64,000 bases of DNA, from contig NZ_CP024636.1 in assembly GCF_009728735.1 (NCBI RefSeq), positions 2,688,659 to 2,752,658 on the forward strand, read 5' to 3'. Under the pieces are notes generated by a model. That model saw only the letters and a program-made list of their open reading frames with translations. It did not search any database and was not told the DNA's origin. Of this stretch, positions 1 to 64,000 are shown one piece after another (within the stretch, counting starts at the first letter, position 1; each line of letters starts with the position of its first letter). A program made the position numbers and the translations under genes. Origin of the DNA: Pantoea phytobeneficialis. Lineage in GTDB: Bacteria; Pseudomonadota; Gammaproteobacteria; Enterobacterales; Enterobacteriaceae.

Positions 1-2
1 GT

Positions 3-278
3 GTGGTACCGGTGGAAAAAACGTCCGGGAGCTCAGTCAGGGGGCGTGCGCGGATGTCAAAAACAGGCCCGGCAGACGTAAGGGCGAAACTGTATATGGC
101 GGCGATCGTAGCGATCAGGTGGAATGCCCCGGCGAAGGCGCTGTACCAGAGGCTAATCGCGAAGGGCAAAGCCAGCAAGGCCGCGCTTGGAGCGGTGATG
201 CGCAAGCTGGTTCATCAGTGCTTCGGGGTGCTGAAAACGCGGATGAAGTGGGATGAAAATTACGCAGCTACCGCTTGA
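3..278 (+). mobile_element. IS110-family transposase, C-terminal fragment
   Basis: The reading frame enters from the left edge of the window and ends at TGA 276-278. The visible 91 residues match the C-terminal domain (Transposase_20 type) of IS110/IS116/IS902 transposases: the SGSSVRGRARMSKTG segment followed by a helix-rich tail ending near LKTRMKWDENY. These enzymes are DEDD transposases guided by a bridge RNA encoded in the element. The N-terminal DEDD domain would lie outside the window, so whether this is an intact element or a remnant cannot be judged. It sits about 400 bp upstream of gcvT. No terminal inverted repeat is visible, as expected for IS110. Confidence 0.8.
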
Positions 279-690
279 CGTTCAAGACGGTAGCTACGAT
301 CATTGCCTCCTTTGCACCATCCTGAGGCATTCCCGCACCCTTTTTGCGCCTCGTTTGATTTATTCTAATTTTACGTCGTAATTCGCATTACATTTTCTCA
401 TGCAAAAGATTTTTTTATGCGGTGCCATTGGCCCATACGGAGTGCTGGATTACATTATTTTTCTGTATAAAAGTTAACTTGTTGTATTTTGTGCGTGGTT
501 AATCACATAAAACCAGTGAATTATCCTGCATCCTGTGCGGCGTTTTGCTGACGCCCAACGCAAGTTCGCCCTCGTTTTGCTTATGGTTAATTGCCTCGTT
601 CGGTGGTAACGTCAGCGCAAAGAGAACGTTTGCGTCAGCCGCAATCGGCTACGCAGGCGCGTCACGCTCACTTGTTTCTACAGGATGGTT
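279..690 (+). promoter_or_regulatory. gcvTHP upstream regulatory region
   Basis: This 412-bp gap has no credible gene. It contains the end of the IS110 element, then AT-rich DNA (about 350-500) with a CTAAT core at 365-369, the core reported for GcvA sites in E. coli. In E. coli, gcv is controlled over several hundred bases by GcvA, Lrp, CRP and PurR, and this layout would fit. No exact promoter hexamers could be assigned. No tandem glycine riboswitch is recognisable. Confidence 0.5.
620..635 (+). promoter_or_regulatory. PurR operator candidate upstream of gcvT
   Basis: The 16-mer AAGAGAACGTTTGCGT matches the PurR consensus ACGCAAACGTTTGCGT at 13 of 16 positions, with a perfect right half. 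It ends 55 bp before the gcvT start. PurR repression of gcvTHP is established in E. coli, where glycine cleavage feeds one-carbon units to purine synthesis. Binding here is inferred. Confidence 0.6.
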
Positions 691-1788
691 ATGACTCAGC
701 AAACGCCTCTATTCGAACAGCATCAGGCCTGCGGCGCACGTATGGTGGATTTTCACGGCTGGATGATGCCGCTCCACTACGGCTCGCAAATGGATGAGCA
801 TCATGTGGTACGCACTGATGCCGGCATGTTTGATGTTTCCCACATGACCATCGTTGACCTGCACGGTGCCCGCACCCGCGAATTTCTGCGTTACCTGCTG
901 GCGAACGACGTCGCCAAACTGACCCAGCCAGGCAAAGCGCTTTACACCGGCATGCTAAATGCATCAGGTGGCGTCATTGATGATTTGATTGTTTACTTTA
1001 TGACCGAGGACTTCTTCCGTCTGGTGGTGAACTCAGCCACGCGTGAGAAAGACCTTGCATGGATTGGTGAACACGCACAGCCGTATGGCATTACCCTGAC
1101 TGAACGTGACGATTTAGCACTGATCGCGGTGCAGGGACCGCATGCGCAACAGAAAGCGCAGTCGCTGTTCAGTGCCGCGCAACGTGATGCCGTCGCGGGC
1201 ATGAAACCGTTCTTCGGTGTGCAGGCGGATGATCTGTTTATCGCTACCACCGGTTATACCGGTGAAGCGGGCTACGAAATTGCCATGCCGGCTAACGCCG
1301 CCGCGGATTTCTGGCAGCGCCTGTTGGCGGCAGGGGTTAAACCGGCTGGTTTGGGTGCGCGTGATACGTTGCGTCTGGAAGCGGGGATGAACCTCTACGG
1401 CCAGGAGATGGACGAGGGCGTTTCACCGCTGGCGGCGAATATGGGCTGGACCATTGTTTGGGAACCCACCGACCGTGATTTTATTGGCCGCGAGGCGTTG
1501 GAAGCTCAGCGCGCTGCCGGAACAGAAAAACTGGTCGGTCTGATCATGACCGAAAAAGGGGTGTTGCGTAACGGCCTGCCGGTACGTTTCACCGATGAAC
1601 AAGGTCAGCCGCAGCAGGGTATTATTACCAGTGGATCCTTCTCACCGACGCTGGGATACAGCATTGCGCTGGCACGCGTGCCAGCCGGAATTGGCGAGCA
1701 GGCGATTGTGGAAATCCGCAATCGTGAAATGCCGGTAAAGGTCACCAAACCAATTTTTGTTCGCGCCGGTAAACCGGTCGCACAGTAA
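691..1788 (+). CDS. gcvT: Glycine cleavage system T protein (aminomethyltransferase)
   Basis: GcvT takes the aminomethyl group carried on lipoylated GcvH, releases ammonia and transfers the methylene group to tetrahydrofolate. The 365-residue product is close to E. coli GcvT (364 residues) along its whole length, including the N-terminal [18 protein letters not shown] segment and the conserved GMFDVSH motif. I chose ATG 691 over ATG 685 because the AGGA Shine-Dalgarno core lies at 682-685, overlapping the earlier codon, and because the protein then begins [11 protein letters not shown] like its relatives. It is the first gene of gcvT-gcvH-gcvP. Confidence 0.97.
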
Positions 1789-1808
1789 CTTTTTCAGGAG
1801 ATTTGGCG

Positions 1809-2195
1809 ATGAGCAATGTACCAAACGAATTGAAGTACAAAGATAGCCACGAGTGGGTGCGTCAGGAAGCCGATGGCACCTACACCGTAGGGATTACCGA
1901 ACATGCTCAGGAGCTGTTGGGTGACATGGTGTTTGTCGATCTGCCGGAAGTGGGCCGCGTGGTTGAGAGCGGTGAAGATTGCGCAGTTGCCGAATCGGTA
2001 AAAGCGGCTTCTGATATTTACGCTCCCATCAGTGGCGAAATTTTGGCGGTCAACGAAGAGCTGGAAAGCTCACCGGAACTGATCAACAGCGACCCCTACA
2101 CCGACGGTTGGCTGTTCAAAATCAAGGCCAGCGATGAGTCTGAACTCGAGTCGTTGATGGATGCCGAAGGTTATAAAAAAACCATCGAAGATTAA
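1809..2195 (+). CDS. gcvH: Glycine cleavage system H protein
   Basis: GcvH is the small carrier that shuttles the aminomethyl intermediate between GcvP, GcvT and lipoamide dehydrogenase. The 128 residues include the lipoylation motif [15 protein letters not shown] with the acceptor Lys65, the same position as in E. coli. ATG 1809 is preceded by a strong TCAGGAG at 1794-1800; the upstream ATG at 1803 is too close to it. The gene follows gcvT by 20 bp and is separated from gcvP by an 84-bp spacer that holds a hairpin. Confidence 0.97.
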
Positions 2196-2208
2196 GCGCC
2201 AGTATCAG

Positions 2209-2240
2209 AAGGTGTCGCGTGGCGGCACCTTTCTTTTTTG
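2209..2240 (+). terminator. Hairpin with U-run between gcvH and gcvP
   Basis: AAGGTGTCGC (2209-2218) pairs with GCGGCACCTT (2222-2231) across a 3-base loop, followed by TCTTTTTTG. It looks like an intrinsic terminator placed inside the operon, so it may act as a partial terminator or protect the gcvTH mRNA 3' end and lower gcvP output. The effect is inferred. Confidence 0.6.
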
Positions 2241-2279
2241 TCTGTATTAATACCCAGCCCGATTCAGGATTTACTGCTA

Positions 2280-5153
2280 ATGACTCAGACTCTCAGCCAG
2301 CTTGAACATAACGGTGCTTTTATTGAGCGCCATATCGGACCAACGCCGGAGCAACAGGCCACCATGCTGGAAGCGATTGGTGCCAGCTCTTTGGAATCCC
2401 TGATTGGTTCCATTGTGCCTGCCGACATCCAATTGCCGGGACCGCCCGCTGTGGGTGATGCAGCCACCGAGCAGCAGGCGCTGGCAGAGCTGAAAGCAAT
2501 TGCCAGTCAGAACCAGCGTTATAAATCCTGGATTGGTATGGGCTACACTGCGGTGATCACCCCCCCGGTGATTCTGCGCAACATGCTGGAAAATCCGGGC
2601 TGGTACACCGCCTATACCCCGTACCAGCCGGAAGTGTCGCAGGGCCGTCTGGAAGCGCTGCTCAACTTCCAGACCCTGACGCTGGACCTGACCGGCCTTG
2701 ATATCGCATCGGCTTCACTGCTTGACGAAGCCACCGCCGCCGCTGAAGCGATGGCGATGGCAAAACGCGTCAGCAAGCTAAAAAATGCCAACAAATTCTT
2801 TATCGCTGACGACATCCATCCGCAAACACTGGATGTGGTGCGTACGCGTGCCGAAACCTTTGGTTTTGAACTGATTATCGATAGCGCAGCAAAAGCGCTC
2901 GATCATGACGACCTGTTTGGTGTGCTGCTGCAACAGGCGGGTACCACCGGTGAAGTGCATGACTACCGTTCGCTGATTGCCGAGCTGAAAAGCCGCAAAG
3001 TGGTGGTGAGTGTCGCCTCTGACTTTATGGCGTTGGTGCAACTGGAAGCACCGGGCAAGCAGGGCGCAGACATTGTATTTGGTTCTGCGCAACGTTTCGG
3101 TGTGCCAATGGGCTACGGTGGTCCTCACGCGGCATTTTTTGCCAGCCGTGACGAGCACAAGCGTTCTATGCCGGGGCGTATCATCGGTGTGTCGCGCGAT
3201 GCCGCCGGTAACACCGCGCTGCGTATGGCGATGCAAACCCGTGAACAGCATATCCGCCGTGAGAAGGCCAACTCCAACATCTGTACTTCACAGGTGCTGC
3301 TGGCAAACATCGCTGGTTTCTATGCGGTTTATCATGGACCGGCTGGCCTGAAACGTATTGCTTCGCGTATCCACCGTCTGACCAGCATCCTGGCGGCCGG
3401 ACTGAAAAATGGCGGACTGAAACTGCGCCACAATAGCTGGTTCGATACCCTGACCGTCGAAGTGGCTGACAAAGCGGCAGTGCTAAACCGTGCTCTGAGT
3501 TTCGGTGTTAACCTGCGTAGCGACATTCATCACGCCGTGGGCATCACGCTGGATGAAACTACCCGTCGTGAAGACGTGCAGGCGCTGTTCGCCATTTTGC
3601 TGGGTGATGAACATGGCCAGGACATTGATGCGCTGGACAGCGCCGTGGCTGCTGAAAACAGCGGAATCCCGGCAGCGCAGCAGCGCCAGAGTGCGATTCT
3701 CGAGCACCCGGTATTTAACCGTCATCACAGCGAAACTGAGATGATGCGTTATATGCACAGCCTGGAGAAAAAGGATCTGGCGCTGAACCAGGCGATGATC
3801 CCGCTCGGTTCCTGCACCATGAAACTGAACGCCGCCGCAGAGATGATCCCAATTACCTGGCCGGAATTCGCTGAACTGCACCCGTTCTGCCCGGCAGAAC
3901 AGGCGTCCGGTTATCTGCAAATGATCGGCCAACTGTCGCAGTGGTTGGTACAGCTGACCGGTTACGACGCGCTGTGTATGCAGCCGAACTCTGGTGCGCA
4001 GGGTGAATATGCTGGCTTGCTGGCTATCCGTCGCTACCACGAAAGCCGTAACGAAGGCGATCGTCATATTTGTTTGATCCCCAGCTCTGCGCATGGCACC
4101 AACCCGGCGTCGGCACAGATGGCGGGAATGTCGGTGGTGGTGGTGGCCTGTGACAAACAGGGCAACATCGACCTCGGCGATCTGCGTGAGAAAGCGGCGC
4201 AGTCAGGCGATAAACTCTCCTGCATCATGGTGACCTACCCGTCAACGCACGGCGTGTATGAAGAGACTATCCGTGAAGTGTGCCAGATCGTGCATCAGTA
4301 CGGCGGTCAGGTTTATCTGGATGGCGCCAACATGAACGCACAGGTGGGGATCACCACGCCAGGTTATATCGGCGCGGATGTCTCTCACCTTAACCTGCAT
4401 AAAACTTTCTGTATTCCACACGGCGGTGGCGGCCCAGGTATGGGACCGATCGGCGTGAAAGCGCATCTGGCACCGTTTGTACCGGGCCATAGCGTAGTGC
4501 AGATTGATGGTGTACTGACGCAGCAGGGCGCGGTATCCGCAGCCCCCTTTGGCAGTGCCTCGATTCTGCCGATCAGCTGGATGTATATCCGCATGATGGG
4601 TGCTGAAGGATTGAAGCAGGCGAGTTCGGTGGCAATCCTCAATGCCAACTACATCGCCAGCCGTTTGCAGTCAGCCTATCCGATTCTCTATACCGGTCGC
4701 GATGATCGCGTGGCGCATGAATGTATTCTTGATATTCGCCCGCTGAAAGAACAAACCGGCATCAGCGAAATGGATATCGCCAAACGTCTGATCGATTACG
4801 GGTTCCATGCGCCAACCATGTCATTCCCGGTTGCGGGGACGCTGATGGTCGAGCCGACGGAATCAGAGAGCAAAATCGAGCTGGATCGCTTTATTGATGC
4901 GATGTTGGCAATCCGTATGGAAATCGATCGTGTGGCAGATGGTGAATGGCCGGCAGAGGACAACCCGCTGGTCAATGCGCCGCACACTCAGATGGAGATC
5001 GTTGGTGAGTGGGCGCATCCGTACAGCCGTGAGCTGGCCGTGTTCCCGGCAGGCAGCGCTAACAAATACTGGCCGACGGTAAAACGTCTGGATGATGTGT
5101 TTGGCGATCGCAACCTGTTCTGTAGCTGCGTACCGATGAGTGAGTATGCGTAA
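2280..5153 (+). CDS. gcvP: Glycine dehydrogenase (decarboxylating), P protein
   Basis: GcvP is the PLP enzyme that decarboxylates glycine and loads the aminomethyl group on GcvH. The product is 957 residues, the same length as the E. coli enzyme, and colinear with it. It holds the PLP-binding segment [12 protein letters not shown] and the glycine-rich [10 protein letters not shown] just after it. ATG 2280 is chosen because the protein then starts MTQTLSQLE like its relatives and AGGA lies at 2266-2269; the ORF can be extended upstream to 2238, but only without similarity. A strong terminator follows at 5178. Confidence 0.97.
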
Positions 5154-5177
5154 GCTACACTGAACCACACGTTATCG

Positions 5178-5201
5178 AAGGCCGGGAAACCGGCCTTTTT
5201 C
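5178..5201 (+). terminator. gcv operon terminator
   Basis: AAGGCCGG (5178-5185), GAAA tetraloop, CCGGCCTT (5190-5197) then TTTC: a compact intrinsic terminator 25 bp after the gcvP stop. Confidence 0.9.
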
Positions 5202-5213
5202 TTTGGAGGCAAA

Positions 5214-5957
5214 ATGGAACTGGCATTAGTCACTGGCGCAAGTCGCGGTATCGGTCGTGCTACGGCGTTATTACTGGCGCAGGCAGGTTATTGCGTGGCG
5301 GTGAATTACCGCCAGCGTGAAGCTGAAGCGCAACAGGTGGTCGCCGCCATCGAAGCACAGGGTGGCAAGGCGTTTACGGTGCAGGCGGATATCGCCGATG
5401 AAGCGCAGGTGGTACGGATGTTTCAGCAGCTTGACCGCTACGAAGCGCCGCTGAAGGTGTTGGTCAACAATGCGGGCATTCTGTTTCAGCAGTGCCGCAC
5501 TGAAGACCTGACCGCAGAACGCCTCCAGCGTGTCTTTGCTACCAATGTCACCGGTACGTTCTTATGCTGCCGCGAAGCGGTGAAGCGCATGGGAACCCAA
5601 CACGGCGGCAGCGGTGGCGCGATCGTCAACGTGTCATCCGCCGCGGCCAGAACCGGAGCGCCAGGAGAATATGTGGATTACGCCGCCTCCAAAGGCGCGA
5701 TGGATACACTTACTAAAGGCTTATCGCTGGAAGTTGCCGCGCAGGGGATTCGCGTGAACGGCGTACGTCCGGGATTTATTTACACCGAAATGCATGCTGA
5801 CGGTGGTGAACCTGGCAGGGTAGATCGGCTTGCCAGCGTTATCCCAATGGGGCGTGGCGGTCAGCCGCAAGAGATCGCCGAGGCTATCCTCTGGCTCACC
5901 AGTGATGCCGCATCCTATATCACCGGCACTATCATTGATGCCGCAGGTGGGCGGTAA
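5214..5957 (+). CDS. ygfF: SDR-family oxidoreductase YgfF
   Basis: This is a classical short-chain dehydrogenase/reductase of 247 residues, closest to E. coli YgfF, which also lies next to gcvP. Visible SDR signatures are the nucleotide-binding TGASRGIG (7-14), NNAG (85-88), Asn111, the catalytic Ser in VNVSSAA (141/142), and Tyr156-x3-Lys160. A basic residue after beta-2 (NYRQRE) suggests NADP(H). The substrate is unknown; the family is annotated as glucose-dehydrogenase-like only by similarity. A strong GGAGG (5205-5209) precedes ATG 5214. Confidence 0.9.
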   Translation: MELALVTGASRGIGRATALLLAQAGYCVAVNYRQREAEAQQVVAAIEAQGGKAFTVQADIADEAQVVRMFQQLDRYEAPLKVLVNNAGILFQQCRTEDLTAERLQRVFATNVTGTFLCCREAVKRMGTQHGGSGGAIVNVSSAAARTGAPGEYVDYAASKGAMDTLTKGLSLEVAAQGIRVNGVRPGFIYTEMHADGGEPGRVDRLASVIPMGRGGQPQEIAEAILWLTSDAASYITGTIIDAAGGR

Positions 5958-5976
5958 ACAAAATATCTCTCCGATC

Positions 5977-6050
5977 CGTAGCGGCGCGGATTTATCGCGC
6001 AATTTCGCGTGCTGTGCCGGAAAAACCGCGCGATAAATCGCGCCGCTACG
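5977..6050. repeat. Dispersed palindromic repeat, copy 1 (paired units)
   Basis: Two inverted units of the GTAGCGGCGCGAT family (5978-6000 and 6028-6049) face each other across a spacer of about 27 bp, like a REP doublet. It lies between ygfF and yqfA and could form a long hairpin in RNA read from either side. Confidence 0.85.
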
Positions 6051-6182
6051 TCTGATCATACTGGCTGAAACACTGATTCACAGATTAATTTTAGCGTACA
6101 TGTGTACACTGAAATTAATTCTGGTTACTCTGATGCACAGAAAAAGCACAGTCAGTTTCTTCGTTTTTCGGGATGCACTCTC

Positions 6183-6836
6183 ATGGTACAGAACCGTCTT
6201 ATCGCTCAGGGCTATTCGCTGGCAGAGGAGATTGCTAACAGTATCAGCCACGGATTAGGCTGCCTGTTTGGCATTATTGGCCTGGTATTGCTTTTAACGC
6301 AAGCCGTTGAAATGCAGGCGGATGCCACCGCGATCACCAGCTACAGTTTGTATGGTGGCAGCATGATCCTGCTGTTTCTGGCGTCGACCCTTTATCACGC
6401 CATTCCACACCAGAAAGCCAAATACTGGCTGAAAAAATTTGACCACTGTGCCATCTATTTGCTGATTGCGGGGACGTATACGCCATTCCTGCTGGTGGGA
6501 CTGAAATCGTCGCTGGCTAAAGGGCTGATGATTGTCATCTGGAGCCTCGCGCTGGCGGGAATCATCTTTAAACTCACCATTGCCCACCGTTTTAAGGTGC
6601 TATCGCTGGTCACCTATCTCAGTATGGGCTGGCTGTCGCTGGTGGTGATTTATCAACTGGCAACAAAATTGTCAGCGGGTGGCGTATGGCTGCTGGCGGC
6701 GGGCGGGATCGTGTACTCGTTAGGCGTGATTTTCTATGTCGCGCGCCGCATCCCCTATAACCATGCAATCTGGCACGCGTTTGTGTTGGGTGGCAGTGTG
6801 TGCCACTTCTGCGCTATTTATTTCTATGTGATGTAA
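6183..6836 (+). CDS. yqfA: Hemolysin III / TrhA family inner-membrane protein YqfA
   Basis: This 217-residue polytopic membrane protein belongs to the hemolysin III/PAQR-related family and closely matches E. coli YqfA (TrhA). About seven hydrophobic segments are visible. Family landmarks are [10 protein letters not shown] near the N-terminus, FLASTLYHA in the middle, and [13 protein letters not shown] at the end, which supply conserved His and Ser residues typical of the superfamily's metal site. E. coli TrhA is linked to membrane energetics; the exact activity is unresolved. ATG 6183 ([16 protein letters not shown]) matches relatives; the upstream in-frame codons to 6102 do not. Confidence 0.9.
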
Positions 6837-6867
6837 AATCCATCCTCCCGGTCTTGCATATGACATA

Positions 6868-6907
6868 TCTCCCTCTCCCGTCTTGCGGGAGAGGGGCGGG
6901 GTGAGGG
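6868..6907. repeat. CCCTCTCCC/GGGAGAGGG palindromic repeat
   Basis: CCCTCTCCCG and CGGGAGAGGG form a stem with a short loop, followed by CGGGGTGAGGG. The same motif recurs as a doublet at 20920-21027. Here it separates the convergent genes yqfA and ygfZ and may act as a bidirectional 3'-end structure. Confidence 0.7.
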
Positions 6908-6926
6908 AAAAGGAAGCCTGAGAAAT

Positions 6927-7910
6927 TTAATCTTCGAGAGAATAGGGCAATGGCTGAATAGTCAGCTTGCCCCCTTCATCACCCTCCACCCGCAGCACGC
7001 TATCCGGTTCCAGATCGTTATTCATCACCACCTGAATCCATGCTTCACCGTCATCCAGTTGAACGGCGGTGAGCACGGTGCCGGTGCGACGCCACCTGTC
7101 ACCCATCTGTAATTCCAGCGACCCATCGGCCGGTGGCAGATGGCTGGCCTGGCCAGCCAGCCAGTACAGCGCGCGTTTGTTGGCGCCACGGAATTTCGCG
7201 CGTGCTACCATCTCCTGCCCGGTGTAGCAGCCTTTTTTAAAGCTGATGGCATCCAGCGCTTGCAGGTTAGTGGCTTGTGGGATCAACTGTGCGCTGGTGG
7301 CGCTGTCAATCACCGGAATGCCTGCTTCAATATCCAGTGCCAGCCACTGCGTGCTGTCATTGAATTGCGCATCACCCGTCAGTTTATCCTTCAGCGCTTC
7401 AGCCTGGGCCAGCGTAGTAACCAACAGGAAGCGTTCCGCCGGTTGCTCAAACCACAGCAGAGTCGTGTCGCCCTGCTCCACCACCGGGGTTGTGGCATCC
7501 GGCAGCACCGGGAACAGACCTGCCAGTGCCGTGCGTGCCTGGAAGCCAGCCAGGCCCAGCAGTACGGCATCATCATCGGCGGCAATGGCCACCTTGGCGA
7601 ACACCGCATATTTTTTCAGCTCCGTAAGCTGGGTATCACGCAGATTACGGCGTACCAGGTAGCCATAACCTTCGCCACGATGAAACAGACGCAGGCTGCT
7701 CCACATTTTCCCTTTGGCATCGCAATGCGCGGCCGGACGATGCTGTGTCGCATCCAGCGCGGCTACATCCAGCGTCAGTTGGCCTTGCAAATACGAGGTG
7801 CTGTCTTTGCCCTGCACCGCAACCAGCGCCCACTCATCGAGTGACATCAGGGTTAAAGGCAGACGAGATGATGCAGTCGGCTGACGAGGGGGAAGGGTAA
7901 ATATGGGCAT
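6927..7910 (-). CDS. ygfZ: tRNA-modifying / Fe-S cluster repair protein YgfZ
   Basis: YgfZ (IBA57/GcvT-like) is a folate-dependent protein that helps maintain certain Fe-S enzymes such as the tRNA methylthiotransferase MiaB. The 327-residue product has the family signature KGCYTGQE, whose Cys is the essential residue (Cys228 in E. coli), followed by [16 protein letters not shown] start it at ATG 7910 ([14 protein letters not shown]), preceded by AGGA, because relatives start there; the ORF stays open 255 bp further with no similarity. It is divergent from sdhE. Confidence 0.93.
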
Positions 7911-8135
7911 GGGTTTTTCCTGATTAATGGGTTCATCCGTAGACAATCTTTCCATGTTAAAAGAGCAGCGCGGCTTTGCAACCAGTTTGCGGAACCTGAC
8001 GCACAAATCGCGTGATAACCCTGCATTGTGTGAAAGGGTTTTGCGCGTCACTGCACAGCCAGTGCAGTGACGCCTGCACCCGCGAAAAAAAGCAGGTACA
8101 CTGAGTGCCATTGTTTGCCGCTGTGGAAAAGAGAC

Positions 8136-8402
8136 ATGGATATTCATGACAAAGCCCGCGTCCAATGGGCGTGCCGTCGGGGCATGCTGGAGCTGGACAT
8201 CGCTATCATGCCGTTTTTCAAATATGAGTACGATTCGCTGACTGACACCGACAAGCAGGTGTTCGTGGCCTTATTGAAAAGCGACGACCCGGATTTATTC
8301 AACTGGATGATGAACCACGGTGAACCGGTCGATCCCGAGTTTCAGCGTATGGTGAAACTGATTCAGCAGCGCAATCGTGAACGCGGTCCGGTGGCGATGT
8401 AA
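8136..8402 (+). CDS. sdhE: FAD assembly factor SdhE
   Basis: SdhE (formerly YgfY/CptB) promotes covalent attachment of FAD to SdhA and FrdA. The product is 88 residues, the same as in E. coli, with the conserved RGMLELD motif (the RGxxE signature required for flavinylation) and C-terminal [13 protein letters not shown] 8136 gives the family N-terminus [16 protein letters not shown]. It overlaps ygfX at its 3' end, as in E. coli. Older annotations call the pair a CptAB toxin-antitoxin; the SdhE role is better supported. Confidence 0.93.
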
Positions 8403-8778
8403 GCTGCATCCATCGCACAGCGCCCGGATATTGCAGGCGCTGATGCTGCTGCTTTGTTGTTCACTGGTGGTTTGCCTGCCCTGGCCGGAAACATGGCGCT
8501 GGAGTAAAGCGCCGTTGTTGTTGGTATTGCTGGTGGAGGGATGGCGTCACCAACGGCAGTTGCAACGATGCTGCGGGCCACTTTCGTTGGATCATCAGGG
8601 TATCTGGCACTGGGATGATATGCGCTGGCACAACGCGTGCGCACCAGGCTGGTTGCCGATTGGCGTCTTGCTGGTGCTACGTAACGACCAGGGGCAATGC
8701 AGGCGGTTGTGGCTGATGCATGACAACATGCCAGAAGGCAACTGGCGCAGATTGCGCGCCTGCTGTTTAAGCCCGTAG
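8377..8778 (+). CDS. ygfX: YgfX (CptA) family membrane protein
   Basis: This 133-residue protein matches E. coli YgfX in position and layout: a short N-terminus, two adjacent hydrophobic segments (about residues 20-52) and a Trp/Arg-rich cytoplasmic tail with the family LWLMHDNM and NWRRLR patterns. YgfX has been reported to inhibit FtsZ/MreB when overproduced. No ATG is available; GTG 8377, overlapping sdhE by 26 bp, is the best start. The TAG stop (8776-8778) lies inside the GTAGCGGCGC repeat that follows, so the repeat sets the C-terminus ...CLSP. Confidence 0.75.
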
Positions 8779-8845
8779 CGGCGCGATTTATCGCGCGGTT
8801 TCGTGCGTAATGTGGAAAAAACCGCGCGATAAATCGCGCCGCTAC
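8774..8845. repeat. Dispersed palindromic repeat, copy 2 (paired units)
   Basis: Two inverted GTAGCGGCGCGAT units separated by about 27 bp, between the convergent genes ygfX and fldB. The first unit provides the ygfX stop codon. The spacer sequence (ggtttcgtgcg...ggaaaaaacc) resembles the spacers of copies 1 and 5, so the doublet is itself a repeated element. Confidence 0.85.
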
Positions 8846-8862
8846 ATCGTAGGAATCACGCG

Positions 8863-9381
8863 TTAAAGTAGCGCGGCGGTTTCCGTCAGAATCTGTTCAC
8901 ACCATTGTTCGATGCGTTCATCACTCAGTTCAAACTGGTTCACATCATCAAGCGCCAGACCGACAAATTGTTTGCCATCGGCGGTTAACGGTTTCGGGCT
9001 GGTAAATTCGTAGCCTTCCAGCGGCCAGTAGCCGACAAACTGCACGCCCATCGGCTGCAACAGTTCATGCAGCATACCCAGCGCGTCGAGAAACCATTCA
9101 CTGTAGCCAATCATGTCACCCATGCCATACAGGGCGACAATTTTTCCGCGCAGGTTCAGCGCCGGGATTTGCGGCCAAATCGCTTCCCAATCCTCCTGCA
9201 ACTCACCGAAGTCCCAGGTTGGGATACCGAGGATCAGCAAATCGTACTGCTCCATCAACGCCGGATCGTCATCTTTCAGGTTGTGCAGGGTGACTAATTC
9301 TTCACCAATAAAGTCGCGAATCTTCTCCGCGGTCATTTCGGTGTAGCAGGTACTTGAACCGTAAAACAGGCCGATATTCAT
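8863..9381 (-). CDS. fldB: Flavodoxin 2
   Basis: FldB is a low-potential FMN electron carrier. The 172-residue product begins [16 protein letters not shown], the phosphate-binding loop of long-chain flavodoxins, and carries GIPTWDFGE and ALYGMGD motifs around the flavin ring. It matches E. coli FldB (173 residues) better than FldA. The ATG at 9381 is chosen by alignment; upstream codons to 9609 run through the xerD promoter and are not supported. It is divergent from xerD. Confidence 0.93.
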
Positions 9382-9483
9382 GCAATTAATGCTCTGTCTG
9401 AGACTCACTCTGGCGCAATTGTACCAGAAGCAGGCGCTTTTCAGGCATAATGAGCACGATTTCACACCGGTTGGAGGGAGAAA

Positions 9484-10377
9484 GTGGCAGACAGCGACCT
9501 GATTGAACAGTTTCTGGATACGCTCTGGATTGAGCGCAATCTGGCACAAAATACCCTCGCATCCTATCGCCAGGATCTGCAAACTCTCACCGGCTGGCTG
9601 CATCATCATGAGCGCACGCTGCTGACGCTGGAAGCACTCGACTTGCAGCAGTTTCTGGCGGAACGGGTGGAGGGCGGTTATAAAGCCACCAGCTCAGCAC
9701 GTACCCTGAGCGCCATCCGGCGGTTGTTTCAATATCTTTACCGTGAAAAGCTGCGTAGCGACGATCCCAGCGCACTGCTTTCCGCCCCGAAACTCCCGCA
9801 GCGCTTGCCCAAGGATCTGAGTGAAAGCCAGGTAGAACGCCTGTTGCAGGCACCCTCGATTGAGATTCCGCTCGAACTGCGCGACAAAGCGATGCTGGAG
9901 CTACTCTACGCCACCGGTCTGCGCGTTTCTGAGCTGGTGGGGTTAACCCTGAGCGATGTCAGCCTGCGTCAGGGGGTGGTGCGGGTGATTGGTAAAGGCA
10001 ACAAAGAGCGCCTTGTGCCAATGGGTGAAGAAGCGATTTACTGGATTGAGCATTATATGACGCATGGTCGTCCGTGGTTGCTCAATGGCCAGACGCTGGA
10101 TGTGCTATTCCCCAGCAATCGCGCGCAAAAGATGACCCGTCAGACGTTCTGGCACCGGATTAAGCACTACGCTTTGCTGGCCGGAATCGACAGCGAAAAA
10201 CTGTCGCCGCATGTGTTGCGCCACGCTTTTGCGACACATCTATTGAACCACGGTGCCGATTTGCGCGTCGTACAGATGTTGTTAGGTCACAGCGACCTTT
10301 CCACTACCCAAATTTATACGCACGTTGCCACTGAGCGCTTGCGATTGTTACATCAACAGCATCATCCGCGCGCCTGA
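9484..10377 (+). CDS. xerD: Site-specific tyrosine recombinase XerD
   Basis: XerD acts with XerC at dif to resolve chromosome dimers. The product is 297 residues (E. coli 298). The N-terminal core-binding domain is followed by the catalytic domain with Arg in TGLRVSEL, His and Arg in [12 protein letters not shown], His in LLGHSD and the nucleophile Tyr in TQIYTH. GTG 9484 is preceded by TTGGAGGGAG and aligns with the E. coli start. It begins xerD-dsbC-recJ, with dsbC starting 22 bp downstream. Confidence 0.96.
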
Positions 10378-10399
10378 AACGCGGCAACAAGGAAATGAG

Positions 10400-11113
10400 A
10401 TGAAAAAACAGTTAACGATGCTGGCTCTGCTGGTCAGCACCTTCTCCGGGCTGGTTCATGCCGATGACAGCGCCATCCAGCAGGCTTTGAAAAAGTTGGG
10501 ACTGCAACAGACGGAAATTCAGCCGTCACCGCTGCCAGGCATCAAAACTGTGCTGACGGAGAGTGGCGTGTTGTACGTCACCGACGATGGTAAGCACATG
10601 ATTCAGGGGCCGTTGTACGATGTCAGCGGCGCACAACCGGTGAACGTGACGAACCAGCTGCTGGAGAAGAAAGTCACGGCGCTGGAACCGCAAATGATTA
10701 TCTACAAAGCGCCGAAACAACAACACGTTATCACCGTGTTTACCGACATTACCTGTGGTTATTGCCGTAAGCTGCATGAGCAAATGGCTGACTACAACGC
10801 GTTGGGCATCACCGTGCGTTACCTGGCATTCCCGCGTGAAGGTCTGCATGGTCAGGTCGAAAAAGCGATGAAAGCCATCTGGTGCAGTGCCGATCGTAAC
10901 AAACAGTTTGATGAGGCGATGAAAGGTAATGCGCCGCAGATGGACGCACCGGCGACCTGCAAAATCGATCTCGACCAGCAATATAAACTGGGCATCCTGT
11001 TTGGTATTCAGGGCACGCCTGCCATCCTGACCGACAGCGGCATGATGATCCCGGGTTATCAGGGGCCACAGGAGCTGAAGCAAGTGCTCGACGGCCAGAA
11101 AAGTGGCGGTTAA
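10400..11113 (+). CDS. dsbC: Thiol:disulfide interchange protein DsbC
   Basis: DsbC is the periplasmic disulfide isomerase kept reduced by DsbD. The 237-residue precursor has a Sec signal peptide ending about residue 21 (..SGLVHA|DD), an N-terminal dimerisation domain and a thioredoxin fold with the active site CGYC at 119-122. A second Cys pair occurs at CSAD and TCKID, as in the family. ATG 10400 has AGGAAATGAG upstream; earlier in-frame codons overlap xerD and would hide the signal peptide. Confidence 0.95.
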   Translation: MKKQLTMLALLVSTFSGLVHADDSAIQQALKKLGLQQTEIQPSPLPGIKTVLTESGVLYVTDDGKHMIQGPLYDVSGAQPVNVTNQLLEKKVTALEPQMIIYKAPKQQHVITVFTDITCGYCRKLHEQMADYNALGITVRYLAFPREGLHGQVEKAMKAIWCSADRNKQFDEAMKGNAPQMDAPATCKIDLDQQYKLGILFGIQGTPAILTDSGMMIPGYQGPQELKQVLDGQKSGG

Positions 11114-11119
11114 TCCACA

Positions 11120-12850
11120 GTGATCCATTCTGTTGAACTGCGTCGGCGTGAACCCCATGCCGACGATACCTTGCCTGCCGATTTGCCGCCGCTGCTGCGG
11201 CGGCTCTACCTGCAACGTGGCGTGCGTGATGCCGCTGAACTCGAACGCGGTGCTAAACATCTGCTGCCGTGGCAAACGCTTGGTGGCATCGATGCTGCGG
11301 TGACGCTGCTGCATCAGATGCTGCGCGACGGTCGCCGCATTGTGGTGGTGGGCGATTTTGACGCCGATGGTGCCACCAGCACCGCGTTAACGGTGCTGGC
11401 GCTGCGCAGTCTCGGTGGCAACATCGACTACCTTGTCCCCAACCGTTTTGAAGATGGCTACGGCCTCAGCCCGGAAGTGGTGGAGCAGGCGCGGGCGCGC
11501 GGTGCCGAGATGATCCTCACGGTAGATAACGGCATTTCGTCGCATGCGGGCGTCGATACGGCGCATCAGCATGGCATCCCGGTGCTGGTCACCGATCACC
11601 ACCTGCCGGGTGAAACGCTGCCTGCTGCCGAAGCCATTGTTAATCCAAATCTGAACGACAGCGATTTCCCCTCACGGGCGCTGGCGGGCGTGGGCGTCGC
11701 CTTCTATCTGATGCTGGCGTTGCGCGCGTACCTGCGTACGCAAAACTGGTTTAGCGAGGGCCGGGCGGAACCCAATCTGGCGGAATGGCTTGATCTGGTA
11801 GCGCTGGGCACCGTGGCTGACGTGGTACCGTTGGATGCCAACAACCGCATTCTGGTGTGGCAAGGCTTAAGCCGCATCCGCGCCGGGAAATGCCGCGCCG
11901 GTATTCGTGCGTTGCTGGAAATCGCCAATCGCGATGCGCGACAACTGGTGGCGAGCGATCTCGGTTTCGCCATCGGTCCCCGTCTCAATGCGGCGGGGCG
12001 TCTGGATGATATGTCGGTGGGCGTTGCCTTGTTGCTGACCGAAGACATCAGCGAAGCGCGCATGCTGGCCAACGAGCTGGACGCGTTGAATCAGACGCGT
12101 AAAGAGATTGAGCAGGGCATGAAAAGCGAAGCGCTGGCGTTGTGTGATGCGCTGGAGCGACAACACACCGACTTGCCGCTCGGTCTGGCGTTCTACCATC
12201 CCGAGTGGCATCAGGGAGTGGTAGGGATTTTGGCTTCGCGCCTCAAGGAGCGTTTCCACCGTCCGGTGATCGCTTTCGCTCCGGCAGGGGACGGCACGCT
12301 GAAGGGCTCTGGCCGCTCGATTGCCGGGCTCCATCTGCGTGACGCGCTGGAACGTCTCGATACCCTGCATCCTGGCCTGATGATCAAATTCGGCGGTCAT
12401 GCGATGGCCGCGGGATTATCGCTGCAAGAAGCTCGCTACGAAGAGTTTCGTCAGCGCTTTGCCGCGTTGATTGACGAATGGCTGGATGGCGAAGCGTTGC
12501 AGGGGGTAATCTGGTCAGATGGTGAATTGCGCGCGCAGGAGTTTTCGCTGCAAACCGCTGAGCTACTGCGGGAAGCGGGACCCTGGGGCCAGGCATTCCC
12601 TGAACCGGTATTTGATGGCCGGTTTAAACTGCTGCAACAACGGCTGGTGGGTGAACGTCATCTGAAAGTGATGGTGGAGCCGATTGGCGGAGGTCCGTTG
12701 CTGGATGGCATCGCCTTTAACGTTGATACGACTTTGTGGCCGGACAGCAGCGTGCGCCAGGTCGAACTGGCCTACAAACTGGACATTAACGAGTATCGTG
12801 GCAACCGTTCGGTGCAGCTGATTATCGACCATCTGTGGCCGCTGGCATAA
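11120..12850 (+). CDS. recJ: Single-stranded-DNA exonuclease RecJ
   Basis: RecJ is the 5'-3' single-strand exonuclease of RecF-pathway repair and mismatch repair. The product is 576 residues (E. coli 577) and colinear. DHH-superfamily motifs are visible: VVGDFDADGATST, TVDNGISSH, VTDHHLPG and the DHHA1 segment KFGGHAMAAGLSL. GTG 11120, only 6 bp after the dsbC stop, gives MIHSVELRRRE, matching MKQQIQLRRRE of E. coli. The tight spacing implies coupling to dsbC. Confidence 0.95.
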   Translation: MIHSVELRRREPHADDTLPADLPPLLRRLYLQRGVRDAAELERGAKHLLPWQTLGGIDAAVTLLHQMLRDGRRIVVVGDFDADGATSTALTVLALRSLGGNIDYLVPNRFEDGYGLSPEVVEQARARGAEMILTVDNGISSHAGVDTAHQHGIPVLVTDHHLPGETLPAAEAIVNPNLNDSDFPSRALAGVGVAFYLMLALRAYLRTQNWFSEGRAEPNLAEWLDLVALGTVADVVPLDANNRILVWQGLSRIRAGKCRAGIRALLEIANRDARQLVASDLGFAIGPRLNAAGRLDDMSVGVALLLTEDISEARMLANELDALNQTRKEIEQGMKSEALALCDALERQHTDLPLGLAFYHPEWHQGVVGILASRLKERFHRPVIAFAPAGDGTLKGSGRSIAGLHLRDALERLDTLHPGLMIKFGGHAMAAGLSLQEARYEEFRQRFAALIDEWLDGEALQGVIWSDGELRAQEFSLQTAELLREAGPWGQAFPEPVFDGRFKLLQQRLVGERHLKVMVEPIGGGPLLDGIAFNVDTTLWPDSSVRQVELAYKLDINEYRGNRSVQLIIDHLWPLA

Positions 12851-12873
12851 GCGGCCAGCAAAGCTATAAAGTG

Positions 12874-12908
12874 AACGCGCTTTCGGTTAAACTAGCGCGT
12901 TAGATTTT
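12874..12908 (+). terminator. Possible recJ terminator / prfB leader hairpin
   Basis: AACGCGCT (12874-12881) and AGCGCGTT (12894-12901) are perfectly complementary around a 12-base loop, followed by AGATTTTTC. It may end recJ transcripts; the loop is long and the U-run interrupted, so read-through into prfB is plausible. Confidence 0.4.
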
Positions 12909-12945
12909 TCTCCTCTCACGAATCGTCAAAAAAGACTGAAAAGCC

Positions 12946-14044
12946 ATGTTTGAAATCAACCCGGTCAAAAACCGTATTCAGGACCTCACCGAGCGCAGCG
13001 ACGTTCTTAGGGGGTATCTTTGACTACGATGCCAAGAAAGAACGCCTCGAAGAAGTAAACGCCGAGCTGGAACAACCTGACGTCTGGAACGAACCTGAGC
13101 GTGCGCAAGCGCTGGGTAAAGAACGTTCGTCGTTAGAAATCATCGTCGGCACCCTGGACCAGATGTATCAGGGGCTGGAAGATGTGCAGGGCCTGCTGGA
13201 GCTGGCGGTTGAAGCCGATGACGAAGAAACCTTCAACGACACCATTGCCGAGCTGGACGTGTTGGAAACCAAGCTGGGTGAACTGGAATTCCGTCGTATG
13301 TTCTCCGGTGAATACGACAGCGCCGACTGCTACATCGACCTGCAAGCCGGTTCCGGCGGCACCGAAGCGCAGGACTGGGCCAGCATGCTGATGCGCATGT
13401 ACCTGCGCTGGGCAGAAGCCAAAGGCTTCAAAACCGAGATTATTGAAGAGTCAGAAGGTGAAGTGGCCGGTCTGAAATCCGCCACCATTCGTGTTTCTGG
13501 CGAATATGCTTTCGGCTGGCTGCGTACCGAAACCGGCGTCCATCGCCTGGTGCGTAAGAGTCCGTTTGACTCGGGTGGCCGTCGTCACACCTCCTTCAGT
13601 TCTGCCTTTATCTATCCGGAAGTGGATGACGATATTGATATCGAAATCAACCCGGCAGATCTGCGTATTGACGTTTACCGTGCTTCGGGCGCGGGTGGTC
13701 AGCACGTTAACCGTACGGAATCTGCGGTACGTATCACCCACATTCCGACCGGCACCGTGACCCAGTGTCAGAACGATCGTTCGCAGCATAAGAACAAAGA
13801 TCAGGCCATGAAGCAGATGAAAGCGAAGCTGTATGAGCTTGAGATGCAAAAGAAAAATGCTGAGAAACAGGCGGCGGAAGATAACAAATCTGACATCGGC
13901 TGGGGCAGCCAGATCCGTTCATACGTTCTCGATGATTCGCGCATCAAAGATCTGCGTACTGGCGTAGAAACGCGTAACACCCAGGCGGTGTTGGATGGCG
14001 ATCTCGATCGTTTTATTGAAGCAAGTTTAAAAGCAGGGCTATAA
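12946..14044 (+). CDS. prfB: Peptide chain release factor 2 (programmed +1 frameshift)
   Basis: RF2 ends translation at UGA and UAA. Translation starts at ATG 12946 ([14 protein letters not shown]), meets an in-frame TGA at codon 26 (13021-13023) and must shift +1 at CTT to continue from GAC 13022, giving a 365-residue protein identical in length to E. coli RF2. Downstream features are the stop-recognition SPF motif in RKSPFDSGG and the catalytic GGQ in GAGGQHVN. The residue before SGAGGQ is Ala, as in most species, not the Thr of E. coli K-12. A simple ORF caller starts at 12950 in a wrong frame. It is cotranscribed with lysS, 9 bp downstream. Confidence 0.97.
13006..13024 (+). promoter_or_regulatory. 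RF2 autoregulatory frameshift site
   Basis: CTT AGG GGG TAT CTT TGA C: the Shine-Dalgarno-like AGGGGG (13009-13014) lies three bases before the CTT TGA C slip site. When RF2 is scarce the ribosome pauses at UGA and slips +1, raising RF2 synthesis. The arrangement is the canonical one from E. coli. Confidence 0.97.
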
Positions 14045-14053
14045 GGAACCGAC

Positions 14054-15574
14054 ATGTCTGAACAACAACCGCAGAGCGCTGATGCCGCACTTGAGTTAAA
14101 TAACGAACTGAAAACGCGTCGCGAAAAACTCAGCGCGCTGCGTGAAACCGGCGTGGCGTTTCCTAACGATTTTCGCCGTGACACCACCTCCGATCAGCTG
14201 CACGCCAGCTATGACGAAAAGAGCAACGAAGAGCTGGAAGACCTTGGCATCGAGGTCAGTGTTGCCGGTCGTATGATGACCCGCCGTATCATGGGCAAAG
14301 CGTCATTCATCACGTTGCAGGACGTCGGTGGCCGCATTCAGTTGTACGTGGCGCGCGATGATCTGGCGGAAGGCGTCTACAACGAGCAATTCAAGAAGTG
14401 GGATCTCGGCGATATCCTCGGCGCACGCGGTAAGCTGTTCAAAACCAAAACCGGTGAGCTGTCAATCCACTGCTCAGAACTGCGTCTGCTGACCAAAGCG
14501 CTGCGTCCTTTGCCGGACAAATTCCACGGCCTGGCCGATCAGGAAACCCGTTATCGTCAGCGTTACCTGGACCTGATTGCCAACGACGAATCGCGTCACA
14601 CCTTCCAGGTGCGTTCAAAAATCATGGCGGGCATTCGTCAGTTCATGGTTGGTCGCGACTTTATGGAAGTGGAAACCCCGATGATGCAGGTGATCCCGGG
14701 TGGTGCGTCAGCCCGTCCGTTTATCACCCATCACAATGCGCTCGACATCGATATGTACCTGCGTATTGCGCCGGAACTGTATCTGAAGCGTCTGGTGGTT
14801 GGCGGTTTTGATCGCGTGTTTGAGATCAACCGTAACTTCCGTAACGAAGGCATCTCTCCGCGCCACAACCCAGAGTTCACCATGATGGAACTCTACATGG
14901 CGTATGCGGATTACAAAGATCTGATCGAGCTGACCGAAAGCCTGTTCCGTACTCTGGCGCAGGACGTCCTCGGCACCACGGAAGTCCCGTACGGTGAGAA
15001 CACCTTCGATTTCGGCAAGCCGTTCGAAAAACTCACCATGCGCGAAGCGATCAAAAAGTACCGTCCGGAAACTGATCTGGCGGATCTGGATGATTTCGAC
15101 AAAGCCGTGGCGATTGCCAACTCACTGCACATCAAAGTCGAGAAGAGCTGGGGTCTGGGCCGCGTGGTTACCGAGATCTTCGAAGAAACCGCCGAAGCGC
15201 ATCTGATCCAGCCGACCTTCATCACCGAATATCCGGCAGAAGTGTCACCGCTGGCACGTCGTAACGACGAGAACCCGGAAATCACCGATCGCTTTGAATT
15301 CTTCATCGGTGGTCGTGAAATCGGTAACGGCTTCTCCGAGCTGAATGATGCGGAAGATCAGGCTGAGCGTTTCCTGCAACAGGTGAACGCTAAAGATGCC
15401 GGTGATGACGAAGCGATGTTCTATGACGAAGACTATGTCACCGCGCTGGAACATGGTCTGCCGCCAACTGCCGGTCTGGGTATTGGTATCGACCGTATGG
15501 TGATGTTGTTTACCAACAGCCACACCATTCGCGACGTAATCCTGTTCCCGGCACTGCGCCCTTCAGGTAAATAA
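14054..15574 (+). CDS. lysS: Lysyl-tRNA synthetase (class II)
   Basis: LysS charges tRNA-Lys. The 506-residue product has the N-terminal OB-fold anticodon-binding domain ([14 protein letters not shown]...) and the class II catalytic core with motif 2 ([18 protein letters not shown]) and motif 3 ([12 protein letters not shown]). The ATG lies 9 bp after the prfB stop, preceded by AAGGAACC; prfB-lysS pairing is conserved in Enterobacterales. A repeat unit and an intrinsic terminator follow. Confidence 0.97.
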
Positions 15575-15585
15575 TCACACCATCC

Positions 15586-15613
15586 GTAGCGGCGCGATAA
15601 ATCGCGCCGCTAC
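15586..15613. repeat. Dispersed palindromic repeat, copy 3 (single compact unit)
   Basis: A 28-bp near-perfect palindrome (GTAGCGGCGCGAT joined directly to its inverse) just after lysS and before the terminator. It is the spacer-less form of the doublets elsewhere. Confidence 0.85.
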
Positions 15614-15620
15614 ATCCGGA

Positions 15621-15650
15621 AAAGGTCGGCATTGATGCCGACCTTTTTTC
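15621..15650 (+). terminator. prfB-lysS terminator
   Basis: AAAGGTCGGCAT (15621-15632), two-base loop gap, ATGCCGACCTTT (15635-15646) then TTTC: a strong intrinsic terminator. It separates lysS from the RpiR-type regulator. Confidence 0.9.
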
Positions 15651-15722
15651 TCCATTAAAAAATCCAGATGACAACCCGGCACGCTCTGTGCAGGATGGTT
15701 TTTTTATTTTCAGGGATCCACC

Positions 15723-16574
15723 ATGAGTGCAAAAACGGCATCACTGGAAGGCCGGATTCGTCAGCACTGGGAGCAACTCTCCAGCCACGAACAGCGGCTG
15801 GCCGACGTACTGCTGGCAGCCCCAGGCCAGCTCGCCATGAATACCGCCACTGAACTGGCGCACAGCGCCGGGGTTTCCAAAGCCACCACCACGCGTTTTT
15901 TCCGCCACCTCGGTTATGAAAGCTACGAAGCCGCTCGCCGTCAGGCGCGTGATATGCAGAGCAGCGGTTCACCGCTTTATCTGCAAGCCGCACCCAGCGC
16001 TTCACCGCTCGACAGCATCATGCAGCAACATCTGGAAAAAGAGATCGCCAATCTGGTGAACAGCTATCGCACGCTGGAGAGCAGCCAGTTGCAGGATGCG
16101 GTCAGCGCCATCGCCCGCGCACGGCGCGTGGTGGTGATGGGCTGGCGTCATAGCCAGACCATTGCGCAACTGATCTATCGCGATCTGATCCACGTTCACC
16201 CCGATATACGCCTGCTGCCTCGCCCCGGCGATTCGCTGGCGGAGCATCTGGCATCACTGAATGAACAGGATGTGGTGATTTGCGTTGGCCTGCGTCGTCG
16301 TATGCCAGCGTTAGAGGCCGCGATGAATGCGTTGGCCGAGCGCCAGGTACCGATGCTGTATCTGGCCGATGTGCTGTCCGGCAAACCGGCCCGCCATGCG
16401 CAATGGGTGGTACGCTGCCACACCGACAGTAGCCTGATTTTTGACAGCACCGCTGCACTCTCCGGCATCTGCAACTTGCTGTGCTCCCTGGTGGCGCGCG
16501 AGATGGGCAAAGCCAGCAACGATTACCTCGCCCAGGTTGAAGCGCTGCACCAATCCCTAGACGAACTCGAATAA
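15723..16574 (+). CDS. RpiR/MurR-family transcriptional regulator
   Basis: This 283-residue protein has an N-terminal HTH_6 domain (about residues 1-77; NTATELAHSAGVSKATTTRFFRHLGY is the helix-turn-helix) and a C-terminal SIS domain (about 120-260), the sugar-phosphate-type ligand fold of RpiR/MurR regulators. It lies immediately upstream of, and in the same direction as, the transport and DUF1989 genes. A perfect 18-bp palindrome sits in the 241-bp gap before the next gene, so it probably controls that operon. The SIS-domain ligand is unknown and need not be a sugar phosphate in this context. A GATCCACC sequence and weak AGGGA precede ATG 15723. Confidence 0.85.
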   Translation: MSAKTASLEGRIRQHWEQLSSHEQRLADVLLAAPGQLAMNTATELAHSAGVSKATTTRFFRHLGYESYEAARRQARDMQSSGSPLYLQAAPSASPLDSIMQQHLEKEIANLVNSYRTLESSQLQDAVSAIARARRVVVMGWRHSQTIAQLIYRDLIHVHPDIRLLPRPGDSLAEHLASLNEQDVVICVGLRRRMPALEAAMNALAERQVPMLYLADVLSGKPARHAQWVVRCHTDSSLIFDSTAALSGICNLLCSLVAREMGKASNDYLAQVEALHQSLDELE

Positions 16575-16679
16575 CGCCCCGCGCTGGCGCATATTGCACC
16601 CGCCATTGCACCGAAATGGTGCGCTGGCGGGCATCCCTGTTTCCAATGTATGAAATCACAGAAACGACAAATATGAACT

Positions 16680-16697
16680 AAGAAACAAATGTTTCTT
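16680..16697. promoter_or_regulatory. Perfect 18-bp palindrome, likely RpiR-type operator
   Basis: AAGAAACA and TGTTTCTT, separated by AA, form a perfect inverted repeat 119 bp upstream of the solute-binding protein start and 106 bp after the regulator gene. It is not followed by a U-run and is too AT-rich to be a terminator. A dimeric regulator such as the adjacent RpiR protein would be expected to bind it. Binding is inferred. Confidence 0.55.
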
Positions 16698-16815
16698 TAT
16701 GATTGTACAGGGAAAAATGATATCCCCGACCCTGGTATGCGTGGTGTGTGAAAAATCTGGCACAAAATATGCTCAGAAGAAAAAGACATTTCACCAACAC
16801 CAGGGAAACACCATA

Positions 16816-17652
16816 ATGAAAAAAACCGCTTGGCTCATCGCCGCACTTTTATCTGTTGGATCGCTGGCACAGGCGCAAGCCGATACGCTGGCCGATATCA
16901 AAAGCAGCGGCAAAATCACCGTCGGTATCGACCCGACATTTCCTCCGTATGAGTACACCGACGACAGCGGCGCGATCACTGGCTACAGCGTGGCGATCAT
17001 GCAATCCTTCGCCAAAGATCTCGGCGTGAAACTGGAGTTTCAGAAAACCGCCTTCAGCGGCATTTTGCCGGGCCTGATTTCCGGCTCGTTTAACGCCGAA
17101 GGTTCCTCCCTCAACGTCACCGCCGAACGGGCGAAAAAAGTGCTGTTCACCGTGCCTTACAGCAAAACCGTCAACGGTGTGCTGGTGCGCGAAGATGAAG
17201 CCAAAACCTTTAGCGGCAAAACCCTCAGCCCGGAAAGTCTGTCCGGCCTGCGCGGTGCCGTGAAAAGCGCCAGCGTGCCAGAACAATTGTTGAAAGGCTT
17301 TAACGACGAACTGAAAAAAGCCGGTAAGAAACCGATCACCATCATCAGCGTCGATTCGCTGGATCAAACCGTCAGCACCCTGATGACCAAACGCGCGGAT
17401 TTCGTCTACGACGATATCTCCGTGCTGGCGCCGGTGGTGAAGAAGTACCCGAGCAAAGTGGCGCAGGTCGGAGAAGTCGGTCCGTCACAATGGATGGGTT
17501 GGGCAACGCGTAAAGAAGACGGCAGCCTGAACAAAGCCCTGAGCGACCACATTCTGGCGATGCAGAAAGATGGCGAGCTGACCAGGCTGCAACAGCAGTA
17601 TCTCGGCACCACCTTTACCGTTCCGGCCAGCGATTTCATTCCCCAGGAGTAA
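16816..17652 (+). CDS. Periplasmic solute-binding protein, polar amino acid type (family 3)
   Basis: The 278-residue precursor has a Sec signal peptide (MKKTAWLIAALLSVGSLAQAQA) and a mature PBPb/SBP_bac_3 fold starting TLADIKSSGKITVGIDPTFPPYEY, the hallmark of ABC transporters for polar amino acids and related cations. The Asp/Glu-lined site expected for positively charged ligands cannot be judged from sequence alone. ATG 16816 restores the signal peptide; the ORF extends upstream to 16699 without similarity. It is followed after 2 bp by a DUF1989 gene and, further on, by two matching permeases. Confidence 0.9.
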   Translation: MKKTAWLIAALLSVGSLAQAQADTLADIKSSGKITVGIDPTFPPYEYTDDSGAITGYSVAIMQSFAKDLGVKLEFQKTAFSGILPGLISGSFNAEGSSLNVTAERAKKVLFTVPYSKTVNGVLVREDEAKTFSGKTLSPESLSGLRGAVKSASVPEQLLKGFNDELKKAGKKPITIISVDSLDQTVSTLMTKRADFVYDDISVLAPVVKKYPSKVAQVGEVGPSQWMGWATRKEDGSLNKALSDHILAMQKDGELTRLQQQYLGTTFTVPASDFIPQE

Positions 17653-17654
17653 TT

Positions 17655-18287
17655 ATGTGTCAGTCAACCCTGACGGTCCCGGCGGGCCACGGCAAAACCT
17701 TCCGTGTGCGCAAAGGGCAGTTTATTACCGTCATTGATAGCGAAGGGCAGCAGGCCGCGGATTTTGTCGCGGTCAATGCCGACGACCTGAACGAAAAGCT
17801 GTCGCCGGTCCATACCCGTCAGCATCTGCGTTCGCTGTTTTTCAAACCGGGTGATGCGTTGTGGTCGAGCGAGAACCGTCCCCTGTTGCGCATCGTTGCC
17901 GACACCATCGGCATTCACGATGCCAACGTGCCGGCCTGCGATCGCACCCGCTTCAGCGTGGATTTCGGCGTCGAAGGTCATCGCAACTGCGTGGATAATC
18001 TGCTGGAAGGCATGAAGGCCTATGGCGTGACCTATTTCAGCCTGCCGGAGCCGTTCAACCTGTTCCAGAACGGTCCGGTCACTGCCGATGGCCGTATGGA
18101 GGTGACTGACCCCCACAGCAAAGCGGGCGACAGCATCACCTTTGAAGCACTGTGCGACCTGATTTGCTCCGTCTCTTCCTGCCCGCAGGACATCATTCCG
18201 GGCAATGGTTTACAGGTGACGCCCATCGATATTCGCGTCAGCGATCACTACCACGCCGAGGAGAAGTCGCATGCTGTTAATGCGTGA
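17655..18287 (+). CDS. DUF1989 protein, copy A (carboxyguanidine deiminase-like)
   Basis: This 210-residue protein belongs to DUF1989, long labelled 'urea carboxylase-associated' and later shown for some members to form carboxyguanidine deiminase. The likely metal/active-site residues are present: His88, Cys95 in PACDRTRF, His109 and Cys112 in GHRNCVDN, and Cys176 in SSCPQDI. It starts 2 bp after the binding protein and overlaps copy B by 17 bp, so translation is coupled. No guanidine carboxylase or allophanate hydrolase gene lies nearby, so the true substrate is open. Confidence 0.85.
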   Translation: MCQSTLTVPAGHGKTFRVRKGQFITVIDSEGQQAADFVAVNADDLNEKLSPVHTRQHLRSLFFKPGDALWSSENRPLLRIVADTIGIHDANVPACDRTRFSVDFGVEGHRNCVDNLLEGMKAYGVTYFSLPEPFNLFQNGPVTADGRMEVTDPHSKAGDSITFEALCDLICSVSSCPQDIIPGNGLQVTPIDIRVSDHYHAEEKSHAVNA

Positions 18288-18918
18288 GAGTTATGAAGAA
18301 ACCGCGGTGCGCACCCTCGCAGCACCGATTGAGGTCACCGCGGGAGGTGTAGCATCGATTCGTGTGCTGCGTGGTCAACTGCTGCGTATCACCGCGCTGG
18401 GCGAAGGGGCGGTCGCGTCGTTGTTCGGTTTTAGCCTGCAAGACCCGGCGGTGTGGCTGTCGGTGCATCATACCCGCGTATTCAGCAACAGCTACCTGTT
18501 GGGTTCCGGGATGCGCCTGGTCAACAACCGTCGTCGTCCGATGATGGTGTTGGGCAAAGATAGCGTCAAACGTCACGACCTGCTGCTGCCCGGTTCCACT
18601 ACGGCGTTTCTGGCAGAGCGAGGCTACGGCGGCGAAGGCTGTATCGAAGCGGTCAGCGGCGAACTGGCTCGTCTGGGCATGACGGTGCCGAAACTGCCGG
18701 ACCCGATCAACCTGTTTATGCATGTCAAACTGACGCGTGAAGGCGACATCCTGCCGGAACAAAACCTTACCCAGCCAGGTGACAGCATTACCTGTCGCGT
18801 GGTGATGGACACGCGTTTCATCGTTTCCGCCTGCAATACCGGCATCGAGGGGAATGACAAGCCCGCACCGCTGCGGTTGTCAGTGGCGGAAAACCTGACG
18901 GATTTTAACGCGGAGTAA
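18271..18918 (+). CDS. DUF1989 protein, copy B (degenerate active site)
   Basis: This 215-residue DUF1989 paralogue aligns with copy A from the beta-strand VLRGQLLRITALG through PDPINLFMHV. Residues shared by copies A and C are changed: Ser109 replaces the Cys of the PACD motif, the HRNC motif reads GEGC (His lost, Cys124 kept), and CPQD reads CNTG. It is therefore likely a non-catalytic partner, comparable to the two-subunit arrangement reported for carboxyguanidine deiminase. ATG 18271 lies inside copy A; a second ATG at 18280 is also possible. The first permease follows after 3 bp. Confidence 0.8.
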   Translation: MLLMRESYEETAVRTLAAPIEVTAGGVASIRVLRGQLLRITALGEGAVASLFGFSLQDPAVWLSVHHTRVFSNSYLLGSGMRLVNNRRRPMMVLGKDSVKRHDLLLPGSTTAFLAERGYGGEGCIEAVSGELARLGMTVPKLPDPINLFMHVKLTREGDILPEQNLTQPGDSITCRVVMDTRFIVSACNTGIEGNDKPAPLRLSVAENLTDFNAE

Positions 18919-18921
18919 GCA

Positions 18922-19572
18922 ATGGGGCTGGATCAACAGGTAATAGCCGCGCTGCCGGAACTGGGGCACGGTCTGCTGATGACGCTGGTGCTGACGGTAC
19001 TGGCGTCAATGGTGAGCGTAGTGATGGGGCAGCTTGGCTGTTTCCTGCAACTGCGCCGTGCCTGGATCTGGCGCTTTATTGGCCGTCTCTACGTGAGCAT
19101 GATGCGTGGCACCCCGGCCATTGTTCAGCTGTTTGTGGTGTTTTTTACTCTACCGCGCCTGGGGCTGGGTGGTCAGCCGATGCTTGCAGCTGTGGTGGCG
19201 ATTGGTCTGAACAGTGGTGCGTACGTGGCGGAAATTCTGCGCGTTAACCGCAGTCTGGTGACGCGCGGTCAGTTGGAGGCCGCCCGGACGTTGGGGTTAA
19301 GCCGCGCGCTGACCTGGTGGTATGTCATCAATCCCCAGGTCATGCGCGCCAGCCTGCCAATGCTGGTGAATGAATTCACCATTTTGCTGAAAACCACTCC
19401 ACTGGCCTCGGTGGTGGCGCTGACGGAGTTGACCTATGCCGGTCAGATCGTTATCGCCCGCACTTATGATGCGACTCAGGTGTTGTTGCTGGTGGCAGCG
19501 GGGTATCTGTTAATTGCCTTGCCGCTGATTAGCGCGGCACGGCGGCTGGAAGCGAAACGGAGGCTGGCATAA
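18922..19572 (+). CDS. ABC transporter permease, HisM/GlnP type (1)
   Basis: This 216-residue membrane protein has about five transmembrane segments and the cytoplasmic EAA loop GQLEAARTLGLSRALTWW that docks on the ATPase. It belongs to the polar amino acid permease family (HisM/HisQ). Its start is 3 bp after copy B and its stop overlaps the start of the second permease by one base (TAATG), so the two form a heterodimeric channel. The expected ATP-binding subunit is not encoded in this operon or anywhere in the window. Confidence 0.9.
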   Translation: MGLDQQVIAALPELGHGLLMTLVLTVLASMVSVVMGQLGCFLQLRRAWIWRFIGRLYVSMMRGTPAIVQLFVVFFTLPRLGLGGQPMLAAVVAIGLNSGAYVAEILRVNRSLVTRGQLEAARTLGLSRALTWWYVINPQVMRASLPMLVNEFTILLKTTPLASVVALTELTYAGQIVIARTYDATQVLLLVAAGYLLIALPLISAARRLEAKRRLA

Positions 19573-20237
19573 TGGATTGGCAGGCGATTGCGACCTCATT
19601 GCCGTCGTTAGGTGACGGCCTGATTGCCACCCTGCAACTGTGTGCGGTGGCGGCCCTCTGTTCCTTACTGTGGGGCGGATTGATGGCGTGGATGCTGATG
19701 CGCGCCTCGCCGTTCTGGCTAAAAATTCTCAACCTCTACAGCGGGTTAACCCTGGCGCTGCCCTTGCTGGTGGTGATCTATCTGCTCTATTTCGTGCTGC
19801 CGGAGTATGACATCACCCTCTCTTCACCGGTAGTTGGGGTGCTGGCGTTAACGCTCTATTACGCGCCTTACATCGCGCAGGTCATCCGCGCCGCGATTGC
19901 CGCGCTGCCGCAAGGCCAGTGGGAGGCGTGCCGCGTACTCGGTCTTAGCCGCAGCGAGCAACTGCGTGATGTGGTACTGCCGCAGACGCTGCCGCAAATG
20001 TTATCGCCGCTGGTCGGGTTAACCATTGGTTTGATTAAAGACTCTGCGCTCTTATCGATTGTTTCGGTGCAGGAGTTTATGTACGCCGCCAAACAGGCGA
20101 TTTCTGATACCTACGCGCCGCTGGAGATCTACCTGACGGTAGCACTCTGCTACTGGCTGCTGAACAGCTTGATTGACTGGCTGGCGCGTTGTCTTGAATC
20201 CCGCATGACGCGCTATCGTCGCGGCTTGCAGCATTAA
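19572..20237 (+). CDS. ABC transporter permease, HisM/GlnP type (2)
   Basis: This 221-residue partner permease has the EAA loop GQWEACRVLGLSRSEQLRD and the family segment GLIKDSALLSIVSVQE. It is translationally coupled to permease 1. With the family 3 binding protein at 16816 it makes an importer that lacks only its ATPase; either an ATPase elsewhere in the genome is shared or the system is incomplete. Copy C of DUF1989 follows after 13 bp, with GGAGAA as its ribosome-binding site. Confidence 0.9.
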   Translation: MDWQAIATSLPSLGDGLIATLQLCAVAALCSLLWGGLMAWMLMRASPFWLKILNLYSGLTLALPLLVVIYLLYFVLPEYDITLSSPVVGVLALTLYYAPYIAQVIRAAIAALPQGQWEACRVLGLSRSEQLRDVVLPQTLPQMLSPLVGLTIGLIKDSALLSIVSVQEFMYAAKQAISDTYAPLEIYLTVALCYWLLNSLIDWLARCLESRMTRYRRGLQH

Positions 20238-20250
20238 TCTGGAGAACAAC

Positions 20251-20919
20251 ATGTCAGCTGAATTTCAGCAACGCGCTATCGTCACTATCCCGGCGCGCTA
20301 CGGTAAAGCCGTTCGTCTCAACAAGGGCGAAGCGGTACAGGTGATCAACCTGCACGGCACCCAGGTGGTGGATTGCTGGGCTTATAACGCGGAAGACGTG
20401 AGCGAGTATATGTGTATGGAGGCGACGCGTGTCTGGAACCAGCGCCTCAACCCAAAGGTGGGCGATAGCTTTATCACCAGCCAGCGCCACCCGATTCTGA
20501 CGCTGGTGGCTGACACCTCGCCAGGCGTGCACGACACCTTTATGGCTGCCTGTGATGCCCGCCGTTATGAACTGCTGGGCTGCACCGAACCACACCGCAA
20601 CTGTCACGATAACCTGCATGAAGGGCTGGCAGAGCTGGGGGTGACACTGCCGCACGGCAATCTGGCGTCGTTCAATATCTTTATGAATATTCAGGTACAA
20701 CCTGATGGCATCACCCTGAAGACGCTACCGGTGGTGACCAAACCGGGCGATTACATTGTGCTGCGCGCCGAAATGGATTGTTTTGTGGCGTTCTCGGCCT
20801 GCCCGCAGGATATCGTCAGTATTCAGGGGCAGGGCGATAACACGCCGCGCGACGCGGAGTTGCGCATTCTGACCAGCGGTTTCCCGCAGGTGAAATTACA
20901 GGGGCCGTGGGTGCCCTGA
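20251..20919 (+). CDS. DUF1989 protein, copy C (carboxyguanidine deiminase-like)
   Basis: This 222-residue DUF1989 protein keeps the full motif set: His94, Cys101 in AACDARRY, His115 and Cys118 in PHRNCHDN, and Cys184 in SACPQDI. It also keeps the GxxVVDCW strand near the N-terminus. It is the last gene of the operon and is closer in length and motifs to stand-alone DUF1989 proteins than copy B. Having two motif-intact copies with one degenerate copy is unusual and suggests two reactions or two complexes. Confidence 0.85.
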   Translation: MSAEFQQRAIVTIPARYGKAVRLNKGEAVQVINLHGTQVVDCWAYNAEDVSEYMCMEATRVWNQRLNPKVGDSFITSQRHPILTLVADTSPGVHDTFMAACDARRYELLGCTEPHRNCHDNLHEGLAELGVTLPHGNLASFNIFMNIQVQPDGITLKTLPVVTKPGDYIVLRAEMDCFVAFSACPQDIVSIQGQGDNTPRDAELRILTSGFPQVKLQGPWVP

Positions 20920-21027
20920 CCCTCACCCTAACCCTCTCCCGCCAGCGGGAGAGGGGACTGCATTGTGCACGGTTTACTATATTGCACATCTCCCTCTCCC
21001 TCATGGGAGAGGGACGGGGTGAGGGTA
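20920..21027. repeat. CCCTCTCCC/GGGAGAGGG repeat doublet
   Basis: Two palindromic units of the same type as 6868-6907 in opposite orientation (20921-20956 and about 20989-21027): ACCCTCTCCCGCCAGCGGGA and CTCCCTCTCCCTCATGGGAG. They fill the space between the convergent DUF1989 copy C and the protease gene. Confidence 0.75.
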
Positions 21028-21047
21028 ACAGGCCGCACTTCACGACT

Positions 21048-21674
21048 TTACGACTTCATCACCCCATCCAGCCACTTCTGGAAGCGTCCATAAGGCACGT
21101 ACAGCGCCACATCCTTATACAACGTCTTCCCACTGTGGTTGTCGTTAATCCGGCTACTGTAGCCCACGATAACCCCGGCCAGGGTATTGTCGCTGGCGTT
21201 GTACACCGCACCGCCAGACATGCCTTTCACCACGCCAGCATTGGCGGCAACCACCACGCAACTGGCTTTATTCCAGTCATTTACCAGCGTGGTATTGATC
21301 AGATTCTGCCCGTTGGACGCCACCGGCAGCGCGGTAATAAAGCTGTAGCCGTAGAGATTGACGTCGTCGCCAATCCGGCCATTGCGAAAATGCGGAGGCA
21401 AATTCGCCTCATCATTTTTGTGATATACCACGGCGAGATCGCATTCCGGGTGCCATGCCTTCACCCGATACAATGAATATTTCGCCACATGGGCAGCCGT
21501 CAGGCTGTACTCAGGGGTGAGCGGGATAACGCTGCCCAGCGAACCGACACCCAGCACTGTCGGGATACCGGTGAAGGTCATATCGACCCGTTTTTCTGCT
21601 TCTTTACTGTACTCGTAGTGTCCGACAGAACAGCCACTCAGGCAGCCGATCGTTAAGGCCATGAGCCATCGCAT
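21048..21674 (-). CDS. Trypsin-like serine protease lipoprotein
   Basis: The 208-residue precursor begins MRWLMALTIGCLSGC; LSGC with Cys15 is a plausible lipobox, so the protein is probably anchored to a membrane facing the periplasm. The rest has a chymotrypsin-fold triad: His62 in LTAAHVAK, Asp79 in ECDLAVVY and Ser153 in GMSGGAVY. There is no PDZ domain, so it is not a DegP/DegS type. Its substrate is unknown. It stands alone between the DUF1989 operon and an MFS exporter. Purely from sequence, activity is likely because the triad is complete. Confidence 0.8.
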   Translation of the reverse strand: MRWLMALTIGCLSGCSVGHYEYSKEAEKRVDMTFTGIPTVLGVGSLGSVIPLTPEYSLTAAHVAKYSLYRVKAWHPECDLAVVYHKNDEANLPPHFRNGRIGDDVNLYGYSFITALPVASNGQNLINTTLVNDWNKASCVVVAANAGVVKGMSGGAVYNASDNTLAGVIVGYSSRINDNHSGKTLYKDVALYVPYGRFQKWLDGVMKS

Positions 21675-22051
21675 ACGCTCCCCCCTTTGAAGAATGACGA
21701 GACATTACCAGGCAATCCATTGGGGTATCGGCAACGCGTAAATTTCCTTTAAGGAGTGGATCGCCGTCAAAATGAGAGGGTGATCACAACCAGTGTTCAA
21801 GAATAGCGTGAAAAATCAGCTTCGTGAGAGAAATGGGAAAAGGCCTAATTGCAAAAGGTCCATTAACAGATGTGAACAATTGTTGCGGTGGCGGCAAAAT
21901 ATCCTTGCTGCAACCGGGGTGTATGCCCGAAGGTGGCTATGCTTTAATACTCAATGTGACGCAGTTCAAAAATTTATAAGCGTCCGCTGTAACCATTCCA
22001 CGTTCGTGGGGTGGCCCGCCTGCAAAATTATCGTTATTGGGAGAGTGTGTT
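21675..22051. other. Intergenic region between protease and MFS exporter
   Basis: A 377-bp gap between divergent genes with no credible ORF. It must hold both promoters. Two features stand out: the palindrome AACAATTGTT at about 21877-21886, and a hairpin CCACG-TT-CGTGG at 21998-22009 with outer CCA/TGG pairs, which lies in the exporter leader about 42 bp before its ATG. Neither is a recognised binding site. Confidence 0.4.
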
Positions 22052-23215
22052 ATGCCTGTTGCATTACTGGCGCTGGCGCTGAGTGCGTTCGCCATCGGCA
22101 CCACGGAATTTGTCATCATGGGATTGCTACCGGAAGTGGCGGGCGATCTCCAGGTGTCGATTCCCTCTGCGGGATGGCTGATCAGTGGCTATGCGCTGGG
22201 TGTCGCCATTGGCGCGCCAATTATGGCGCTGCTGACCGCCAAACTGCCGCGTAAACGGACTCTGGTACTGCTGATGAGCATCTTTATCATCGGCAACGTA
22301 TTGTGTGCGCTGGCCTACAGTTACGATCTGCTGATGATGGCGCGTATCGTCACCGCGCTGTGCCACGGTGCATTTTTTGGTATCGGTTCAGTGGTGGCGG
22401 CCAGCCTGGTTGCGCCGAGTCGTCAGGCATCGGCTGTCGCCCTGATGTTCACCGGCCTGACGCTGGCAAACGTACTGGGCGTACCGTTAGGCACCTGGTT
22501 TGGTCAGATGTTTGGTTGGCGCGCCACCTTCTGGGGCGTGGCGATTATCGGTATCCTTGCGTTTGCCGCGTTAATTGTCAGCCTGCCAACCAATAAAGAA
22601 GAGAAGCCGGTGCATCTGGCAAGTGAAGTCAGTGCGCTGGCGAATGGCAAGCTGTGGTTGTCGCTGCTGATGACGGTGTGCTTTGCCGCTGCCATGTTCG
22701 CGTTGTTCAGCTACATTGCGCCGCTGCTGTTGCAGGTCACCGGCATCAGCGATCGTGGCGTGAGCTGGACTTTGTTCCTGATTGGCGCGGGCCTGACGGT
22801 CGGTAACATCCTCGGCGGCAAGCTGGCCGACTGGAAAGTCTCTTTCAGCCTGGTCCTCAGCTTCTCACTGATTGCGCTGTTTTCACTGCTGTTTAGCTGG
22901 ACCAGCCATGCGCTGTGGCTGGCCGAGATTACGCTGTTCCTGTGGGCGATGGCGACCTTCGCCACCGTACCGGGTCTGCAAATTAACGTGGTACGTCATG
23001 GCAAAGATGCCCCCAACCTGGTGTCGACGCTGAACATCTCCGCGTTTAACGTTGGCAATGCGCTCGGTGCCTGGGTTGGCGGTGCGGTGATCGACAAAGG
23101 CTACGGCCTGACGGCAGTGCCGGTCGCGGCAGCGGCGCTGGCGGCGATTGGTCTGATTGTTTGCCTGATCACCTTCCGTAAATCCGGCGGGCAGGGCGAG
23201 GCGGTGCGCGCTTAA
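22052..23215 (+). CDS. MFS transporter, DHA1 family (YdhP/AraJ-like)
   Basis: This 387-residue protein has twelve predicted membrane segments and the N-terminal signature ALSAFAIGTTEFVIMGLLPEV, typical of the DHA1 arabinose-efflux/YdhP/PbuE group of exporters. The motif A region reads KLPRKRTLVL. The ORF opens at 22037, but ATG 22052 (MPVALLALALSAF) fits relatives and has GGGAGAG upstream. The substrate is not predictable; drug, sugar or nucleobase export are all known in the family. Its stop overlaps the 3' end of lysR by 4 bp in convergent orientation. Confidence 0.85.
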   Translation: MPVALLALALSAFAIGTTEFVIMGLLPEVAGDLQVSIPSAGWLISGYALGVAIGAPIMALLTAKLPRKRTLVLLMSIFIIGNVLCALAYSYDLLMMARIVTALCHGAFFGIGSVVAASLVAPSRQASAVALMFTGLTLANVLGVPLGTWFGQMFGWRATFWGVAIIGILAFAALIVSLPTNKEEKPVHLASEVSALANGKLWLSLLMTVCFAAAMFALFSYIAPLLLQVTGISDRGVSWTLFLIGAGLTVGNILGGKLADWKVSFSLVLSFSLIALFSLLFSWTSHALWLAEITLFLWAMATFATVPGLQINVVRHGKDAPNLVSTLNISAFNVGNALGAWVGGAVIDKGYGLTAVPVAAAALAAIGLIVCLITFRKSGGQGEAVRA

Positions 23216-24132
23216 ACCAGACGCTCGGCAATGCGCTGGGGGAACGCCGCGACCTGTTGTTGCAAATGGTCGCAGAAGTGGTCCACCAGCGCAGAAGCCG
23301 GGCGATGCTGCGGCCGTACCAGGCTGATGGTGAATGGCACCGCAATGCTGAAGCGTCGCATCACCACTCCGCTGTCGGCGTAATCCAGCGCCGTCAGCGG
23401 GTTAACAATCGAAACCCCCACGCCCGCGCGTACCATCGCGCACACCGATGCGGCGCTATGCGTCTCCAGCACCAACCGCCGTTCAACCCCCTGCTCATGA
23501 AACAACGAATCCAGTAACTGACGATAACTATCGCTACGCGACAGGCTGACATAGTTCTCGCCCTGGAAATCTTGCGGCGTCAGCACCGCGCGCTGACACA
23601 GTGGATGCTGCGGCGGCAGTACGCATACCTCATCGCAGGTCAGCAGTGCAACGCGTTCGGTGCCAGCCGGAGCGTGCTGGGTTTCCGTCAGGCCCAGATC
23701 GTAACGCTGCGCCGACAGCCACTCCTCCAGCAACGGTGACTCCTGCGGGATGATGTTCATACTGACCTGAGGATAGCGTTGCAAAAACGGTTGGCACAGT
23801 GGCGGCAGCAGCGACTGGGAAAACACCGGCAGACAGGCGATGGAGAGTTCGCCCTGACGGAACTGACGCAGGCCGTCGGCGGCATCCATGATGCGATCCA
23901 GCCCGTACCACGAGCGTTGCACCTCTTCAAACAGACGCAATCCCTGCACCGTGGGTTGTAACCGACCACGCACACGTTCAAACAGTTTCAGGCCAAGCTG
24001 CTGTTCCAGCCGCGCCAGCTCTCGGCTGACGGTAGGCTGCGAGGTATGCAGCAGCGTGGCCGCCTGTGTCAGGTTGCCGCTGGTCATCACCGCATGGAAA
24101 ATTTCGATATGTCGCCAGTTAATCTTTGCCAT
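23212..24132 (-). CDS. lysR: LysR, transcriptional activator of lysA
   Basis: LysR is the founding member of the LysR family and activates lysA when lysine is low. The product (306 residues) has the HTH LTQAATLLHTSQPTVSRELARLE and a periplasmic-binding-protein-like effector domain with SLSRSDSYRQLLDSLF, matching E. coli LysR almost throughout. ATG 24132 (MAKINWRHIEIFHAV) has GGAGG five bases upstream; the GTG one codon earlier is less likely. It is divergent from lysA, as in E. coli. Confidence 0.93.
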   Translation of the reverse strand: MAKINWRHIEIFHAVMTSGNLTQAATLLHTSQPTVSRELARLEQQLGLKLFERVRGRLQPTVQGLRLFEEVQRSWYGLDRIMDAADGLRQFRQGELSIACLPVFSQSLLPPLCQPFLQRYPQVSMNIIPQESPLLEEWLSAQRYDLGLTETQHAPAGTERVALLTCDEVCVLPPQHPLCQRAVLTPQDFQGENYVSLSRSDSYRQLLDSLFHEQGVERRLVLETHSAASVCAMVRAGVGVSIVNPLTALDYADSGVVMRRFSIAVPFTISLVRPQHRPASALVDHFCDHLQQQVAAFPQRIAERLV

Positions 24133-24242
24133 CACGCCCTCCGTTCAGTCCATATCATATTTGCATAGCTGATGCTAAAACAGATATTTTTCTGCATGGT
24201 ATGGCTGTGGCTAAATAACGTTAACGTCACAGGAGAATTGCT
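24133..24242. promoter_or_regulatory. lysR-lysA divergent control region
   Basis: The 110-bp intergenic region should contain the LysR operator and both promoters. AT-rich DNA around 24155-24200 contains candidate T-N11-A motifs typical of LysR-type regulators, but none is unique enough to assign. CAGGAG at 24229-24234 is the lysA ribosome-binding site. Confidence 0.5.
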
Positions 24243-25496
24243 ATGCCACGTCCACTGAATAACACCGAAACCGCGTTGACCGCCGCCAATTTGCTGCCGC
24301 TGGCGCAGCACTACAGCGGCCCGTTCTGGGCCTATGATGCCAGCGTCATTCAGCAGCGCATTGCCCAGTTGAACCAGTTCGACGTGGTGCGTTTCGCCCA
24401 AAAGGCGTGTTCAAATATTCATATTCTGCGCCTGATGCGCGCGGCAGGAGTGAAGGTTGACTCCGTCTCGCTGGGCGAAATCGAGCGTGCGCTGGCGGCG
24501 GGTTATCAGCCGGGCGGCGAAGATATCGTGTTCACCGCCGATGTGCTGGACCAGCCCACGCTGGCGCGCATCGCCGAACTGAAAGTTCCGGTTAACGCCG
24601 GTTCAGTGGATATGCTGCATCAACTCGGTGCCGTGTCGACAGGCCATGCGATATGGCTGCGTATCAACCCTGGCTTTGGCCACGGCCACAGCCAGAAAAC
24701 CAACACCGGCGGTGAGAACAGCAAACACGGCATCTGGCACAGCGACCTGCCACAGGCACTGGAGGCGATTCAGCAGCACGGTCTGCGCCTCGTCGGCCTG
24801 CATATGCATATCGGTTCCGGTGTCGATTACGGCCATCTGCAACAGGTATGTGATGCGATGGTGGATCAGGTGGTGAGCTTTGGTCAGGACCTGGAGGCGA
24901 TCTCTGCCGGTGGCGGTTTGTCGATCCCTTACCGTGTGGGTGAAGAGGCGATTGATACCGATCACTACTATGGCCTGTGGAACGGCGCGCGCGAACGTAT
25001 CGCGGCGCACCTTGGTCATCCGGTGAAACTGGAAATTGAACCGGGTCGTTTCCTGGTGGCGGAGTCCGGCGTATTGGTGTCTCAGGTTCGTGCGGTGAAA
25101 GAGATGGGCAGCCGCCACTTTGTGCTGGTGGATGCCGGATTCAGCGATCTGATGCGTCCGGCGATGTACGGTAGCTATCACCATATTTCCTTGCTGCCTG
25201 CCGATGGCCGTACGGTGAATGACAGCCAGAAAGTGGAGAGCGTGATTGCCGGTCCACTGTGCGAGTCGGGTGATGTGTTTACCCAGCTCGAAGGTGGCAA
25301 AGTGGAAACCCGCGCGCTGCCTGCGGTGCAGATCGGTGATTATCTGGTGTTCCATGACACCGGGGCCTATGGTGCGTCGATGTCATCGAACTACAACAGC
25401 CGCCCGCTGATCCCGGAAGTTCTGTTTGAAAACGGCACCGCGCGTGAGATCCGCCGTGCGCAGACTATCCAGGAGTTGCTGGCGCTGGAGCTGTAA
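24243..25496 (+). CDS. lysA: Diaminopimelate decarboxylase
   Basis: LysA converts meso-diaminopimelate to L-lysine, the last step of lysine synthesis. The 417-residue product is a fold III PLP enzyme with Lys54 in RFAQKACSN as Schiff-base residue, the HIGSG phosphate-binding segment, EPGRFLV, and the C-terminal catalytic CESGD motif contributed to the partner subunit. It is near-identical in layout to E. coli LysA (420 residues). Divergent LysR is the expected activator. A repeat unit follows directly. Confidence 0.96.
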   Translation: MPRPLNNTETALTAANLLPLAQHYSGPFWAYDASVIQQRIAQLNQFDVVRFAQKACSNIHILRLMRAAGVKVDSVSLGEIERALAAGYQPGGEDIVFTADVLDQPTLARIAELKVPVNAGSVDMLHQLGAVSTGHAIWLRINPGFGHGHSQKTNTGGENSKHGIWHSDLPQALEAIQQHGLRLVGLHMHIGSGVDYGHLQQVCDAMVDQVVSFGQDLEAISAGGGLSIPYRVGEEAIDTDHYYGLWNGARERIAAHLGHPVKLEIEPGRFLVAESGVLVSQVRAVKEMGSRHFVLVDAGFSDLMRPAMYGSYHHISLLPADGRTVNDSQKVESVIAGPLCESGDVFTQLEGGKVETRALPAVQIGDYLVFHDTGAYGASMSSNYNSRPLIPEVLFENGTAREIRRAQTIQELLALEL

Positions 25497-25510
25497 GTCC
25501 CGCCCCTTCC

Positions 25511-25538
25511 GTAGCGGCGCGATCGATCGCGCCGCTAC
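25511..25538. repeat. Dispersed palindromic repeat, copy 4 (perfect palindrome)
   Basis: A 28-bp perfect palindrome of the GTAGCGGCGCGAT family with GATCGATC at its centre. It lies between the convergent lysA and PTS IIA genes, and its right arm contains the TAG stop codon of the IIA gene on the minus strand. Confidence 0.88.
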
Positions 25539-25846
25539 GGACTAAGCAGTTCTTTGCGCAATAAGACTAATTCCCCCGCCAAATCCCGGCACAGCATCGC
25601 GGTCATCAGATGGTCCTGCGCATGCACCAGAATCAACGTCACCGGCACTTTGCCGCAGCCTTCATCCGCCCCAATCAGCGCGGTCTGGATCTTATGCGCC
25701 GCTTTCGCAGCCTCATCTGACGCGGCCAGCGCGGCATCGGCACCTTCCCAGTCCCCTTTGCGCGCCTGCTGGATCGCCATCATCGCCTGCGATCGTGCTT
25801 CACCGGCATTTATCAGCAACTCCATCATCGTTTGTTCAAAATCCAT
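25535..25846 (-). CDS. PTS lactose/cellobiose-type IIA component
   Basis: This 103-residue all-helical protein is a PTS_IIA (lactose/cellobiose, ChbA/LacF) subunit that passes phosphate from HPr to IIB. The motif LVHAQDHLMTAML contains His75 and His79; by family comparison His75 is the expected phospho-acceptor. Unusually it is transcribed divergently from its IIC and IIB partners. The C-terminal ...ELLSP is ended by a TAG inside the palindromic repeat. Confidence 0.9.
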   Translation of the reverse strand: MDFEQTMMELLINAGEARSQAMMAIQQARKGDWEGADAALAASDEAAKAAHKIQTALIGADEGCGKVPVTLILVHAQDHLMTAMLCRDLAGELVLLRKELLSP

Positions 25847-26026
25847 CCTCGCCTCGCTTATTGGTATGCCAAATTCATATTTTTGATGCTACCGGAATAC
25901 CAAAAATAAGTTCCGCGAGCAAGATCACAGAAAGAAAACACAATGATCGCCATTTTGGTATGCCACAGCACGGAAGCTGATGCACAACACAGGAATGCTC
26001 CATTCAAAACGCTGAGGGTTGAACCA
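25847..26026. promoter_or_regulatory. Divergent PTS promoter with three UxuR/ExuR-like operators
   Basis: Three copies of TTGGTATNCC occur: TTGGTATGCCAA at 25861-25872, its inverse GGAATACCAA at 25894-25903, and TTGGTATGCC at 25955-25964. The first is a near-palindrome (ATTGGTATGCCAAAT with flanks) close to the ATTGGTATACCAAT operator known for E. coli UxuR/ExuR. The regulator encoded downstream at 29206 is UxuR/ExuR-like. One site lies near the IIA start and the others toward IIC, as expected for joint control of both directions. Confidence 0.7.
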
Positions 26027-27361
26027 ATGTCTCTACAGGACCGTCTTATCGATTCTCTGGGTAGCTTTGCCACGCGTTTCAATAGCTACCGCTATATCAT
26101 GGCGATCAAAGCCTCGTTTATTACGCTGATGCCGGTGATCATCGTCGGCGCGTTTTCGGTATTGATCTCCAACATGGTGTTGGATGCGAAGAACGGCCTC
26201 GCCAGTTTCCAGGCGCTGGCGTTTCTCGCCGATCTGAAACCGATCACCAGCAGCATCAACTACGCCACGCTGAGTTTTCTTAACATTGGCGCGGTGTTCC
26301 TGATTGGTATCGAGCTGGGGCGTATCAACGGCATCAAAACGCTGTTCCCCGGCTTGCTGGCAATTATCTGCTTCGTCTCAGTTACCCCAACCACCTTGCA
26401 GATGCTGGTGGATGGTCAGATGCATCTGGTCACCGATGTGCTGGCGAAACAGTTCTCCGACACCAAAAGCCTGTTCCTCGGCATGTTTATCGCCATCCTG
26501 TCGGTGGAGATTTATTGCCGCCTGGAAAATGTGGAACGGCTGAAAATCAAAATGCCGGATACCGTGCCACCCAATGTCTCGGCCTCTTTCTCCGCGCTCA
26601 TCCCGTCGATCATCACCGTCACGCTGGTTGCTACCTTTGGCTTTATCTTCCATCAGGTTACCGGCATGTACCTGTACGACGCGGTCTACAAGGTGGTGCA
26701 GCAGCCACTGGAGTCGGTGGTGCAGAGCCTGTGGGGCATTCTGTTGCTGATGTTTGTCGCGCAACTGTTTTGGGTGATTGGCATCCACGGCAACCAGATG
26801 ATTAAGCCGATTCGCGAACCGCTGTTGCTGGGGGCGATTTTGGTCAATATGAACGCCTTCGAGCAGGGCAAAGAGGTGCCAAATATCATCACCATGCCGT
26901 TCTGGGATGTGTATATGAGCATCGGCGGTTCTGGCTTAACCATTGGTTTACTGACCGCCGTGATGCTGGCGACCAAACGCAAAGAGATGCGCGAAATTGC
27001 CAAGCTGTCGCTCGGGCCGGGGCTGTTCAACATCAACGAACCGGTGATCTTTGGTATGCCGATTATGCTCAACCCGATCCTTGCCATTCCCTTCATCATC
27101 ACCCCGCTGGTAACCGGTTCGATTGGTTATTTCGCCACGGTGATGGGCTTTGCCGGAAAAGCGGTGGTGATGGTGCCCTGGACCACCCCGCCGATCATCA
27201 ACGCCTGGCTCTCCACCGCCGGTTCAATGGGCGCGGTGGTGACGCAAATCATCTGTATCTGCGTGTCCGTATTGATTTACCTGCCGTTTGTGAAGGTGGC
27301 GGCGCGTCGTGCCGAGGCGGCAGAAGCGAAAAATCTGCAACCGGAACTGGCGCAAAACTAA
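26027..27361 (+). CDS. PTS lactose/cellobiose-type IIC permease
   Basis: This 444-residue membrane protein is the sugar-translocating IIC of the Lac/cellobiose PTS family (CelB/ChbC-like), with roughly ten hydrophobic segments. Landmarks are IMAIKASFITLMPVIIVGAF near the start, HGNQM in the sugar-binding half, and the conserved FNINEPVIFGMPIMLNP. ATG 26027 (MSLQDRLIDSLGSF) fits relatives; upstream codons to 25943 cover the operator region. The GH1 gene follows after 9 bp. Confidence 0.92.
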   Translation: MSLQDRLIDSLGSFATRFNSYRYIMAIKASFITLMPVIIVGAFSVLISNMVLDAKNGLASFQALAFLADLKPITSSINYATLSFLNIGAVFLIGIELGRINGIKTLFPGLLAIICFVSVTPTTLQMLVDGQMHLVTDVLAKQFSDTKSLFLGMFIAILSVEIYCRLENVERLKIKMPDTVPPNVSASFSALIPSIITVTLVATFGFIFHQVTGMYLYDAVYKVVQQPLESVVQSLWGILLLMFVAQLFWVIGIHGNQMIKPIREPLLLGAILVNMNAFEQGKEVPNIITMPFWDVYMSIGGSGLTIGLLTAVMLATKRKEMREIAKLSLGPGLFNINEPVIFGMPIMLNPILAIPFIITPLVTGSIGYFATVMGFAGKAVVMVPWTTPPIINAWLSTAGSMGAVVTQIICICVSVLIYLPFVKVAARRAEAAEAKNLQPELAQN

Positions 27362-27370
27362 GGAGCAAGC

Positions 27371-28798
27371 ATGAGTACTTACAACATCCCACTGCCGGAC
27401 GGCTTTATTTTGGGTGCGGCAGCATCGGCGTGGCAAACCGAGGGTTGGAGCGGCAAGAAGCCGGGGCAGGATTCGTATCTGGATGCCTGGTATACCAACG
27501 ATCGTCATGTCTGGCATAACGGTTACGGTCCGGCGGTGGCGACGGATTTTATCAACCGTTTCCGCGAAGATGTCGCGCTGATGAAAGCGGCAGGTTTGAC
27601 GCACTATCGTACTTCGATCAACTGGTCACGCTTTCTCACCGATTATGAAAACGCGGTGGTGGATGAGGAATACGCGGCCTATTACGACCAACTGATTGAT
27701 GAAATGCAGCGCAACGGTATTGAACCGATGTTGTGCCTTGAACATTACGAACTCCCGGCACAGTTGCTGGAGCAGTACGGCGGCTGGCAGTCAAAGCATG
27801 TGGTGGAGCTGTTTATCCGCTATGCAGCGCAGGTTTTTGCCCGCTATGCCGGAAAAGTGACGCGCTGGTTTGTCTTCAACGAACCGATTGTGGTGCAGAC
27901 CCGTGTCTATCTGGATGCGTTGCGCTGGCCGTATGAGCAGAACACCCACAAATGGATGCAGTGGAATCACCATAAAAATCTCGCGACAGCGAAAGTGGTA
28001 CAACTGTTCCGCCAACAGGGCTATGCCGGGACGGTAGGCACCATCCTCAACCCGGAAGTCACTTATCCGCGCTCGTCGGCGGCGCATGATGTTAAAGCGG
28101 CGAAGATCTATGACCTGTTCTACAACCGGGTGTTTCTCGACCCGGCGATCAAAGGGGAGTATCCCGTCGAGCTGGTGCAGTTGCTGGAAAAGCACCAGGT
28201 GCAATGGGAGGTAACGTCCGAGGAACTGGCGATTATCGCGGCCAACACCGTCGATGAGGTCGGGTTAAATCTCTACTATCCGCACCGGGTAAAAGCCCCG
28301 TCGCGCGCCTGGCATCCGGAAACGCCATTCCATCCCGCTTATTACTACGAACATTTCGAGCTACCAGGCCGCCGCATGAATACCTCGCGGGGTTGGGAAA
28401 TTCAGCCGTGCATCATCTATGACATGGCGCAACGCATGAAGGAGGAGTACGGCAACCTGCCGTGGTTTGTAGCGGAAAGTGGTATGGGTATTGAAAACGA
28501 AGCCCGTTTTAAAGATGCGCAGGGGGAAATTCAGGACGACTACCGTATCGCCTTTATTGCCGAGCATCTGTATCAGGCGGTGCGCGCCAGGGAGGCGGGC
28601 AGCAATTGTCAGGGTTATATGCTGTGGGCCTTCACCGATAACGTCTCGCCAATGAATGCGTTTAAAAATCGCTACGGATTAATTGAAATTGACCTGGATA
28701 ACCAACGCCAGCGGCGAATGAAAAAGTCGGCGCACTGGTTTCGTCAGCTGCGCGACAACCAACAGCTGACGGTCAACATTGATGATGAAATGAAATAA
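27371..28798 (+). CDS. GH1 family 6-phospho-beta-glucosidase-type enzyme
   Basis: The 475-residue product is a glycoside hydrolase family 1 (beta/alpha)8 barrel. The acid/base is Glu171 in VFNEP and the nucleophile Glu369 in FVAESGMG; the usual TENG is replaced by AESG. Placement between PTS IIC and IIB genes makes a phosphorylated beta-glucoside the expected substrate, and the C-terminal NAFKNRYGLIEID segment is found in 6-phospho-glycosidases. Which beta-glucoside (cellobiose, gentiobiose, a plant phenolic glucoside) cannot be told. Ribosome-binding site AAGGAGC precedes ATG 27371. Confidence 0.9.
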   Translation: MSTYNIPLPDGFILGAAASAWQTEGWSGKKPGQDSYLDAWYTNDRHVWHNGYGPAVATDFINRFREDVALMKAAGLTHYRTSINWSRFLTDYENAVVDEEYAAYYDQLIDEMQRNGIEPMLCLEHYELPAQLLEQYGGWQSKHVVELFIRYAAQVFARYAGKVTRWFVFNEPIVVQTRVYLDALRWPYEQNTHKWMQWNHHKNLATAKVVQLFRQQGYAGTVGTILNPEVTYPRSSAAHDVKAAKIYDLFYNRVFLDPAIKGEYPVELVQLLEKHQVQWEVTSEELAIIAANTVDEVGLNLYYPHRVKAPSRAWHPETPFHPAYYYEHFELPGRRMNTSRGWEIQPCIIYDMAQRMKEEYGNLPWFVAESGMGIENEARFKDAQGEIQDDYRIAFIAEHLYQAVRAREAGSNCQGYMLWAFTDNVSPMNAFKNRYGLIEIDLDNQRQRRMKKSAHWFRQLRDNQQLTVNIDDEMK

Positions 28799-28808
28799 GG
28801 ACGCGAAG

Positions 28809-29126
28809 ATGAAACGAATCGTACTGGCCTGCGCTGCGGGTATGTCAACCTCGATGGTGGTGACCCGCATGGAAAAAGAGGCAGCGGCACGCGGTCTTGA
28901 GTATCAAATCTATGCCATCCCGGAGCAAAACCTGCGGGAAGAGTTACAAAACTACGGCAACGAGGTGGCGGTGGTGCTGCTCGGCCCACAGGTGCGCTTC
29001 AAGCTGGAGGAGAACAAAAAGCTCACCGACAGCTATCAGCTGCCGATTGCGGTGATCGACACCGTTGCTTACGGTACGCTGAATGGTGCAAAGGTACTCG
29101 ATCAGGCGCTGGCTTTGGTACACTAG
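28809..29126 (+). CDS. PTS lactose/cellobiose-type IIB component
   Basis: This 105-residue protein has the IIB P-loop-like phosphocysteine site VLACAAGMSTSMVV with Cys8 as the acceptor. It carries phosphate from the divergent IIA to sugar bound at IIC. It starts 10 bp after the GH1 stop. Separate IIA, IIB and IIC proteins are usual for the cellobiose class. Confidence 0.93.
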   Translation: MKRIVLACAAGMSTSMVVTRMEKEAAARGLEYQIYAIPEQNLREELQNYGNEVAVVLLGPQVRFKLEENKKLTDSYQLPIAVIDTVAYGTLNGAKVLDQALALVH

Positions 29127-29205
29127 CGGCCAGATTGCAGACAGGCTGCAGCCTGCCAGGGAGGCGGCTGCAACCTTGCGCGCCATGATGCAAAAAGGTG
29201 AAAGC

Positions 29206-29979
29206 GTGGAAAAAGCCGAAGCGCCACAAGAGAAAAAGCAGTATCAGGAAATTGGTCAGCATCTGCGCCAGCAAATCATTGATGGGCATTACCCGGTTGG
29301 CTCACGTCTGCCGCCGGAGCGTCAGTTGGCCGAGACCTGGGGCGTCAGCCGTACCATCGTGCGTGAAGCCTTATTGATGCTGGAGCTGGAAGGAACGGTG
29401 GATATCCGTCAAAGCTCTGGCGTGTATGTGATGCGCATACCTTCCGACAGCGATGACGCGGAAGAGGCGTTTTTCCGCAGCGATGTTGGCCCGTTTGAGA
29501 TGTTGCAGGCACGTCAGTTGCTGGAAAGCAACATTGCCGCGTTTGCCGCCAAAATGGCGACCAAAGCCGACATTGAAAACCTGCGCCGCACCCTTGAGCA
29601 AGAGCAGCGGGCTATTGCGCTTAATGACAGCAGCCAGGACAACGATAAGTTATTCCATCTGCTGCTGGCCGGGGCGACACAAAACCAGATGCTGCTGGAC
29701 ACCGTGACCAGCGTCTGGCGACATCATGAGGCCAGCCCGCTGTGGCAGCAGTTGCGCCCGCAGTTCGAAACCCGCGCTTATCGTCTGAAGTGGCTGGGCG
29801 ATCATCAAACGATCCTTGCTGCGTTACGCCGCCGGGATGTGATGGGTTCGTGGCAGGCGATGTGGCAGCACCTGGAAAATGTGAAAAATACCCTGCTGGA
29901 GTTGTCCGATGCCGATGCGCCGGATTTTGACGGCTATTTGTTTGAATCGGTGCCGATCTTTCAGGGAAAATTGATGTAA
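29206..29979 (+). CDS. GntR-family regulator, FadR/UxuR-ExuR type
   Basis: The protein has an N-terminal winged helix (LRQQIIDGHYPVGSRLPPERQLAETWGVSRTIVREALL) and a C-terminal FCD effector domain (GPFEMLQARQLLESNIAAFAA...). It resembles E. coli UxuR/ExuR over most of its length. The start is uncertain: GTG 29206 (257 residues) has AAGGTG just upstream and matches the length of relatives, whereas ATG 29185/29188 have no ribosome-binding site. Despite its resemblance to hexuronate regulators it lies in a beta-glucoside PTS operon, and TTGGTATGCC sites in the PTS promoter fit its expected specificity. Confidence 0.85.
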   Translation: MEKAEAPQEKKQYQEIGQHLRQQIIDGHYPVGSRLPPERQLAETWGVSRTIVREALLMLELEGTVDIRQSSGVYVMRIPSDSDDAEEAFFRSDVGPFEMLQARQLLESNIAAFAAKMATKADIENLRRTLEQEQRAIALNDSSQDNDKLFHLLLAGATQNQMLLDTVTSVWRHHEASPLWQQLRPQFETRAYRLKWLGDHQTILAALRRRDVMGSWQAMWQHLENVKNTLLELSDADAPDFDGYLFESVPIFQGKLM

Positions 29980-30431
29980 TGCAGATCCTGCCATTGAATG
30001 AAGTGCCGCAATTTGCCGAACAGATAACCGACTGGTTGTGGCAGGCGTTTGGTGCCGGGACCACGCGCGAGTTCTACGCCAGCATTGTGCAGAGCAGCCT
30101 GAACGGCGCTGATTTTCCTGTCACTTTTGTCGCGCTTGATGCGGGGCGGGCGGTTGGCACCGTGGGTTTCTGGCGTTGTGATTTGATCAGCCGCCAGGAT
30201 CTCTATCCGTGGCTGGCGGCGTTGTATATCGATGAAAATGCCCGCGGGCAGGGTGTCAGCCAGGCGCTGCAACAACATGTTATCCACTACGCCCGGCAGC
30301 GTGGCTATAACCGGCTGTGGCTATGGTCAACCTTCGCCGGTTATTACGAGCGTTTCGGCTGGCAGTTTGCGGGCGAGGCGCTGGAGTATCCGCACACACG
30401 GGTACGTCTGTACCAGAAAAAACTGTCGTAG
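29979..30431 (+). CDS. GNAT-family N-acetyltransferase
   Basis: This 150-residue protein has a GNAT fold with the acetyl-CoA loop in ENARGQGVSQALQQHV (motif A, Q/RxxGxG/A) and a C-terminal YYERFGWQFAGEALEY strand. It overlaps the regulator stop by one base (TAATG), so it is translated with it. The substrate is unknown; sugar amines or small molecules are possible given the operon. The TAG stop at 30429-30431 is part of the dispersed repeat, giving the end ...KKLS. Confidence 0.82.
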   Translation: MQILPLNEVPQFAEQITDWLWQAFGAGTTREFYASIVQSSLNGADFPVTFVALDAGRAVGTVGFWRCDLISRQDLYPWLAALYIDENARGQGVSQALQQHVIHYARQRGYNRLWLWSTFAGYYERFGWQFAGEALEYPHTRVRLYQKKLS

Positions 30432-30499
30432 CGGCGCGATTTATCGCGCAATTCGGTGCACGGTGTAGGAAAAATCCGCGCGATAAATCGCGCCGCTAC
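30428..30499. repeat. Dispersed palindromic repeat, copy 5 (paired units)
   Basis: Two inverted GTAGCGGCGCGAT units with a 28-bp spacer between the convergent acetyltransferase and chemoreceptor genes. The first unit supplies the acetyltransferase stop codon. Confidence 0.87.
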
Positions 30500-30508
30500 G
30501 GGAGGGGG

Positions 30509-32032
30509 TTAAGCGCGATTTAGGCGGAACGCCCCCACCAGCCGTGAGACATGCTCCGCCTGTTCCTGCAACGACTGTGACGCCGCCGACGCCTGCTCCA
30601 CCAGTGCGGCGTTCTGCTGCGTCACATCATCCATTTGATCAATCGCCCGATGCACCTGGCTGATCCCCTGGCTTTGCTCTGCTGCCGCGGTAGAGATTTC
30701 ACTGACCAGGCTGTTGACCTTTGATATCACCTCGTTGACGGATTGGATGCTATCGCCCACCTGCGCTGCCTGCTGGGCACCGGACTCAATCAAATTGGTT
30801 GAGGCTTCAATCAGCGTTTTAATTTCGCGCGCGGCAGTGGTGGAACGATGTGAGAGATTCCGCACTTCCCCGGCCACCACGGCAAACCCTTTACCGTGCT
30901 CCCCGGCGCGTGCGGCTTCTACTGCGGCGTTCAGCGCCAGGATATTGGTTTGAAACGCAATACCCTCAATCAGCCCGGTAATGTCTTTCACTTTCAGGGC
31001 GCTCAGATGAATGTCATTCATAGTGCTGAGCATGGTATTCAGCGACTCGGTACTTTGCTGCGACAGGCTGCTGGCGTTATCCGCCAGTTGGGTAGCATCG
31101 CGAGTGTGATCGGCGGTCTGACGTACCGTTTCGCTCAGCTCGGTCATGCTGGACGCGGTCTGCTCCAGCGAGGCCGCCTGTTGTTCGGTGCGGGCAGAGA
31201 GGTCTTCATTACCGGCAGCAATTTGCGTTGAGGCGCTGCTCACTGAGCTGGCGGCGCTGTTCACCGCCGTCAGGGCCTGCGAAATATGGCGCATCAGCTT
31301 GTTAAAGGAACCCGCCATTTTGCTCACTTCATCATTGCGGCTCTCATCCGCTTCGAGCGTGAGATCGAGATGTTGCATGGCCTGCGCCATGATGGAGGAG
31401 ATGTTATTCAGGCTGCGACGGATTTGCTTAATGGTCAGCAAAGCAAACACCACAATCATCAACACCGCCACGGTGATACCCGCCACCGTCGCCCAACTGA
31501 CAAAATGGAAAATGGTGCGGTTGGTGGTACGGAGTTGATCTCCCATCGCCATATTCAGCGTCATCTGTTGGCGATAACCGGCAATCAGCTTTTGCAGTGT
31601 GCCGCCGACACCGTTAGCATTTGCCAGCACGTTCGGTTGATTAGCTTTTACCGCGTCGAGAAACGCGGGCAGACGCTGGCTCATCAGGTTAAGGGTGTCT
31701 GTCGCCTGTTGCGCCAGTTGGGCGTCTTTATCATCGGCGATATGGTTGTTCTGGTAAGCCTGCTGTTGGTCGCGAATGCCGGCGATCTGTTGCGTCAGCT
31801 GTGATTCAAGCGAATCTGTCGGGCTGTTTTGATATTGATACAAACTGAGCCACAGTTGTTGGCTACGGTCAGTGAGGTCACTCAGCAGTTTGATTGAGGG
31901 AATGGCGCGGCTTTGTACATTCTCGAAGCGATCCTGAAACCCGCTGATAAAGCTGATAGCCAGCGTCCCCTGCGCGATGATAACCGCGGTGATAAAACCC
32001 AGAGCCAGAAGTAAACGTCTGGAAATGCTCAT
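30509..32032 (-). CDS. Methyl-accepting chemotaxis protein
   Basis: The 507-residue receptor has an N-terminal membrane segment (about 7-29), a periplasmic four-helix-bundle type ligand domain (about 30-180), a second membrane segment (about 184-206), a HAMP domain and a cytoplasmic signalling coiled coil with the conserved tip [30 protein letters not shown]. It ends VGAFRLNRA and lacks the NWETF-type CheR/CheB tether, so it depends on other receptors for efficient adaptation. The ligand is unknown. GGAGGAAAG precedes ATG 32032. GCCGATAC at 32098-32091 (minus strand) resembles a sigma-28 -10 element, but no good -35 is seen. Confidence 0.92.
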
Positions 32033-32197
32033 CTTTCCTCCTTAAATTTCTATCGATCCTTGCTGGCAAGGCCAGAAAAGTCCGGCACAGGTATCGGCAG
32101 AAACGTTAAGAAGATGAGGGATATTTAACAGTCGTATTCCAATTTTGTGATGAATGCCCAGGGCGATTTTCATCGCCCTTACGGGTCACGATAAAAT

Positions 32198-33199
32198 TTA
32201 ACCCGGCCCGCTAACGGAATGGCGACGTACCAGCGTCGGACTGAACATATTGGTCACTTCCGGCATCGGCAAATCGTTTGCCAGTGCTAACGCCAGTTGG
32301 GCGGCTTGCTGCGCCATGGTCACAATCGGGTAACGTACCGTGGTCAGACGCGGGCGCACGTAGCGTGATACCAGCACATCGTCGAAACCAATCAGCGACA
32401 TCTCTTCCGGCACGCGGATACCGTTATCGCTCAACACCGCCAGCGCGCCAGCGGCCATAGAATCGTTGTAACAGGCCACTGCGGTGAACTGCTTGCCGCG
32501 ACCGAGGAGTTCGGTCATCGCCTGTTCGCCGCCTACTTCATCCGGTTCGCCCCAGGCAACCAGACGATCATTACTCGGCAGACCATGTTCTTTCAGCGCA
32601 TCGTAATAACCCTGGAGGCGGTCTTCGGCGTCAGAAATGGTGTGGGTGGAACAGATGAAAGCAATCTGGGTATGGCCCTGTTGGATCAAATGGCGTGTCG
32701 CCAGCCAGGCACCGTAGCGGTCATCCAGCGCAATGCAGCGTGACTCAAACCCTTTCAGTAACCGATTCAGCAACACCATACCGGGGACTTGCTTCATCAG
32801 TTGCTCCAGATCATCGTCCGGGATCTTCTTGGCGTGCACCACCAGCGCCGCGCAGCGATGGCGCATCAGTTGCTCAATCGCCTGACGCTCTTTTTGTTCG
32901 TTATGGTAACCGTTACCAATCAGCAAAAAGTTGCCGGTCTGGCCCGCCACTTCATCAACGGCTTTAACCATCGCGCCAAAGAACGGGTCGGAAACATCAC
33001 CGACTACCAGGCCGAGTGTTTCGGTGGATTGCTGTGCCAGCGCGCGTGCGTTGGCGTTTGGGTGGTATTGCAACTGCTCCATTGCCTGAGTCACGGCGAG
33101 GCGTGAACTCTCGCTGGCCTTGGGGGAATTATTAATCACGCGGGATACGGTCGCGACCGAGACCCCAGCCATTCTGGCGACATCCTTAATGGTAGCCAT
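32198..33199 (-). CDS. galR: Galactose operon repressor GalR
   Basis: This LacI-family repressor (333 residues) matches E. coli GalR very closely, better than GalS: HTH IKDVARMAGVSVATVSRVINNSPKAS and an effector domain with SDPFFGAMVKAV and ALDDRYGAWLATRHLIQQGH. It lacks the last about 10 residues of E. coli GalR. Its location next to lysA and the OmrA/B RNAs corresponds to E. coli once accessory genes are removed. A GalR-type operator lies 18 bp upstream of its start, suggesting autoregulation. Confidence 0.93.
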   Translation of the reverse strand: MATIKDVARMAGVSVATVSRVINNSPKASESSRLAVTQAMEQLQYHPNANARALAQQSTETLGLVVGDVSDPFFGAMVKAVDEVAGQTGNFLLIGNGYHNEQKERQAIEQLMRHRCAALVVHAKKIPDDDLEQLMKQVPGMVLLNRLLKGFESRCIALDDRYGAWLATRHLIQQGHTQIAFICSTHTISDAEDRLQGYYDALKEHGLPSNDRLVAWGEPDEVGGEQAMTELLGRGKQFTAVACYNDSMAAGALAVLSDNGIRVPEEMSLIGFDDVLVSRYVRPRLTTVRYPIVTMAQQAAQLALALANDLPMPEVTNMFSPTLVRRHSVSGPG

Positions 33200-33216
33200 G
33201 CGTTAGCCTGCTTCCG

Positions 33217-33231
33217 GGAAAACGTTTACAC
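33217..33231 (-). promoter_or_regulatory. GalR/GalS-type operator
   Basis: Read on the minus strand this is GTGTAAACGTTTTCC, close to the gal operator consensus GTGTAANCGNTTNCAC. It lies between galR (start 33199) and the divergent molybdoenzyme gene (start 33394), so it could control either. Occupancy is inferred. Confidence 0.65.
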
Positions 33232-33393
33232 ATGCCTCCAGTGTTACGGAAATCCCCCAGCGTCGCAACCCGGCAGAATGCCAGCGCTGTCGCAAAAGTG
33301 CGGAAAATCAGACGCTCGCGGCAGGCTTTAGCCCGGCGCAGCCCCTATGTTATGCTGGCGGAACGAATCACACCTGCCTGCCGGACCCTAATC

Positions 33394-35667
33394 ATGAAAA
33401 CACGCGTGCCACATCTGGCGCACTGGGGCGCTTTTACCGCGGTGACGGAAAATGGCCGTCTCACCGGTTGCGAACCGTTCTTCGCCGATGCCGATCCTTC
33501 ACCGATGCTGAATACCATCCCTGAGCTGGTTTATTCGGACAAACGTATTCGCCAGCCGATGGTGCGTCGTTCGTGGCTAAAATCCCGTGAGAACAGCGAT
33601 CGCACGCTGCGTGGTCGCGAAGATTTTGTCGCAGTGGACTGGGACACCGCGCTGGATCTGGTGGCGGAGGAAAATCGCCGGGTGCGCGACCGTTACGGTG
33701 CATCAGGCATTTTTAACGGTTCCTATGGCTGGTCCTCAGCCGGACGCGTAAACCACGCACGCACGCTGATCCGTCGCTTCTATTTTCAGGGCGGCGGCGG
33801 GGTTGACCAGCAGGGCAACTACAGTTGGGGGGCGGCGCAGTTCTTTTTACCTTATGTGATTGGCACTTACATGCCGCTGACCGGCCGAGTCACCGACTGG
33901 CCGGATGTGGTGGAACATGCCGAGATCTTTATCGCCTTTGGTGGCCTGGCGCTGAAAAATGCTCAGGTAGCGTCCGGTGGCGCGGGGCAGCACAGCCTGA
34001 AACCGGCGCTGGAGCAACTGACCGCCAAGGGCACGCCGATCATTAACATCAGCCCGATGCGTGATGACTGCCCGGCGTTCGTCAATGCCGAGTGGATTCC
34101 AATTCGTCCCAATACCGATGTGGCATTGATGCTGGCGCTGGGCTTCGAAATTACCCGGCGTCAGGCGGTGGATGAGGCGTTTCTCGCCAGCCACTGCACC
34201 GGTTGGCCGCAGCTACGCGCCTATCTGCTGGGCGAGAATGATGGTATTGCCAAAACGCCGGAATGGGCCAGCCAGATCACCGGTATCCCAGCCGCGCGCA
34301 TTGCGTTACTGGCGCAACAACTGATTGGCAAACGCAGCTTTATCACCTGTTCTTATTCGGTACAGCGCGCCCATCGCGGTGAACAGCCCTACTGGATGAT
34401 GATTGCGCTGTCGTCGATGCTGGGTCAGCCCGGTTTGCCTGGCGGCGGTTTCTCCTTTGGTCATGGTTCGATGAACAGCGTCGGCAACCCGCGTCAGGAA
34501 GGCCCGGCTCCGCTGATGAGTACCGGACCCAATCCGTCTGGTCTGTCGATTCCGGTGGCGCGCATCAGTGATATGTTGCTCAACCCCGGCCAGCCCTACA
34601 GCTTCCAGGGCGAGACGTTGCATTACCCGGATATCCATCTGGTGCATTGGGCGGGTGGCAACCCGTTCCATCATCATCAGCAACTGAATCGTCTGGTCGA
34701 AGGCTGGCAGCGCCCGGATACCGTGGTGGTGCAGGATATCGTCTGGACGCCAGCGGCGCAGATGGCGGATATCGTGCTACCTGCCACTACCACGCTGGAA
34801 CGCAACGATATTGGCGGCTCCTCGCGTGATCGCTTTGTGCTGGCGATGCATCAGGCGATTAAACCGCAGCATCAGGCGCGCCATGACTTTGATATCTTTG
34901 CCGATTTAGCCGATCGTCTTGGTTATCGCGAGGTGTTCACCGAAGGGCGCAATGAGATGCAATGGATTGAGCATCTCTATCAGCAGTGCGCAGTGGCGCA
35001 TGCGCGCAAAGGGATCCACTTCCCGGAGTTTGGTGAGTTCTGGCAGCGTGGTTTTGTCGAAATCCCGCAGGGAGGCGCGCCTTACGTGTTTATGGATGCG
35101 TTTCGTGCCAACCCGGTGGCGAATCCGATTCAGACCGCCAGCGGCAAAATTGAACTGTTTTGCCAGACCATCGCGGATTACCAACTGGAGGATTTCGCCG
35201 GTCACCCGGAATGGCGTGAGCCGCAGGAGTGGCTGGGGGCAAGACTGAGCGAGCAGTTCCCGCTGCATATGATCTCGATTCAACCCTCCGATCGCCTGCA
35301 CAGCCAGCTCGACGCTACCGCGACAGTGCAGGCCAACAAAACCGCCGGGCGTGAAACCCTGTATATGCATCCGCAGGATGCGGCGGCGCGTGCAATTAAC
35401 GATGGCGACGAGATTGAAGTCAGCAACGCGCGTGGCCGCATGTTGGCAGGCGTGCGTGTAACCGATGGCCTGACACCGGGCGTGGTGATTATCTCGACCG
35501 GGGCCTGGTTTGACCCCGGCTTTGGCCGCGCCTGGCAGCCGTGGGACCGCGCCGGTAACCCGAATGTATTGACGCTGGATATTGGCACTTCGTCGTTAAC
35601 CCAGGGGCCAAACGCCATGAGTTGCCTGGTGGAAATCAAAAAACATGAGGTTTGCACAATCCAGTAA
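33394..35667 (+). CDS. Molybdopterin oxidoreductase, BisC/TorZ-like
   Basis: The 757-residue protein belongs to the DMSO reductase family, type III (BisC, TorZ, DMSO/TMAO reductases), using a bis-MGD cofactor. The expected Mo-ligating Ser is Ser115 in GSYGWSSAGR. Other family blocks are NISPMRDDCPAF, GGGFSFGHG, WAGGNPFHHHQ, LPATTTLERND and the C-terminal ARGRMLAGVRV domain. There is no twin-arginine signal and no Fe-S cysteine motif, so it should be cytoplasmic like BisC, which reduces biotin and methionine sulfoxide. ATG 33394 (MKTRVPHLAHWGAF) fits relatives; the extension to 33232 would overlap the GalR operator. Substrate unproven. Confidence 0.85.
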   Translation: MKTRVPHLAHWGAFTAVTENGRLTGCEPFFADADPSPMLNTIPELVYSDKRIRQPMVRRSWLKSRENSDRTLRGREDFVAVDWDTALDLVAEENRRVRDRYGASGIFNGSYGWSSAGRVNHARTLIRRFYFQGGGGVDQQGNYSWGAAQFFLPYVIGTYMPLTGRVTDWPDVVEHAEIFIAFGGLALKNAQVASGGAGQHSLKPALEQLTAKGTPIINISPMRDDCPAFVNAEWIPIRPNTDVALMLALGFEITRRQAVDEAFLASHCTGWPQLRAYLLGENDGIAKTPEWASQITGIPAARIALLAQQLIGKRSFITCSYSVQRAHRGEQPYWMMIALSSMLGQPGLPGGGFSFGHGSMNSVGNPRQEGPAPLMSTGPNPSGLSIPVARISDMLLNPGQPYSFQGETLHYPDIHLVHWAGGNPFHHHQQLNRLVEGWQRPDTVVVQDIVWTPAAQMADIVLPATTTLERNDIGGSSRDRFVLAMHQAIKPQHQARHDFDIFADLADRLGYREVFTEGRNEMQWIEHLYQQCAVAHARKGIHFPEFGEFWQRGFVEIPQGGAPYVFMDAFRANPVANPIQTASGKIELFCQTIADYQLEDFAGHPEWREPQEWLGARLSEQFPLHMISIQPSDRLHSQLDATATVQANKTAGRETLYMHPQDAAARAINDGDEIEVSNARGRMLAGVRVTDGLTPGVVIISTGAWFDPGFGRAWQPWDRAGNPNVLTLDIGTSSLTQGPNAMSCLVEIKKHEVCTIQ

Positions 35668-35680
35668 GAATCTCATCGCT

Positions 35681-35707
35681 GGTTACATTTTGCGGGTAAC
35701 TGTTGCG
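35681..35707 (+). promoter_or_regulatory. Possible OmpR site upstream of Omr-like RNA 1
   Basis: GGTTACATTTTGCGGGTAAC and adjacent TGTTGC resemble tandem GTTACAT-type OmpR half sites, located about 46-72 bp before the predicted RNA start. E. coli omrA and omrB are activated by OmpR. The match is moderate. Confidence 0.4.
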
Positions 35708-35752
35708 TTTGAGAGATGGCATCCCGTCTCTGCGCCTTGCTACAGTCAGGGT

Positions 35753-35828
35753 CCCAGAGGTATTGATGGGTGAACATCAAAAAGTTTTCTTGATTACACC
35801 GACCTGCGCAGATGCGCAGGTTTTTTTT
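35753..35828 (+). ncRNA. omrA: OmrA/OmrB-family small RNA, copy 1
   Basis: The predicted RNA (about 76 nt) begins CCCAGAGGTATTGAT, the conserved 5' seed of E. coli OmrA and OmrB, and ends in CCTGCGCAGATGCGCAGG followed by eight T, the conserved Omr terminator. TACAGT at 35741-35746 is a suitable -10 element. OmrA/B are OmpR-induced, Hfq-dependent RNAs that repress outer-membrane protein, curli and ompR mRNAs. In E. coli both genes sit between aas and galR; this copy lies in that interval. Whether it is the OmrA or OmrB orthologue is undecided. Confidence 0.9.
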
Positions 35829-35938
35829 GCCCGCACATTTCGCTAACGAACTGAAACACAGTTTTCCTGTTATCCCGCCTCGCGTTTCTTTATAACTGCT
35901 GCGTATAGCCTGTTTATCTATTCCGCCGCGGTAATATC

Positions 35939-37669
35939 ATGCCCCGAATAAAAAAATTTCTGGGAAAAGACCAGATTCAAGCTCCATTTAATCCCTTTCG
36001 TTTTCGCCTGATCTGTCTGGGTGTGCTCTCCTGTCTGGGCCTGTTGCTGGCACGCGTCGGCGATTTGCAGCTGATTAACCACCCGATGCTGGAACACGAA
36101 GCGGATCAGCGTTCACTGCGTACCGTGACGTTGCCGACTAACCGTGGCACCTTACTCGACCGCGATGGTGAAGCGCTGGCACTGAGCGTGCCATCGCGCG
36201 ACATCATCGCTGACCCGATGCGGGTGCTGGAGAGTAACCCGGACTTTACCAGCGCCAAATGGGCCTACCTGGCGAATGCGCTGAATATGCGCCCGGACCA
36301 ACTGGCGCAGCAGATTGTGGCCAACCCGAAAAAACGCTTCCTCTATCTCGGGCGAAAAATTGAACTGAGTATCGCCAAAGATATTGCCGCGCTGCGCCTG
36401 AAAGGCATCAGCTCGGTGTATGACGACAGTCGTTTCTACCCGATGAGTGAAGCCGCAGCACCGTTGATTGGTATCGTTGGCGCGGATAACAACGGTCTGA
36501 ACGGCCTGGAAAAAGGCTTTGATCGCCTGTTACATGGCGAAGAGGGTAAAGAGGTTTATCGCCAGGATAAAAATGGCGACATCATCTCGATGATTGATTA
36601 CCAACCACCGCAGCAGCCGCCGACGGTGCAACTGAGTATCGACAAATTTGACCAGTACACGCTGTTTAGCAAGTTGCGCGATGGCGTGTTGCTCAACAAG
36701 GCCGATTCCGGTGCTGCGGTGTTGGTGAAAATCGATACCGGGGAAATTCTGGCGATGGCCTCCTATCCGTCGTTCAACCCCAACAACTATGACGATGCTA
36801 CCCCGGCGCAGATGCGTAACTCGGCGATTAACGACAGTTACGAACCCGGTTCCACCGTGAAGCCGTTGGTGGTGCTGGAAGGTCTGGAGCGTCATCTGGT
36901 GCGCCCTGACTCGGTGATTGATACCTCGCCTTATTCGGTCAACGGCCATCTGATCCGCGACGTCGGCCACTGGCCGCGTCTGACCATGACCGGGATTTTG
37001 CAGAAATCGAGTGATATCGGTGTTTCCCATATCGCGCTGGCGATGCCTGCGGAAGCGCTGGTCAATACCTATCAGGCCTTTGGCCTCGGTAAACCTACCG
37101 GGCTGGGGCTGACCGGTGAAAGTGTCGGTTACTTCCCGCTGCATCGTGAACGTTGGGCGGATATTGAACGCGCCACCTTTGCCTTCGGCTACGGCCTGCG
37201 CGTTACGCCACTGCAAATTGCGCGTGAATACGCCACTCTCGGCTCCTATGGCATCTACCGACCGTTATCAATAACCAAGGTGACGCCGCCAGTGTTGGGC
37301 ACCCAGGTGGCCGATGCACAAATGGTACAAACCGTGGTGCATATGCTGGAGAGCGACGTCCTGCCGGGCGGCACCGGGGTGAAAGCGGCGGTGCCGGGCT
37401 ATCGCCTGGCGACCAAAACCGGTACCGCAGAGAAAATGGGTAGCAGCGGCAAGTACGATGGCGGTTACGTCAACTACACCGCCGGCATTGCGCCTGCCAG
37501 CCATCCTGAAGTAGCGCTGGTGGTGATGATCAACCATCCAACCGCCGGGGATCACTTTGGTGGTTCGGTAGCCGCACCGGTATTCGGCAACATTATGGGG
37601 CCGGTGCTGAAGCATATGAACATTGCGCCGGATGCGATCTACAGTAAACCGACACCAGATAAATCTTAA
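35939..37669 (+). CDS. FtsI/PBP3 paralogue (class B penicillin-binding protein)
   Basis: This 576-residue protein has one N-terminal membrane segment (about 22-40), a pedestal domain and a transpeptidase domain with Ser305-Thr-Val-Lys308 (acylation site) and Lys493-Thr-Gly495. The SxN motif reads Ser357-Ser-Asp359 where FtsI has Ser-Ser-Asn. It is colinear with E. coli FtsI but lacks its C-terminal processed tail. It is far from the dcw cluster, so it is an extra copy, comparable to Salmonella PBP3-SAL, which serves division at acidic pH. The ribosome-binding site before ATG 35939 is weak. It lies between two Omr-type RNA genes. Confidence 0.9.
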   Translation: MPRIKKFLGKDQIQAPFNPFRFRLICLGVLSCLGLLLARVGDLQLINHPMLEHEADQRSLRTVTLPTNRGTLLDRDGEALALSVPSRDIIADPMRVLESNPDFTSAKWAYLANALNMRPDQLAQQIVANPKKRFLYLGRKIELSIAKDIAALRLKGISSVYDDSRFYPMSEAAAPLIGIVGADNNGLNGLEKGFDRLLHGEEGKEVYRQDKNGDIISMIDYQPPQQPPTVQLSIDKFDQYTLFSKLRDGVLLNKADSGAAVLVKIDTGEILAMASYPSFNPNNYDDATPAQMRNSAINDSYEPGSTVKPLVVLEGLERHLVRPDSVIDTSPYSVNGHLIRDVGHWPRLTMTGILQKSSDIGVSHIALAMPAEALVNTYQAFGLGKPTGLGLTGESVGYFPLHRERWADIERATFAFGYGLRVTPLQIAREYATLGSYGIYRPLSITKVTPPVLGTQVADAQMVQTVVHMLESDVLPGGTGVKAAVPGYRLATKTGTAEKMGSSGKYDGGYVNYTAGIAPASHPEVALVVMINHPTAGDHFGGSVAAPVFGNIMGPVLKHMNIAPDAIYSKPTPDKS

Positions 37670-37781
37670 TGAAATCAGGATGTAAACGAGATTGCGGAGT
37701 TTTCACACCTCGTTGCATTTCCCAGAATTCGGTTGCGTTTTCCGGCTGTCGTCATCACACCGATGATGCGAGGATGAAAGT

Positions 37782-37872
37782 CCCAGAGGTATTGATTGGT
37801 GTGAAGAATGGCAGCCGATGCTGCTCACCCTGTTCAGTTGCACCGACCCACGCAGATGCGTGGGTTTTTTTT
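37782..37872 (+). ncRNA. omrB: OmrA/OmrB-family small RNA, copy 2
   Basis: The predicted RNA (about 91 nt) begins CCCAGAGGTATTGATTGGTG, matching the first 20 bases of E. coli OmrA, has a variable middle, and ends in CCCACGCAGATGCGTGGG followed by eight T. The terminator stem has compensating changes relative to copy 1 (CCTGCGC/GCGCAGG versus CCCACGC/GCGTGGG), good evidence for a conserved structure. It lies 112 bp after the FtsI paralogue. Symbol is by position and is tentative. Confidence 0.9.
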
Positions 37873-38093
37873 ATCTGCGATACCAGGCCAAACTGCTTGT
37901 TATCGTCCTGCTTAATCGTTCACACCTCTTATCTATCTCTTAACGTTCCGCCGCCAACAAAAAAATATCTCGTCGTGTAACGTATTACCTAACGCACCGC
38001 GATGTCGCATTCCATCAAGGTCCGCCAGCCCCTTACTGTGTTGGTAGCGCAGGTAAGGGGCGTATTTATTGCCTTTGTTGAGTCGACAACCCT
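37873..38093. other. Intergenic region with 9-bp inverted repeat upstream of RHH gene
   Basis: No gene is visible. GCCCCTTAC (38028-38036) and GTAAGGGGC (38053-38061) form a perfect inverted repeat with a 16-bp gap, 32 bp before the ribbon-helix-helix gene. It could be that protein's own operator or an mRNA hairpin; the flanking GTATTTATT is not a clear U-run. Confidence 0.45.
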
Positions 38094-38282
38094 ATGCCAA
38101 AACTCAAAGACAGAACGCCGAAAGGCGAGGGCCGCTCAGCGGCTTTTCAGCTGCGTATTCATCCCGAATTGCATAATCAGCTACGCGAACTGACCGATGA
38201 CGACAATGTCACCTTGTCCTGTTGGTTAAAGGATCTGGCACGACGTGAATTACGTCGTCGTGGCATTGAGCCGAAAGGGTAA
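38094..38282 (+). CDS. Small ribbon-helix-helix (Arc/HicB-like) protein
   Basis: The 62-residue protein has the ribbon-helix-helix pattern: a basic N-terminus, beta-strand SAAFQLRIHP, then helices ELHNQLRELTDD and TLSCWLKDLARRELRRRG. Such proteins are antitoxins or small DNA-binding repressors. No toxin gene is adjacent, so it is an orphan antitoxin or a stand-alone regulator. ATG 38094 has a poor ribosome-binding site. An inverted repeat upstream is a candidate operator. Function beyond DNA binding is not predictable. Confidence 0.65.
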   Translation: MPKLKDRTPKGEGRSAAFQLRIHPELHNQLRELTDDDNVTLSCWLKDLARRELRRRGIEPKG

Positions 38283-38284
38283 TT

Positions 38285-38440
38285 AGCGCGATAAATCGCG
38301 CCGCTACATCAGGGGACAAAGTTTAGCAGTGGCGCTAAAAGTCGACGATCCCGTAGCGGCGCGATTTATCGCGCGATAACTTCTATGCATACCCGAAAAC
38401 CCGCGAAAAGCTAAAAAACACAGCGATTTATCGCACGAAA
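38285..38440. repeat. Dispersed palindromic repeat, copy 6 (two units plus a decayed unit)
   Basis: A half-unit ending GCGCCGCTAC (38285-38307), an inverse unit GTAGCGGCGCGAT (38353-38374) and a decayed remnant CAGCGATTTATCGCAC (38421-38436) lie between the RHH gene and the first RND operon. The orientation is opposite to the usual doublet. Confidence 0.75.
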
Positions 38441-38507
38441 GGTTTACCATTTTCGTTTCGAAAATATGTTTTACGCAACCTTAACAGCTGCGCCATTGCC
38501 TCCTGCC

Positions 38508-38546
38508 TACAATGACTTTCCTTGAGAGTAATCATTCTCATTACTT
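38508..38546 (+). promoter_or_regulatory. RND operon 1 promoter region with Fur-like box
   Basis: TACAAT (38508-38513) is a good -10 element. Immediately downstream GAGAGTAATCATTCTCATTAC (38525-38545), read on the minus strand, contains GAGAATGATTA, the core of enterobacterial Fur boxes (AATGAGAATGATTATC). A site over the transcription start would repress. The -35 element is not clear. Iron control of this pump is an inference. Confidence 0.35.
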
Positions 38547-38570
38547 TCCCCAATCTTGTTGAGAAAAACT

Positions 38571-39707
38571 ATGCGCCTGAAACTTCTTTCTGCCAGCGTG
38601 GTGTTTTTACTGGCAGCCTGTGATCAGGGTGGAGCGACACCCGCCGCGTCTGCGACACCGCAAGTCGGCGTTGTTACTCTGAAAACCGAACCCGTAACGC
38701 TGGTCACGCAATTGCCTGGCCGTACCAATGCGGTTCGTACCGCTCAGGTGCGCCCGCAGGTCAGTGGTGTGATCCAAAAAATCCTCTTCACCGAAGGTGG
38801 GGAAGTCAAAGAGGGGCAGCCGTTGTATCAGATTGATCCGGCGACCTATAAAGCGTCTTATGACAAAGCGATGGCGACCTGGCAAAACGACGCGATGGTT
38901 GCGAAACGCTATCAGCCGCTGGCTGCCGCCCATGCCATCAGCCAGCAGACCTACGATGACGCGGTAGCTGCGGAGCGTGAAGCTAAAGCTGATGTGGAAA
39001 CCGCCAAGGTCAACCTCGACTACACCCTGGTAAAAGCGCCGATCTCCGGGCATATCAGCCGTTCGCTCTACACTGCCGGTGCGCTGGTGACTAGCGGGCA
39101 GACGGACTACCTTGCCACCATTACGCAGCTCAACCCGATCTATGTCGATGTGAATGAGTCCGCCACCGATCTGCTGCGTCTGCGCCGGGCACTGGCGGAA
39201 GGCAAAATTGCCAAAGTGGGTGACAACACCGCGGCGGTGGGGCTGACGCTGGAAGATGGCAGCAAATATAGCGAACAAGGCAAACTGGCCTTCTCGGAAG
39301 TCAACGTTGATACCGCCACCGGCACCGTGGTGCTGCGTGCCGTGTTCCCGAACCCCAGTAACGAATTGCTGCCAGGTATGTATGTTCATGCCAGCTTCCC
39401 GCAGGGTATCCAGCAACAGGGCATTTTGGTGCCGCAGGAATCCATCATGCATGACACCAAAGGGCAGCCTTATGTCTATGTGGTGAAAAGCGACAACACC
39501 ATCGCACAGCGCAGCATCAGCACCGGTGAAATGATCCACGGCGAGTGGCTGGTTACCGGCGGTCTGCAAGAGGGGGAAAATGTGGTGGTGAACAACCTGC
39601 AAAGTGTTCGCAGCGGCGTTAAAGTGACCACCACCGCCGCCAATACCAATGACACGCCATCCGCTAATGCCGTCAGCCTCTCCATGACTGATGCTGCGGC
39701 ACAATAA
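38571..39707 (+). CDS. RND efflux periplasmic adaptor (AcrA/MexA family)
   Basis: The 378-residue precursor begins with a lipoprotein signal (VVFLLAAC, Cys17), followed by the barrel-sandwich/lipoyl halves (VRPQVSGVIQKILFTEGGEV and APISGHISRSLYTAGALV), an alpha-hairpin between them, and beta-barrel and membrane-proximal domains. It is of the AcrA/AcrE/MexA type. It heads a three-gene operon adaptor-permease-outer membrane factor. ATG 38571 keeps the lipobox near the N-terminus. A Fur-like box lies upstream. No local TetR repressor is encoded, unlike acrAB. Confidence 0.92.
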   Translation: MRLKLLSASVVFLLAACDQGGATPAASATPQVGVVTLKTEPVTLVTQLPGRTNAVRTAQVRPQVSGVIQKILFTEGGEVKEGQPLYQIDPATYKASYDKAMATWQNDAMVAKRYQPLAAAHAISQQTYDDAVAAEREAKADVETAKVNLDYTLVKAPISGHISRSLYTAGALVTSGQTDYLATITQLNPIYVDVNESATDLLRLRRALAEGKIAKVGDNTAAVGLTLEDGSKYSEQGKLAFSEVNVDTATGTVVLRAVFPNPSNELLPGMYVHASFPQGIQQQGILVPQESIMHDTKGQPYVYVVKSDNTIAQRSISTGEMIHGEWLVTGGLQEGENVVVNNLQSVRSGVKVTTTAANTNDTPSANAVSLSMTDAAAQ

Positions 39708-39716
39708 GGGGGCGTC

Positions 39717-42700
39717 ATGTCTAAGTTTTTTATTGAACGCCCGATATTTGCATGGGTTATCGCGATCATTGTGATGCTGGTAGGGGCGATTGCGACGCTC
39801 AATCTGCCGGTTAACCAGTATCCGAATATCTCGCCTCCGGCGGTTTCCATCTCCGTTACCTATCCCGGTGCCAGTGCCGAAACCACGCAAAACACCGTGG
39901 TACAGGTGATTGAGCAGCAGCTCAACGGTCTGGACGGCTTACGCTATCTGGAGTCGAGCAGTGCGTCGGACGGTAGTGCGCAGATCATCGCTACCTTTAA
40001 TCAGGGCATTAACCCGGATATCGCCCAGGTACAGGTGCAGGACCGTGTGTCCCTGGCCGAATCTCAGCTACCGACTGATGTGACACAGCAGGGCATCCGT
40101 ATCCGTAAGTACCAGAAAAACTTCATGATGGTGGTGGGGTTGATCTCGAAAGACGGCAAGCTGACCAACGGCGACCTGGCCGATATGCTGGTGTCGAAGC
40201 TGGAAGATCCGATTTCACGTACTCCCGGTGTCGGCGACTTTATGGTGCTGGGTTCAGAATACGCCATGCGTATCTGGCTCGATCCGGCCAAGTTGTATAA
40301 GTACAACCTGATGCCAAGCGATGTCAGTACGGCTATCGATAACCAGAACGTGCAGGTTTCTTCCGGTTCGTTGGGCGGGCTGCCAACGATTCAGGGCGCC
40401 AAAACCCAGGCGACCGTGCTGGGCAAAACCCGTTTCACCACGGTGAAACAGTTTGAAAACGTGCTGCTGAAAGTGAACAGCGACGGCTCGCAAGTGCGCC
40501 TGAAAGATGTGGCGTCCGTGGCCCTTGGTCCACAGAGCTACGGCATTGATGCCACCCTGAACGGTAAGCCTGCGGCCGGTATCGCGCTGCGTCTGGCGAC
40601 CGGTGCTAACGAACTGAACACCGCCAAAGCAGTACGTCAGACCATTGCTGACCTGAAAGACGCCTTGCCGGATAACGTGGAAGTCACCTATCCCTACGAC
40701 ACCTCGCCGGTAGTGAGCGCCTCCATCGAAGAAGTGGTGAAAACCCTGATCGAAGCGGTCATCCTGGTGTTCTTCGTGATGTTGGTGTTCCTGCAAAACC
40801 TGCGCGCGACCCTGATCACCACCCTGGTGGTGCCGGTGGTGCTGCTGGGGACATTCGGTATCCTCGCCGCCTTTGGTTACAGCATTAACACCCTGACGAT
40901 GTTCGGGATGGTGCTGGCGATAGGGCTATTGGTGGATGATGCCATCGTGGTGGTGGAGAACGTCGAGCGTGTGATGCACGAAGAAAAGCTCGATCCGAAA
41001 ACCGCCACCATTAAATCGATGCAGCAGATTCAGGGGGCGTTGTTCGGTATCGCACTGGTGCTGTCGGCGGTACTGCTGCCGATGGCCTTCTTCTCTGGTT
41101 CGACCGGGGTTATTTATCGTCAGTTCTCGATCACCATTGTGTCCGCAATGGCGCTGTCGGTGATTATGGCGTTGATCTTTACCCCGGCGCTCTGTGCCAC
41201 CTTCCTGAAAGCCAGTTCGGCAGAACACAAAACTACCGGGTTTGCCGGTTGGTTTAACCGTAAATTCGACAGCGGCGCGATGCACTACACCCGTGGGGTG
41301 AATAAAGTGATCTCGCGTCGTGGCCTGTTTTTGGTGGTGTATCTGGTGATTGTGGGCGTGACCGGCTTCCTGTTTACCCGAGTGCCGACCACCTTCCTGC
41401 CGAACGAAGACCAGGGTCTGATGATGGTGCAGATGACCTTGCCGGTAAACTCGTCGTCGCAGCGTACCCAGCAGGTCATCAACGATCTGAATGATTATCT
41501 TCAGAAAAATGAAGCCTCGGTGGTGACCACCACCTTTGGCGTGGCAGGGTTTAACTTCGCCGGTCGCGGGCAGAGTAACGCTATGGCGTTTGTGCGCCTG
41601 AAGGACTGGGGAGAACGTACCCACAGCGGCCAGAGCGTGCAGGATTTGGCGAACCGGGTCATGGCTCACTTCGCCAACTACAAAAACGCCAAAATCTTCG
41701 CCATGGTACCGCCCGCGGTGATGGAACTGGGGAACGCCACCGGTTTTGACCTCTACTTGCAGGATACGGGCGCGCACACCCACCAGCAGATGATGGATGC
41801 CACGCATCAGCTGATTGATCTGGCAAACAAAGATCCACGTCTGGCTCAGGTGCGTATGAATGGCCTGGAAGATGAACCGCAGTATCAACTGGAGATCAAT
41901 GACGAGAAAGCCAGCGCGCTGGGCCTGAGCATGACCGACATTAATAACACCCTGTCGGTGGCCTGGGGTTCGAGCTATATCGACCAGTTTATGTATAACG
42001 GCCGCGTGAAAGAGGTCTATCTGATGGGGAAAGCGGATTCGCGTGTCACGCCGTCCGACCTCAATAAATGGTACTTCCGTAACTCCAGCGGCACCATGGT
42101 TCCGTTCTCCGCATTTGCCTCGGGTAAATGGGTATATGGTTCGCCCCACTTCGAACGTTTCAATGGCCTGACGGCGGAAGAGATTCTTGGTTCCCCGGCA
42201 CCGGGTAAGAGTACCGGTGAAGCGATGAAAGCCGTAGAAGATCTGGCAAAACAGTTGCCGAGCGGCTTCCGTGTGCAGTGGTACGGCATCTCCTATGAGG
42301 AACAGGCTTCCGGTAACCAGACCACGCAGTTGTATGCCATCTCGATTCTGGTGGTATTCCTGTGTCTCGCCGCGCTGTATGAAAGCTGGTCGATTCCGTT
42401 CTCGGTGATTCTGGTGGTGCCACTCGGCGTGCTGGGTACCATTTGCGCCGTGTTGCTGCGCGGCTTGCAGAACGACGTGTTCTTCCAGGTTGGGTTATTA
42501 ACCACCGTCGGACTGGCGGCGAAGAACGCCATATTGATTGTTGAATTTGCCAAGGAGCTGCACGAACGGGAAGGTAAGAGCCTGATTGAGGCGGCGGTGG
42601 AAGCAGCACGCCTGCGTATCCGCCCGATTATCATGACCTCGATGGCCTTTATCCTCGGAGTCCTGCCGCTCACCATCTCTAACGGTGCCGGCGCGGGCAG

Positions 42701-42851
42701 TCAGCACTCCATCGGTACGGCGGTAGCGGGCGGGATGATTACCGCAACCTTCCTCGCCATCTTCTTTGTGCCGATGTTCTACGTGGTGGTGTCGCAATTC
42801 TTTGCGCGTAAGAAAAAAGCATCCGTAGAGGGGGTGCAGCATGATAACTAA
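39717..42851 (+). CDS. RND efflux permease, HAE1 (AcrB/MexB family)
   Basis: The 1044-residue inner-membrane pump has the AcrB layout: N-terminal [17 protein letters not shown], twelve membrane segments, two large periplasmic loops, and the proton-relay Asp pair in [19 protein letters not shown]. The C-terminal half repeats the pattern with [15 protein letters not shown], supplying the relay Lys. It should export hydrophobic or amphiphilic compounds as a homotrimer. It starts 9 bp after the adaptor gene and overlaps the outer-membrane factor by 11 bp. Confidence 0.94.
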
Positions 42852-44247
42852 AACCTTCAATTGGGCGTTGCTGCCGCTGGCCGCCGCACTGGGCTTAACC
42901 GGTTGTACTATGGAGCCGCATTACCAGCGGCCATCCATGCCAGTGGATGCGCGCTACGATCAACCCACGGCGGTGGGCAACGTCGCGGATTTGCCGTGGC
43001 AGAACTTCTTTAATGACGCGACGATGCGCAACCTGATTCAGCTCTCGCTCGACAACAACCGCGATCTGCGTGTGGCGGCATTAAACGTGGAAGAAGCGCG
43101 TAACGATGTGACGGTGCAGCGTGCGGCATTGATGCCATCGATTGACGCCACCGCCAGTCAGACCTCGGCGCATGAGCCGGGTAATCTGTACAACACTAAA
43201 ACCACCGGTCCGGTGACCTATCACGAGCTGAACGCCGGTCTGGGCGTTACCTCGTGGGAGCTGGATTTCTTTGGTCGTTTGCGCAGCCTGCGTGATCAGG
43301 CTCAGGAAACGTATCTCTCCACGGCGGCCACGGAACGCGCCACCCGCATCTCGCTGATCTCCGAAGTCGCGACTGCATGGCTGACCTTGTGTTCGGATAA
43401 TGATCTGCTGCATCTGGCACAGAACACCGCGCAGAGCCAGCAGGACTCGTACCGTCTGACCAAAATGAGTTACGACGGCGGCGTCAGCAGCGATCAGGAT
43501 CTGGCGGAAGCGGAAAGCACGGTGCGCGCCGCCGAAGCCGACGTTGCCAGCTACACACGTCAGGCGCGTCAGGATGTCGATGCGCTGCGGCTGTTGGTCG
43601 GCACCGATTTACCGGTATCGCTGTTGTCACATGCCACGCTGGACGCAAACTGGCAGTTCCCGGCTACGCCTGCCGGGTTGCCGTCAGATTTGCTGACGCG
43701 TCGCCCGGATGTGATGGCGGCTGAGCATACCCTGAAAGCGGCTAACGCCAATATTGGCGCGGCGCGTGCCGCCTTCTTCCCGAGTATCACGCTGACCGCC
43801 TCCGGCGGATCAACCAGTAGCTCGTTGGGCAGTTTGCTGGGTGGTGGCACCGGAGCCTGGTCGTTTGTGCCGTCAATTAATCTGCCGATTTTTGACGGTG
43901 GCAAAAACGAAGCCAACCTGAACATCGCGCATATCGAGAAACGCATCGAGATCGCCAACTATGAGAAAGCGATCCAGACCGCGTTCAAAGAAGTGAACGA
44001 TGCGCTGGCGGGGCAGGACACCTGGCAGGATCAAATGTCGGCCCTGCAAAAAGAGGTAGGTGCGAACCAGCGCGACTACGACTATTCTGAATTGCGTTAT
44101 AAGCAGGGCGTTGATAATTATCTCAATGTGTTAGTCGCCCAACGTTCGCTTTACAGTGCGCAACAGTCGTTGATCAGCGCGCATCTGGGCCAGTTAAGCC
44201 AGAAAATCACGCTGTACAAGGCATTGGGTGGCGGCTGGAAATCCTGA
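42841..44247 (+). CDS. RND outer-membrane factor lipoprotein (OprM/NodT family)
   Basis: The 468-residue precursor has a lipobox GLTGC (Cys22) and two OEP repeats typical of NodT/OprM channels ([13 protein letters not shown]..., and [34 protein letters not shown]). It completes the first RND system, so the pump does not depend on TolC. Its start lies inside the permease gene, so translation is coupled. A terminator follows at 44337. Confidence 0.93.
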
Positions 44248-44336
44248 GCTTCTTAACGGAATCCTTACGGTTTGAGCATGGAAAAAATCCTGCTCTTCCG
44301 CCGATAATACGCCCGGTAATGATTTACCTTTGAAAT

Positions 44337-44363
44337 AATCCCCTGCTTTTCAGGGGATTTTCC
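44337..44363 (+). terminator. Terminator of RND operon 1
   Basis: AATCCCCTG (44337-44345), CTTTT loop, CAGGGGATT (44351-44359) then TTCC. It separates the two RND operons, so the second probably has its own promoter nearby (GATAAT at 44302-44307 precedes the hairpin) or depends on read-through. Confidence 0.75.
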
Positions 44364-44389
44364 ATTTATCTGATGACCTGAAGAACCTA

Positions 44390-45637
44390 ATGAAGACCAA
44401 CGTACCTCGCTCCGCTTTCTCTCGCTGGCTGAAATGGCTGCTGCTGTTAGTTGTGCTGTTAATTGTCGCTGGCGTGATCTGGCGCGTAGTCGGGGGGCAT
44501 GCGCCGGGTGGTATGCCATCGGGTGGTGAACGTGGCGGTCGCAGTGGTCATCGTCCGGCCGGTGGTCCTCCGGGCATGGCGATGATGATGGGCGGTGCAA
44601 CCCTGGTGCATAGCGGTGTGGCCAGTACGGCGGATGTGCCGGTCTACCTTAATGCATTGGGTACGGTGATCCCCAACGCCAGCGTGACCGTCACCAGTCG
44701 GGTGGCGGGCCAGCTGGAAAAAGTCTACTTCACCGAAGGACAAAAAGTGGCAGCGGGCCAGTTGCTGGCGCAGATCGATCCGCGCAGTTATCAGGCGACG
44801 CTGGCGCAATATCAGGGCGATCTGGCACAGAACCAGGCGTTACTGAAAAGCGCAGAGCTGACGCTGACACGCTATAAAAAACTCTATGCGCAGGACTCGC
44901 TGGCGCGTCAGGATCTCGACACGCAAACCGCCACGGTCGGCCAGTATCGGGGTGCGGTGGCTGCCGATGAAGCGCAGATCGCCAGCGCCAAACTGGATAT
45001 CGAATATTCGCGTATCACCTCGCCGGTCAGCGGTCGCGTCGGCTTACGCCTGGTCGATCCCGGTAATATGATCCAGACCACCGACACCACCGGCATTGTG
45101 GTGGTGACACAGATGCAACCGGCGGCGGTGACCTTTAGCGTGCCGCAAAGCAATATCCCGCAGCTGACCAAAGCGCTGCACAACAATCAGAGCCTGCCAG
45201 CGACGGCATTTGATCAGGACAACACCACGGTGCTGGCGCAGGGTGACGTGCGCTATATCGGTAACCAGATCGACACCAGCACCGGCACCATCGAACTGAA
45301 AGCCAGCTTCCCGAACGAAGACGAGTCGCTGTTTGCTAACCAGTTCGTCAACCTGCGTCTGCAAACCGATACGCTGAAAAATGCCACGGTGATCCCGGCG
45401 CAGGCATTGCAGTTGAGTAGCGACGGCAGCTTTGTGTTCATCATCAACAAAGACAACACCGTGACGCGCAAAGCGGTCACCACCGGCCCTGCCTTCGGTG
45501 AGGATCAGCAGGCGATCCTGAAAGGGGTTGAACCGGGCGATCGTCTGGTGACGGAAGGTATCGATCGCCTGACCGACGGCAGTAAAGTGACGCTGGCCGA
45601 TGAGAGCAAACCGACTGCGACCGCCGAGGCCAAATGA
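44390..45637 (+). CDS. mdtA: RND periplasmic adaptor, MdtA/MuxA type
   Basis: The 415-residue protein has an N-terminal membrane anchor (about 13-36), a Gly/Arg/Met-rich linker ([20 protein letters not shown]...), then the adaptor core with [24 protein letters not shown] and [20 protein letters not shown]. It has no lipobox, as in MdtA. The stop overlaps the next permease start by 4 bp. The four-gene order adaptor-permease-permease-outer membrane factor matches Pseudomonas MuxABC-OpmB; E. coli mdtABC is followed instead by mdtD-baeSR. Symbol by family. Confidence 0.88.
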
Positions 45638-48600
45638 ACCCGTCACGCCTGTTTATCCAGCGTCCGGTCGCTACCATCCTGTTGATGGTCGGCGTGCTGA
45701 TCTCTGGCATCTTCGCTTATAAGTTTCTTTCCACCTCGGCGCTGCCGCAGGTGGATTATCCCACCATCCAGGTGACCACCTTGTATCCCGGTGCCAGCCC
45801 GGATGTGATGGCTTCTTCCGTCACCTCGCCGCTGGAGCGCCAGCTCGGACAGATGGCGGGGCTGAGCCAGATGACCTCCACCAGCTCCGGCGGTTCGTCG
45901 ATCATTACCCTGAAGTTCAGCCTCGATCTGTCGCTGGACGTGGCCGAGCAGGAAGTGCAGGCGGCAATTAACGCTGCCAACAACCTGTTGCCGAGTGATT
46001 TGCCTAATCCGCCGACCTATAAAAAGGTCAACCCGGCAGACAGCGCGGTGATCACTCTGGCGGCAAGCTCCGATACGCTGCCGCTTACCCAGGTTCAGGA
46101 TCTGGTGAATACCCGCGTGGCACTGAAGCTGTCGCAGATCTCCGGCGTCGGTATGGTGACGCTGGCGGGCGGCCATCAACCGGCCATCCGCGTGCAGATG
46201 GATCCAAGAGCGCTGGCGGCGCACAACCTGACGCTGGAAGACGTCAACACCCTGATCAGTAACGGCAACGTTAACGGTTCGAAAGGGGGCTTCGACGGCA
46301 AATATCACTCCGTCACCATCGATGCTAACGACCAGCTTCGCACCGCCGAAGAGTACGGCAACCTGATTATCACCTACCAAAACGGTGCTGCGCTGCGCCT
46401 GAAGGATATCGCCCATATCGAACAAGGGCCGGAAAACAGCTTCCAGTCGGCCTGGGCCAACAACAGCCCGGCGATTGTGATCAGCGTGCAGCGTCAGCCT
46501 GGGGCGAATGTGATTCAGGTGGTGGATGCGATCAAAGCCAAATTGCCGACCTTGCAGGCCGCACTGCCGGATGGCGTGAAGATGAGCATCCTGTCGGATC
46601 GTACGCAAACCATTCGCGCTTCGATCAGCGACGTACAGTTTGAGTTGATGCTGTCGGTGGCGCTGGTGGTGATGGTGACCTTCCTGTTCCTGCGCAATAT
46701 CGCGGCGACGCTGATCCCCAGCGTGGCGGTGCCGCTGTCGTTGATTGGCACCTTTGGCGTGATGTATCTGGCCGACTTTAGCCTGAATAACCTGTCGCTG
46801 ATGGCGCTGACCATCGCCACCGGCTTCGTAATTGACGATGCCATCGTGGTGGTGGAAAACATCTCGCGGCGACTGGAGGAGGGCGAAACGCCAATGCAGG
46901 CGGCGTTGAAAGGATCACAGCAGATTGGTTTTACCATTATCTCGCTGACCTTCTCGCTGATTGCGGTGCTGATCCCGCTGCTGTTTATGGGCGATGTGGT
47001 GGGGCGTCTGTTCCGCGAATTTGCTATCACCCTTGCGGTATCGATTCTGGTGTCGATGATAGTGTCGCTGACGCTCACCCCAATGCTGTGTGCTTATTTG
47101 TTGCAGCATATCCCGCCGGAGAAACAATCGCGCTTCTCGCGCAAGGGCGGCGAGTTCTTTGACAAGCTGATTCGCGGTTACGACCGCATGCTGACCATCG
47201 TCCTTAACCACCAGAAGCTGACGTTGCTGGTGGCGCTGGCAACCTTCGCACTTACCGCGTTGCTGTACATCGCTATCCCGAAAGGCTTTTTCCCGACGCA
47301 AGATACTGGCCTGATTCAGGGTGTGACCATCGCGTCGCAAGATGTGTCCTTTAATGAGATGTCGAAACGTCAGCAGGCGCTGGCGCAGGTGATTCTGAAG
47401 AATCCTTCGGTGGAAAGCCTCTCCTCCACCATCGGCATCGACGGCACCAATACCAGCCTTAACAGCGGCAGCATTCAGATCAACCTCAAACCGTTTGGCG
47501 AGCGTGATGATAAAGCCGACGTGGTCATTAAGCAGCTGCAACAAGCCGCCGCGCAGGTGACGGGTATTCAGCTTTATCTGCAACCGGCGCAGGATCTGAC
47601 GGTCAACGACCAGGTCACACCGAATCAGTATCAGTTCACCCTCGACGATGCCGACAGCGAAAACCTGGTGAAATGGACGCCACAACTGGTTGCTGCGTTA
47701 CAGAAACGCCCGGAATTTAACGGCGTGGTGAGCAATTTGCAGGATCAGGGGCGCGTGGCGTACGTGGAGCTGAACCGCGACAAAGCTGCGCGCTATGGCA
47801 TTACCGCTGCCGATGTCGATACTGCGCTGTATAACAGCTTTGGTCAGCGTCTGGTTTCCACCATCTTTACCCAGGCGAACCAGTATCGCGTGGTGCTGGA
47901 GGTGGCGCCGCGTTTCCAGCAGTCGCCAGCCTCGTTCGACGATGTCTGGCTGCCCTCGACCACCAGCACCAGCGATAGCAGCTCCAGCAGCAGCACCACG
48001 ACATCATCGTCCAGCAGCACCACGAGCAGCTCGACCTCCAGCAGTTCTGATTCGAGCAGCAGCACCACCACCGGTATGGTGAAACTGACCTCGATCGCCA
48101 CCATTCATCAACGCACCGGTTCACTGATGCATATGCGTCTGAACCAGTTCCCGGCGGTGATGGTGTCGTTCAACCTCAACAGCGACTATTCGTTGGAGGA
48201 TGCGCAGAAAGCGATTGCCGACGTGACGCAACAACTGAATCTGCCTTCGAGCATCACCTTGCGTTATCAAGGTGAGACTTCCGCCTTCCAGAGCGCCACC
48301 AGTAACACGCTGTGGCTGATTCTGGCGGCGCTGATCACCATGTATGTGGTGCTGGGCATTCTGTACGAAAGCTTTATCCATCCGGTGACCATCCTCTCCA
48401 CGCTGCCATCGGCGGCGGTCGGAGCGCTGTTGACGCTGCTGCTGGCTGGCAGCGAGTTCAGCCTGATTGCGTTGATCGGGGTGATCCTGCTGATCGGTAT
48501 CGTGAAGAAGAACGCGATTATGATGATCGACTTTGCGCTGGAAGCGGAAAACAAACAGGGGATGAGTCCACGCGATGCTATTCATCAGGCGTGTTTATTG

Positions 48601-48846
48601 CGTTTCCGCCCGATTCTGATGACCACGATGGCGGCGCTGCTCGGTGCGTTGCCGCTGATGCTGGCCTCCGGCTCTGGCGCAGAACTGCGTCAGCCGCTCG
48701 GCCTGGTGATTGTCGGCGGATTGATCGTCAGCCAGGTGCTGACGCTGTTCTCCACCCCGGTGATCTACCTGTGGTTTGATGGTTGGGCGCAGCGCGGCAA
48801 GCGTTTCGTGCAACGCAAACAACAGCAGGCGCGAGGCGAGCAATGA
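45634..48846 (+). CDS. mdtB: RND permease MdtB/MuxB type with Ser/Thr-rich insert
   Basis: This 1070-residue permease begins [18 protein letters not shown] and has the MdtB pattern [21 protein letters not shown]... and proton-relay Asp pair in [12 protein letters not shown]. MdtB and MdtC work together as a B2C heterotrimer. Residues 775-813 form a tract of 37 Ser/Thr and 2 Asp with no counterpart in E. coli MdtB (1040 residues), which explains most of the extra length. The tract lies in the second periplasmic loop just before [15 protein letters not shown]. The frame is open across it and codons are mixed (AGC, TCC, TCG, ACC), so it is a real coding tract. Confidence 0.9.
47956..48072 (+). 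repeat. Low-complexity Ser/Thr codon tract inside mdtB
   Basis: A run of AGC/ACC/TCC/TCG-type codons encodes 39 residues, all Ser or Thr except two Asp. The imperfect trinucleotide pattern (agc/acc units) suggests growth by replication slippage followed by point change. Confidence 0.9.
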
Positions 48847-51800
48847 ATTTGACGCGGCTGTTTATCTTCCGCCCGGTTACCACCTTACTGCTGACGCTGT
48901 CGATCATGCTGCTCGGCCTGCTGGGCTACCGGTTGTTGCCGGTAGCGCCGCTGCCGCAGGTGGATTTCCCGACCATTATGGTCAGCGCCAGTCTGTCTGG
49001 TGCCAGCCCGGAAACCATGGCCGCCACGGTGGCGACACCGCTGGAGCGCTCGCTCGGCCAAATCGCCGGTATCACCGAGATGACCTCCAGCAGCTCGCAG
49101 GGTTCCAGTACCATTATTTTGCAGTTTGAACTGGACCGCGATATCAACGGCGCAGCGCGTGATGTGCAGGCGGCGATTAACGCGGCACGCAGTTTGCTGC
49201 CCAGTTCAATGGAATCGCTACCGACCTATCGCAAAGCCAACCCGTCGGATGCGCCGATTGTGATGCTGGCGCTGGTATCGGCGACCCGTACCCCAGGTGA
49301 ACTCTACGATCTGGCGGAGAGCAAGATTGAGCAGGCGGTAAGCCAGGTGCAAGGGGTGGGTGAAGTGTCGCTGATGGGCAGTGCGCTGCCTGCGGTGCGT
49401 ATCGACCTGCAACCGCAGAAACTGACGCAGTACGGAATCTCGCTGGACACGGTGCGTACCGCCATTGCCGACAGCACCACCAACTTACCGAAAGGCATCC
49501 TGCAAGGTGACAGCCAATCCTGGGTGGTGGACAGCAACGGCCAACTGGATAAAGCGGCGCAGTACCGCAATCTGATCATCACCTATAAAGACGGCAAAGC
49601 GGTACGCCTGCATGATGTCGCCACCGTCTATGACTCGATAGAAGACAAGTACCAGGCCGGTTTCCTTAACGCTACCCCGTCGGTGATGGTGGGGATTAAG
49701 CGCCAGGCGGGGGCTAACATGCTCGATACCATCGACGCCATCAAAGCCCAGTTGCCGGAGCTGGAAAAAGATCTGCCCGCCGATACCCAGTTGAAGGTGG
49801 TGGTAGACCGTTCGCCGACGGTGCGCGAATCTCTGTACGACACCGAAGAGACGCTGTTGATTGCCGTGATGCTGGTGATTGCGGTGGTGTTTATCTTCCT
49901 GCGTAACGTGCAGGCGGTAGTAATCCCGGCGCTGGCGCTGCCGGTGTCGCTGATTGGCACCTGTGCGGTGATGTATTTACTTGGCTATAGCCTCGATAAC
50001 CTGTCACTGATGGCGCTGATCATCTCCACCGGTTTTGTGGTTGATGATGCGATTGTGGTGCTGGAAAATATCACCCGCCATATCGAAGAAGGGCTTAGCC
50101 CGCTGCGTGCCGCCTTACGGGGTGCGCAGGAGGTGAGTTTCACCGTGCTGTCGATGACCATGTCGTTGATTGCGGTGTTTATTCCTATCTTGTTGATGGG
50201 CAGCATTGTCGGGCGTCTGTTCCGTGAGTTTGCGGTAACACTGACCATCTCGCTGCTGATCTCGATGTTTGTCTCGCTCAGCCTGACGCCGATGTTGTGC
50301 GCGCGCCTGCTGAAGGCCAAACCGAAAGTCACCCAACGCCCGCACCCGGTGTATCAGTTCATTGAAAACCAGCTCAATGCGCTGCTGGCCGCCTACTCGC
50401 GCGGTCTGGCGTGGGTGATGACACACCAGAAAATCACCATGTTTAGCCTGGTGCTGACCGTGTTGCTCAACCTGTTCCTCTATTCGGTGGTACAGAAGGG
50501 CTTCTTCCCCAACCAGGATACCGGCCTGCTGATGGGCGCGTTGCGCGCCGACCAGAACATCTCGTTCCAGGCAATGAAGCCGAAGATGCTGGAGTTCACC
50601 AAAATCATCCAGTCCGACCCGGCGGTGGAGAGCGTGATGTCATCAATGGGGAGCGGCATGTTTGGTTCGCGTAACAGCGCCAACTTCTTTGTGCGTCTGA
50701 AGGATTTTGATCAGCGCAGCGCGACCGCGACCGAAGTGGCTAACCGCCTGAGCATGAAAACCAGCCATATTGCCGGTGGGCAGATGTTCCTGATGGCGGC
50801 GCAGGATCTGCATATTGGTGGCCGTAGCGCCAACGCCACCTATCAATACAGCTTACAAGCCGACGATCTTGACCTGCTGCGTACCTGGACACCCAAAGTG
50901 CAGGCGGCGCTGGCAGCGATCCCGCAGCTAAACAGCGTCGATTCCGACTCGCAAACCGGCGGTCAGGAAGTGGTGATCAACATCGATCGCGATCGGGCGA
51001 AGATGCTGGGCGTTAACGTGCAGATGATCGACACCATGCTGAATAACTCCTTCAGCCAGCGACAAATTGCCACGCTGTACCACACGCTCAACCAATACCA
51101 TGTGGTGATGTCGTTGCAGGATAGCTACACCCGTGACCCGGACATTTTGCAACAGTTGTTTGTGGTGAATGACAGCGGCGATCGCGTGCCGCTTTCGGCA
51201 TTCGCCACCTTTAAGGGCGGCAACGCGCCGTTGTCGGTGGCGCATCAGGGCCAGTCAGCGACCAGCACCATTGCCTTTAACCTGAATGACGGCGTGTCGC
51301 TGGAACAGGCGCAGGCGCTGATTAAGCAGGCGATGGCGAAACTGGGCCTGCCTTCGACGATTCAGGCGGGCTTTGCCGGGACGGCGGCGGCCTTTGCCCA
51401 ACTGACGGCCACCATGCCGTGGTTGATTCTGGCAGCGCTGGCGGCGGTGTATATCGTGCTGGGCGTGTTGTATGAAAGCTATATCCACCCGATCACCATC
51501 CTGTCGACGCTGCCCTCGGCAGGGGTGGGGGCGCTGTTGCTGCTGTTGCTGACCAATACGCAACTGACGGTGATTGCGCTCATTGGCATCATCTTGTTGA
51601 TCGGTATCGTGAAAAAGAACGCCATTATGATGATCGACTTCGCCATCGATGCGGAGCGCCGCCTTGGCCTGACGCCACAACAGGCGATTACGCAGGCCTG
51701 TCTGATGCGCTTCCGTCCAATCATGATGACCACGCTAGCGGCGTTCTTTGGTGCCTTGCCACTGGCGCTGGGCAGCGGTGGTGACGCCGATCTGCGTAGC

Positions 51801-51944
51801 CCGCTTGGTATGGCGATTGCCGGTGGTCTGGCGCTCAGCCAACTTCTTACCCTGTTTACCACGCCGGTTGTTTATCTCTGGCTCGATAGTCTGAGCCGCG
51901 CCACGAAACGTCAGTGGCGGCGGTTGCGTCATGCGGAATCCTGA
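48843..51944 (+). CDS. mdtC: RND permease MdtC/MuxC type
   Basis: The 1033-residue permease begins [18 protein letters not shown] and follows MdtC with [30 protein letters not shown], the Asp pair in [13 protein letters not shown], and [16 protein letters not shown] near the C-terminus. It partners MdtB in one pump. ATG 48843 overlaps the mdtB stop by 4 bp (the ORF extends upstream into mdtB without support). The outer-membrane factor follows after 3 bp. Confidence 0.92.
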
Positions 51945-51947
51945 TCC

Positions 51948-53354
51948 ATGAAAATGTCGTTATCTGTTACCCCGATCGTTATGGCGCTGTTGCTGGCAGG
52001 CTGTACCGTTGGCCCTGATTATCAGCGTCCGACGATGGCGATGCCGACCCATTTTAAAGAGGCCAAAGGCTGGACTCAGGCCATGCCGCAGGATGATAAG
52101 AGCAAAGGTGAATGGTGGTCGGTCTACCACGATGCCACGCTCGACAGCTTGCTGCGTCAGGTCAGCATCTCCAACCAGAACGTTGCCAACTATGCGGCGC
52201 AATATCGTGAAGCCCAGGCACTGGCGGGGCAGTCACGCGCCGAGTTGTTCCCATCGGTCAGCTATGACGCCAGCAGCACCCGCAGTGGCAGCCGTGCCAG
52301 TACCACCGGGCAGCGCAGCGTCAGCAACAGCCATCAGGCTGAGCTGAGCGCCAGTTGGGAACTGGATCTGTGGGGCAAACTGCGCCGCACGCTGGAAGAG
52401 AACAAAGCCAGCGCTCAGGCGAGTGCGGCGGAACTGGCGAATATCACCCTCAGCGCCCAGTCCGAACTGGCGCAGGACTATTTCCAGTTGCGCATCATGG
52501 ACGAAAAGATCGCCCTGTATCAGCGCAGTGTTGATGCCTATCAGCGTTACCTGACGGTGATTCAGAACAAATATCAGGCAGGCAGCGAATCACGCGCCAC
52601 CCTGGCGCAGGCTCAGATGCAACTGGAGAGCGCCCGTGCCTCGGCGCAGGATTACCAGTGGCAGCGCGCCCAACTGGAGCACGCCATTGCGTTGCTGATT
52701 GGCCGTGCCCCGGCGGATTTCTCACTGCCGGTGGCGAAGCTGGAAGCGACCTTACCGGAGATCCCCAACAGCATTCCGTCGCAGTTGTTGCAACGCCGCC
52801 CTGATATCGCCTATGCCGAACGTAACGTCGCGGCAGCCAATGCGGCGGTGGGGGTAGCGATTGCCGGTTACTACCCGGATCTGACCCTGAGCGCCAGTGG
52901 CGGCGTCAGTTCATCAACCTTCAGTAATCTGTTCTCGCTGCCGAACCGTGTCTGGTCGCTTGGCCCGGAACTGAGCGGCACGCTGCTGGACTTTGGTGCC
53001 ACCTCGGCGAAAGTGGAACAGGCGAGGGCTTCTTACGACGCCAGTGTCGCCAGCTATCGCCAGGCGGTGCTGGAAGGGATGCAGGAAGTGGAGGATTACC
53101 TGGTGGAGCTGAACACGCTGAAAGGCGAACTGGTTTCACTGCAACTGTCTACTGCTGCTGCGCAGGAATCGGCACGCGTGACGCGGAATCAGTATGAGGC
53201 GGGGATGATCGATTATCTCGACGTTGCCACCACTGAAAACAGCAGCCTGAGTGAGCAGCAGACCCTGCTGTCAACGCAAAGCACCCAATGGGTGACCAGC
53301 GTAGAGTTGATAGCCGCGCTGGGTGGGGGTTGGCAGGCGGATAAATCGCAATAA
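51948..53354 (+). CDS. RND outer-membrane factor lipoprotein (OpmB/NodT family)
   Basis: The 468-residue precursor has a lipobox LLAGC (Cys19) followed by VGPDYQRPTMAMP, the common start of NodT-type channels, and two OEP repeats (QVSISNQNVANYAAQYREAQALAG... and LLQRRPDIAYAERNVAAANAAVGVAIAGYYPDL). It ends the MdtABC-type operon, again making it TolC-independent. It is not recently duplicated from the 42841 gene; the two differ clearly. Confidence 0.92.
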   Translation: MKMSLSVTPIVMALLLAGCTVGPDYQRPTMAMPTHFKEAKGWTQAMPQDDKSKGEWWSVYHDATLDSLLRQVSISNQNVANYAAQYREAQALAGQSRAELFPSVSYDASSTRSGSRASTTGQRSVSNSHQAELSASWELDLWGKLRRTLEENKASAQASAAELANITLSAQSELAQDYFQLRIMDEKIALYQRSVDAYQRYLTVIQNKYQAGSESRATLAQAQMQLESARASAQDYQWQRAQLEHAIALLIGRAPADFSLPVAKLEATLPEIPNSIPSQLLQRRPDIAYAERNVAAANAAVGVAIAGYYPDLTLSASGGVSSSTFSNLFSLPNRVWSLGPELSGTLLDFGATSAKVEQARASYDASVASYRQAVLEGMQEVEDYLVELNTLKGELVSLQLSTAAAQESARVTRNQYEAGMIDYLDVATTENSSLSEQQTLLSTQSTQWVTSVELIAALGGGWQADKSQ

Positions 53355-53477
53355 CGGCTGGTGCGGGTTTCGTTCGCCATAGGCTGATGTAGTTGCAGCT
53401 CGCCGGTGCGGCGACCGAGCAAAGGGTGACTGGCCGCACCCTTTGCACTCCCCGGCCCTGCGCCAGCCTCTTTTTTT

Positions 53478-53540
53478 GCGCGATAAATCGCGCCGCTACG
53501 GGTAACGTGCTGCCATTTGTAGCGGCGCGATTTATCGCGC
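53478..53540. repeat. Dispersed palindromic repeat, copy 7 (two units, outward)
   Basis: GCGCGATAAATCGCGCC-type unit (53478-53499) and inverse GTAGCGGCGCGAT unit (53519-53540), separated by 19 bp, in the orientation opposite to copies 1, 2 and 5. Confidence 0.8.
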
Positions 53541-53858
53541 AATTAAGAGAGCACCTGGCTTTCAGGCGATGGGGTGGGCGGCATCCGCAGCGCCGAGCGC
53601 AGAGGGAAGGCCAGGACGAGCCGCATGGATGCGGCGAGAGAGCGGAATGAGCCAGGGATGGCGAATCCGCGCGTGCCGTATGGCCTGAGTGATAAGCGAG
53701 GGCACAGCGCTATGCGCTGCGCGAGGACGGCGCAAGGCGCGGATTGCAAAGGTCCGCGCCCTCGGACCTTTGCCCGTCCGCCTGCACGTTGCGGCTGAAA
53801 CTGCCTAATGCCTGGCGGGCGGAACCCTCTCAGTGCCAAACCGCTGCCTGACACGTAA

Positions 53859-53901
53859 CACGATTTATCGTGCAGCCCCGCGCGATAAATCGCGCCGCTA
53901 C
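53859..53901. repeat. Dispersed palindromic repeat, copy 8
   Basis: A decayed unit (CACGATTTATCGTG) followed by an intact GCGCGATAAATCGCGCC-type unit ending GCTAC, about 60 bp upstream of aas. Confidence 0.75.
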
Positions 53902-53964
53902 TTGTCGAAAATCCCTGAATCCTGCATCGTAGGGGCCATTTTTAACGACTGCTAAGGAGCTGGC

Positions 53965-56115
53965 ATGTTATTCACCTGTCTGCGTTTCCTCTGCCGCCTG
54001 TTATGGCGCGTCGAGCTGCGCGGTGATCTGACGGTACTGAACAAACCCAAGGTGTTAATCACCCCTAACCACATGTCATTTCTCGATGGCGTGCTGGTGG
54101 CACTTTTTCTGCCGATCAAACCGGTGTTCGCCGTCTATTCATCGATCAGCGATCAATGGTTTATGCGTATCCTCAAGCCGCTCATCGACTTCGTGCCGCT
54201 TGACCCCACCAAACCGATGTCGATTAAACATCTGGTGCGTCTGATCAACGAAGGCCGCCCGGTGGTGATATTTCCGGAAGGGCGTATTACCGTCACCGCT
54301 TCGCTGATGAAAATCTACAGTGGCGCTGGCTTTGTGGCAGCGAAATCGGGTGCCACCGTGGTGCCAATGCGCATCGAAGGCGCAGAATATACCCCGTTTG
54401 GTCGCCTTGCCGGCGTATTTAAGCGCCGTCTGTTTCCGCGTATTACCCTGAGTGTGTTACCTGCGACGGTTATCCCGATGCCGGAAGCCAAACGCGCGCG
54501 TGAGCGGCGTATCCTGGCTGGCGAGCATTTACATCATGTGATGATGGAAGCGCGTATGGCGGTGCGGCCACGGGAAACGCTGTTTGAGGCATTCCTCAAT
54601 GCGCGTACCCGCTACGGTCTGTTTAAGCCGTGCATCGAGGACATCAACTTCAAAACCGACAGCTACACCGGATTGCTGAAAAAAGCGCTCGGCGTGGGCC
54701 GTATCCTCGAGCGCTACAGTCGTCAGGGCGAATATGTCGGCCTGCTGCTGCCGAATGCCACCGTGACCGCTGCGGCCATTCTGGGGGCTTCGCTGCGTGG
54801 ACGCATCCCGGCCATGCTCAATTACACCGCCGGGGTTAACGGGATGCGCGCAGCGTTGACCGCCTCACAGGTGAAAACGGTCTTCACCTCGCGTCAGTTC
54901 CTTGATAAAGGCAACCTGTGGCATCTGCCCGAAGGTTTGACGGACGTGCAGTGGATCTTCCTCGAAGATCTGCGATCGACCGTCACCACCAAAGATAAAC
55001 TGTGGATCCTCAGCCATCTGCTGATGCCACGTCGTGCGCTGGTGGCGCAAAAGCCTGAAGAGGCCGCGATGGTGCTGTTTACCTCCGGCTCGGAAGGCAA
55101 TCCCAAAGGAGTGGTGCATTCGCATAAAAGCCTGCTGGCGAATGTTGAGCAGATTCGCACCGTTGCCGATTTCACCCCGCGTGACCGTTTTATGTCAGCG
55201 TTGCCACTGTTCCACGCCTTTGGTCTGACCGTGGGGCTTTTCACGCCGCTGCTGACCGGTGCGCAGGTGTTCCTTTACCCCAGCCCGCTGCATTATCGCG
55301 TGGTGCCGGAGCTGGTATATGACCGCAACTGTACCGTGCTGTTCGGCACCTCCACCTTCCTCGGCAACTATGCACGCTTTGCCAGCCCGTACGATTTTGC
55401 CCGTCTGCGCTACGTAGTGGCGGGGGCGGAAAAATTGCAGGAAGGCACACGTCAGATTTATATGGAGAAATACGGCATCCGTATTCTCGAAGGCTATGGT
55501 GTGACCGAGTGCGCACCGGTGGTGGCGATTAACGTGCCGATGGCGGCAAAATCGCACACTGTAGGCCGAATTCTGCCGGGGATGGACTCGCGTCTGATTT
55601 CGGTGCCGGGTATTGAGCAGGGCGGTCGCCTGCAACTGCGTGGGCCAAACGTGATGAACGGTTATCTGCGCGTGGAAAATCCCGGTGTGCTGGAGCCGCC
55701 AGTAGCCGATAACGGTGAAGGTGAGATGGAGCCGGGTTGGTATGATACCGGCGACATCGTCAGCTTTGATGAGGGAGGGTTCTGCCAGATTCAGGGCCGC
55801 GCCAAACGCTTCGCGAAAATTGCCGGAGAGATGGTTTCGCTGGAAATTGTCGAGCAGATTGCGTTGAAAGCCTCACCAGAAAAACAACATGCCGCATCGT
55901 TGCGACCCGATGGCAACCGTGGAGAGGCGCTGGTGCTGTTCACCACTGACAGCGAGCTGGATCGCGAGATGCTCAAACATGCGGCCCGTGAGTTGGGGGC
56001 GCCAGAACTGGCGTTGCCGCGTGATATCCGTGTGCTGAAACCTTTGCCGATACTCGGCAGCGGTAAACCTGACTATGTCAGCCTGAAAAAACTGGCCGAA
56101 GAGGAGCAGGCATGA
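53965..56115 (+). CDS. aas: Acyl-ACP synthetase / 2-acylglycerophosphoethanolamine acyltransferase
   Basis: Aas re-acylates lysophosphatidylethanolamine at the inner membrane. The 716-residue protein (E. coli 719) is a fusion: an N-terminal PlsC-type acyltransferase with the H-x4-D motif NHMSFLDG (His36, Asp41) and FPEGRITVT, and a C-terminal AMP-forming acyl-ACP synthetase with [12 protein letters not shown] and [19 protein letters not shown] precedes ATG 53965. It overlaps lplT by 4 bp; the two work as a lysophospholipid flip-and-repair pair. Confidence 0.96.
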
Positions 56116-57302
56116 GCCAGGCGGTAAATCCGGATACGCCGCTGTTGTCGCGTGGCATGATGGCGGTGATTGTGGCGCAGTTTCTCTCGGCGTTTGGCGA
56201 TAATGCGTTGTTATTTGCCACCCTCGCGGTGCTGAAAAACCAGTTCTATCCCGACTGGAGTCAGCCGATTCTGCAAATGTTGTTTGTAGCCACTTACATT
56301 CTGCTCGCGCCTTTTGTTGGGCAGATGGCCGACAGCTTCGCCAAAGGTCGTGTGATGATGTTTGCTAACAGCCTGAAGCTGTTAGGGGCGTTGATTATCT
56401 GTTTTGGTTTCAATCCGTTCCTTGGATACACCCTGGTAGGGGTGGGCGCGGCGGCCTATTCTCCGGCCAAATATGGCATTCTGGGTGAAATCACGCAGGG
56501 TGATAAGTTGGTCAAAGCCAACGGACTGATGGAGGGCTCGACCATTGCGGCGATCCTGCTGGGGTCGGTTGCGGGTGGCATTCTGGCGGACTGGCATCTG
56601 CTGGCAGCGCTGGCGGTGTGTGCACTTACTTACGGCCTGGCGGTCGTCGCAAACCTGTTTATCCCGCGTTTGCTGGCAGCACGTCCCGGCCAGAGCTGGC
56701 ACTTTGGCATGATGCTGCGCAATTTTACTCAGGCAACGTTGTTGCTGTGGCGTAATGGCGAAACCCGTTTTTCATTGATGGGTACCAGCCTGTTCTGGGG
56801 CGCAGGGGTAACACTGCGTTTTCTGCTGGTGCTGTGGGTGCCCGTGGCGCTGGGTATCAGCGATAACAAAACCCCGACCACGCTGAATGCGATGGTGGCG
56901 ATAGGTATCGTGATTGGCGCGGCTGCGGCAGCAAAGCTGGTGACGCTGCAAACCGTACGCCGCTGCATGCCTGCCGGGGTGCTGATTGGCGTGATGGTGG
57001 TGGTGTTTTCCTTGCAGCACAGCTTGTTGCATGCGTACCTGATTCTGATGCTGATTGGTGCGCTGGGCGGGTTCTTCGTGGTGCCGCTCAACGCGCTGTT
57101 GCAGGAGCGCGGTAAAGCCACTGTCGGGGCGGGCAATGCAATTGCCGTGCAGAACCTCGGTGAAAACACCGCGATGTTGCTGATGCTGGGGCTGTATACG
57201 CTGGCGATTAAGCTGGGGGCACCGGCAGTGGCGACCGGGGTTGGTTTCGGCGCGATATTCGCTGTGGCTATCGCAGTTTTATGGTGGAAAGGGCGGCGCT
57301 AG
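56112..57302 (+). CDS. lplT: Lysophospholipid transporter LplT
   Basis: This 396-residue major-facilitator protein flips lysophospholipids to the cytoplasmic leaflet for Aas. It begins [35 protein letters not shown], matching E. coli LplT, and has about twelve membrane segments. It is translationally coupled to aas (ATGA overlap). A repeat unit follows the stop. Confidence 0.95.
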
Positions 57303-57319
57303 CAGCGATGGGTTCGAAC

Positions 57320-57347
57320 GTAGCTGCGCGATAAATCGCGCCGCTAC
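57320..57347. repeat. Dispersed palindromic repeat, copy 9 (single compact unit)
   Basis: A 28-bp unit like copies 3 and 4 with one change in the left arm (GTAGCTGCGCGAT), between the convergent lplT and tas genes. Confidence 0.85.
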
Positions 57348-57382
57348 GGATGATGGTACGCTTGGGATGTTGAGTGTGCGTA

Positions 57383-58423
57383 TCAAGGCGCCGGGTAAGT
57401 AAACTGGCGGTGAATCGCTTCAATGCCTTCCAGCACGTCCGCATTTAACGTCAGATTAAAACTCTCAACATCGGTCTTCAGCTGTTCCAGCGTGGTCGCC
57501 CCTAACAGGGTGCTGGCAACGAAGGGTTGTTGACGGACATAAGCCAGTGCCATCTGCGCAGGATCGAGATTGTGCTGCTTCGCCAGCGCAACATAGGCCG
57601 CTACCGCTTGTTGCGACTGCTCGCCGCTATAGCGGGTAAAGCGACTGAACAGGGTGTTACGCGCACCAGCAGGTTTGGCACCGTTCAGATACTTACCACT
57701 CAGGGTACCAAATGCCAGGCTGGAGTATGCCAGCAGCTCTACGCCTTCATGCTGGCTGATCTCCGCCAGACCCACTTCGAAGCTGCGATTCAGCAGGCTG
57801 TAGGGATTCTGAATGGTGACGATGCGCGGCAGTTCATGTTTTTCCGCCAGTTGCAGATAACGCATCACGCCCCAGGCGGTTTCGTTCGAGACGCCGATAT
57901 AGCGAATCTTGCCGGCACGGACCTGCTCGGTCAGCGCTTCCAGCGTTTCCAGCAACGTCACCGGTACGGTCGATTCCGTATATTGATAACCCAGCTTGCC
58001 AAAGAAATTGGTCTGGCGCTGCGGCCAGTGGAGCTGATAGAGATCGAGATAGTCGGTATTCAGGCGCTTCAGGCTGGCTTCCAGCGCTTCACGGATATTT
58101 TTACGGTCCAGCGCCTGGTTAGGGCGAATGGAGGCATCCGCGCCACGTACCGGACCCGCCACTTTGCTGGCGAGGATGATCTTGTCACGGCTGCCACGCT
58201 TTTTCAGCCAGCTGCCAATATATTGTTCAGTTAATCCCTGAGTTTCCGGGCGCGGCGGCACCGGATACATTTCTGCGGTATCAATCAGGTTGATCCCCTG
58301 GCTGACAGCATAATCCAGTTGCGCATGAGCATCGGCTTCGCTGTTCTGCTCACCAAACGTCATGGTTCCCAACCCCAGCTGACTCACTTCCAGCGTGCTA
58401 TGGGGGATACGGTGATAGTGCAT
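57383..58423 (-). CDS. tas: Aldo-keto reductase Tas
   Basis: The 346-residue product equals E. coli Tas in length and closely in sequence: MHYHRIPHSTLEVSQLGLGTMTFGEQNSEADAHAQLDYAV, catalytic Asp/Tyr in IDTAEMYPVPP, Lys in ILASKVAGP and His in YQLHWPQ. It is an NADPH-dependent (beta/alpha)8 reductase; the physiological substrate is unclear, although E. coli Tas complements a prephenate dehydrogenase mutant. It lies convergent to lplT, as in E. coli. Confidence 0.94.
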   Translation of the reverse strand: MHYHRIPHSTLEVSQLGLGTMTFGEQNSEADAHAQLDYAVSQGINLIDTAEMYPVPPRPETQGLTEQYIGSWLKKRGSRDKIILASKVAGPVRGADASIRPNQALDRKNIREALEASLKRLNTDYLDLYQLHWPQRQTNFFGKLGYQYTESTVPVTLLETLEALTEQVRAGKIRYIGVSNETAWGVMRYLQLAEKHELPRIVTIQNPYSLLNRSFEVGLAEISQHEGVELLAYSSLAFGTLSGKYLNGAKPAGARNTLFSRFTRYSGEQSQQAVAAYVALAKQHNLDPAQMALAYVRQQPFVASTLLGATTLEQLKTDVESFNLTLNADVLEGIEAIHRQFTYPAP

Positions 58424-58566
58424 TGCCGGCTTCCTTTTTTCATTATGGAATGGAATGTTGTGTCCTGTGGGACTATAGCGCGTTGATCGGCGCGGAAGGA
58501 AGGGGGGAAAGTTCGGGAAATCGCCTGCACAACTGGAAAAATACCGCAGGCGATGAAATTTGGCAC

Positions 58567-58785
58567 TTAACGCTCAATGATGGTGGAGACCTCGTCACCA
58601 TTGATCTGCATCTCATGGCCTTTTTCGTCGGTGTACTGCACCAGGCCGGTGTCTTTATCAATCGACGGCTTACCTTCCGTCATAATCATGCGACCATCTT
58701 TGGTCGCCATCACGTAATCACTGCTGCAACCGCTTAACACCAACGCCGCCAGCACTAACCCCACTACACTTACCAACCCTTTCAT
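58567..58785 (-). CDS. ygdR: YgdI/YgdR-family small lipoprotein
   Basis: This 72-residue precursor has a lipobox VLSGC and the complete YgdR signature [24 protein letters not shown], ending VSTIIER like E. coli YgdR. The mature part is a small SH3-like beta barrel. ATG 58785 has GGGAG upstream; the longer ORF start is not supported. Function is unknown. Confidence 0.93.
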
Positions 58786-58873
58786 TCGCCACTCCCTACA
58801 CAGCTTCAACAGCAAAAGTGTAGTAATAAATGTTTTGGGCGTTTGAGGTAATCGCATGATTCTTAAAATCAGT

Positions 58874-58892
58874 GGGCGAGAATAACTCGCCC
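58874..58892 (-). terminator. Hairpin between ygdQ and ygdR
   Basis: GGGCGAG and CTCGCCC flank a 5-base loop just after the ygdQ stop on the minus strand. The following bases lack a strong U-run, so it may be a weak terminator or mRNA end-protecting structure. Confidence 0.5.
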
Positions 58893-58901
58893 TTGACTTT
58901 G

Positions 58902-59612
58902 TCAGGCCGCGCCTTTCTTGCCGCGCATCAGGTTGAGGCACTCCACCGCCATCGAGAAGAACATGGCAAAATAAATGTAACCTTTTGGTACATGGACGCC
59001 AAAACTCTCCAGAATCAGGGTAAAGCCCACCAAAATCAGAAACGCCAGCGCCAGCATTTTCACCGATGGATGTCGGTCAACAAACTCGCCAATGGTTCGC
59101 GCGGCAAACATCATCATCAGCACGGCAATCACCACCGCCATCATCATAATGATCAGATGGTCCGACAGACCGACAGCAGTAATGACAGAATCGAGGCTGA
59201 AAATAATGTCCAGCAGCATAATCTGCACGATGGCCCCGAAGAATGAATGGACGTTGGTTTTATGTTCCTCTTCTCCACCTTCGATCGTCTCATGAATCTC
59301 CATGCTCGATTTCCACAGCAAAAATAGGCCACCGAACAGCAGAATCAAATCACGCGCCGAGAAGGCGTGGTCCATCAGTGAAAACAGGGGATTGGTCAGG
59401 CGGGCCACCCAGGCAATCGAGGCCAGCAACCCGATACGCATCAGCATGGCACCCATCAGCCCCAGACGGCGAGCGCGATTTTGTTGATGTTTGGGGAGTT
59501 TAGCGACCACCAGAGAAAGGAAGATGATGTTATCAATGCCCAGCACCACTTCCAGTATGGTTAACGTTCCCAACGCCAGCCAGGCATTCGGATCTGCAAT
59601 CCAGTCAAACAT
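58902..59612 (-). CDS. ygdQ: TerC-family integral membrane protein YgdQ
   Basis: The 236-residue protein has about seven membrane segments and the TerC signatures [18 protein letters not shown] and [16 protein letters not shown], each with acidic residues that could bind a metal ion in the membrane. It matches E. coli YgdQ (237 residues). TerC relatives are implicated in manganese export or metalation of exported proteins; this member's role is not established. Confidence 0.92.
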
Positions 59613-59675
59613 GTGTAGATTTAATCCTAAACGAAAGTTAAACGGCGATTATACACGATATCGTTGACGCCCCGG

Positions 59676-60365
59676 TTACGGCAGCAAAAAATGGCGCGCC
59701 AGCAGTGGTCCGGTAAAACTTTTCTTCAGATAAAAGCCGCGCGGGAGCGTCATGATAGGCTCGCCGTGAGCACCGATGGCTTCGGTCAGTGCTTTACTGT
59801 TTGCCGCTTTGGGGCGGATTTGTAGCCAGGCACCGTGACGAGCGGTGATGCGTTCCACCTGGCCCAACACGATCATATCCATCAACTCTTCCCAATCTTC
59901 GCGCAGTTGTTGCTCTTCTTCGGCATTTGGCTGCCATAGCAGCGGTGAGCCGACGCGACGTTCCGCCAGCGGCAAGGTGCGATCGCCTTCAACCGGGATC
60001 CACAACACCCGTGCCAGCTTATGGCGCACATGGCTGGTTTCCCAGGTAACGCCGCTGTTCCCGGTGAGCGGTGCAACACATACGAAGGTGGTCTCCAGCG
60101 GTTTTCCCAGGGCATCGATCGGAATGGTTTTCAACTCGATGCCGAGATGGGCGAAATCCTGCTCCGCTTTACTGCCCGCGCTGGCACCGAGATGCAATTC
60201 CAGCAGCATCCCCACCCAGCCCTTATCCCGTTTCAGATTGGCGGGCATCGGCAGGTTAAGCTGGGCCGCCAGCGCGGCGAAAGTCTGGCCTGCCAGTTGT
60301 TGTGCACGTTGCAGTAACTCCGCTTCGTTTTGCGGCGTTGCGGGAGGAAAAGCTGGGGAACTCAT
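59676..60365 (-). CDS. mutH: DNA mismatch repair endonuclease MutH
   Basis: MutH nicks the unmethylated strand at hemimethylated GATC sites when activated by MutS-MutL. The 229-residue product (same as E. coli) has the PD-(D/E)xK active site Asp70, Glu77 and Lys79 in [13 protein letters not shown], and the DNA-contact block [14 protein letters not shown] 60365 is chosen by alignment; the open frame extends 120 bp upstream without similarity. DnaA boxes lie upstream. Confidence 0.95.
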
Positions 60366-61049
60366 GGTTTTGCTCGTGTTGGTTAAATGATAAACAGCAG
60401 GCTGCCAGAAAGGTTGTCCACATTTCATAACCGCCGGGCCTGAAGATAATAGCATGATTCGGCATACTTTTTTATTCACCCTCACCCAGCCTTTACCGCA
60501 GCGGTGGCAGGTTATCCCGGTTTGTTATCGACAATAAACAGGATCTTAAACCCAGTTATCCACAGAAAGATGGGATAACCCCCACTTTCCTGTACCCCTG
60601 TTTCGATTTCCAGCCTTGACTTTAGTGATTTGTTGGCTTTTTTTCCCATTTCTGACCAGGTTTAGGTCATTCTCTGTGGATAAAAACGACGGAGGTCGAT
60701 CTTTGACCAGTTCGCTAAGGGGCGGTTTTACAAAGCCTCGGTTTCTGGATGTGAATTTCGTGTTTTTTATTTTATCATTATGATTATAATGATTTTTAAT
60801 ATTGTCTGGTCCTGTCTTGATAAGACTTTTCCTAACCGGTTATTCATTTAATTCCCGTGTTCTGCACAAAGCTATCCACAGAAAAGGTGCATAAGATCGC
60901 CTGAAAAACCCCATCGCTGTTTATAACTTGGCTAAACTCTGTGAGTTATCCTGTAATTGTTCCGTCATCTCCCCTGATATCCAGTGGTTTACCGCCTGTA
61001 AGGAGTGTGAAACAATCAGACTATTCAAATTTAGCTTTGAGGTAGTCCA
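60366..61049. promoter_or_regulatory. mutH-rppH divergent region with DnaA-box cluster
   Basis: This 684-bp gap has no gene. Two perfect DnaA boxes TTATCCACA occur at 60556-60564 (+) and 60683-60675 (-), with one-mismatch boxes TTATCGACA at 60525-60533 and CTATCCACA at 60872-60880. An AT-rich stretch (about 60755-60810) holds a perfect inverted repeat ATCATTAT/ATAATGAT (60774-60793). High-affinity DnaA binding near mutH has been reported in E. coli, as best I recall. The cluster could regulate mutH/rppH or titrate DnaA. Confidence 0.7.
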
Positions 61050-61580
61050 GTGATCGATGATGATGGCTACCGCCCGAATGTTGGTATCGTAATCTGTAAC
61101 AGGCAGGGACAAGTGTTATGGGCTAGGCGCTTTGGACAGCACTCCTGGCAATTTCCTCAGGGAGGCATCAATCCCGGTGAAACCGCAGAACAGGCGATGT
61201 ATCGCGAACTGTTTGAAGAAGTGGGTTTGCACCGTAAAGATGTTCGAATACTTGCTTCAACCCGTAACTGGTTACGTTACAAATTGCCAAAACGTTTGGT
61301 GCGTTGGGACACAAAGCCGGTATGTATCGGCCAGAAACAAAAGTGGTTTCTTCTGCAGTTGATGTGTAGTGACGCGGATATCAATGTGCAACACAGCAGC
61401 ACGCCAGAGTTCGACGGCTGGCGCTGGGTCAGCTTCTGGTATCCGGTGCGTCAGGTTGTCTCCTTCAAACGTGATGTCTACCGTCGCGTAATGAAGGAAT
61501 TCGCTGGCGTGGTGATGTCTATGCAGGAGAGTGCGGGGCAGCAGCGCAATGCCGCAGCCCATCGACGTAAAAGAGGATAG
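61050..61580 (+). CDS. rppH: RNA pyrophosphohydrolase RppH
   Basis: RppH removes pyrophosphate from mRNA 5' ends and so opens them to RNase E decay. The 176-residue product matches E. coli RppH, with the Nudix box [20 protein letters not shown] followed by VGL. GTG 61050 ([12 protein letters not shown]) is the start used by relatives, with GAGGTAG upstream. It is followed after 12 bp by ptsP. Confidence 0.96.
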
Positions 61581-61592
61581 GCCACGCCCTTT

Positions 61593-63839
61593 ATGCTCAC
61601 TCAGTTGCGCGAAATAGTTGAAAAAGTGGCGAGTGCGCCGCGTCTGAATGAAGCACTCGACCTGCTGGTAAACGAGATTTGCCTTGCGATGGAGACCGAG
61701 GTTTGCTCGGTCTATCTTGCCGATCACGATCGGCGTTGCTACTACCTGATGGCGACGCGCGGGCTGAAAAAACCGCGTGGCCGCACGGTCACGCTGGCGT
61801 TTGACGAAGGTATTGTCGGGTTGGTTGGTCGTCTCGCCGAGCCGATTAACCTCGCCGATGCGCAGAGCCATCCCAGCTTCAAATACATCCCCTCAGTGAA
61901 AGAGGAGCGTTACCGCTCCTTCCTCGGCGTGCCTATTATCAGCCGCCGCCAGCTGCTGGGTGTGCTGGTGGTGCAGCAGCGTGAACATCGTCAGTTTGAC
62001 GAAAGCGAAGAATCCTTTCTGGTTACGCTGGCAACGCAAATGGCGGCTTTGCTGTCGCAGTCGCAGCTTGGCCAGCTGTTCGGCCAATTTCGCCAGTCAC
62101 GGGTAAAAGCCATTGCCGCAGCGCCCGGTGTGGCGGTGGCGCCGGGTTGGGTGGATGAAACCCAACCGTTGCTCGATCAGGTTTCCGCCGCTTCTACGCT
62201 GGATGTGCAGCGCGAACGCGATCGTCTGGCGGTCGCCATGAGCGAGGCCGCCAATGAATTTCGTCGCTTCAGTAAACGTTTTACCGCCAGCGTGCAGAAA
62301 GAGAGTGCGGCGATCTTCGATCTCTATTCGCACCTGCTGACGGATGCCCGACTGAAAAAAGATCTGTTCGCCGAGATCGAACGAGGATCGGTGGCCGAAT
62401 GGGCAGTCAAAACGGTGATCGAGAAGTTTGCCGCGCAATTTGCCAGCTTGCAGGATCAATATCTGCGCGAGCGCGCCGGGGATTTGCGGGTATTGGGTCA
62501 GCGCCTGTTATTCCACCTCGATGATACCCTGGTCGGCACCAATGCCTGGCCAGAACGTTTTGTTCTGGTGGCCGATGAATTGACCGCGACCACCCTGGCC
62601 GAGTTGCCTCATGAACGCCTGGCAGGTGTGGTGGTGCGTGACGGCGCTGCGAACTCCCATGCGGCGATCCTGACGCGAGCAATGGGTATCCCGACGGTGA
62701 TGGGGGCAGATATCCTGCCAGCCCAGCTCAACAAACGCTTACTGATCGTTGACGGTTATCGCGGCGAGTTGTTGATCGATCCTGAACCGGTGCTGGTGCA
62801 GGAGTACCAAAGGCTAATCAGCGAAGAAAATGCGCTGAGTAAAATGGCCGAAGATGTGGTGGAGCAGCCGGGCGAACTGAAAAGCGGCGAACGGGTGCAG
62901 GTCATGCTGAACGCCGGTCTTAGCCCGGAACATGAACAGGCGCTCGACAGTTGGGTTGATGGGATTGGCCTGTATCGCACCGAAATTCCCTTTATGTTGC
63001 AAAACGGCTTCCCGTCAGAAGAGGAGCAGGTGGCGCAATATCAGGGCATGTTGCAGCTGTTCCACAACAAACCGGTGACGTTACGTACCCTGGATATCGG
63101 CGCAGATAAGCAGCTGCCGTATATGCCAATCAGCGAAGAGAACCCCAGCCTGGGCTGGCGTGGTATCCGTTTAACACTTGATCAGCCAGAAATTTTTCTG
63201 GTGCAGGTCCGCGCCATGCTGCGCGCCAATGCGGCGTCTGGCAATCTCAGCATTCTGTTGCCGATGATCAGCCATATCGACGAGATCGAAGAAGCACGTC
63301 GCCTGATCGACCGCGCCGGACGGGAAGTGGAAGAGATGCTGGGCTACGTGATTCCTAAGCCGCGCATTGGTGTGATGATCGAAGTGCCGTCGATGCTATT
63401 TCTGATCCCGCATCTGGCGGATCGTATCGATTTTGTCTCTGTCGGTACTAACGATCTTACCCAGTATCTGCTGGCGGTGGATCGTAACAATACCCGTGTC
63501 GCCAACCTCTACGATCCGCTGCATCCGGCGATGCTGCGTGCGTTGCAATTGATTGCTCAGGAAGCCCACAAGGCCAAGCTTGAGCTCTGTCTGTGTGGTG
63601 AAATGGCCGGCGATCCGATGTGTGTTGCGCTGCTGGTGGGGCTGGGTTATTACCACCTCAGCATGAACGGAAAAAACATTCCGCGCGTCAAATACCTGCT
63701 GCGCCACCTCGATAAAGAGGACGCACAGAAGCTCAGCGAGCTGGGCGTGGCGGCAAATACGGTGTCGGAGGTGCGTCATCAGGTTTCGGCGTTTATGGAA
63801 CGGCGCGGTCTGGGCGGATTGATCCGTGGTGGTCGTTAA
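61593..63839 (+). CDS. ptsP: PTS-Ntr enzyme I (phosphoenolpyruvate-protein phosphotransferase)
   Basis: PtsP starts the nitrogen-related PTS cascade, passing phosphate from PEP to NPr and then PtsN. The 748-residue protein has an N-terminal GAF domain (about 1-165, NifA-like), the phosphohistidine domain with His356 in GAANSHAAILTRAMG (same number as E. coli), and the PEP-binding TIM barrel with GIGLYRTEIPFM, GTNDLTQYLLAVDRNN and LCGEMAGDP. It is in an operon with rppH. Confidence 0.96.
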   Translation: MLTQLREIVEKVASAPRLNEALDLLVNEICLAMETEVCSVYLADHDRRCYYLMATRGLKKPRGRTVTLAFDEGIVGLVGRLAEPINLADAQSHPSFKYIPSVKEERYRSFLGVPIISRRQLLGVLVVQQREHRQFDESEESFLVTLATQMAALLSQSQLGQLFGQFRQSRVKAIAAAPGVAVAPGWVDETQPLLDQVSAASTLDVQRERDRLAVAMSEAANEFRRFSKRFTASVQKESAAIFDLYSHLLTDARLKKDLFAEIERGSVAEWAVKTVIEKFAAQFASLQDQYLRERAGDLRVLGQRLLFHLDDTLVGTNAWPERFVLVADELTATTLAELPHERLAGVVVRDGAANSHAAILTRAMGIPTVMGADILPAQLNKRLLIVDGYRGELLIDPEPVLVQEYQRLISEENALSKMAEDVVEQPGELKSGERVQVMLNAGLSPEHEQALDSWVDGIGLYRTEIPFMLQNGFPSEEEQVAQYQGMLQLFHNKPVTLRTLDIGADKQLPYMPISEENPSLGWRGIRLTLDQPEIFLVQVRAMLRANAASGNLSILLPMISHIDEIEEARRLIDRAGREVEEMLGYVIPKPRIGVMIEVPSMLFLIPHLADRIDFVSVGTNDLTQYLLAVDRNNTRVANLYDPLHPAMLRALQLIAQEAHKAKLELCLCGEMAGDPMCVALLVGLGYYHLSMNGKNIPRVKYLLRHLDKEDAQKLSELGVAANTVSEVRHQVSAFMERRGLGGLIRGGR

Positions 63840-63952
63840 GGTTTACATTTCTGCGGCATATGTATGAAAACCCGCTGTGCTATGATGCGCAGCTTTGATT
63901 GTATTGCCCTTGGCCACACCCGTTTTCAGGGCAGAAAATTTCATGGTGAAAG

Positions 63953-64000
63953 ATGACTAACGGCTATATCGCTTTTCCCCAATTTGACCCGGTGATTTTC
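63953..64000 (+). CDS. lgt: Prolipoprotein diacylglyceryl transferase, N-terminal fragment
   Basis: Only 16 codons are inside the window: MTNGYIAFPQFDPVIF, matching the start of Lgt (E. coli MTSSYLHFPEFDPVIF). Lgt attaches diacylglycerol to the lipobox cysteine of lipoprotein precursors. The gene follows ptsP as in E. coli. A possible -10 TATGAT occurs at 63881-63886, but no matching -35 is evident. Confidence 0.85.
   Translation, partial: MTNGYIAFPQFDPVIF

Follow-up and report, generated by a model that had tools for sequence, protein, structure and literature searches.

Organization and conservation of the operon

The window analysed here, a stretch of 64,000 nucleotides from Pantoea phytobeneficialis, contains seven consecutive open reading frames, all on the forward strand and all matching Pfam profiles above cut-off. 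They encode an RpiR/MurR-family regulator (15723..16574; HTH_6, 42.6 bits, and SIS, 28.7 bits), a family-3 solute-binding protein (SBP) of the polar amino acid type (16816..17652; SBP_bac_3, 116.7 bits), the DUF1989 proteins A (17655..18287; 179.3 bits) and B (18271..18918; 110.8 bits), two ABC importer permeases (permease 1, 18922..19572, and permease 2, 19572..20237; BPD_transp_1, 54.5 and 84.9 bits, both also over the HEQRo_perm_3TM cut-off), and a third DUF1989 protein, C (20251..20919; 156.5 bits). These matches confirm the gene set proposed in a first-pass annotation of the window, as well as the tight packing that it described from the SBP gene onward: gaps of 2 bp (SBP–A), 3 bp (B–permease 1) and 13 bp (permease 2–C), and overlaps of 17 bp (A/B) and 1 bp (permease 1/permease 2). 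About 240 bp separate the end of the regulator gene from the likely SBP start, the ATG at 16816, which by eye opens a signal-peptide-like sequence and was preferred to the mechanical ORF start at 16699.

The comparison of gene order across genomes suggested by the same annotation returned 44 loci from Enterobacterales, Vibrio, Pseudomonas and Burkholderiales; the order A, B, permease 1, permease 2, C was kept in all of them, so that chance grouping can be discarded, and was also found in Palleronia. The RpiR gene adjoins the operon in 43 of the 44 loci, and the remaining one (L039) ends at its contig end. The genes are under purifying selection, with omega between 0.035 and 0.13 in 27 of 28 estimates (seven genes in four genomes, permeases included); for the other (gene B against L029) dS was undefined. 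In 398 Pseudomonadota genomes, a profile of B gave 11 weaker matches besides two strong ones, which belong to G000 and a congener. The profile of A gave 13 matches of 157–165 bits in 385 genomes of the class of G410; their scores led us to reject them as A orthologues and to take them as other DUF1989 proteins, and the seven that were placed in the tree each fell among C-like proteins. At megablast sensitivity, the operon DNA had no match in the E. coli collection, and the operon is not described in the literature searched.

The upstream region carries nitrogen-type promoter-like elements and a conserved palindrome

Motifs upstream of the SBP gene were counted in 43 loci, which are mutually related, so that the counts that follow are not independent; L039, in which the SBP gene is truncated and has no upstream region, was left out. 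An NtrC-like site, TGCACC-N5-GGTGC, lies at 16607..16622 and is the only match in the window (0.03 expected); sites scoring at least 10 of 12 were present in 30 of the 43 loci; the two controls, 3961 windows and 4300 resampled upstream regions, had 104 and 71. The palindrome GAAAC-N4-GTTTC at 16682..16695, a probable operator for RpiR, preceded the SBP gene in 41 of the 43 loci and turned up once and twice, respectively, in these controls. A sigma-54 promoter-like element, TGGCAC-N5-ATGCT (16758..16773, forward strand), is a match that 26 of 100 shuffles also produced; such elements, with at least 9 of 11 positions, occurred in 41 of 43 loci (174 of 3961 and 176 of 4300 in the controls) and sit 49–89 bases before the SBP start. 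The Palleronia upstream region had neither an exact palindrome nor a sigma-54 match. The operon thus shares with NtrC/sigma-54-controlled operons promoter and NtrC-like sites above background, and judging from these sites it is probably under nitrogen control. Nitrogen-type promoter architecture, seen against two controls, and purifying selection on the importer both favour a role in nitrogen scavenging.

A second copy of the palindrome lies within the SBP gene; we did not count it as an operator, since it is missing from four of six Rahnella loci. The palindrome occurs at five places in the host genome, two of them in the operon, and the reversed-pattern control gave 19 per strand; because the count falls below this control, we claim no further member of an RpiR regulon.

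The operon has no ATPase gene in gammaproteobacteria

The first-pass annotation described the importer as lacking its ATPase, and indeed no ATPase ORF was found in or beside the operon. All 13 Burkholderiales loci, and Palleronia as well, encode an ATPase between permease 2 and C, whereas none of the 31 gammaproteobacterial loci does. The host genome contains 28 ATPase matches at E ≤ 1e-40, and 25 of them have a clear match to a polar-amino-acid-type permease within 1.5 kb; another (L144) belongs to the same cluster as a binding protein and a permease about 5 kb away, and L154 and L155 adjoin ORFs that by eye resemble MetI-type permeases. A lone ATPase was therefore rejected as far as this search extends. 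When the Burkholderiales operon ATPase was compared with 14 genomes, 12 had matches at E ≤ 1e-78 that were 52–57% identical and the other two gave no match; a relocated orthologue is thus not evident. The proposed check for a lone HisP/GlnQ-type ATPase thus revealed neither a lone nor a relocated copy at the thresholds used, and from this, together with the distribution of the gene in the operon, we infer that the gammaproteobacterial importer shares an ATPase encoded elsewhere, as had been suggested.

In its SBP and its two HEQRo-class permeases the system resembles the polar-amino-acid-type importers (Art/His/Gln/Tcy/Ehu), from which the gammaproteobacterial operon differs in having no ATPase gene alongside. 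In the SBP, Arg106 and Asp201 are invariant and Asp200 is nearly so among 15 aligned proteins (numbering from base 16813); we take the conserved Arg and Asp to be the residues that typically hold an alpha-amino acid. The SBP model (pLDDT 78.8, pTM 0.65) matched amino-acid binding proteins in general and names no ligand.

Genes linked to the operon point to a possible guanidino or ureido substrate

An allantoicase gene directly follows C in 10 of the 44 loci, and the contig of L041 ends there. Both linked copies scanned against NCBIfam (L050 and L036) are equivalog-level allantoicases. The nine Burkholderiales copies form one clade (100/96) beside other Burkholderiales allantoicases and keep 104 of the 130 positions invariant in other allantoicases, and the Pseudomonas copy groups with those of Pseudomonas (100/100). 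In a first quick tree, with identical sequences removed and 28 left, the relation between the Pseudomonas and Burkholderiales copies was unclear; a careful tree and a topology test ruled out one clade of all ten (p-AU 6e-7), which indicates that the operon became linked with two allantoicase lineages. Alternatively, a single ancient linkage may have been lost later in many lineages. Allantoicase is at most an add-on: 34 of the 44 loci do not have the gene after C, and no allantoicase match of any kind was obtained in 18 of the 28 genomes searched. Around relatives of C, raw counts gave the same importer class in 5 of 22 neighbourhoods, agmatinase-family genes in 5 of 19, and M20 carbamoylase-like genes in 3 of 19. 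The agmatinase-family protein of L171 passes the NCBIfam agmatinase cut-offs, so its cluster may be devoted to agmatine and not to a guanidino acid. The linked allantoicase and the M20 carbamoylase-like and agmatinase-family genes support the guanidino or ureido substrate proposed at first.

We considered whether the substrate could be allantoate or ureidoglycolate itself, with A/B and C replacing allantoicase and ureidoglycolate lyase in a second, allantoicase-independent ureide pathway. The operon does resemble allantoin/allantoate clusters where allantoicase directly follows it, and two allantoicase lineages are linked to it; moreover, the window genome, although some relatives have these enzymes, yielded neither an allantoicase nor an AllA-type ureidoglycolate lyase match and holds the DUF1989 trio instead. 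Neither enzyme had a match in 14 other genomes (loci L008–L035; Enterobacterales, one Vibrio and one Pseudomonas), so in these 15 genomes a ureide pathway would need another enzyme. However, all eight Burkholderiales genomes with a linked allantoicase that were tested encode other allantoicases and AllA elsewhere, and a ureide would not need the Arg and Asp that the SBP presumably keeps for an alpha-amino acid. We therefore regard this possibility as unlikely, although worth keeping in mind.

A, B and C are three distinct DUF1989 lineages

All 16 operon A domains and all 16 C proteins compared retain the three cysteines of the zinc site, C95, C112 and C176; in each of the 16 B copies, Ser stands in place of C95. 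A would accordingly be a zinc-type catalytic subunit, B its zinc-site-degenerate partner, and C a second zinc-type enzyme. R99 and R110 are invariant in A and C, unlike in TMAO demethylase and CgdB; these arginines could fit an acidic substrate. Each protein family forms its own clade (A 100/99, B 100/100, C 100/99), and the C clade adjoins DUF1989 proteins that include importer-linked ones. The tree was thinned of rows with the prefixes L031, L034, L044, L253, L254 and L256, and the residue counts used the unthinned set. A single clade of A and B was not rejected (p-AU 0.41), but A with CgdB (p-AU 0.034) and B with CgdA (p-AU 0.002) were. Zinc ligands were lost independently on the B and CgdA branches, which suggests at least two origins of the paired active/degenerate architecture within the DUF1989 family. 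The B model (pLDDT 84.9) had its best PDB matches in 3siy/3oru and 3di4. Judging from gene B, many members of these lineages are now named 'urea carboxylase-associated'.

Residues H109 and D179, which all 16 A and all 16 C proteins retain and CgdB lacks, are the equivalents of H276 and D346 of TMAO demethylase (Tdm), proposed as iron ligands (PMC12560246); these second-metal residues could mean a different chemistry. An imported amine might then be the substrate of A and C, which would break an N-methyl, N-oxide or hemiaminal bond in it. Like Tdm, and unlike B, both proteins have a zinc-type DUF1989 domain with the three cysteines and the H276/D346-type residues, and the TMAO demethylase model scored above UAAP2 for both (159.7 against 128.7 bits for A, 102.5 against 84.9 for C). 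In addition, a gene for a BisC-family S/N-oxide reductase adjoins the Palleronia operon, and the window, eight Pantoea-type loci and two Rahnella loci have homologues of it at most about 13 kb from the operon. Nevertheless, the Pantoea-type BisC genes occupy one shared chromosomal neighbourhood and count as few events, and R99 and R110 have no counterpart in TMAO demethylase. Full-length scores (A 159.7, B 36.0, C 102.5 bits) are far below the 1100-bit cut-off, and Tdm, as described in that source, is one long chain (a 763-position model) with a fused GcvT-like domain, whereas the operon encodes three separate, domain-sized proteins of 210–222 aa without a GcvT domain. TMAO-demethylase-like chemistry is thus improbable.

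An ordinary amino-acid importer, in which the DUF1989 proteins have an accessory task, for instance the detoxification of an amino-acid analogue, would agree with the importer class and the SBP motif. Nonetheless, the three DUF1989 genes occurring together in 44 of 44 loci, the linked ureide enzyme and the nitrogen-control sites fit catabolism better, and we assign this option a low probability.

The operon is separate from the guanidine carboxylase pathway

The first-pass annotation equated DUF1989 with carboxyguanidine deiminase, which proved too broad: the family also includes TMAO demethylase (PMC12560246), and none of the three proteins approaches the deiminase models. UAAP2 scores were 128.7 (A), 56.8 (B) and 84.9 bits (C) against an equivalog cut-off of 284.7, and UAAP1 scores were 83.4, 54.3 and 50.6 bits against 205.95; the host's own pair scored 278.9 (UAAP1) and 326.4 (UAAP2). 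A, B and C also lie outside the CgdA+CgdB clade (100/99), which defines the enzyme in the usage of PMC11410670. The suggested search of the full genome for guanidine carboxylase located the pathway elsewhere, with UAAP1, UAAP2 and the carboxylase, in an operon with two guanidine riboswitches (guanidine-I/-II). No guanidine riboswitch was detected in the window, L050 or L180, and with the host carboxylase as query, tblastn found nothing above 60 bits in the window; of 46 stretches, one had such a match, located at an end of the Herbaspirillum locus L047. The adjacency to guanidine carboxylase, often with a riboswitch, that accompanies CgdAB is therefore missing here. Furthermore, in 3 of 10 genomes tested, the only DUF1989 genes are those of the operon. 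These results support the view that this locus and the guanidine carboxylase pathway are distinct.

CgdAB is mentioned in the literature as an enzyme that has an inactive cognate (PMC11271267). The operon resembles it in pairing a zinc-type DUF1989 protein with a zinc-site-degenerate one, in its linkage to an importer and, presumably, in nitrogen release; it differs in clade, in scores below cut-off, in the extra gene C, in having neither carboxylase nor riboswitch, and in the class of the importer. An adjacent ATPase and carboxylase in relatives had been named as the sign of a decayed guanidine operon; the ATPase was found in relatives, namely Burkholderiales and Palleronia, but the carboxylase in just one of the 46 stretches. 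That the operon is a variant or decayed guanidine carboxylase operon keeping its deiminase subunits, as its DUF1989 membership and the urea/guanidine carboxylase at the end of L047 might hint, is hardly credible given its position outside the CgdA+CgdB clade, the two rejected topologies, the near absence of the carboxylase, the lack of a riboswitch in the window, the canonical genes elsewhere and the ordinary purifying selection.

Discussion

The first interpretation of this locus is supported as regards a separate pathway, a guanidino or ureido substrate and a shared ATPase, but not as regards the deiminase identity of the DUF1989 proteins. On balance, we lean towards a nitrogen-scavenging operon in which an imported guanidino- or ureido-carboxylate is broken down by the DUF1989 proteins. 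Under nitrogen limitation, NtrC and sigma-54 would turn the operon on, and RpiR would gate it through the conserved palindrome, as the sites suggest. The SBP would bind a small carboxylate that bears a cationic or ureido nitrogen group, for uptake through the two permeases; in gammaproteobacteria, the energy would come from the ATPase of another polar-amino-acid importer. A and B may form a heteromer built like CgdB/CgdA that evolved separately, with C as a second zinc hydrolase; together, A/B and C would free nitrogen by cleaving guanidino or ureido C–N bonds. Where allantoicase is linked, in some Burkholderiales and one Pseudomonas, it might convert the product to urea and glyoxylate-type fragments, a step that in other hosts could be spontaneous or carried out by other enzymes.

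More tentatively, and at well short of an even chance, the operon could represent a new enzyme system, in which a second active/degenerate DUF1989 heteromer of independent origin (A/B) and a separate zinc DUF1989 enzyme (C) obtain nitrogen from an unrecognised natural guanidino-ureido acid, such as the guanidino counterpart of allantoate or ureidoglycolate, delivered by an importer permanently without its own ATPase in gammaproteobacteria.

With this operon we have a clear example of an ABC importer that has been conserved although its ATPase is missing. Nitrogen scavenging from a guanidino- or ureido-carboxylate would provide a testable function for three uncharacterised DUF1989 lineages, and it points to a so far unrecognised nitrogen compound that these bacteria possibly scavenge.

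Conservation of the operon and history of its ATPase

The seven genes described by the first-pass annotation were recovered at the same positions on the + strand (15723..20919), with Pfam assignments over cut-off and the tight spacing it had reported. When the named genome collection was scanned once, using DUF1989 B as the query, 44 operon loci were returned, two of them (L043 and L050) in one genome; the nearest, from Pantoea sp. AS-PWVM4, encodes a B protein with 100% identity. The order A, B, permease 1, permease 2, C was identical in 44/44 loci, and all 44 carry the binding protein, truncated by the contig end in L039. The regulator adjoins the operon in 43/44 loci, the L039 stretch ending short of it. 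It is upstream and co-oriented in gammaproteobacteria, divergent in Burkholderiales and downstream in Palleronia. Permease 2 in L018, the binding protein in L020 and permease 1 in L031 seem split, possibly through assembly error. Pairwise omega values for the window genes were 0.035-0.13 in 27 of 28 estimates (the remaining one was undefined), which argues that the importer is maintained. No description of this operon was found in the open-licence literature searched on DUF1989, carboxyguanidine deiminase, allantoicase and RpiR.

An ATPase gene is located between permease 2 and C in 13/13 Burkholderiales loci and at the same place on a plasmid of the alphaproteobacterium Palleronia, but in 0/31 gammaproteobacterial loci. 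This distribution makes it probable that the ancestral operon carried an ATPase gene, with its loss in the gammaproteobacterial branch; a gain together with transfer would be a less probable history. The ATPase of L050, the only Burkholderiales one scanned, is of the cystine/ectoine/histidine/glutamine-importer kind. In the host genome (5.7 Mb, 5 contigs), a cut-off of E <= 1e-40 yielded 28 related ATPases, of which the top match has 55% identity and none appears free of its own permease. Matches to the operon ATPase of Burkholderiales at E <= 1e-78 were obtained in 12/14 gammaproteobacterial genomes, all 52-57% identical, whereas A and C of L050 are 67% and 69% identical to those of the window. 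Because the host ATPases found all seem to accompany permeases and the matches in relatives are this distant, we infer that the gammaproteobacterial importer would borrow the ATPase of another importer, in line with the shared ATPase proposed in the first-pass annotation.

Two loci have a second importer nearby. In Rouxiella silvae (L031), one with an ATPase lies directly upstream of the operon; in Palleronia (L180:1-2044), one lies beside it whose upstream side is cut off; the part covered has no annotated ATPase, and this importer could share that of the DUF1989 operon.

Conserved sites upstream of the binding protein gene

Upstream of the binding protein gene, the window contains an NtrC-like site (16607-16622), the palindrome GAAAC-N4-GTTTC (16682-16695) and a sigma-54-like element (16758-16773). 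Using as controls 3961 windows drawn at random from the loci themselves and 4300 resampled upstreams, we observed the palindrome in 41/43 loci (versus 1/3961 and 2/4300), the sigma-54-like element at a score >=9/11 in 41/43, at -49 to -89 (versus 174/3961 and 176/4300), and the NtrC-like site at a score >=10/12 in 30/43 (versus 104/3961 and 71/4300); the loci span Enterobacterales, Vibrio, Pseudomonas and Burkholderiales but are related, so these counts overstate independence. Scoring used consensus sequences of the sigma-54 and NtrC types. Upstream of the Palleronia binding protein gene there was no exact palindrome and no sigma-54 match, and two one-mismatch palindromic sites were present (2 matches versus 0.38 expected). 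In contrast to these sites, the guanidine operon located elsewhere in the host genome carries guanidine-I and guanidine-II riboswitches, and no guanidine riboswitch was detected in the window.

Linked allantoicases and clues to the substrate

Allantoicase, agmatinase-family and M20 carbamoylase-type enzymes act on substrates with ureido or guanidino groups. In 9/13 Burkholderiales loci and one Pseudomonas locus, an allantoicase gene lies directly 3' of C; L041, among the four Burkholderiales loci that lack it, stops at C. The two linked proteins scanned against NCBIfam were both equivalog-level. The nine Burkholderiales copies form one clade (100/96) beside other Burkholderiales allantoicases, and the Pseudomonas copy groups with two others from Pseudomonas (100/100). 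Since a single clade of all 10 was rejected (p-AU 6e-7), two allantoicase lineages are linked to the operon, most simply through two recruitments. Allantoate itself, the substrate to which this linkage would point, is unlikely in our judgement. The host genome gave no match to allantoicase or the ureidoglycolate lyase AllA, and the genomes with allantoicase (10/28) or AllA (13/28) are all Burkholderiales or Pseudomonas.

Around genes resembling DUF1989 C, a polar-amino-acid-type importer was found in 5/22 neighbourhoods (L170, L171, L177, L213, L184), an agmatinase-family gene in 5/19 blasted ones (L170, L171, L177, L206, L213) and an M20 carbamoylase-like gene in 3/19 (L170, L171, L177), these being counts without a random-gene control; L184 has an annotated Zn-dependent hydrolase. 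In L171 the binding protein gene is followed, in this order, by those for two permeases, an ATPase, DUF1989, M20 and an agmatinase-family protein; the M20 protein exceeds the hydantoinase/carbamoylase-family cut-off and the last gene the agmatinase cut-offs. The importer, DUF1989, M20 and agmatinase-family clusters at L171:3677-9867 and L177:2586-9161 look like guanidino-compound utilisation operons. The binding protein of the operon itself retains the Arg and the Asp that typically bind alpha-amino acids.

Relationships and metal ligands of DUF1989 A, B and C

In a tree of 94 rows, A, B, C, CgdA, CgdB and TMAO demethylase each formed one clade (bootstrap 98-100); the deep branching order lacks resolution and the program flagged long branches. 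The carboxyguanidine deiminase subunits CgdA and CgdB group together (100/99), A, B and C fall outside that group, and NCBIfam scores agree with their placement. Constraining A, B and C to one clade was rejected (p-AU 0.005), as were B with CgdA (0.002) and A with CgdB (0.034); A with B was not (0.41).

Three zinc cysteines are named for TMAO demethylase (PMC12560246), and by spacing and alignment their counterparts are C95, C112 and C176. All three are kept in 16/16 A and 16/16 C domains. In B, which has the DUF1989 fold in its structure model, the first is Ser in 16/16, the second is retained in 14/16 and the third in 16/16; in CgdA the first is absent in 8/8, the second is Gly in 8/8 and the third is retained in 2/8. 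Because both show losses and their joint clade was rejected, metal ligands were lost on separate branches in B and CgdA. An inactive cognate subunit has been described for CgdAB (PMC11271267). R99 and R110, shared by A and C, suggest that the substrate may bear a carboxylate. Chemistry like that of TMAO demethylase is, like allantoate as the substrate, an unlikely reading.

Other DUF1989 clusters and neighbouring genes

A separate DUF1989 clade adjoins GntA-type heme N-hydroxylase genes (L182:7157-8639, L185:7271-8564, L174 and L178; hosts Deinococcus, Comamonas and two other genomes), which suggests an enzyme acting on N-hydroxylated guanidines. Another importer-linked DUF1989 operon of the host (L069:8373-12288) combines a single DUF1989 protein (278 aa) with a regulator that by eye resembles the GntR type, a permease-ATPase fusion (502 aa) and a family 3 binding protein.

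Directly 3' of DUF1989 C, a long imperfect inverted repeat of the CCCTCTCCC/GGGAGAGGG type seen by eye (20920-21030) is possibly a terminator or REP-like element. It is followed by a lipoprotein-like ORF of 208 aa (21048-21674, - strand) with no Pfam or NCBIfam match and, by eye, a trypsin-like GMSGGA stretch; its cluster occurs in 11/44 loci. A pair of OmrA/OmrB-family sRNA genes separated by about 2 kb (35753-35828 and 37782-37872) flanks an ORF (35939-37669) that by eye resembles a penicillin-binding protein. BisC/TorA-family S/N-oxide reductases are encoded close to the operon in Palleronia and in loci of the Pantoea type, as well as in two Rahnella loci (window 33232-35667, by similarity; L180:4489-6795 and L022:16556-18919, - strand, both scanned); this proximity may be coincidence or a hint of N-oxide chemistry.

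Proposed function

The most economical account is that the operon serves the nitrogen-regulated import and hydrolysis of a guanidino or ureido carboxylate by a route separate from the guanidine carboxylase pathway, as the first reading of the locus had proposed for an imported guanidino- or ureido-compound.
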